Source of the DNA: a virus | DNA length: 20,363 bases | Strand: one strand, 5' to 3' | Virus record (IMG/VR): IMGVR_UViG_3300010883_000674 | Span: 1 to 20,363 of that record | Shown: positions 1 to 20,363 of the stretch, piece by piece | How positions within the stretch are numbered: position 1 is the first letter of the stretch | How the letters are laid out: each line of letters begins with the position of its first letter | The notes under the pieces: generated by a model | What the model was told of the DNA's origin: nothing | Databases searched by the model: none | Seen by the model: the letters and a program-made list of their open reading frames with translations, nothing else | Translations under genes and position numbers: made by a program

Positions 1-876
1 AGGGTGATAGAAGGACTCAAGAAAGACGGACTATCTTGGTTCAGACCTTGGAACGGAGGAGCTAACAATCCTATGAACCACAAATACGAGAGCGACTACA
101 AAGGCTTCAACATATTTTGGCTAAATATGGTATGCGAGTCTCAGGGTTACAAGCATAACGAGTGGCTAACCTACAAGCAAGGTCAGGAGATGGGCTACGA
201 CCTTAAGAAGGGCTCGAAAGCAGGAGAGCAATTCGTAATCTATTGGATGGTCTCATACAAGCATAAGGAGACAGGGAAATTCTACAGCGAAGGTCAGCTA
301 AAGAAGGCAGGTATCAGCAAGAGTGCCTGTTCTGAGAATTGGAATATGCGATACTACAACGTATTCAATATCGCTCAGTTCGAGGGAGACATCGCTCCTA
401 AGAGGACTCCGATTAAGGCGAGTAAATTCAGCCCTATCAAACAGGCAGAGAAAATCCTGAAGGGATACAAGGGACAGCCTACCCTGAAACACGCAGGAGA
501 CCGAGCGTACTACCAACCTGCTATGCACCACGTTCAGATGCCTCTGAAGGACTCCTTCGTTACCCCTGACGATTACTACAAGACGCTCTTCCACGAGCTA
601 ACGCACAGCACAGGTCACTCAAGCCTACTCAAGAGAAAGGGGATAACAGACCTGCAGGGCTTCGGGACTGACTCATACTGCAAGGAGGAGTTAATCGCAG
701 AGCTTGGAAGTGAGTACCTAGTCGGCATCACAGGGATTAATCCTAAGGACAACGAGGCTAACGCTCAGGCATACATCAATGGATGGATTAACAAGCTACA
801 GAACGAAGACCCTAAGCTAATCATATACGCATCACAACAGGCTATGAAAGCGGTAGACCTAATCACAGCAAAGTAG
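1..876 (+). CDS. ArdC-like antirestriction protein (5'-truncated by window edge)
   Basis: The frame is open from base 1, and the usual start of the family's N-terminal domain lies upstream, so the gene is probably cut by the window edge; a GTG at 4 exists but begins inside the domain. The N-terminal part (about residues 5-130) carries the aromatic/Pro-rich pattern of ArdC ssDNA-binding domains (WFRPW, N..Y.G.N, W.T..Q....G, KGSKAGE, YNVFNIAQ). The C-terminal part has a zincin-type metallopeptidase motif HELTH at 592-606, followed by an EELIAEL segment that could give the third metal ligand. In known ArdC proteins the first domain binds ssDNA, and the protein protects incoming DNA from restriction; the peptidase-like domain is typical of polyvalent and phage proteins. 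Here it opens an early region upstream of small genes. I am fairly sure of the family; the role in antirestriction is inferred from the family. Confidence 0.8.
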   Translation, partial: RVIEGLKKDGLSWFRPWNGGANNPMNHKYESDYKGFNIFWLNMVCESQGYKHNEWLTYKQGQEMGYDLKKGSKAGEQFVIYWMVSYKHKETGKFYSEGQLKKAGISKSACSENWNMRYYNVFNIAQFEGDIAPKRTPIKASKFSPIKQAEKILKGYKGQPTLKHAGDRAYYQPAMHHVQMPLKDSFVTPDDYYKTLFHELTHSTGHSSLLKRKGITDLQGFGTDSYCKEELIAELGSEYLVGITGINPKDNEANAQAYINGWINKLQNEDPKLIIYASQQAMKAVDLITAK

Positions 877-883
877 GCGCATC

Positions 884-917
884 GGGAGGGCTACGGCTCT
901 CCCCTAGCTCCTTAGGG
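884..917 (+). other. Stable G/C hairpin with TACG loop in 148-nt gap
   Basis: GGGAGGGC (884-891) pairs with GCTCTCCC (896-903), with one G-T pair, around a TACG loop closed by C-G, the very stable cUNCGg type. A second short inverted repeat, CCCTA (902-906) with TAGGG (913-917), overlaps its end. No T-run follows, so it is not a classical intrinsic terminator. The downstream text CCCTAGCTCCT resembles CCCTAGCTTCT behind the hairpin at 1285-1303. The rest of the gap (918-1024) is A/T-rich and shows no convincing promoter or gene. Confidence 0.55.
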
Positions 918-1024
918 AAACAAAAAATAAATGGAAAATAACACAAATAAAATTTGGTTTTTGGATAAGCAACATCCCATCTTAGCCCCATCAAACAAAC
1001 AAACAAATCTTAAATACTTTTATT

Positions 1025-1261
1025 ATGACACACTTCGACCAACTAGATTCAAACATTGCAGATGCAATCGACCAAATGGCTAACTACCTCATCAAGCACA
1101 GAATGTCTACAGAGTCTCAGAGGCTCAGCGACATCAAGGAGACGATAATTGACCTGATGGAGGACATAGGACACGCACCCCTAACCATAACTACTCCTTG
1201 CATTATGGGAGACAAGATGGTAGCGTTAACCGATGAGCAGATGAGAGCGATGCGAGTCTAA
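1025..1261 (+). CDS. Small hypothetical early phage protein, 78 aa
   Basis: I do not recognise this gene. It begins at ATG after an A/T-rich leader without a Shine-Dalgarno sequence, as is usual in Bacteroidota. The product is acidic and mostly helical by appearance, with a long amphipathic stretch in the first 50 residues (DQLDSNIADAIDQMANYL and IKETIIDLMEDIG), a short Thr-rich segment, and a basic C-terminus ending RAMRV. It has no signal peptide, membrane segment or metal motif. It ends 7 nt before the tRNA-like hairpin at 1268. Its place between the ArdC-like gene and other small genes suggests an early accessory protein. The codon use and lack of internal stops support that it is real. 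Confidence 0.6.
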   Translation: MTHFDQLDSNIADAIDQMANYLIKHRMSTESQRLSDIKETIIDLMEDIGHAPLTITTPCIMGDKMVALTDEQMRAMRV

Positions 1262-1267
1262 TCTACC

Positions 1268-1310
1268 AAGCTAGTATGGTATCAGGGGGGTTCGATTCCC
1301 CCCCTAGCTT
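1268..1310 (+). ncRNA. tRNA-like acceptor/T-arm element without anticodon arm
   Basis: AAGCTAG (1268-1274) pairs perfectly with CTAGCTT (1304-1310). Inside lies GGGGGG (1285-1290), paired with CCCCCC (1298-1303) around the loop TTCGATT (1291-1297), which is the canonical T-loop sequence. The two helices would stack to 13 bp, with a 10-nt linker TATGGTATCA in place of the D and anticodon arms. It therefore looks like half of a tRNA (acceptor plus T arm). It lacks an anticodon and a CCA end (CTA follows), so it cannot be a working tRNA. It may be a tRNA remnant, a tRNA mimic or a processing signal, or chance. It starts 7 nt after one stop codon and ends 34 nt before the next ATG. Confidence 0.45.
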
Positions 1311-1316
1311 CTAACC

Positions 1317-1330
1317 GAGGAACTATCCTC
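1317..1330 (+). other. Small leader hairpin upstream of the gene at 1345
   Basis: GAGG (1317-1320) pairs with CCTC (1327-1330) around AACTAT, 14 nt before the ATG at 1345. The stem is only 4 bp, so it is weak alone. It is listed because two other genes (2335 and 3495) have a G-rich stem at a similar distance from their start codon. Confidence 0.3.
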
Positions 1331-1344
1331 ACAAAATCCATAAA

Positions 1345-1791
1345 ATGGAAAATTTAACAAAGACCATAGCTGAGGTCAAATCAGCCCTAGACCAAGCGAC
1401 TCACTTAATCGCTGAAAATGAATCTCTCAGAGCTGAGAACAAACGGCTACAAGAGCAGGAGCTAAATCGCTCTGCTAACACCAACCCTAAGAGAGACCTG
1501 AAGATTGCTCAGAGAGCCTTTGAGCAAGGAGAGGCATCAGTTTTCTTTCAACTAAGGGACAACCAATACGAGACTGAATACTCAGTTGAAGAGTCGTGCT
1601 ATTCAGATGGCTTCGAGTGCTCATTCTGTAAGGACGTGGATATTGAGGTTTCTGTTAACGCTGTGATTGACGACTTTTATGCGAGAGATATGCAGGAGAC
1701 TATCGATGAGATGTTAATCAACGAGGTTCTTGAAGGGGTAGATGCAGCACTCGAAGCAGACGTGATTCCAACCGATTCAAACCTAGCGTAA
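1345..1791 (+). CDS. Hypothetical protein with N-terminal coiled coil, 148 aa
   Basis: This is not a family I can name. Residues about 8-45 form a likely coiled coil with Leu/Ile heptads (ALDQATHLIAENESLRAEN and following), resembling a leucine zipper and suggesting dimerisation. A basic stretch (NPKRDLKIAQRAFEQGE) follows. The remainder is strongly acidic with three Cys residues in the segment ESCYSDGFECSFCKD, which could bind a metal or simply be structural. The C-terminal third is helical and acidic. Its stop codon overlaps the next start (TAATG at 1789-1793), so the two genes are probably translated together. A hairpin and the tRNA-like element lie directly upstream. It could be a DNA mimic or a regulator because of its acidity, but nothing in the sequence decides this. 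Confidence 0.6.
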   Translation: MENLTKTIAEVKSALDQATHLIAENESLRAENKRLQEQELNRSANTNPKRDLKIAQRAFEQGEASVFFQLRDNQYETEYSVEESCYSDGFECSFCKDVDIEVSVNAVIDDFYARDMQETIDEMLINEVLEGVDAALEADVIPTDSNLA

Positions 1792-2066
1792 TGAAAGCAT
1801 CAAACGAGTTCATCAAAAATCAAATAGCGTACTATTTATCAGACGCTGAGTATCACCAAGAGAAAATAGCTAAGGCAACTGTCTCAATAGCAGCTATTGT
1901 AAATATGTGTGCCGAGGCAAAGATTAATATCATTGATGTCCCTGTGTATGCAGATGCGGTATCAAGCAAGGCTTATCATCAGGATTATCTTGATAAGGCA
2001 TTTATGCACCTTGACATTCTGTACGTAGCGAGAGACGCTAAGGCAGACAATCCAATCTACAAATAA
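1791..2066 (+). CDS. Hypothetical helical protein, 91 aa
   Basis: The start codon shares its A with the stop of the upstream gene (TAATG), which fixes the start and indicates coupled translation. The product looks all-helical: an amphipathic first half (KNQIAYYLSDAEYHQEKIAKA), a short hydrophobic stretch (VSIAAIVNMCAEAKINIIDV) that is too short and polar to be a clear membrane span, and a second helix with many Tyr, His and Asp residues. There are no recognisable catalytic or metal motifs. Its job is unknown. A further small helical gene starts 5 nt after its stop, so these small proteins form one early operon. Confidence 0.6.
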   Translation: MKASNEFIKNQIAYYLSDAEYHQEKIAKATVSIAAIVNMCAEAKINIIDVPVYADAVSSKAYHQDYLDKAFMHLDILYVARDAKADNPIYK

Positions 2067-2071
2067 TCATT

Positions 2072-2248
2072 ATGGATAACTTAGAAGAATACAACATCGA
2101 CTTTCAAGGGATGATAGACGAGCTGACTATACAAGAGCTAAAGCAGTTCAAAGACAAACTAGTCAGGGTTTACGCTAAGCGTTTAGCAAAGGAACTAGAA
2201 GCTACGAACGAACGCCTGAGGCTCTTAAATCACCTCCAAGATACATAA
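2072..2248 (+). CDS. Small coiled-coil hypothetical protein, 58 aa
   Basis: This short gene has an ATG at 2072, five bases after the preceding stop, and a TAA at 2246-2248. The product begins MDNLEEYNIDFQGMIDELT, is highly charged, and has Leu/Ile/Val spaced like a coiled coil through its whole length (QELKQFKDKLVRVYAKRLA then ELEATNERLRLLNHL). It has no other motif. It resembles many small early phage proteins of unknown role. Support comes from the tight spacing with the neighbour, good codon use and the absence of a competing frame. The promoter for the next operon starts just after it. Confidence 0.55.
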   Translation: MDNLEEYNIDFQGMIDELTIQELKQFKDKLVRVYAKRLAKELEATNERLRLLNHLQDT

Positions 2249-2256
2249 GGAATAAC

Positions 2257-2287
2257 TTGCTTTATTGCAAAGATTTGTTTATATTTG
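2257..2287 (+). promoter_or_regulatory. Bacteroidota-type promoter (TTG-N20-TATATTTG)
   Basis: TTG at 2257-2259 and TATATTTG at 2280-2287, 20 nt apart, fit the known Bacteroidota primary sigma factor consensus (-33 TTTG or TTG, -7 TAnnTTTG, about 19-21 nt spacer). The site lies in the 86-nt gap before the gene at 2335, and the expected transcript start falls around 2292-2296, just ahead of the leader hairpin at 2301. Confidence 0.65.
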
Positions 2288-2300
2288 TTTAATTAACACA

Positions 2301-2334
2301 GGGGGGTGTTCAGCCCCCCATAATTTCAATCAAG
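2301..2334 (+). promoter_or_regulatory. Leader element copy 1: G6/C6 hairpin + ATAATTTCAAT before ATG
   Basis: GGGGGG (2301-2306) pairs with CCCCCC (2314-2319) around TGTTCAG. The string ATAATTTCAAT (2320-2330) follows and the ATG is at 2335. The same arrangement, with the identical 11-mer and the same 4-nt distance to ATG, is found at 3463-3494. The stem differs in sequence but is kept as a stem, so structure seems to matter. It is likely a 5' UTR element affecting translation or RNA stability; an operator role is possible. Confidence 0.6.
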
Positions 2335-2766
2335 ATGGCAACATCAAAAATAGCGTCTATCACGAAGACCGAAAATACGTGGGCAGGTCAGTCAGGTACA
2401 ATGTACGACTACCAAGTAACAATGGAAGCAGATGAGGCAGGTTCGCCTGTCAGCGGAACAGCGTCAAGCACGAGCCCTGAAGCCCCTCCATACGTGGTGG
2501 GAGATGAGGTGGAATACACTAAGACCGAGAATAAGTTCGGTGTAAAGCTACGCATCAAGAAGGCTAGTACCTTCTCAGATGGTGGAGGGTGGAAACCTGA
2601 CGCAGGAAGAGACGAGAAGATTACTAACTCTTGGGCATTGAACGCAGCTATTGCTCTTATCGGAGAATGTAAAGCTGATATGTCTTATTCCGAGTACATA
2701 GACGGAGCATCATTAGTGGCTCGATTACTCATCCACAAAAGGGATAACCTCAATGAGTCACTTTAG
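2335..2766 (+). CDS. Possible ssDNA-binding (OB-fold-like) protein, 143 aa
   Basis: The first ~80 residues are beta-rich, with the pattern seen in small phage DNA-binding proteins next to recombination genes: an initial I.SITK.ENTW segment, SGTMYDYQVTME, a loop rich in Ser/Pro (GTASSTSPEAPPYVVGDEV), then VEYT.......VKLRIKKA. The C-terminal 50 residues are helical (SWALNAAIALIGECKADMSYSEYIDGASLVARLL). I assign an OB-fold-like ssDNA-binding role only tentatively, by this layout and by the exonuclease and replication genes downstream; an unknown early protein is the alternative. It has its own promoter and a hairpin leader directly upstream, implying strong early expression. It overlaps the next gene by 14 nt. 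Confidence 0.45.
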   Translation: MATSKIASITKTENTWAGQSGTMYDYQVTMEADEAGSPVSGTASSTSPEAPPYVVGDEVEYTKTENKFGVKLRIKKASTFSDGGGWKPDAGRDEKITNSWALNAAIALIGECKADMSYSEYIDGASLVARLLIHKRDNLNESL

Positions 2767-3163
2767 CATCGAGGCGTACATCGCCATACAACCGAGCATC
2801 AAGCCCTCAGAGGAGCTTATAATGAGCTTACTTAGCCGAGGGGGTGCAACCCTTAGGGAAGTGGCTGACAGGCTCTCTATGCCTCTTCAAACGGCTTCAG
2901 CGAGATTGAGTGAGTTACACGACAAGGGGCTAGTCCATCAGTCGGAGTATCACAAGGCTACATACACTTTAACCCCTCCTGAAAATGTCGGGAGGGTTAA
3001 GGAGGAGAGAGACAAGAAGAGATATGAGAAGTGGTACAAGTTAGGCATTATCGAAGGTTACTTTGGTAAAGAGACGAGAGACCTGATGGATAAAATATAT
3101 GATGAGAATGGGAATGAGAGAAACCCTCTACCCGAGTTACCTAAATCTGAATTACTATTCTAA
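2753..3163 (+). CDS. Winged-helix DNA-binding regulator, 136 aa
   Basis: Residues about 22-75 form a clear winged helix-turn-helix: SEELIMSLLSRGGATLREVA, then DRLSMPLQTASARLSELHDK as the helix-turn-helix, then GLVHQSEYHKATYTLTP as the wing. This layout is typical of MarR/ArsR-like and many phage regulators. A basic linker (GRVKEERDKKRYEKWYKLG) and an acidic C-terminus follow. It probably binds DNA as a regulator of the early operon or acts in replication; no target site could be identified. It overlaps the preceding gene by 14 nt and the next by one base (TAATG at 3161-3165), so it is co-translated with another HTH protein. Confidence 0.65.
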   Translation: MSHFSIEAYIAIQPSIKPSEELIMSLLSRGGATLREVADRLSMPLQTASARLSELHDKGLVHQSEYHKATYTLTPPENVGRVKEERDKKRYEKWYKLGIIEGYFGKETRDLMDKIYDENGNERNPLPELPKSELLF

Positions 3164-3420
3164 TGGCTATACAGAAAACAAATGACCTGAAGAAGTTTAT
3201 CACGAAGAAGTTCGGTACGCATCGTAATTGCGCTGAGAGACTTGGTGTAACTGCGATGACTGTCTATCAATGGCACTCATCTAACCCGAGAGCAATGCTT
3301 AAACACGCTCCTGAGATTGTTAACCTGTGTGATACCACTTGGACGCAGTTAGCAGGAGAGGTGCTCCTGAGGGAAGAAGAACTCAATAGAGGAATACGGA
3401 ACAGAACTATCGTTTCGTGA
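3163..3420 (+). CDS. Cro-like helix-turn-helix protein, 85 aa
   Basis: A compact protein whose first ~60 residues match the Cro-type helix-turn-helix: LKKFITKKFGTHRNCAERLG is the first helix and turn, and VTAMTVYQWHSSNPRAMLKH places the recognition helix at about residues 30-40. The C-terminal 25 residues are charged (REEELNRGIRNRT). Such proteins act in phages as transcriptional switches or as Cro/CII-type regulators. It is coupled by TAATG to the winged-helix gene upstream. The next gene has a leader hairpin and a weak promoter in the 74-nt gap, which this pair of regulators might control, though I see no clear operator repeats. Confidence 0.6.
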   Translation: MAIQKTNDLKKFITKKFGTHRNCAERLGVTAMTVYQWHSSNPRAMLKHAPEIVNLCDTTWTQLAGEVLLREEELNRGIRNRTIVS

Positions 3421-3445
3421 ATAAGGTGAAAAACGTGTACGTTTA
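3413..3445 (+). promoter_or_regulatory. Weak Bacteroidota-type promoter candidate
   Basis: TTTC (3413-3416) and TACGTTTA (3438-3445), 21 nt apart, match the consensus TTTG / TAnnTTTG with one mismatch in each box. The place fits: the site overlaps the end of the Cro-like gene and sits 18 nt before the second leader hairpin, as the better promoter at 2257-2287 does for the first. Confidence 0.35.
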
Positions 3446-3462
3446 AAAACAACTTTTAATCC

Positions 3463-3494
3463 GAGGGGGATAACCCCTCATAATTTCAATTAAT
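3463..3494 (+). promoter_or_regulatory. Leader element copy 2: GAGGGG/CCCCTC hairpin + ATAATTTCAAT before ATG
   Basis: GAGGGG (3463-3468) pairs with CCCCTC (3474-3479) around GATAA, followed by ATAATTTCAAT (3480-3490) and ATG at 3495. The 11-mer, the distance to ATG and the stem position repeat those at 2301-2334, while the stem bases and loop have changed. This is the better evidence that the hairpin itself is conserved. Confidence 0.6.
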
Positions 3495-3731
3495 ATGGCT
3501 AACGCTACAATTAACTCAGTAACCGAAGTATCTCCAAAAGTAGAGAAGAAGGTCTTAGACACAACCACTCTTAACATCAAAGAGGGTGATTTAATCCCAA
3601 CTAACAGGGGATGGAAGAAAGCAATGACCGATGCTTATTTAGATAATGACGGCATCGTATGCTGTACCATTAAAACGTTCGGTGTATGGAAGTGGATGAG
3701 CTACGACCAAGCAATTAAAATCAAACGATAA
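3495..3731 (+). CDS. Small hypothetical protein, 78 aa
   Basis: I do not recognise this protein. It has a polar, probably disordered first 20 residues (MANATINSVTEVSPKVEKK), then a compact beta-like part: LNIKEGDLIPTNRGWKKAMT, a D/N-rich turn, IVCCTIKTFGVWKWM and a basic end (DQAIKIKR). The paired Cys and the Trp residues suggest a small folded domain, but no metal-binding pattern is complete. It has the second hairpin leader with the ATAATTTCAAT string, so it may be strongly expressed. It is followed after 6 nt by the exonuclease gene and could be an accessory recombination or replication protein. Confidence 0.55.
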   Translation: MANATINSVTEVSPKVEKKVLDTTTLNIKEGDLIPTNRGWKKAMTDAYLDNDGIVCCTIKTFGVWKWMSYDQAIKIKR

Positions 3732-3737
3732 TATACT

Positions 3738-4451
3738 ATGGAAAGTAAATTAACAACCCTATCGTTCTCCTCATTAAAGGAGTTCATCAAGTCACCTGCT
3801 CACTTCTTAGCATACAAGAAACGAGAGTTCGTGGAGTCTGCTTCAATGCGCTTAGGCACAGCCGTTCATATGGCTCTGCTTGAGCCTGAGAAGTTCGCTA
3901 AAGAATACGATGTTACATCGCTGCGCAAGAATACAAAGGCGTACAAAGAGATGGCTGAGCAGAAACCTGAGATAACCTATATGAATAACTCTGATTGGGC
4001 AGCCATACAGGGTATCAAAAGAAGGTTTGCTCAGAACCTGAGTGCTGTTGACCTATTGGCTCATTGTCCTCGTAGAGAGGAGGAGGTCAAAGGAGACATA
4101 CAGGGCTTCCCCTTCAGGGGCTTCGTAGATGCAATGAGTAGCGAGTGCATAGTTGACATCAAGACTACTCAAGACGGCAGTCCTCAGGGCTTCGGAAGGA
4201 GTGTAATCAATTATGGCTACCATTTACAAGCAGCTATCTATAGAGAGATGACAGGCGTAGATGATTACTTCATTATCGCTATTGAGAACAGCAGTCCTTA
4301 CAACGTATGTATTTACAAGCTGAGTCAGGGATACCTCGATAAAGGCTACGCTATGATGACCGATGGAATATACAAGTTCAATCATTGGGATGGAGAAGAG
4401 ACAGGGTATGAGAATAACCTGACATTGGAGTTACCTAGATGGGCGCAATAA
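3738..4451 (+). CDS. PD-(D/E)XK exonuclease, RecE/exodeoxyribonuclease VIII-like
   Basis: The 237-residue product matches the phage PD-(D/E)XK exonuclease family (RecB/RecE-like nuclease fold). Visible marks are the N-terminal SFSSLKEFIKSPAHFLAYKK, the RLGTAVHMALLEPEKF segment with the conserved His, metal ligand D131 in FRGFVDA, the signature D140-I-K142 in CIVDIKTT, and the helix with Gln and Tyr (YHLQAAIYREMTG). Such enzymes chew 5' ends of linear DNA to give 3' single strands for annealing by a RecT/ERF-type partner. No annealing protein is visible here; the weakly assigned protein at 2335 or a gene left of the window could supply that. Its stop overlaps the start of the replication gene (TAATG). 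Confidence 0.8.
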   Translation: MESKLTTLSFSSLKEFIKSPAHFLAYKKREFVESASMRLGTAVHMALLEPEKFAKEYDVTSLRKNTKAYKEMAEQKPEITYMNNSDWAAIQGIKRRFAQNLSAVDLLAHCPRREEEVKGDIQGFPFRGFVDAMSSECIVDIKTTQDGSPQGFGRSVINYGYHLQAAIYREMTGVDDYFIIAIENSSPYNVCIYKLSQGYLDKGYAMMTDGIYKFNHWDGEETGYENNLTLELPRWAQ

Positions 4452-5155
4452 TGGAGAGGCAATTCAAAGGTATATGGATACCTGCTCACATATGGCTCAG
4501 GATGGACTTAACGGCAATCGATAAAGTCCTGTTAGCTGACATAGATTCCTTCACAGGTAACGGAAAGCTATTCTATAAAAGCAATGCGACACTTACGAAA
4601 GAGTTAGGAGTATCCGAGAGCACCGTTAAGAGGAGCGTGAAGACACTTTCAACCCTTCGCCTAGTGGAGTTGTCAGGAAATACACGAAAGCGTCTCATAC
4701 GCTCTCTAGTTAACCCTGATGATTCAGGTCATATTGGGGGTAATTCGGTTCAAGATGGTTCTGATAAGGTTCAGGATGAGCCTACATTAGGTTCAAATTC
4801 AACACCTACTAATTCATCTATTAGTTCAATCATTAATCCATTACCTGACCTCCCTGTGAATTGGGATAACAATACTTTTAGGGGTACTTGGGGTATGTGG
4901 TTAGACGAACGAAAGGAGCGTAGGTATGGAAGGTACACACCTCGTGGAGAGAAGGCAGCAATACATAAGCTGTTTATCGAGAGCGAAGAGAATCAGGATA
5001 TTGCTATCCAAATGATAAATGAATCAATAGCTAACGGATGGAGAGGAATCTTCCCATTAAAGAATCAGAAAAATGAACGAAATAGCACTAAAGACTTCAG
5101 TAGCGATGAGTATAGCGATTATCTCAAAGCCATCGATGACGGCACTAACAGCTAG
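4451..5155 (+). CDS. Winged-helix replication initiation-type protein (DnaD/phage O-like)
   Basis: I chose the ATG at 4451, which overlaps the upstream TAA and begins MERQFKGIWIPAHIWL, over the in-frame ATG at 4439. Residues about 15-75 form a winged helix with LTAIDKVLLADIDSF, LFYKSNATLTKELGVSESTV and a KRSVKTLSTLRLVEL wing, the domain that starts many phage replication proteins. A polar Ser/Asn/Thr-rich linker follows (about residues 95-130), then a second helical domain (WGMWLDERKERRYGRYTPRG, later IAIQMINESIANGWRGIFPL) of the type found in DnaD-like/replication O proteins that bind origin DNA and load the helicase. Length (234 aa) fits. The 3' end overlaps the next gene by 83 nt. The exact family is uncertain. 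Confidence 0.7.
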   Translation: MERQFKGIWIPAHIWLRMDLTAIDKVLLADIDSFTGNGKLFYKSNATLTKELGVSESTVKRSVKTLSTLRLVELSGNTRKRLIRSLVNPDDSGHIGGNSVQDGSDKVQDEPTLGSNSTPTNSSISSIINPLPDLPVNWDNNTFRGTWGMWLDERKERRYGRYTPRGEKAAIHKLFIESEENQDIAIQMINESIANGWRGIFPLKNQKNERNSTKDFSSDEYSDYLKAIDDGTNS

Positions 5156-5639
5156 TGACGCTTGGAATCACGGAAGTAACGTAAGGTCAGCAATGAGGTA
5201 TGAGCCGAAGATGACTCACGTTGCCCTTATGGCACTCCTGAAGGACGCGATTGATTACCTTGACTTCAATAAAACGATAACAGGTACTCAGAACTTCATA
5301 GATGCTGTAAATTATCTAATTGAGACATTCCCTGTTATGAAGATAGAGGAATGGAAGGTCATAATGACACGGCTCAAAGCAGGTAAGTACGGCAAGATGT
5401 ATGAGAGATTGAAGCTACCTGAGATAGTGGAGATATTTCAGCAGTACGAAGGCGAAAGAGCCGAGATGATGGAACGAGATTACAGGAGGGATAAAGAGAC
5501 ACCCCCTCCTCCATTGTCTGATGAGCAGAGCAGCCTAATGAAGCGATTGCTAGTTGACCTGAAGTTACCTGAGGATGACACAGATGATAAGGGAAGGTGG
5601 GAGCACATACCATATCCTAATTCCCCTGACGATAACTAA
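5073..5639 (+). CDS. Replication-region protein of unknown function, 188 aa
   Basis: This is a helical, charged protein that I recognise as resembling a DUF group common beside replication genes in Bacteroidota phages, but it has no defined activity. Its best marks are the central segments TGTQNFIDAVNYLIETFPVM, KIEEWKVIMTRLKAGKYGKM and YERLKLPEIVEIFQQYEGER; the last two form an amphipathic helical block. A short Pro-rich acidic tail (ETPPPPLSDEQ) ends it. It starts inside the previous gene; an ATG at 5106 is a possible alternative start that would shorten it by 11 residues. Position between the winged-helix replication protein and NinG suggests a helicase-loader-like or accessory role, which is inference only. 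Confidence 0.55.
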   Translation: MNEIALKTSVAMSIAIISKPSMTALTASDAWNHGSNVRSAMRYEPKMTHVALMALLKDAIDYLDFNKTITGTQNFIDAVNYLIETFPVMKIEEWKVIMTRLKAGKYGKMYERLKLPEIVEIFQQYEGERAEMMERDYRRDKETPPPPLSDEQSSLMKRLLVDLKLPEDDTDDKGRWEHIPYPNSPDDN

Positions 5640-5662
5640 AGATTATTTTGTATATTGCGAGT

Positions 5663-6070
5663 ATGGCGACCTCGAGACAGAAGCTAGTTAAGGACTTGGA
5701 CAAGGTATTCTCACGATTCATTAGAATGAGAGTATCAGATGATTCAGGGTATAGCGAATGTTTCACCTGTGGGAAGACGGCTAAATGGAAGGAGGGAGAC
5801 GCAGGTCACTTTATGGGACGTGGTGCATTCGCAACTAGATGGGATGAAAAAAATGTTCAATTTCAATGTAAGAGATGTAACATATTCCGTCACGGAGAGC
5901 AGTACCTGTTTTCCGTTAACCTAAATAGAGAATACGGGGAGGGGACATCAGATTCCCTCCTCAGATATTCCAAGCAGTCAAAGAAATACGGAGTAGTGGA
6001 GCTTACCGAGATGATAATGACGTACAAAGATAAAGTTGAAGAACTCAGAGCATCTAAAGGATTGGAATAA
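5663..6070 (+). CDS. NinG/Rap-like recombination protein with zinc-binding Cys cluster
   Basis: The ATG at 5663 is preferred to an in-frame TTG at 5648. The basic N-terminal 25 residues (ATSRQKLVKDLDKVFSRFIR) lead into a Cys-His zinc core: CFTCGKTAKWKEGDAGHFMG, then R.AFATRWDEKNVQFQCKRCN, where the two CxxC pairs and the GHF His match the phage lambda NinG (Rap) family, an HNH-like fold. Lambda Rap is a structure-specific endonuclease that helps recombination. Length (135 aa) is shorter than lambda NinG (about 200 aa), as in many phage homologues. The 3' end overlaps the sigma-like gene by 35 nt. Its place after the replication genes fits. Confidence 0.75.
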   Translation: MATSRQKLVKDLDKVFSRFIRMRVSDDSGYSECFTCGKTAKWKEGDAGHFMGRGAFATRWDEKNVQFQCKRCNIFRHGEQYLFSVNLNREYGEGTSDSLLRYSKQSKKYGVVELTEMIMTYKDKVEELRASKGLE

Positions 6071-6533
6071 GTGGGTAGAGACCAACTATTCTAAATTAGT
6101 GACTGCTGCAACGAGCATTCATAAAGAACCTCGTGACCTTGTGCATCATACTTACCTGAGAATACTCAGATTAAAGGGCGTAAAAATAGATGCGGTTATT
6201 GAGAAGCCCTTCGCATATTTCAGACGAGCAATGTATATGGAAGCGACTCGAGGAAAGTTCAAATCAGACTATTATTTAAGTTCTCTTGTCATTCAAAATC
6301 AGACAGCAGAATACGACCTGAGCCACGCATTTATGCTTGAGAATTTTCAGTTAGCAGTTGACAGATTATCGTGGTTTGATGGAATGGTTCTGACGCTTTA
6401 TTGTCAAGGTTTCAACCTAACGCAAGTCTCAAGAGAATCAGGCATAAAACCGACCATATTTCACACCTCTTTATTCAGGTCAAGGGAGAAGTTGAAGAAT
6501 TATTTTGCAGCTCTAGAGGGCTCGTCTCCATAG
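6036..6533 (+). CDS. Small RNA polymerase sigma factor-like protein (ECF type)
   Basis: TTG at 6036 is the only reasonable start, since the homologous region begins right after it. The 165 residues show a sigma region 2-like segment (about residues 18-70: LVTAATSIHKEPRDLVHHTY, LRILRL, then FAYFRRAMYMEATRG) and a region 4-like helix-turn-helix near the C-terminus (FDGMVLTLYCQGFNLTQVSR, ESGIKPTIFHTSLFRSREKL). The order and length agree with ECF-type sigma factors, although the key region 2 residues are diverged, so it could be a sigma-like regulator that does not bind polymerase in the usual way. It probably turns on later genes. It overlaps NinG by 35 nt. An 85-nt gap follows, the first since the exonuclease, where its product's target promoter might lie. 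Confidence 0.65.
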   Translation: MKNSEHLKDWNKWVETNYSKLVTAATSIHKEPRDLVHHTYLRILRLKGVKIDAVIEKPFAYFRRAMYMEATRGKFKSDYYLSSLVIQNQTAEYDLSHAFMLENFQLAVDRLSWFDGMVLTLYCQGFNLTQVSRESGIKPTIFHTSLFRSREKLKNYFAALEGSSP

Positions 6534-6618
6534 GTGATTCAACGAACACAAAACTTTGATACACAGCGTTAACAAAACACACTAAATTGCTTCAGCCTAG
6601 CTTAAAACTCCTCTCTGT

Positions 6619-7032
6619 ATGTTCTTAATATCAGCTCAAAAACGCTCAAATCGGCTTGAAATTTGCAAGAATTGTGAGCATTATTTGCCTAGCACAAAGT
6701 CCTGCGGAACGCTTGGTTTCGGAACAGAGATTGAGCTTGAAAATGGAGAGAGAATCAAGTTATGCGGATGCATAATGCCGATTAAAACAGGTCTGAGAAT
6801 ATCATCCTGCCCCCTGAATAAATGGGCAAGTGAACTAAGCAAAGATGACCTGAATAATATGAAAATACTGCTCGGAGAATTGGAAGGAGCAACCACAATA
6901 TCAGGCAATCAGAATACTCAATTAACTGAGTTATGGAATAAAGCATCAGGTGGAAATAAGAAAGTAAGTAGCTGTAATTCGTGTGTAAGAAAGACTATTC
7001 AAGAACTAAAAGAATTTATAAAAGATGAATAA
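6619..7032 (+). CDS. Cys-rich zinc-ribbon-like protein, 137 aa
   Basis: The first 70 residues hold Cys pairs in the order C-x2-C (RLEICKNCEHYLPSTKSCG), C-x-C (IKLCGCIM), and a final CP (GLRISSCPLNKWA), a spacing seen in small phage zinc proteins of unknown role. After a helical linker with Gly/Asn-rich stretches there is a second CxxC (KKVSSCNSCVRKTIQELKEF) near the C-terminus. It probably binds one or two zinc ions and could touch DNA or another protein. It overlaps the DnaA-like gene by 8 nt and starts an uninterrupted overlapping gene series that runs through the terminase. Base composition here and in the sigma-like gene looks more A/T-rich than the genes around them. Confidence 0.6.
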   Translation: MFLISAQKRSNRLEICKNCEHYLPSTKSCGTLGFGTEIELENGERIKLCGCIMPIKTGLRISSCPLNKWASELSKDDLNNMKILLGELEGATTISGNQNTQLTELWNKASGGNKKVSSCNSCVRKTIQELKEFIKDE

Positions 7033-7360
7033 CGATATTTATATGATGGTGGGTAAACTCAACTACGCAGACTCAGATTACGAGGGAATGATAGCAGTAG
7101 AACAATGCAAAAGAGGAGTAGGAAGGCTCGGAGTACAATGGGATGAGGTACAAAGCACAAGCAGGAAGCGAAGGATTGTAGATGCTAGGAGATTATGCTG
7201 TACTCTTCTCAGGGCAAAGGGATGGACTTACGATATGATAGCAGAGGCAGTAGGATACACAAATCACGCTACCGCTATTCACCACGTAAGGGCATCAGAG
7301 CAGCTATTGAAGTACGATGACGAGTACCAACGTAAAGCCCTTAAATTTAATCTAGCGTAA
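7025..7360 (+). CDS. Stand-alone DnaA domain IV-like DNA-binding protein
   Basis: The C-terminal 65 residues match the DnaA C-terminal DNA-binding domain: RRIVDARRLCCTLLRAKG as the basic helix, WTYDMIAEAVGYTNHATA as the helix-turn-helix, and HATAIHHVRASEQLL in place of the DnaA signature D-H-T-T-V-x-H-A/G. DnaA domain IV reads DnaA boxes through exactly this part. The AAA+ ATPase domain is missing; only a 45-residue N-terminal stretch precedes it. It may mark the phage origin, block host DnaA, or act as a transcription factor. It overlaps the zinc protein by 8 nt and the following gene by one base (TAATG). Confidence 0.7.
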   Translation: MNNDIYMMVGKLNYADSDYEGMIAVEQCKRGVGRLGVQWDEVQSTSRKRRIVDARRLCCTLLRAKGWTYDMIAEAVGYTNHATAIHHVRASEQLLKYDDEYQRKALKFNLA

Positions 7361-7590
7361 TGACACCGAGACGAGCAAAGAGATACATCAACACCTCGAA
7401 TGATTGGATATTATTCGCTGTTGAGGAGAAGGGAGACCAACATTCCTACAGAGTAATAATGAGCAGGGAAGAAGCGTGGGAGATTCTGCTTAACTTAGCC
7501 ATAACAGATTACCCTATCAGAGAAACATTAAGAAATATATTAAATACAGCAGATGACTACATTAAAAATCAACCTAATCCTCCCGAATGA
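7360..7590 (+). CDS. Small hypothetical protein, 76 aa
   Basis: I do not recognise it. It starts with the A shared by the upstream TAA (TAATG at 7358-7362). The product has a basic N-terminus (TPRRAKRYINTSNDW), a short beta-like stretch (ILFAVEEKGDQHSYRVIMS) and a helical second half (REEAWEILLNLAITDYPIRE) that ends in a polar tail (IKNQPNPPE). It has no metal, nucleotide or membrane motif. It may partner the DnaA-like or the ParB-like protein between which it sits; the 38-nt overlap with the ParB-like gene supports coupling. Confidence 0.5.
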   Translation: MTPRRAKRYINTSNDWILFAVEEKGDQHSYRVIMSREEAWEILLNLAITDYPIRETLRNILNTADDYIKNQPNPPE

Positions 7591-8122
7591 GGATAACCCG
7601 AGAACTATTCGTGAATCTAGTTTCAAGAAATTAGTTAAATCAATCAAGGACTTCCCTGAGATGCTTGAAGCACGACCTATTGTTATCAATCCTGATAACG
7701 TGGTGATAGGAGGCAATATGAGATTAGCTGCAGCGAAGGAAGCAGGGCTAAAAGAAGTGCCTGTACATAAGGTAACTTGGGCTAAGGCTAAAAGAGCTGA
7801 GTTTATTATTAAGGATAACGTCTCATACGGAGAGTGGGATTGGGATATGTTAGCGAACGAATGGGATAACGTCAAGATGGAAGAATGGGGGTTAGACGTT
7901 TGGACACCTGAGACAAATGTAGACTACTCAATCCTCGATGAGGAGTACGGAGCACTTGATGAGACCGTCAAGGAGATGCAAGAGGGAGTCAAGAGGGCAA
8001 TCCAAATAGAGTTTGAAGGCGATGACTACACGACAGCATTAACGTTAGCGAATGGGCTTAGAAAGGACGGAGTCTATGTCGGAGGATTACTCATTGAAGC
8101 GATGAAGAAGTGCGTTGGATAG
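7553..8122 (+). CDS. ParB/Srx-like nuclease-type domain protein
   Basis: The first 115 residues form a ParB N-terminal-like domain: LKINLILPNEDNPRTI, SSFKKLVKSIKDFPEMLEAR and, as the signature, VIGGNMRLAAAKEAG (residues 51-65, with the GGNMR loop that binds nucleotide in this fold), then VPVHKVTW and a FIIKDNVSYGEWDWDMLANEW end typical of phage ParB-like proteins near DNA-modifying enzymes. The C-terminal 60 residues (VKRAIQIEFEGDDYTTALTL, VYVGGLLIEAMKKC) form a small unrelated domain. Such proteins may bind or nick DNA, or bind CTP. This gene opens the predicted base-modification cassette and overlaps the PLP enzyme gene by 13 nt, which suggests it helps target or assist modification. Confidence 0.75.
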   Translation: MTTLKINLILPNEDNPRTIRESSFKKLVKSIKDFPEMLEARPIVINPDNVVIGGNMRLAAAKEAGLKEVPVHKVTWAKAKRAEFIIKDNVSYGEWDWDMLANEWDNVKMEEWGLDVWTPETNVDYSILDEEYGALDETVKEMQEGVKRAIQIEFEGDDYTTALTLANGLRKDGVYVGGLLIEAMKKCVG

Positions 8123-9048
8123 ACACCATACACGACCTAACTCCTGTTGAGATAGTTGATGGGATGACATTCAAGAGGGATGACAAGTTCGCTCCTCTTG
8201 GGTATGGTGATATTAATGGAGCAAAGCTGAGACAGGCAATATGGCTCGTTGATGGATGGGTTAAGCGAGGAGTTAAAGGCATCGTGAGTGGCTCGGTATC
8301 ACAGTCCCCTCAACACGCATTCATATCTGAGATTTGTAAGCACTATCGAATAGGCTGCGTGATTACTCACTCCAAGAAGAAGATAGAGGAGAAAGATTCC
8401 CCCTATTTATTCAGAGCAAAGAGGCTCGGAGCTAAGATGCTGTACTCAAAGGTGGGATACGCAAAGACATTAGGGGCATTAGCAAGGAAGACATTGAAGC
8501 TACTACCTGACCACGAGTTCCTAGAGACGAATATCACGCTTGAAGACAACGTGAATACGTGGGAAGAGATAGAAGCGTTCCATTCTGTTGGAGCAGAGCA
8601 AGTTAGGAACATACCGAGTAGCGTCAATAGGTTGGTTATTCCCTGCGGTAGCTGTAACTCATCTACATCAATCTTGTATGGGCTTCTGAAGTACCCTAAG
8701 CCTAACTTAAAAGAGATAATACTGATGGGGATAGGCAACCACGGAAGCAATAACATAGAGTACATTGAGCACAGGCTGAAGCACATATGCGCAACCAAAG
8801 GTATTGACACCGAGGGAGTGTATGATTGGAGCTTTGAGGGACTAAAGGGCTTCAGACATTCGATGCGGTATGAGAACCTGAATGGAACAGGGTATTGTCA
8901 GTATTCTGATACGTTTCACGAGAAAGCAGGTAGCATTTACTTCCACCCCCGATACGAAGGTAAGTGCATCAGGTATTTTCGTCAGAGAATGAAAGAGCAT
9001 TGGAATGAGAAGACATTATTTTGGATAGTAGGGAGCGACATAAGATGA
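8110..9048 (+). CDS. Fold-type II PLP-dependent enzyme (ACC deaminase/cysteine desulfhydrase-like)
   Basis: Start is GTG at 8110. The 312-residue product follows the layout of fold-type II PLP enzymes: TPVEIVDGMTFKRDDKFAPL at the N-terminus, the putative Schiff-base lysine K39 in DINGAKLRQA (family form GGNKxRK), the substrate loop GSVSQSPQH (residues 61-69; family form S.QSNH), and the phosphate-cup region CGSCNSST (179-186; family form GSGGT). The family carries out elimination, replacement or deamination at amino acid alpha/beta carbons. The phosphate loop with two Cys is unusual. Being between a ParB-like protein and a DNA-base kinase-type protein, it most likely processes an amino acid attached to, or used for, a modified base; this is inference. 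Its stop overlaps the next start (ATGA). Confidence 0.7.
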   Translation: MRWIDTIHDLTPVEIVDGMTFKRDDKFAPLGYGDINGAKLRQAIWLVDGWVKRGVKGIVSGSVSQSPQHAFISEICKHYRIGCVITHSKKKIEEKDSPYLFRAKRLGAKMLYSKVGYAKTLGALARKTLKLLPDHEFLETNITLEDNVNTWEEIEAFHSVGAEQVRNIPSSVNRLVIPCGSCNSSTSILYGLLKYPKPNLKEIILMGIGNHGSNNIEYIEHRLKHICATKGIDTEGVYDWSFEGLKGFRHSMRYENLNGTGYCQYSDTFHEKAGSIYFHPRYEGKCIRYFRQRMKEHWNEKTLFWIVGSDIR

Positions 9049-10550
9049 CAGATAACCGATTACCTGAGAACAGGAGGAAAGTATTCCTCGACTTCTATGA
9101 GTTCCACCTCAAATATGGGGCTCACGCAGGAGCAGTTTATTATGCCTTCCCTTACCTGTTTAAGACGCTTCAGATGACCGAAGAGCAGAAGCTATGGTTT
9201 GTATTCATTAATGGGAATACTCAGAACGTGGTAACGACATACAGAATATACTCAGCATTCCCCTCCATTGATTTAATTAGAGATTCGAGAGAGGAATTAG
9301 AGCGATGGTTCGAGACTAATTACAATAACTTGCCGTGGGATACAGACAGGAGATACACGAGGACTCGATTCATTTGGAGCGTATCGAATTACATTGAGCA
9401 ATTAGACGGAAAGACTCAGGCAGATTACTTCGCTCAGTTCACGACAGGTCAGCATAAGTATCAGAACTTCAGCCTGTTATGGGATGTCATTATTAATAAG
9501 TTCGTCTCCTTTGGGAGGCTATCAACTTTCAGCTACTTGGAATACCTGAGATTAGCAGGGATAAATGTAGACTGTGATTGGTTATTCTTTGAGGACATAA
9601 CAGGGAGCAAATCTCACAGGAATGGATTATGCAAGGTGCTAGGTCGGGATGACTTGGATTGGACTAAAGATAACACCCCAAACTACACCCCTGAGATACT
9701 TGATTGGCTGAATGACGAGGGCAACGAATTGATTAAGGAGGCTAAAGCAACGATTGACCATCCTGATGTATCATACTTCACGTTAGAAACGACATTATGC
9801 TGTTACAAGGGATGGCATCGGGTTAACAGGCGTTACCCTAATGTGTACAACGATATGTTCTATGACAGGATAAGGAAAGCAGAGGAATTATGGGGAGATA
9901 AACTAAACGTATTTTGGGACTGCCGTAAGGAACTGCTACCTAAGTCGTTAAGATTAGAAGAGAACATACTTGACAAGGGGTTAAGTAAAGAGAAACAGAA
10001 TCACTACAGATTAACAGGACAAGTAATAATGATGGAAGAGTTCGGATACAAGGCAGACAAGACGTGGCTCAGGAACTGCATACTCATCGTGGGTAAATGC
10101 GGAGTAGGCAAAACGTGGGTAATGTCTCAGCTCCTAAAAGGGCAGGAGGTACAAACGCAGAAGCTAGGCAAGTTCCTCTTCCACGAGACACCTGATTACA
10201 TCGTGGTAGGCAAGTACGATGGGAGTGTATTTCAGGGGAGCGACAGACTCTCGATGAGCGTAATGACAGACTTGGACAGGATGCTCAGATACGTCCATTC
10301 GGTGGACAAGGTAGCAGTCTTTGAAGGAGACCGATTCACTAACTCCAATTTCATAGCTAAGGCGAACCCTGCAATAGTCAAGGTTCTCGGTGATGGGAGG
10401 AACGGCAGATTGAAGCGAGGCTCAAATCAGACTGAGCGTCATTTAAAGAGCATTTCAACTAGGGTTGACAACATCGTTAGCCATTGTGATACAAAAGATT
10501 CAGAACATTGCTTAGAATACCTTAAAACACTTCTCAATGAAAACGATTAA
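9045..10550 (+). CDS. Helical domain + P-loop kinase: 5-hydroxymethyl-dU DNA kinase-like / aGPT-pyrophosphorylase-like
   Basis: ATG at 9045 overlaps the previous TGA (ATGA) and is preferred to TTG at 9021, giving 501 aa. The first ~310 residues are helical with aromatic/Arg-rich marks (FYEFHLKYGAHAGAVYYAFP, FINGNTQNVVTTYRIYSAFP, NNLPWDTDRRYTRTRF, GSKSHRNGLCKVLG) like the alpha-glutamyl/putrescinyl-thymine pyrophosphorylase clan, which includes the helical domain of 5-hmdU DNA kinase and the amino acid:DNA transferase. The C-terminal part is a P-loop kinase: Walker A GKCGVGKT (350-357) and an EGDR motif (427-430) in place of the catalytic Asp region. In thymidine hypermodification pathways this fusion phosphorylates hmdU in DNA for later replacement. 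No separate transferase is seen, so this protein might also do the transfer. Confidence 0.65.
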   Translation: MTDNRLPENRRKVFLDFYEFHLKYGAHAGAVYYAFPYLFKTLQMTEEQKLWFVFINGNTQNVVTTYRIYSAFPSIDLIRDSREELERWFETNYNNLPWDTDRRYTRTRFIWSVSNYIEQLDGKTQADYFAQFTTGQHKYQNFSLLWDVIINKFVSFGRLSTFSYLEYLRLAGINVDCDWLFFEDITGSKSHRNGLCKVLGRDDLDWTKDNTPNYTPEILDWLNDEGNELIKEAKATIDHPDVSYFTLETTLCCYKGWHRVNRRYPNVYNDMFYDRIRKAEELWGDKLNVFWDCRKELLPKSLRLEENILDKGLSKEKQNHYRLTGQVIMMEEFGYKADKTWLRNCILIVGKCGVGKTWVMSQLLKGQEVQTQKLGKFLFHETPDYIVVGKYDGSVFQGSDRLSMSVMTDLDRMLRYVHSVDKVAVFEGDRFTNSNFIAKANPAIVKVLGDGRNGRLKRGSNQTERHLKSISTRVDNIVSHCDTKDSEHCLEYLKTLLNEND

Positions 10551-11334
10551 ATTAGACCTCGTAAAGCACGATAGGAAGTCCTCTCAAGATTGTGAGTACA
10601 TAGAGCCAAACATAACAGAAGATTGTCTCCTAGAATCAGAAGGAGAGATTGTAGGCTTCTACATCAGGGACATAGATGATTATTCCCCCCGACTGAGTCA
10701 ACTGCTCTCAATAGCTAACGCTGAGTTCAGGTCAGATAACGTCCCTAAGCAATTCCTAGATAGGGCAGACGTGATTAAGCTCGGAGGTAACAGGACAGAG
10801 GCGAGGAAGAAAGGCACAGCACAATGGAGCACGATACTCGGCTCAGTTCCACCTAATGCAATGACAAGGAGACATTACAGGAACAGGGCAGCCGTGCATA
10901 ATCATACTCCTGCTCAGGTCTTCATCAAAGCGATGACAGCAGCAGCGATTGAATCAGGTAAGATAATCAAGGAGATTGCCCCCCAAATTTATCACAATCA
11001 ATTAAAGGTAATGGAGAGCATCTCAAAGGAGTGGAGATTCGGTGACCTGTTCACGAGCAGCATCTCAAACTTTAACATAGCAGCATCCTTCCATACCGAT
11101 GTCAGGAATGTAAAGGGAGCAGTAAACGTCATAATGACCAAGAGGAATAACAGCAAAGGAGGTTGCCTTCACGTACCTGATTACAATGCTACATTTGAAC
11201 AGGCAGATAACTCACTATTAGTTTATCCTGCGTGGAGGAATATGCACGGAGTAACACCAATAGTTCCAACGCATACAGATGGCTACCGCAATTCACTTAT
11301 ATTTTATTCATTAAAAGCATTCAAAGATGACTGA
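10537..11334 (+). CDS. TET/JBP-like Fe(II)/2-oxoglutarate dioxygenase (DNA thymine or methylcytosine hydroxylase)
   Basis: The 265-residue product carries the double-stranded beta-helix motif set of 2-oxoglutarate dioxygenases: H186-x-D188 in FHTDVRNV, distal H237 in WRNMHGVTP and R251 in YRNSLIF for 2-oxoglutarate. The sequence between (GGCLHVPDYNATFEQADNSL) has the GG.L..P.Y.....Q.. pattern typical of phage TET/JBP relatives, as does F(T)SSISNFN before the HxD. Known enzymes oxidise thymine to 5-hydroxymethyluracil or 5-methylcytosine to 5-hydroxymethylcytosine. As no DNA cytosine methyltransferase is seen here and the neighbour resembles a 5-hmdU kinase, thymine is the likelier substrate. 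It overlaps the kinase by 14 nt and the terminase small subunit by 8 nt. The ~150-residue N-terminal region is not a domain I recognise. Confidence 0.7.
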   Translation: MKTIKLDLVKHDRKSSQDCEYIEPNITEDCLLESEGEIVGFYIRDIDDYSPRLSQLLSIANAEFRSDNVPKQFLDRADVIKLGGNRTEARKKGTAQWSTILGSVPPNAMTRRHYRNRAAVHNHTPAQVFIKAMTAAAIESGKIIKEIAPQIYHNQLKVMESISKEWRFGDLFTSSISNFNIAASFHTDVRNVKGAVNVIMTKRNNSKGGCLHVPDYNATFEQADNSLLVYPAWRNMHGVTPIVPTHTDGYRNSLIFYSLKAFKDD

Positions 11335-11689
11335 CAAATCTGACACTAAAAAAGGAACACTCATTGAGGCATTAGGCAAATCATTGGGAGTAGTTTCAAC
11401 AGCCTGTAAATCAGTTAACATCTCAAGGGACACACACTACCGATGGATGAAGGAAGACTCAGACTACAAGGGCAAGGTAAGGGAGTTAGAGAACATTGCT
11501 CTAGACTTTGCTGAGAGCCACCTCCATCAGCTAATTAAAGACGGCATCCCTTCAGCTACGATATTCTTTCTCAAGACCAAAGGGAAGAGGAGAGGATACA
11601 TTGAGACGACTGACCTGCAGATAACAGAGAAGAAGCCCCTGACGTGGATGGATGAGGTATCAAGGAAAAAGAAGAGAGAGCAGAAGTGA
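11327..11689 (+). CDS. terS: Terminase small subunit-like HTH protein
   Basis: A helix-turn-helix lies in the first half (IEALGKSLGVVSTACKSVNI, then SRDTHYRWMKEDSDYKGKV), followed by ENIALDFAESHLHQLIKDGI and PSATIFFLKTKGKRRGY, the arrangement seen in phBC6A51-type phage terminase small subunits. The tail is basic and Lys-rich (VSRKKKREQK). It should recognise the packaging site and hand DNA to the large subunit. Its stop overlaps the large subunit's GTG (GTGA at 11686-11689), and its ATG overlaps the dioxygenase by 8 nt, so the modification cassette and packaging genes are co-translated. A regulator with an HTH is the alternative, but context favours the terminase. Confidence 0.75.
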   Translation: MTDKSDTKKGTLIEALGKSLGVVSTACKSVNISRDTHYRWMKEDSDYKGKVRELENIALDFAESHLHQLIKDGIPSATIFFLKTKGKRRGYIETTDLQITEKKPLTWMDEVSRKKKREQK

Positions 11690-12843
11690 CTCTCCCAACG
11701 ACATATTACCACGCTACTGAATCAGACGCAAAGATACAAGTCCATCAGGGAGGCACGAGGAGTGGAAAGACATACTCACTACTCACCTTCATAATAGAGT
11801 TCTGTTATCACAATGAAGGCGCAGGAGCAGTAGTCACAATATGCCGTAAGACATTCCCTGCTCTCAGGGCATCAGTAATGAGAGACTTCTTTGAGATACT
11901 TGAGAAGGAGGGTATGTACAGCCCCTCAGGTCATAACAAATCTGACAGCACTTATCAGCTGTATGGCAACCTAGTTGAGTTCATTTCAGTAGACCAACCT
12001 CAGAAGGTCAGAGGGAGGAAGAGAGACCTCCTGTTTATCAATGAGGCAAATGAGCTGAGCCTTGAAGAGTGGAGGCAATTAATCCTGAGAACCACAGGGC
12101 GTATCGTGATTGACTACAACCCCTCAGATGAGTTCCATTGGATTTACGACAATGTGATTGACAGGGATGATGCTCAGTTCTTTCAGACCACGTACAAGGA
12201 TAACCCCTTCCTAAACGAATCAGTCATTCAAGAGATTGAGCGATTCCAAGAGGTAGATGAGGACTTTTGGAAGGTGTATGGATTGGGTGAGAGGGGTGTG
12301 AACAGGAGCGCAGTACTCACGCATTGGAAGCAGGTCAAGACCATACCCCCCGAATACAAGCTAATGAATGTGGGGCTCGACTTCGGTTACACTAATGACG
12401 CAACAGCCATAGTTAAAGTGTACACAGACGGACACGGCTTCCTGTTAGATGAAGTATGTTACGCAACAGGCTTGACTAACGCAGCCATCGCTCAGGTAAT
12501 GAGGGACGCAGGGATTAAGCGAGAGGACTCTGTAATTGCCGATTGTGCTGAGCCAAAGAGCATAGATGATTTGCACGGACACGGCTTTAACATACACCCT
12601 TGCAGGAAGGGAGCAGACAGCATCAGGGCAGGGATAGACTTCCTCAGGTCAAGACCGCTATTCATCACCGAGAGGAGTGTGAACGGCATCAAAGAATTAA
12701 GGAACTACAAGTACAAGGAGGATAAGAACGGACGTATATTGAACGCACCTGTCGACCTGTTCAATCACTTTATCGATGCGTCACGTTACGCTATTACATT
12801 CAATCAGACTAACCCTAATTATGGGAGCTATGCTCTTGGGTAA
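11686..12843 (+). CDS. terL: Terminase large subunit (packaging ATPase and nuclease)
   Basis: GTG at 11686 fits the spacing (GTGA overlap). The 385-residue protein shows the two expected domains. ATPase: Walker A GGTRSGKT (residues 22-29), Arg-rich CRKTFPALRAS, Walker B LLFINE with catalytic E120, and a motif near RTTGRIVIDYNPSD. Nuclease: acidic residues D232 (GLDFGYTNDATA), D286 (VIADCAEP) and D364 (FNHFIDA), placed as in RNase H-like terminase nucleases. It packages DNA into the prohead and cuts at the end of a headful or at cos. It is shorter than many large terminases (about 420-500 aa) but complete. No portal gene follows, which is unusual. Confidence 0.9.
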   Translation: MTLPTTYYHATESDAKIQVHQGGTRSGKTYSLLTFIIEFCYHNEGAGAVVTICRKTFPALRASVMRDFFEILEKEGMYSPSGHNKSDSTYQLYGNLVEFISVDQPQKVRGRKRDLLFINEANELSLEEWRQLILRTTGRIVIDYNPSDEFHWIYDNVIDRDDAQFFQTTYKDNPFLNESVIQEIERFQEVDEDFWKVYGLGERGVNRSAVLTHWKQVKTIPPEYKLMNVGLDFGYTNDATAIVKVYTDGHGFLLDEVCYATGLTNAAIAQVMRDAGIKREDSVIADCAEPKSIDDLHGHGFNIHPCRKGADSIRAGIDFLRSRPLFITERSVNGIKELRNYKYKEDKNGRILNAPVDLFNHFIDASRYAITFNQTNPNYGSYALG

Positions 12844-12872
12844 GGTTTTAACTATTTAATCGTTATATTAGT

Positions 12873-13547
12873 ATGCTGTTCGAAGTCCCATTACAATACT
12901 CAGACCTCACACTAGGTCAATTAATTACCATCCAAACGGAGGTAGATTCTTTCAAGCGTGTAGCAGCCTGTGCGAACATCTCAATAGAGCAGCTCAGAGA
13001 GGCTCCATTACACGATGTAACCAAAGCGGATGAACACCTTAAGGTAATTGCAGAACAGGAGCAAGGGAGGCACCTGAAGGAAATAGAGTTGAACGGACAG
13101 CGATATGGGTTCATCCCGAATTGGCAGGAGTTTACTTTAGGTGAGTGGATAGATATGGAGGAGTACTCTGCGAACTTTTGGGAGAACGCTCACAAGATAA
13201 TAAGCATCCTTTACAGACCGATAGAGAGACAACAGGGTGATGCATACACTATTGCTAAATACACGTCTAAGGAAGATTCTGAAGTGTTCAAGCAGCTACC
13301 TGCTGACCTGTTCGGGGGTTGTATCCTTTTTTTTTTGAGTTCAAGAAGAACACTACTGCACACTATCAAGTCCTCTTTGCTGAAGACGGCAGAGAGCCTG
13401 ACGCTTTCAGCGATAAATGGGGATGGTATCCCGTCCTCCACACCTTATCAGGAGATAAATACCTCCAAATGGAAGCGGTTACTGAGCAGTCTGTCGGCAG
13501 CGTATTCACGCACCTCGCCTATCTCAAAGACCTCCACTTCAAACTAA
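12873..13547 (+). CDS. Tail module protein, 0-frame product; possible tail assembly chaperone
   Basis: Residues 1-150 look like a family common in tail regions of Bacteroidota phages (MLFEVPLQYSDLTLGQLITI at the start; later IELNGQRYGFIPNWQEFTLG, EWIDMEEYSANFWENAHKII, SILYRPIERQQ, and KQLPADLFGGCILFF). The family's function is unknown to me; position suggests a tail chaperone or head-tail connector. At residue ~152 the frame meets a run of ten T (13327-13336). After it the 0 frame gives a Ser/Thr-rich C-terminus (SSRRTLLHTIKSSLLKTAES) to a stop at 13547, while the -1 frame gives a more protein-like, Trp-rich end. The two products would have nearly equal length (224 and about 229 aa). A 29-nt gap precedes it; no clear promoter. 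Confidence 0.65.
   Translation: MLFEVPLQYSDLTLGQLITIQTEVDSFKRVAACANISIEQLREAPLHDVTKADEHLKVIAEQEQGRHLKEIELNGQRYGFIPNWQEFTLGEWIDMEEYSANFWENAHKIISILYRPIERQQGDAYTIAKYTSKEDSEVFKQLPADLFGGCILFFLSSRRTLLHTIKSSLLKTAESLTLSAINGDGIPSSTPYQEINTSKWKRLLSSLSAAYSRTSPISKTSTSN
13326..13336 (+). other. Slippery T10 run: -1 frameshift site or homopolymer error
   Basis: The run contains the heptamer T-TTT-TTT in the 0 frame (13328-13334), which allows tRNAs to slip back one base onto identical codons; ten T also permits polymerase slippage. The frame after the slip stays open to the TGA at 13559-13561, in ATGA overlap with the next gene. The same picture would arise if the true run were 11 T and one were lost in sequencing or assembly. 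No clear pseudoknot was found by eye downstream. Confidence 0.6.
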
Positions 13548-13561
13548 AGGATAAAGGATGA
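13328..13561 (+). CDS. -1 frame extension of the 12873 gene
   Basis: Joined to the first ~152 residues of the upstream frame, this gives a protein of about 229 aa. The extension has FEFKKNTTAHYQVLF, DAFSDKWGWYPVLHTLSGDK and AVTEQSVGSVFTHLAYLKD, where the WGWY...L.GD....VTE....VFT.LAYLKD pattern resembles a known type of phage C-terminus in this neighbourhood, including its spacing. It ends by sharing ATGA with the next gene, as nearly all neighbours do, unlike the 0-frame stop 11 nt earlier. I therefore think this frame is the genuine, or an additional, C-terminus. It is not an independent gene: its only start, TTG at 13319, lies within the run's approach. Confidence 0.55.
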   Translation, partial: FFFEFKKNTTAHYQVLFAEDGREPDAFSDKWGWYPVLHTLSGDKYLQMEAVTEQSVGSVFTHLAYLKDLHFKLKDKG

Positions 13562-14496
13562 TAACGTATAACAACATAATCAATCGGTTTGCTGCGTTCG
13601 TGAATGCCCACAGCTTCCTCGAGACCTTTACTCACGGCTCACCATCAGGTGTAGACTTGGATAAATTTGAGGCTTACCCTTGTATGCACGTTGTGTACAC
13701 AGGGGCTACATACGAAAGTACATCTAAGGAGTATTCTTTTGAGGTGTACATACTTGACCTACCCCCTGACAAGGCTGACAAGGTAGATAATCAGACTCAA
13801 TTAATCAGCAATGCAGAACAGGCAGCAGAGGACATACTTGCTGATATGCGGAATGGGGACAATATCTTTGACTTCGGGCATCATTACAGCGTAACTAACG
13901 CGATGACTAGTCCACTTGAACACGCTGCCTCAAACTCCCTCTCAGGCATCCTCCTTACTATTAGTATTGAGGTGGGGTTCACTCTTGATTCGTGTAACGC
14001 TCCTTTAAAAGGGGTGACATCAGGTGGCAGCACAATACCAAGCGGAGCAGGAGCAGTCATCAGCACGATTAATTACAACACAGCATCAGTCACTACCGTG
14101 ATAGCAGGGGCTAATGTGGTTAAAACTCCTCTCACCTTACCTGCAGACGCAGCAATAGATTTACGCAAGAGCCTTAGTTATAATTTAGATGGTACATTGA
14201 ACCGAAACGGATTATCAGGTCTGAATACAACAGCAACAATAGACGTAGAGTACAGGTTAAAGGCGACAGCCTTAGCAGCAGGGGTAATGGAATTTACTGA
14301 CCAAAGCTCAGGAGTGAATTTTAACCTTAGTGAGACGCATACATTCGCAGCAGCAGGGGAGGTTGAATTAGTCATCAACGAGACAGCAGTAGTCACGGCA
14401 TCAGGTTCTATGGTAACAGGTCTGAGAGTGTTAAGCACCATCGGAGGGACAGTCATTCTACAAGGAGTATCGTTCACCATAAATAACAAATTCTGA
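13558..14496 (+). CDS. Tail completion-like protein with beta-rich C-terminal domain
   Basis: ATG at 13558 overlaps the preceding TGA. The N-terminal ~140 residues (ITYNNIINRFAAFVNAHSFL, DKFEAYPCMHVVYTGATYES, EYSFEVYILDLPPDKADKVD, then a helix and LSGILLTISIEVGF) resemble small tail terminator/completion proteins that cap the tail tube; recognition is by overall layout, not by a firm motif. From about residue 145, after a Gly/Ser-rich linker (TSGGSTIPSGAGAV), there is a separate domain of about 165 residues with alternating beta pattern, no Cys and many Thr/Ala/Val, ending TVILQGVSFTINNKF. It looks like an exposed Ig-like or lectin-like domain on the virion. Cell-surface binding is an inference. 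Confidence 0.55.
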   Translation: MITYNNIINRFAAFVNAHSFLETFTHGSPSGVDLDKFEAYPCMHVVYTGATYESTSKEYSFEVYILDLPPDKADKVDNQTQLISNAEQAAEDILADMRNGDNIFDFGHHYSVTNAMTSPLEHAASNSLSGILLTISIEVGFTLDSCNAPLKGVTSGGSTIPSGAGAVISTINYNTASVTTVIAGANVVKTPLTLPADAAIDLRKSLSYNLDGTLNRNGLSGLNTTATIDVEYRLKATALAAGVMEFTDQSSGVNFNLSETHTFAAAGEVELVINETAVVTASGSMVTGLRVLSTIGGTVILQGVSFTINNKF

Positions 14497-14630
14497 TGCA
14501 CCATAAACTAACTGAGCAAGAAGCGTTCGACCAAAGGAATAAGAGCGACCTTGAACTAATGCAAAGAATCTTCAGTATCCTTGAAGACTTAGAAGAAAGA
14601 CTTATAATAATAGAAAACAAATCAAAGTAA
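14496..14630 (+). CDS. Tiny charged helical protein, 44 aa
   Basis: The ATG at 14496 shares its A with the preceding TGA (TGATG), and the TAA is at 14628-14630. The product begins MHHKLTEQEAFDQRNKSDLE and continues with an Ile/Leu heptad helix (MQRIFSILEDLEERLIIIEN). It is too short for a domain call; it may be a small chaperone or coiled-coil partner. Context supports it: one base separates it from the next small gene and the whole strand is coding here. Confidence 0.5.
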   Translation: MHHKLTEQEAFDQRNKSDLELMQRIFSILEDLEERLIIIENKSK

Positions 14631-14631
14631 T

Positions 14632-14790
14632 ATGCAGCAATTTTTATTAGAGAATTGGGGAGAACTCCTCGTAGCTATTTTAGCACTCGCCAAAGTAGTC
14701 GTTAACCTGACTCCAACATCAACAGACAATAAGGTCTTCGGATGGATTGACACCTTGATAACAGCAATAACAGGTGATAAAAGGCGGTAA
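14632..14790 (+). CDS. Small membrane-associated phage protein, 52 aa
   Basis: ATG at 14632 starts one base after the previous stop. The product MQQFLLENWGELLVAILALA begins with a hydrophobic helix (about residues 11-27) and has a second, weaker one (VFGWIDTLITAI, 35-46), separated by VNLTPTSTDNK. This two-part layout, with a D-N-K-x-F-G-W turn, is repeated in many small phage proteins of unknown role in Bacteroidota and elsewhere. A holin or tail-associated membrane protein is possible. It overlaps the gene at 14774 by 17 nt. Confidence 0.55.
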   Translation: MQQFLLENWGELLVAILALAKVVVNLTPTSTDNKVFGWIDTLITAITGDKRR

Positions 14791-15325
14791 TTACGATGCA
14801 GCCCTCAAGAAGTATGCTGAACTCTTAACGAATGCTGCGAAGCGAACGTTAGGAAATAGAACCATAGGTAAGAATAAGACCTACGGCAAGGCATCAGGGA
14901 AGTTACAGAAGAGTCTGACATTCCAAATCGATGGTGATACGGTTATGTTCGGCTCTCCTGAACCTTCAGCGCAGTTTATTTATTGGGGCGTGAACGGAAC
15001 TCAGAAGGGCAGAGGCTCTCCGTTCTCATATGGCTCAAAGCAACCCCCCATAAGCGCAATTAGAGGATGGATGAAGACAAAGCCCATCAGGTTAAGAGAC
15101 GCTAAGGGAGGTTTCGTGAAGCAAGACGAGGCAGGGCTCAACTCAGCAGCGTTCTTGATAGGACGAGCAATAAAGATGAAGGGAATAGCATCCCTGAAAT
15201 ACTTTGATATTGCATACAAAGAGACTATCGGTAAAGCATCAAACAAACTAGGAGAGGCATTCGCTAAAGACCTATTCAGTCATTTCGAACGTAAAATAGG
15301 GACTATAAAATTGACAAGTAAATGA
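14774..15325 (+). CDS. HK97 gp10-like/tail completion protein
   Basis: GTG start at 14774. The 183-residue protein is basic and contains the segments LTFQIDGDTVMFGSPEPSAQ, FIYWGVNGTQKGRGSPFSYG and KQPPISAIRGWMKTKPIRLR, then AFLIGRAIKMKGI and a C-terminal helix (LGEAFAKDLFSHFERKIGTI). This layout agrees with the HK97 gp10-like family, which joins head and tail. The conserved pattern of Tyr/Trp, YWGVNGTQ and PFSYG is seen in Bacteroidota phages. It likely works with the gene at 13558 as a neck/tail completion factor. Its stop shares ATGA with the next gene. Confidence 0.6.
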   Translation: MIKGGNYDAALKKYAELLTNAAKRTLGNRTIGKNKTYGKASGKLQKSLTFQIDGDTVMFGSPEPSAQFIYWGVNGTQKGRGSPFSYGSKQPPISAIRGWMKTKPIRLRDAKGGFVKQDEAGLNSAAFLIGRAIKMKGIASLKYFDIAYKETIGKASNKLGEAFAKDLFSHFERKIGTIKLTSK

Positions 15326-16587
15326 GCGCAACAATCGCATCCGCACCTGCTAATTTCCAATTAGCTAATCAACCCCTAATATACCACGTTAGTTACGCCA
15401 CGTCTATACCCGACAGGTTTGTCGTAGAGGTATTTGAGGAAGGAATAACTGCAGCTATCTCAACGCTCTATTTAACGCCTAACGTTACAGGTAATGCCTT
15501 CTTTGATTTAGGTGAAGTAATACGTAATAAGGTAGAAGTAGATTACAGAAATAGCATAGGTACTCTTGTTTTTACACGCATATCTTCAGCCTTTACTATG
15601 GGTGTTCTAGGCTGTAGGAAGTTCACCGTCAAAGTAGGCACGTACACAGGGGGGGTTATCTCTTTGAATAACGCTAGTGCTTCCACAATAATCATAGGAG
15701 GGGCAGGACAAGCATCAGAATCTAACCCTAGGGACATATCATCATACTACCCCCTCTCAACAGGCTCTAAGACTTGGCTAACAGACCGAGTACCTGATAG
15801 CGACAACGTTATACACTACGACACTTCTGATGATTCTTTAATTTCTGTAGCCTTCCTTAATGACAGCACCCTTGTCCCCACTATACAAACTAAGGTAATA
15901 TACAAGTTATTCAAAAATGCTACGCAGTTAGGTGCTGACGACTTTTGGGTTCTTGATGCTGCTGATGGCGCACAGCTACCTGCAGCTACTGACATCCCTA
16001 AGAAGTTGACATATATGGGAATAGGTGCTCGTAATTTGAATCACGTTCCTTGGGCTTCACGCCCTGCTGCGTTTGCAGGGTGGACTCACTACGAGATTTT
16101 TCTAGCTAATACAGGCGGTGGTAGATTAAGTTCAACAATTAGGGTTCACAGAATTTGTCCTGTACAAACTAAGCATAAAAACTATATGCTATATTGGGAT
16201 AATTCACTCGGTGGATGGGACTCACTTATCTTCTCGGGCAGAACAGAACAGACTGATATGACATCTTACAAAACCTATCGGAAGCAAACAGGAGATTTCA
16301 ACGCTGCAACCCTGTCATTCGACACTCAAGCTAGAGAGACTGCAGCGTATCAAGTGACAGGGAAAACGTCATATAAATTAATGAGCTTAGATTTCTCATT
16401 TGCAGATATTGAGTTACTAAAATATGCAATTAGAGGGAAGCAGCTATTCCTGCGTAACGATGATGACATTAACGATAAGCCTATTCCTGTTAATATGGAT
16501 ACCAAAAGTTACTCTTTGAGAGAGCCCTTCTCAGGAGTGTTCTCAGTTTCTTTAACAGTCACCCTAGCACAGGTAATAAGATGTTAA
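15322..16587 (+). CDS. Large tail structural protein, 421 aa (tail tip candidate)
   Basis: This protein is beta-rich with many Thr/Ser/Gly residues and no catalytic motif. Recognisable patches are the N-terminal ASAPANFQLANQPLIYHVSY (an immunoglobulin-like start), a Gly/Ala-rich loop (TIIIGGAGQASESNP), a middle WVLDAADGAQLPAATDIPKK, and a C-terminal half with YMLYWDNSLGGWDSLIFSGR, a Trp/Gly motif I associate with tail proteins of Bacteroidota phages. The end (REPFSGVFSVSLTVTLAQVI) is a beta-strand pattern. It is the right length and context for a distal tail or tail-tip protein; no specific homologue can be named. It overlaps the 748-aa gene by 7 nt. Confidence 0.55.
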   Translation: MSATIASAPANFQLANQPLIYHVSYATSIPDRFVVEVFEEGITAAISTLYLTPNVTGNAFFDLGEVIRNKVEVDYRNSIGTLVFTRISSAFTMGVLGCRKFTVKVGTYTGGVISLNNASASTIIIGGAGQASESNPRDISSYYPLSTGSKTWLTDRVPDSDNVIHYDTSDDSLISVAFLNDSTLVPTIQTKVIYKLFKNATQLGADDFWVLDAADGAQLPAATDIPKKLTYMGIGARNLNHVPWASRPAAFAGWTHYEIFLANTGGGRLSSTIRVHRICPVQTKHKNYMLYWDNSLGGWDSLIFSGRTEQTDMTSYKTYRKQTGDFNAATLSFDTQARETAAYQVTGKTSYKLMSLDFSFADIELLKYAIRGKQLFLRNDDDINDKPIPVNMDTKSYSLREPFSGVFSVSLTVTLAQVIRC

Positions 16588-18827
16588 GGTTAACTCTTTG
16601 GAGCGCAGCAGGAGGAGGTCAGTACAACGTAGACCTGTACGAGAACGTGCCTGTGAACCTTACCTATCAGTTCTCTGATGTGACACAGATTAATAAAGCT
16701 AAAGGTTCTTATTCTCAGACATTCAGGATACCTGCAACGAAGGCAAATAAGAGGTTCTTCGAGACTCTTGAAGACGCGACTTTACAACCTACTACAAGAT
16801 ACAGCGTTAAAAGAAAGATAATAGCTGAGCTGAGCTACAATACCATACCCTTAATGAGGGGCTACATTCAAATAAAGAAGGCTATTATTCAGAAGAAAGA
16901 CTTTGCTGACTTTGAGATAATCTTCTTTGGTGAGGTTCTCACACTAGCTAAAGCATTGCAAGAGAAGGACATATCAGACCTTGATACATCAGCCCTTAAC
17001 CACGATTGTACCTACACTAATGTAGTGAACTCTTGGTATGGCGCAGGGGGTTTATTATCAGGCAATGTCGTTTACGGAGTTATGGATAAGGGGAGGAATT
17101 GGACAGAGGCTGACGATGGGGTATTCTATAACTCATTTGTAGACCAATACAATGGAATATGGGCTGCTGAACTTACCCCCTTTATCAGGGTAAAATGGTT
17201 GCTCGATAAGATTCTCAGCACAGGGGGGTTCACTTACTCCTCAGCGTTCTTTGATACAGCTAACGTAGCCAAGATGTATTTAGCTGCTTATAACGGCTCA
17301 ACTTTAGTCAGGGCAGAGGAGAGTTCAGCAGAGACCGAAGTAGCAGCAGCAGGATTAGCAAGTGATTTCGCACTAACTTCATCGTATCAGACTATCCCTA
17401 TCGTTGACACGGTAACAGGGGGGTATGACTATGGTTCTAATTTCAGTAACACGACTCACAAGTGGACTGCTCCTTATGATTGCTTAGTCACCGTCTCCAC
17501 GAGAACTAACCCTGTTAATAATCAAACGAACCTTTATGACCTTCGTACTTACATAAATAGCGCGTTAGCAGTTACGACAGCAGGTGGAGGAGGGAACACG
17601 ACATATCAGCGTCTGTGCTTAGCAGGAAATACCGTCTATTTTACAGCGAAGAGACAGGGGCAACAGGGAGTTACTCTTGACGCACTCGGAGCAGGTCGGA
17701 ATGAGGGAACTTGGATTAGGATAGACGCTGTCTCAGAGCAGTTGATGGGGCAGACCGTCTTGATGAATGGCAACCTACCAAAGATTAAGCAAATAGATTT
17801 CCTTATGGGGCTTCAGAAGATGTTTAATTTAGTCTTCGTACCTGACACTAACAAGCCTAATCACCTTATCATAGAGCCTTTACAGGACTATGTTGCGACA
17901 GGTACTCAGAAAGATTGGACGAATAAGATAGACTACACTAAGGACGTTATAGTACAACCAACGACAGACCTGCAGCGCAATGTGTTAGATTGGACTCACT
18001 CTGCAGGACAGGACTTCGTTAACGTAGCTGTTCAGAACTCTACTGACAGGGTGTATGGACGGATGAGGATACGTGACACAGATAATGACTTCGCAACAGG
18101 AGAACAAGAGATTAAAACTCCTTTCTCCCCCTACCTGCTGACCAACATACCCTCTTCAGATATTACCATTCACAGGGCAATAGACAAGGACGGAAACGGA
18201 GTAAAAGAACCTAAACCACAAATAGCTTATTTCAATGGTGCGAGTGCTAATATCCCGTGGTATTTAAGGGACGCTGCAGGAACGGAACAAATTCAGACTA
18301 GTTTCCCATACTTCTCAAATTACGATGCGGTTAATCCTAGTGTGACAAATAACGACCTTAACTTTGGTTATGAGATTGCTTTCTTTGCTACTGACGCACA
18401 CCCTCTAAATACTCTCTATTATAAGTATTGGATGAGCTACGTAAATGAGCTGTACTCAGAAACGTCAAGGCTACTCACAGCCTATGTCAAATTAACCAAA
18501 GCAGACATTCAAGACTTCGAGTTCTCTGATAAAATATACATCAAGAACGCATACTACCGAGTATTGAAGATTAGCAACTACGATGCTACAACGGGGGGGT
18601 CTGTTCAAGTTCATATGATTAAGGTTATGTCAGACATTAAGGATTGCGTTGACGTTCCTTCAGGGCAAAAGACAGACGGAGTAATAGTTTTCAATGGAAG
18701 TAATACCGACTACGGCTCTCAAGCCTGTTGTGAGCGTTATGGGTACGTATGGATTAATCGTAAATTAGGGACAAGTCAATGCTACCCTCGTGCTATCGCA
18801 CCACAACCTGCTACATCAAATGGATAA
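16581..18827 (+). CDS. Large tail tip/baseplate-like protein, 748 aa
   Basis: The N-terminus (LTLWSAAGGGQYNVDLYENV, then DVTQINKAKGSYSQTFRIPA and TKANKRFFE) is a pattern I associate with a phage tail protein family in Bacteroidota; it probably forms the tail hub or spike base. The middle is long and beta-rich, with LIIEPLQDYVATGTQKDWTN and DVIVQPTTDLQRNVLDWTHS. The C-terminal ~55 residues are Cys-containing (CVDVPSGQKTDG, YGSQACCERYGYVW, SQCYP), which may be a small disulfide or metal-bound tip domain, unlike the Cys-poor body. Host receptor binding by the C-terminal part is possible. It overlaps the next small gene by 8 nt. Confidence 0.55.
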   Translation: MLRLTLWSAAGGGQYNVDLYENVPVNLTYQFSDVTQINKAKGSYSQTFRIPATKANKRFFETLEDATLQPTTRYSVKRKIIAELSYNTIPLMRGYIQIKKAIIQKKDFADFEIIFFGEVLTLAKALQEKDISDLDTSALNHDCTYTNVVNSWYGAGGLLSGNVVYGVMDKGRNWTEADDGVFYNSFVDQYNGIWAAELTPFIRVKWLLDKILSTGGFTYSSAFFDTANVAKMYLAAYNGSTLVRAEESSAETEVAAAGLASDFALTSSYQTIPIVDTVTGGYDYGSNFSNTTHKWTAPYDCLVTVSTRTNPVNNQTNLYDLRTYINSALAVTTAGGGGNTTYQRLCLAGNTVYFTAKRQGQQGVTLDALGAGRNEGTWIRIDAVSEQLMGQTVLMNGNLPKIKQIDFLMGLQKMFNLVFVPDTNKPNHLIIEPLQDYVATGTQKDWTNKIDYTKDVIVQPTTDLQRNVLDWTHSAGQDFVNVAVQNSTDRVYGRMRIRDTDNDFATGEQEIKTPFSPYLLTNIPSSDITIHRAIDKDGNGVKEPKPQIAYFNGASANIPWYLRDAAGTEQIQTSFPYFSNYDAVNPSVTNNDLNFGYEIAFFATDAHPLNTLYYKYWMSYVNELYSETSRLLTAYVKLTKADIQDFEFSDKIYIKNAYYRVLKISNYDATTGGSVQVHMIKVMSDIKDCVDVPSGQKTDGVIVFNGSNTDYGSQACCERYGYVWINRKLGTSQCYPRAIAPQPATSNG

Positions 18828-18987
18828 AGGAGAAAAGATACTAGAAGCGATAACGCTATTGAAGGGAATGGATACCCCCCTGAAGATTCCTTTCTATCAC
18901 TACGTGCTTGATTACGCACTAACCGCTATATTCCTCGCTCTATATGCTTGGGGAATTTACGCTATAATTTCTTGGCTATGGGTATGA
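18820..18987 (+). CDS. Small membrane protein, 55 aa
   Basis: I chose the ATG at 18820 (MDKGEKILEA) over an upstream GTG at 18790 because it gives a normal charged N-terminus and only a short overlap with the tail gene. The product has a soluble amphipathic first half (ILEAITLLKGMDTPLKIPFY) and a single hydrophobic segment at about residues 31-55 (LDYALTAIFLALYAWGIYAI and following), so it is a likely one-pass membrane protein. It directly precedes the tape measure with an ATGA overlap. Possible roles are holin-like or tail assembly; nothing decides between them. Confidence 0.55.
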   Translation: MDKGEKILEAITLLKGMDTPLKIPFYHYVLDYALTAIFLALYAWGIYAIISWLWV

Positions 18988-20363
18988 AGCAAACAATGAC
19001 CTTCGGTATTAAAACTGAAGGAGTAGCGAAGGCTAAAAGTGATATTGATGGGGTAGCGTCTGCATCTAAGAATGCTGAGGCTGCTCAAGAGGACTTAAAT
19101 GAGTCTGTCGAAGAAGGAGGAGTAGCGTTAGGTGGTATGGCAGGAGGTGCGATTACGGCATTCAAGGGAGTAGTAGGAGGAGTTAAGAAGGCAGTACTCG
19201 GAATGCGTACCCTGAAGGGGGCAATGATGGCGACAGGTATAGGTGCGCTTGTCGTTCTTGTAGCCTCTCTGATGATGTACTTCACTAAGACAAAGAAGGG
19301 AGCAGAGGTTCTGCAGGTAGCTACGGCAGGGCTAGGGGCAGTCTTCGGAGTTATGACTGATGTATTGTCCAAGATTGGGGAAACGATGGTATGGGCGTTT
19401 AATAGTCCACAGGAAGCAATCCAAGCTGTAAGTGATAAAATAGCAGCAGTAGGGGCGTGGTTCTCTGACTTAGGGAATTACTTAAGGGAAGTCTTTCTAT
19501 TCTCAATGCTCAAAATAAAAAGGTCTTTCTTATCTCTTGCTGCTGCTTCTGCTGAGTTTTTAGGATTTGATGCTTCGGATATGAGGGCAGAAATTCGCTC
19601 AATAGATAAAGAGCTAAATGCAAGCGTAGAAAGGATGGAGATAGCGTCTGATAAAGTGACTGCTCCACTAAAAGAAGCGTGGGATAATGTAGTGGAAGGT
19701 GTCACTAATTTTATTGAGACAGTCTCTACGGCAATCAAATCAGCAACCGCACTTGAGAAGAGAGCAGTAGCGTTAGCAGATGCGCAACGTGCTTTAGGAG
19801 TCGAATTTGCTCAGACGAGACAAGCGATACGAGAGCAGAAGATTATAGCTGAAGACATAAATGAGACTTTTGAAAAGAGGATAGCAGCCTTGCAGAAGGC
19901 AGGTACGATGGAGTCAGATTTAGCTGCTAAGAGTTTGGCGTTAGCACAAGAGGCAGTAGATATTAAGAGGGCTCAGAATGACATAACGGAATCAACGGCA
20001 GAGGACTTACAGGCTCTCGCAGACTTGGAAATAGCCCTTGCTCAGGCACAGACTGAATCACTCGGAAAGCAGACTGAGTTAATGATGAAGTTGAATGCGC
20101 TCTATACGGCACAAGGGGCTGCAATTAAAGCAATAGAAGATGCTGAGCAGAAGCGTATAAGTGCTATGATTGCGAGTCAGAAAGAGATAGATGATATTCT
20201 TACTGACGCTCAGACTTTAGAACTACAAAAGATAGAAGCCTTTTGGAAGAAGAAGAGAGATGACGCTAAACTACAAAGTCAGATATTAATAGGTGACAAA
20301 GAAGCAGAGCAGAAGCAGATAGACGCTGTAAATAAGAAGTATGCGGTTAAAGAGATAGCAGCC
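18984..20363 (+). CDS. Tape measure protein (3' part beyond window)
   Basis: The ATG at 18984 overlaps the previous stop (ATGA), and the frame is open to the last base, giving 460 visible residues of a longer protein. It has an N-terminal helical stretch rich in Ala/Gly/Glu (GVAKAKSDIDGVASASKNAE), a hydrophobic segment at about 80-101 (ATGIGALVVLVASLMMYF), then a second one and long coiled coils with Ala/Glu/Lys/Gln repeats (ALADAQRALGVEFAQTRQAI and later EAEQKQIDAVNK). This is the usual layout of tape measure proteins, which set tail length and help deliver DNA into the host. It comes after, not before, the large tail-tip-like genes. Confidence 0.8.
   Translation, partial: MKQTMTFGIKTEGVAKAKSDIDGVASASKNAEAAQEDLNESVEEGGVALGGMAGGAITAFKGVVGGVKKAVLGMRTLKGAMMATGIGALVVLVASLMMYFTKTKKGAEVLQVATAGLGAVFGVMTDVLSKIGETMVWAFNSPQEAIQAVSDKIAAVGAWFSDLGNYLREVFLFSMLKIKRSFLSLAAASAEFLGFDASDMRAEIRSIDKELNASVERMEIASDKVTAPLKEAWDNVVEGVTNFIETVSTAIKSATALEKRAVALADAQRALGVEFAQTRQAIREQKIIAEDINETFEKRIAALQKAGTMESDLAAKSLALAQEAVDIKRAQNDITESTAEDLQALADLEIALAQAQTESLGKQTELMMKLNALYTAQGAAIKAIEDAEQKRISAMIASQKEIDDILTDAQTLELQKIEAFWKKKRDDAKLQSQILIGDKEAEQKQIDAVNKKYAVKEIAA

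Follow-up and report, generated by a model that had tools for sequence, protein, structure and literature searches.

The window analyzed here, a 20,363-nucleotide stretch of viral DNA (IMG/VR record IMGVR_UViG_3300010883_000674), carries a four-gene cassette that probably encodes a post-replicative thymine hypermodification pathway. The assignment draws on the genes present, their folds and active-site residues, the homology of the enzymes to those of Salmonella phage ViI (Ackermannviridae) and conservation of the gene set. In the proposed pathway, a TET/JBP 2-oxoglutarate/Fe(II) dioxygenase would hydroxylate the thymine methyl group in phage DNA to give 5-hydroxymethyl-dU (5hmdU), the kinase domain of a two-domain fusion protein would phosphorylate the 5hmdU hydroxyl to give 5-PmdU, and the ADDT domain of the same polypeptide would replace the phosphate with a free amino acid, serine being the probable choice by analogy with ViI. 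A PLP enzyme would then trim this amino acid, with decarboxylation as the probable reaction, to leave a base resembling 5-(2-aminoethoxy)methyl-dU, and a ParB-like protein would probably help the machinery to load or spread on DNA. DNA carrying the finished base would resist cleavage by restriction enzymes of the host. Amino-acid-type thymine decoration is a known kind of DNA armour, most likely started here by a different enzyme, a TET. If true, the four genes would suffice to convert ordinary thymine in DNA into a base that bears an amine, with the nucleotide pool unchanged, and the compact operon, together with cultured relatives, would make the unsettled action of phage TETs on thymine directly testable.

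Organization and conservation of the cassette

An earlier sequence-only reading of this DNA had described a four-gene coupled cassette with overlaps of 4-14 nt. All four open reading frames were recovered on the plus strand (Table 1), and the measured overlaps were 13 nt (ParB/PLP), 4 nt (PLP/fusion) and 14 nt (fusion/TET). The overlaps continue into the terminase genes (TET/HTH, 8 nt; HTH/TerL, 4 nt), and the location of the cassette next to terminase fits modification before packaging. The start of the fusion gene was taken as an ATG; a program-called TTG start lies upstream at 9021.

Table 1. Cassette genes, domains, catalytic residues and adjoining terminase genes in the window
Feature	Position	Strand	Evidence or remark
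ParB-like N-terminal-domain protein, 189 aa	7553..8122	+	First cassette gene
PLP enzyme, fold type II, 312 aa	8110..9048	+	
PLP Schiff-base Lys39	8224-8226		
PLP phosphate-binding loop, residues 180-183	8647-8658		
Two-domain fusion gene	9045-10550		
ADDT domain, fusion residues 1-335	9045..10049	+	PF18724, 3.6e-18
P-loop kinase domain, fusion residues 342-501	10068..10550	+	Walker A, fold match
Walker A motif GKCGVGKT	10092-10115		
TET/JBP 2-oxoglutarate/Fe(II) dioxygenase, 265 aa	10537..11334	+	PF12851, 5.2e-12
TET metal ligand H186	11092-11094		
TET metal ligand D188	11098-11100		
TET metal ligand H237	11245-11247		
TET 2OG-binding R251	11287-11289		
HTH protein, probable terminase small subunit	11327..11689	+	PHROG terminase small subunit, 7e-5
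Terminase large subunit (TerL)	11686..12843	+	Terminase_3, 2e-21

The ParB-PLP-ADDT/kinase-TET order, with the fused protein, was found in nine distinct contigs including the window, some of them near-copies of one another, and this recurrence indicates that the order is not due to chance. Comparison of all four genes with five relatives revealed pS values of 0.74-1.0 (synonymous sites at or near saturation) and pN values of 0.19-0.38, evidence of strong purifying selection on each gene. Given this selection and the retention of all active-site residues, a decayed or inactive cassette is highly improbable. The best TerL matches were mostly Bacteroides phages at approximately 40%, which weakly favours the earlier suggestion of a Bacteroidota phage. 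A scan of genome contigs with a TET profile found no relative, and thus no prophage host could be named.

Catalytic domains and the predicted finished base

The dioxygenase scored 45.7 bits against the Tet_JBP family (Pfam cut-off 34.9). Its active site is intact, with H186, D188, H237 and R251 invariant in 17 TET sequences, and its predicted structure (pLDDT 89.8) matched TET2 (Z 19.1 over 244 residues, rmsd 3.5; Foldseek 1.7e-12). On the basis of this fold and active site, the queuine tRNA-ribosyltransferase annotation attached to these TETs in phrog_6059 and several RefSeq records was rejected. The TET enzymes with solved structures among the matches are described as acting on 5mC or 6mA, not on T, which counts against thymine as the substrate.

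The 9045 gene had been read as a helical domain fused to a P-loop kinase, and a search for an amino acid:DNA transferase elsewhere in the genome had been proposed. The fusion stood and a transferase is present, but it is the "helical domain" itself. This domain scored 66.6 bits against PF18724 (gathering score 26.2) and is 28% identical to ViI Vi01_199 (orf00247). Residues 12-303 of its structural model matched the 5-PmdU glycinyltransferase gp46/PUGT of Pseudomonas phage PaMx11 (PDB 8z2m, 8z2n), with 8z2m ranking first in the PDB (Z 15.7 across 251 residues) and well ahead of every other match to this domain. PDB sequence searches with ADDT profiles gave no match, the glycinyltransferase being found by fold comparison only; gp46 shares the ADDT-domain fold but is approximately 16% identical in sequence, stands alone and uses glycine as donor. 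The ADDT domain is assigned as an amino acid:DNA transferase, with a 5-phosphomethyl-pyrimidine as its probable substrate. The model of the kinase domain matched nucleotide kinases (Z 8-9.8), with guanylate kinase at Z 9.8. The domain is homologous to kinases that are encoded as proteins of their own in actinophage and other cassettes (30% identity to one actinophage-cassette kinase), and a cassette-kinase profile matched the ViI kinase weakly (E = 6.6e-5); a hydroxymethyl-base DNA kinase is its probable identity. The predicted structures of the 9045 and 10537 products had the kinase and TET/JBP folds anticipated from the sequence, and the proposal of DNA base hypermodification by hydroxylation, phosphorylation, amino-acid attachment and trimming is supported by the folds, the residues and the homology to ViI.

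The assignment of the second gene to fold-type II PLP enzymes also held. A single-sequence search against Pfam PALP gave 0.03, below the cut-off, while phrog_3650 was matched at 2.7e-66 and, as a profile, the enzyme matched ACC deaminase (3.9e-8) and also D-cysteine desulfhydrase. Residues K39, G180, S181 and N183 were invariant across the family alignment, which includes the ViI enzyme Vi01_182 (orf00226; 33% identity). A viral-contig scan with the single PLP sequence gave no match; when the alignment was used as query, relatives were recovered, and PLP and ADDT were found together in 69 contigs. By analogy with ViI, the enzyme is likely a finishing enzyme, a decarboxylase. Lee et al. reportedly identified serine as the donor of the ViI transferase and the ViI PLP enzyme as a decarboxylase. 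Among PDB entries, the fold-type II relatives of this PLP enzyme act as deaminases or desulfhydrases and not as decarboxylases, a point against the decarboxylation step.

The sequence-only reading had also raised the possibility of a new modified base, which is weakened by comparison with ViI: in this closest characterized system, transferase, kinase and PLP enzymes of the same families produce a base that is already known. A finished thymine that differs from the ViI base, through another amino acid or through PLP-dependent elimination, deamination or substitution, would be such a new base, and we regard this refinement as possible but doubtful. It would fit the modest identity to the ViI transferase and PLP enzyme, the ACC deaminase and D-cysteine desulfhydrase folds nearest to the PLP enzyme, and the use of glycine by the nearest solved transferase; the pairing of PLP and ADDT across contigs, both with ViI homologues, and the invariant residues shared with the ViI enzyme argue against it.

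Thymine or cytosine as the substrate

ViI DNA contains 5-NeOmdU, that is 5-(2-aminoethoxy)methyl-dU, made via 5hmdU and a 5hmdU DNA kinase (PMC6449724, PMC7653180). ViI and the window share homologous PLP enzymes and transferases and, weakly, the P-loop kinase Vi01_061c (orf00067), which adjoins the ViI thymidylate-synthase-like gene. That gene, Vi01_060c, serves as the 5hmdU source in ViI, acting ahead of replication, whereas the window has a TET in its place; the ViI genes are also scattered over 157 kb, whereas those of the window form one unit with transferase and kinase in one protein. The thymidylate-synthase-like hydroxymethylase family (PF00303) was found in 0 of 83 TET records compared with 6 of 14 TET-free ADDT/PLP relatives (Fisher P = 3e-6, which overstates independence as the records are phylogenetically related). 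TET and this hydroxymethylase are thus mutually exclusive in ADDT/PLP phages, which suggests that TET is the source of 5hmdU where the hydroxymethylase is missing. No thymidylate-synthase-like hydroxymethylase gene was found in the window. On these grounds the cassette is taken to work like a ViI-type system but is not filed as one. As the source record is a 20 kb fragment, a hydroxymethylase may lie elsewhere in the phage, which would count against the TET as the 5hmdU source.

In a cytosine version of the pathway, the TET would oxidize 5mC, made by a host or an unseen phage methylase, to 5hmC, and the kinase, ADDT domain and PLP enzyme would build an aminoacyl-type cytosine. According to Burke et al. 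2021, as cited in PMC12730594, 5mC is the substrate of those phage TETs whose activity has been demonstrated. In one related contig (L095), a gene resembling C5-methylases adjoins the PLP gene; the sister contig L096 lacks it. With a 20 kb record, a phage cytosine methylase may sit elsewhere, and 5mC might also come from a methylase of the host. However, a C5-cytosine methylase was found in only 1 of 89 TET records and was absent from all others, including the complete phages Hangman, Tonitrus, MED4-184 and Margaery, which favours thymine as the substrate. Furthermore, TET-less ADDT/PLP modules pair with the thymidylate-synthase-like hydroxymethylase, and the substrate of the solved transferase homologue is 5-phosphomethyl-deoxyuridine. 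The cytosine version is accordingly quite unlikely, and thymine, the substrate named in the earlier reading, appears favoured over 5-methylcytosine by this comparison of gene contents. The MED4-184 gene CPAG_00033 ("DNA methylase"), considered as a cytosine methylase pointing to 5mC, aligned with the ParB gene and was rejected.

Related cassettes, the ParB-like gene and a putative exchangeable slot

At least 146 viral contigs carry this TET, usually in the order ParB-slot-TET-terminase, with the slot occupied by a glycosyltransferase, an FkbM methyltransferase or transferase/kinase modules. Prochlorococcus phage MED4-184 has the closest named TET (50% identity) and the same order, but carries an FkbM-type methyltransferase in the slot in place of the PLP and ADDT-kinase genes. 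Mycobacterium phage Hangman, Rhodococcus phage Tonitrus and Gordonia phage MossRose carry ParB-TET-aGPT-Pplase2/ADDT-kinase cassettes in which the ParB, TET, ADDT and kinase genes are likewise packed just upstream of terminase. These differ from the window in that no adjoining PLP enzyme was found and the transferase and kinase are separate; their TETs are 21-26% identical to that of the window. The Tonitrus cassette has been described as a putative thymidine hypermodification system (PMC11955845). Glutamicibacter phage Montesquieu resembles the window in having neighbouring ADDT, PLP and kinase genes, but lacks a TET and has a thymidylate-synthase-like hydroxymethylase instead, together with two kinases.

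The ParB-like assignment of the first gene was upheld by matches to PHROG ParB families (to 1e-21) and to PF02195 (ParB_N; 1.6e-5 and 25.3 bits for the single sequence, 1 below the Pfam cut-off). A profile built from 17 relatives matched ParB and Noc structures (2e-9 to 4e-6), and the conserved NPR and GGNMR motifs correspond to the ParB nucleotide-binding region. Only the N-terminal region was matched, with no HTH parS-binding domain matched in the 189 aa. The idea that the protein is a free serine kinase with the ParB/Srx fold, making substrate for the PLP enzyme, was dropped as unsupported because the profile fits ParB/Noc best and the gene is present in PLP-less cassettes. The gene could instead serve ordinary partition, packaging or regulation and lie upstream by chance, outside the modification machinery. 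ParB homologues are frequent in phages, and in ViI and Montesquieu, which have both transferase and PLP enzyme, none was found by PF02195. In contrast, of the 81 TET loci examined, 71 have ParB upstream of the slot and TET, and the gene is also part of the actinophage cassettes; PF02195 matches were confined to TET records, with 0 of 14 in TET-free ADDT/PLP records in this low-sensitivity search. We therefore consider a bystander gene rather unlikely and prefer a role in loading or spreading the enzymes.

For one pair of contigs that are approximately 95% identical, the difference falls precisely at the slot. Many uncultured phages may share a fixed chassis of ParB and a thymine-hydroxylating TET beside terminase, in which recombination swaps the decorating enzymes as one block; phages almost identical otherwise would then carry glycosylated, methylated or amino-acid-derived thymines; the window would then hold a complete one-operon hydroxylase-kinase-transferase-PLP pathway, possibly for an undescribed base. 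We give this broader model an even chance. Such a slot would amount to a naturally occurring set of different DNA decorations built on one shared hydroxymethyl handle, and it hints at a way for phages to change their DNA armour quickly against restriction. In support of the proposed pathway, the relatives form a nested series, from TET alone (contig L068) to TET with kinase (phage Margaery), with ADDT added (Hangman and contig L022) and with PLP added (the window). In L022, the PLP gene was lost by a clean deletion and the remaining cassette was kept.

Layout of the cassette and identity of its enzymes

The window spans an entire 20,363-bp IMG/VR virus record, whose annotatable genes lie on the + strand. 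It carries the four-gene coupled cassette proposed by the sequence-only reading (7553-11334; overlaps of 13, 4 and 14 nt), and next in line are an HTH protein (overlap 8 nt) and the large terminase (overlap 4 nt). Comparison of the cassette genes with five relatives revealed low pN (0.19-0.38) and synonymous sites at or near saturation; because of this pattern the four genes are, judged by sequence comparison, real and maintained.

Cassette genes and other features of the window
Feature	Position	Strand	Basis or remark
ParB-like protein, N-terminal domain only	7553-8122	+	Domain, PHROG and family-profile matches
Fold-type II PLP enzyme	8110-9048	+	Family profile, conserved residues
Two-domain protein, ADDT (residues 1-335) and kinase (residues 342-501)	9045-10550	+	Pfam, AlphaFold model
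TET/JBP dioxygenase	10537-11334	+	Domain match (5.2e-12), predicted fold, active-site residues
ArdC-like anti-restriction protein	4-876		N-terminal domain and zincin peptidase; record's edge
Exonuclease VIII-like nuclease	3738-4451		DUF3799
NinG-like endonuclease	5648-6070		

The third gene had been read as a helical domain fused to a kinase. The kinase fold was recovered, with guanylate kinase (Z 9.8) among its nucleotide-kinase matches and a Walker A motif present, but the helical domain itself is an amino acid transferase: it matched Pfam ADDT, amino acid:DNA transferase (3.6e-18), and in the AlphaFold model (pLDDT 81.8 for the whole product) it resembled the solved 5-phosphomethyl-deoxyuridine glycinyltransferase gp46/PUGT of Pseudomonas phage PaMx11 (Z 15.7, 251 residues), with 8-oxoguanine DNA glycosylases as runners-up (Z ~8). 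The transferase that the sequence-only reading suggested seeking elsewhere in the genome was found inside this gene. The PLP family profile matched ACC deaminase (3.9e-8) and D-cysteine desulfhydrase, and lysine 39 and the phosphate-binding loop were invariant, even in the relatives from phages ViI and Montesquieu. The TET/JBP model (pLDDT 89.8) gave TET2 (Z 19.1) and Naegleria TET as top fold matches, and H186, D188, H237 and R251 were invariant in 17 sequences. The ArdC-like protein represents a second anti-restriction function.

Proposed order of reactions and the base acted on

The best reading is that TET, kinase, ADDT and PLP enzyme act in that order. TET would convert thymine in DNA to 5hmdU, which the kinase domain would phosphorylate. 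The ADDT domain, carried by the same polypeptide as the kinase, would then swap the phosphate for an amino acid, to be trimmed by the PLP enzyme; the fusion would channel the phosphomethyl intermediate. Nested subsets were identified among relatives: TET without any slot gene (loci L068-L070), with kinase (phage Margaery), with kinase and ADDT (phages Hangman and MossRose, loci L022/L023), and with kinase, ADDT and PLP (the window and others). Compared with locus L029, L022 (922-1049) has its PLP gene deleted, with approximately the first 15 codons left ahead of the transferase and with kinase, ADDT and TET retained. This is consistent with the PLP enzyme acting last. Microbacterium phage Margaery (L241 642-2161) carries a minimal ParB-TET-P-loop kinase-terminase set, with phosphorylated hydroxymethyl-dU as the predicted end product.

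In Salmonella phage ViI, according to Lee et al., serine is reportedly attached and then decarboxylated by a PLP-dependent enzyme. ViI encodes homologues of the window's PLP enzyme (Vi01_182, 33%) and transferase (Vi01_199, 28%), and Vi01_061c, adjoining the thymidylate-synthase-like gene Vi01_060c, is a weak match to the kinase. Its 5-(2-aminoethoxy)methyl-dU replaces ~43% of thymines and is made via 5hmdU and a 5hmdU DNA kinase (PMC6449724), an activity demonstrated on SP8 DNA (PMC7653180). The end product of the cassette, for which a new base had been suggested, may be this known ViI base.

We compared TET-bearing and TET-free phages with ADDT/PLP modules, many of whose records are fragments. 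Thymidylate-synthase-family genes were present in 0/83 TET records compared with 6/14 TET-free ADDT/PLP records (Fisher p 3e-6, an optimistic value given that the records are related). This split suggests that TET and the pre-replicative hydroxymethylase are interchangeable, as they should be if each supplies 5hmdU, and argues against action on cytosine via 5mC instead of thymine. The 5mC route requires a cytosine C5-methylase, which was identified in only 1/89 TET records. The exception, L095, has a 213-aa C5-cytosine-methylase-like gene (5573-6214) adjoining PLP in a TET/ADDT cassette, missing from its sister L096. Because a methylase could lie outside fragmentary records, or be supplied by the host, we regard a cytosine substrate as improbable but worth retaining beside the favored thymine.

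PF02195 matches were confined to TET records, so within the set tested, and at incomplete sensitivity, ParB is associated with TET rather than with ADDT/PLP. Because of this confinement, the role of ParB more likely lies in post-replicative hydroxylation, or in coupling that step to DNA, than in amino-acid chemistry. Three tandem ParB-like genes precede TET and the fused ADDT-kinase in L168 and L191, and many other cassettes have two. L141 and L142 (8982-10843) have ParB-(ParB-)radical SAM-PLP (a distant homologue) and no TET, followed by genes with the position and size of terminase small and large subunits; this is a possible radical-SAM-initiated version.

Exchange of modules between ParB and TET

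The window's TET, used as a query on viral contigs, identified at least 146 relatives. ParB was upstream in 71 of the 81 TET loci with a readable neighbourhood, and the usual order was ParB-slot-TET-HTH-TerL. Some slots carried a TAGT glycosyltransferase (PF20691), others an FkbM methyltransferase (PF05050), and others ADDT/kinase, either by itself or accompanied by PLP or a glutamine amidotransferase domain. A further family resembled a glycosyltransferase by eye only, without a Pfam match, and some slots were empty. The filling switched at least 23 times on a quick tree of 109 TETs. Contigs L047 and L048 share ~95% identity across most of ~20 kb, with the alignment breaking off precisely where ParB ends and restarting where TET begins. 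In the interval (L047 9278-10000, L048 9104-10000) one contig has a TAGT glycosyltransferase, whereas the other has an unrelated enzyme that is glycosyltransferase-like by eye and lacks a Pfam match. The same slot-limited swap, TAGT versus FkbM, was observed in L041, L043 and L054/L055. L094 carries a window-type PLP-ADDT/kinase pair, yet its TET clusters with FkbM/TAGT types. These patterns are direct evidence that decorating modules are swapped while the hydroxylase stays. The Exonuclease VIII-like and NinG-like genes form a phage recombination set that could promote such exchange.

ParB-TAGT-TET loci occur in small phages (L011, L012, L026, L042, L059 and others); no C5-cytosine methylase was detected in the TAGT-type records scanned, and glycosylated hydroxymethyluracil, i.e. 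base J-like phage DNA, is predicted. FkbM lies beside TET in Prochlorococcus phage MED4-184 (L005 8234-8935) and 23 other loci, with 5-methoxymethyl-dU as the predicted product; the MED4-184 ParB gene is annotated 'DNA methylase'. In L031, L051, L052 and L065 a GATase_6-type amidotransferase domain gene adjoins ADDT, kinase and TET, giving a further amino-acid variant that may use glutamine.

Precedent and public annotation

Both the initiation of phage hypermodification by TET and the occurrence of ADDT/kinase cassettes next to terminase were reportedly proposed by Iyer et al. in 2013. Hypermodification was also proposed earlier for phage Tonitrus, with its cassette beside terminase (PMC11955845). 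As far as the examined literature shows, the complete TET-kinase-transferase-PLP set in one operon, the transferase-kinase fusion within that order (nine contigs) and the decorating-module exchange at the slot are new. TET/JBP genes in phages NC_020847, NC_020857, NC_051587 and PP035218 and in phrog_6059 are labelled queuine tRNA-ribosyltransferase or DpdA-like transglycosylase, apparently a misannotation.

Follow-up and report, generated by a model that had tools for sequence, protein, structure and literature searches.

Phages whose hypermodification pathways have been studied encode base activation and base substitution as separate proteins. The reported pathway order runs from hmdU through a kinase to a transferase, and in M6 the 5-hydroxymethyluracil (hmU) is thought to arise in the nucleotide pool (PMC6449724). 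The M6 region encodes together an amino acid:DNA transferase (AADT, gp51), a PLP-type PALP enzyme (gp52) and a 5-hmdU-type kinase (gp54), and M6 also encodes a radical SAM protein (gp53), an HMUDK_hel protein (gp55) and a thymidylate synthase (gp58). In Salmonella phage ViI the AADT (Vi01_199) and the HMUD2 kinase (Vi01_196) are likewise separate genes, the kinase being of a different family (PF18747), while gp46/PUGT of Pseudomonas phage PaMx11 (8z2m, 8z2n), named 5-PmdU glycinyltransferase in the PDB title of 8z2m, is a single-domain protein. Mycobacterium phage Hangman (Bclasvirinae) has consecutive genes (1–4) of the ParB-like, TET/JBP, AADT/aGPT-Pplase2 and kinase types, and in Rhodococcus phage Tonitrus a cassette of ParB, TET-like, aGPT-Pplase2 and kinase genes has been described as a possible thymidine hypermodification system (PMC11955845); in both phages, AADT and kinase are separate genes.

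The DNA analysed here (hereafter the window) is a virus record of 20,363 bases. It contains the M6-like combination of AADT, PLP-type enzyme and kinase, and the Hangman-like company of ParB-like and TET/JBP genes, but differs from both in that AADT and kinase form one chain, read from a single open frame that runs from its ATG to the stop (Table 1; an alternative TTG at 9021 would add 8 aa). It also differs from M6 in that this record, possibly a fragment, has a TET/JBP oxygenase instead of a thymidylate-synthase homologue. The ATGA overlap with the PLP-type gene, together with the start of the TET/JBP gene inside the 3′ end of the fused gene, marks a tight operon. We read the fused protein as a bifunctional DNA-base hypermodification enzyme, which would phosphorylate hmU in DNA and then swap the phosphate for an amino acid, and we put the probability of this reading at about three in four. 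An earlier note on this DNA had already drawn attention to the joined domains and had placed the Walker A motif at exactly the residues where it lies; it was correct on the architecture and careful on the identity of the parts. What it did not contain is that the fusion descends from neighbouring genes, is common to a whole group of contigs and lies next to a TET/JBP oxygenase gene. The type of cassette is already known, while the AADT-kinase fusion looks new: we found no description of it in the literature searched, a body of text that does not extend to the principal papers.

Table 1. Features of the hypermodification cassette and its surroundings in the window.
Feature	Position	Strand	Basis or remark
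ArdC-like antirestriction protein	1..876		ArdcN + zincin-like metallopeptidase domain; cut by window start
ParB-like protein, usual cassette neighbour	7553..8122	+	PF02195 E 1.6e-5, just under cut-off; several ParB PHROGs
PLP-dependent enzyme-like (PALP / phrog_3650), putative tailoring enzyme	8110..9048	+	PALP E 0.032, under cut-off; phrog_3650 E 2.7e-66
Fused AADT-kinase gene	9045..10550	+	501 aa; ATG overlaps stop of preceding PLP-enzyme gene (ATGA)
AADT domain, residues 1–330	9045..10034	+	PF18724; similarity to ViI Vi01_199; fold of 8z2m
Conserved AADT stretch ETTLCCYK...RRY, residues 248–264	9786..9836	+	Invariant columns in 27 AADT rows
Linker region, residues 331–344	10035..10076	+	Between AADT and kinase domains
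P-loop kinase domain, residues 345–501	10077..10547	+	Profile matches; structural neighbours
Walker A motif GKCGVGKT, residues 350–357	10092..10115	+	Sequence motif
TET/JBP 2OG-Fe(II) dioxygenase	10537..11334	+	PF12851 45.7 bits vs cut-off 34.9
Terminase small subunit-like, cassette boundary	11327..11689	+	PHROG-level match
Terminase large subunit, cassette boundary	11686..12843	+	Pfam-level match

By family match, the N-terminal half is a member of the AADT family. It matches PF18724 over residues 37–255 with 66.8 bits (cut-off 26.2, E 3.1e-18), and in BLASTP it is 28% identical over about 325 aa (E 4e-28) to ViI Vi01_199, which itself scores 197.6 bits on PF18724; a match of the fused protein to aGPT-Pplase3 is under the cut-off of that family. 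The helical domain of about 310 residues that the earlier note had assigned to the aGPT-pyrophosphorylase/AADT clan is indeed helical in our model but extends to about residue 330, and the clan assignment can be narrowed to PF18724 itself. In a 27-row AADT alignment that includes M6 gp51, columns G157, E248, C252, K255 and Y264 are invariant, and all are retained in the 11 fused copies described below. From this conservation we infer a catalytic role for the invariant residues of the stretch with E248, C252, K255 and Y264. A different assignment, in which this half is the helical domain of a 5-hmdU DNA kinase, was ruled out: the fused protein, unlike M6 gp55, does not match HMUDK_hel (PF18723) at E <= 0.1, and no similarity was found between gp55 and the N-terminal half.

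Structural comparison with known AADT enzymes, which the earlier note had called for together with a look for their catalytic residues, led to the same family. The AlphaFold2 model of the fused protein (pLDDT 94.3, pTM 0.90) was built from 49 aligned sequences comprising the window and IMG/VR loci only, with no 8z2m, M6 or ViI sequence among them. The best PDB match of its N-terminal half is 8z2m (Z 17.0, 256 residues aligned, rmsd 3.6, 14% identity), for which Foldseek gives a probability of 1.00 and an E-value, modest when taken alone, of 0.021, and the top BFVD match is a protein from Mycobacterium phage Fortunato with an AADT domain. This half thus has in common with PaMx11 gp46/PUGT both its fold and an ETxLCxxK motif, the 8z2m stretch aligned to residues 248–264 reading ETILCKWK...GHYP in a PDB profile search. 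Profile matches of this kind involve some circularity, M6 gp51 having been among the aligned query sequences, whereas the structural match to 8z2m is free of it. With phmmer the whole fused protein found no sequence match in the PDB, and hhalign of a profile (alignment A5) against M6 gp51 alone was insignificant (1.4%), so that PF18724, the common motif and the fold are what connects the protein with M6.

Residues 345–501 are, to judge from profile comparisons, a P-loop kinase related to the 5-hmdU DNA kinases. Searched against Pfam as a single sequence, the kinase half reaches the cut-off of no kinase family, with PF18748 and PF18751 unlisted at E <= 0.1. As a profile of 18 relatives, however, it aligns in hhalign with Hangman gene 4 (98.2%, E 4.5e-14), a clear member of PF18751 (P-loop nucleotide kinase 3, 244 bits), and with M6 gp54 (88.3%, E 2.9e-6), of the 5-hmdU DNA kinase family PF18748 (65 bits); the comparison with ViI HMUD2 was insignificant (9.9%), and a profile search of the PDB returned mostly generic P-loop matches. 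The GxxGxGKT, GSDxLS and EGDR motifs are kept in all 11 fused copies. In structure, residues 339–501 are nearest to guanylate, uridine and polynucleotide kinases (highest Z 10.6), and the W-14 5-hmdU DNA kinase is among the BFVD matches (E 8.4e-4). As these structural neighbours are mostly nucleoside or nucleotide kinases, the domain might be thought to act on free nucleotides, with the AADT merely tethered to it and modification preceding polymerisation. We regard this as very improbable, given that polynucleotide kinases are also among the neighbours, that M6 gp54 belongs to a family named for a DNA kinase, and that the M6 kinase is reported, partly by citation of an unpublished result, to act on hmdU in DNA (PMC6449724).

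The fused frame is present in 11 contigs (the window, L005, L006, L007, L069, L070, L071, L072, L074, L076 and L086, the copy in L007 being 5′-truncated), which hold 9 distinct AADT domain sequences. The fused copies are 58–100% identical among themselves, and those of the 10 other contigs, all from IMG/VR, are 60–72% identical to the window. The distance from the TG(E/Q)VIMM motif to the P-loop motif is 19–20 residues in every copy, and 31 of 32 listed positions are identical in all 11, bar two residues absent from the cut end of L007, while the 32nd (residue 457) varies. Differences between the window and L005 at codon positions 1/2/3 (AADT half 0.29/0.14/0.57, kinase half 0.28/0.16/0.58) show a pattern of purifying selection acting similarly on both halves. 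Four-nucleotide overlaps between the separate genes are common in relatives, and a small indel introduced by sequencing or assembly could therefore merge two frames into one; recurrence of the same fused frame in 10 other contigs, with distinct AADT sequences and a linker of conserved length, makes such an error next to impossible, and we rejected it.

AADT and kinase genes also keep company where they are not fused. A count of 160 distinct AADT domains (at least 200 aa, from 415 loci, identical sequences counted once) gave 9 fused cases and 97 with a separate kinase gene within 200 nt; for another 36 the kinase stands farther off in the locus, and the other 18 have no recognised kinase (15 despite room, 3 truncated). 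Fused cases included, the two occur in the same locus for 142 of the 160. Loci were limited to at most the best 80 per scan (446 relatives in the broadest AADT scan), so that the count covers part of the family and is biased in favour of proteins resembling that of the window. This linkage of AADT and kinase supports the predicted functions of both families. In unfused relatives the AADT and kinase genes overlap by 4 nt for 28 of 89 distinct domains, so that fusion by a small change would be easy. A quick AADT tree, from which domains of less than 270 residues (and hence L007) were left out and in which identical sequences were counted once, places the fused group in one clade (8 rows, support 94) next to lineages whose kinase genes are separate and adjoining. 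On this sequence evidence, the fused gene is a derived form, made by joining AADT and kinase pathway genes that are neighbours, and often overlap, in relatives.

In phage isolates, the whole protein matched 376 of 50,697 records, and among the matches listed (the best 40 and 60 of the 376) AADT and kinase were separate or the AADT stood alone; the kinase half by itself gave weak matches in 4 isolate records. The statement in the earlier note that kinase and transferase are separate proteins in known pathways holds for known phages and for most relatives. Its remark that no other transferase was visible can be extended to the whole 20,363-base record and to all 11 fused records, possibly fragments: in each of them PF18724 and the kinase half of the window find a single match apiece. 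The first 32 related records gave one PF18724 match in 27, two in none and none in 5, and in these 5 the gene was nevertheless found by a looser AADT profile. Because the records are fragments, a second AADT gene or a thymidylate-synthase-type gene may lie outside them.

The kinase is not tied to an AADT in every lineage, since close kinase relatives without an AADT found in the record exist (L346, L348, L350, L359 and L343); none of 16 kinase-only records gave an AADT match, in a scan that carried no same-run positive control. In a kinase tree (domains of less than 115 residues or 120 bits left out, identical sequences counted once), the fused copies fall within a 14-row clade (support 99) alongside five AADT-less kinases; one of these five, from L343, branches among the fused rows, at a fork that the tree does not resolve. 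Some descendants may have lost the AADT half secondarily. Such relatives, and the precedent of M6, where a helical protein (gp55) is encoded beside the 5-hmdU kinase, lend something to the idea that the kinase half alone is catalytic and that the AADT-like half positions the DNA, the base either keeping its phosphate or being finished by a transferase encoded outside the fragment. We consider this unlikely, as the half in question matches PF18724 and not the gp55 family PF18723, the AADT-invariant residues are retained in every fused copy, and selection has constrained the two halves alike.

The remaining cassette genes bear on the source of the hydroxymethyl base. Residues H186, D188, H237 and R251 of the TET/JBP protein (HxD...H...R) are invariant in a 71-row alignment, as is Lys39 of the PLP-type enzyme in a 40-row alignment; the window's PLP-type protein has weak similarity to M6 gp52 (BLASTP E 0.004). 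Of the 29 AADT loci flanked on each side by 3.5 kb or more, 25 have TET genes, 26 kinases and 17 PLP-type genes. Across 58 distinct related records (32 + 30, with 4 shared; mostly fragments and not mutually independent), TET/JBP occurred in 51, a thymidylate-synthase-type gene in 3, both in none and neither in 4 (G005, G009, G022 and G048), with Tet_JBP above the family cut-off in 18 of the 32 and 26 of the 30. No thymidylate-synthase-type gene was found in the window record or the 10 other fused records, all possibly fragments, and no C5-cytosine methylase in the 32 related records. That TET/JBP and thymidylate-synthase-type genes never occurred together, and that the methylase was not found, favours oxidation of thymine in DNA, and suggests that in these phages thymine is oxidised within the DNA.

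Many TET enzymes use 5-methylcytosine, and the modified base might thus be cytosine, with the TET protein oxidising 5-methylcytosine and the fused enzyme working on 5-hydroxymethylcytosine. Besides the methylase result, the AADT and kinase relatives sit in families named for thymidine pathways, and the 5-hmU DNA kinase whose tests are reported in PMC6457204 did not phosphorylate hmC; a cytosine pathway accordingly seems to us improbable.

In the thymine-based reading that we prefer, the TET/JBP dioxygenase would hydroxylate thymine in phage DNA to 5-hydroxymethyluracil, the C-terminal P-loop domain would, by homology, phosphorylate the hydroxymethyl group in DNA, and the N-terminal AADT domain, given its fold, family and conserved residues, would displace the phosphate with a free amino acid, a transfer modelled on the glycinyltransferase activity in the title of 8z2m. 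The PLP-type enzyme may then trim the attached amino acid. With the halves joined, the charged phosphate intermediate might persist only briefly. Phosphorylation of hmU in the template is reported to reduce transcription to 37% of that from unmodified DNA (PMC6457204), which suggests why coupling of the steps could help the phage. We hold only tentatively, and with more doubt than belief, the further proposal that one polypeptide activates the TET/JBP-made hydroxymethyl base in DNA and passes the phosphorylated base to its own transferase unreleased; if true, a coupled activate-and-substitute machine would stand in for the nucleotide-pool route and the individual enzymes that known phages use. 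The fusion provides one gene in which coupling of the two steps at one and the same base could be tested, and a single enzyme might in this way turn hmU-DNA into DNA that bears amines; its cassette also links oxidation by TET/JBP with the amino-acid transferase pathway.

Several variants of the cassette were observed in the related loci. Three records (L346, L348 and L391, with kinases at 2995, 2562 and 3004) have a compact ParB-kinase-TET order in which the kinase directly follows ParB, with no AADT and no PLP-enzyme match, and in L346 and L348 TerS comes next; these cassettes either have phosphomethyl-dU as end product or make use of another transferase. Scans of genome contigs yielded no locus in the first instance and one in the second, an Actinomycetota MAG contig (L139, RGDC01000007.1) with the order ParB-TET-AADT-PLP-kinase-terminase, which probably stems from a phage or prophage and was binned with a bacterial MAG. 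In L040 and L057, the AADT gene is immediately preceded by another ORF (1758–2798 and 4901–5941, respectively) that matches the iterated AADT profile; that of L040 has no credible Pfam family, and the same slot in L038, called PLP-enzyme-like, is also without a Pfam match.

Other long proteins resemble the fusion to varying degrees. The BFVD match A0A6J4EHZ2 (590 aa) may be an independent AADT-kinase fusion, while A0A9E8MBP3, apparently from Lysinibacillus phage M5_0031, was rejected as one, its AADT match (22.8 bits) being under the cut-off and a kinase match lacking. A 639-aa protein of Lysinibacillus phage vB_LfM_LysYB2 (L207, 392–2311) has a weak AADT match in front and a C-terminal part without family assignment; genes for a 5-hmdU kinase and an HMUDK_hel protein are close by. 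Two long kinase ORFs (L274, 3633–4997; L249, 3163–4194) have N-terminal extensions that overlap neighbours in another frame, and look like start-codon artefacts, not true fusions.

Finally, in Glutamicibacter phage Montesquieu (L003) two tandem P-loop nucleotide kinase 3 genes (7909–9102) adjoin AADT-like and PLP-type genes; this genome has a gene of the thymidylate-synthase type and gave no TET match. The kinase of the cassette carries the annotation adenylate kinase or terminase small subunit in Bclasvirinae mycobacteriophages (L002 and others), and the PHROGs matched by the kinase and TET proteins of the window include some with the names terminase small subunit and queuine tRNA-ribosyltransferase; for cassette genes, all three names are probable misannotations.
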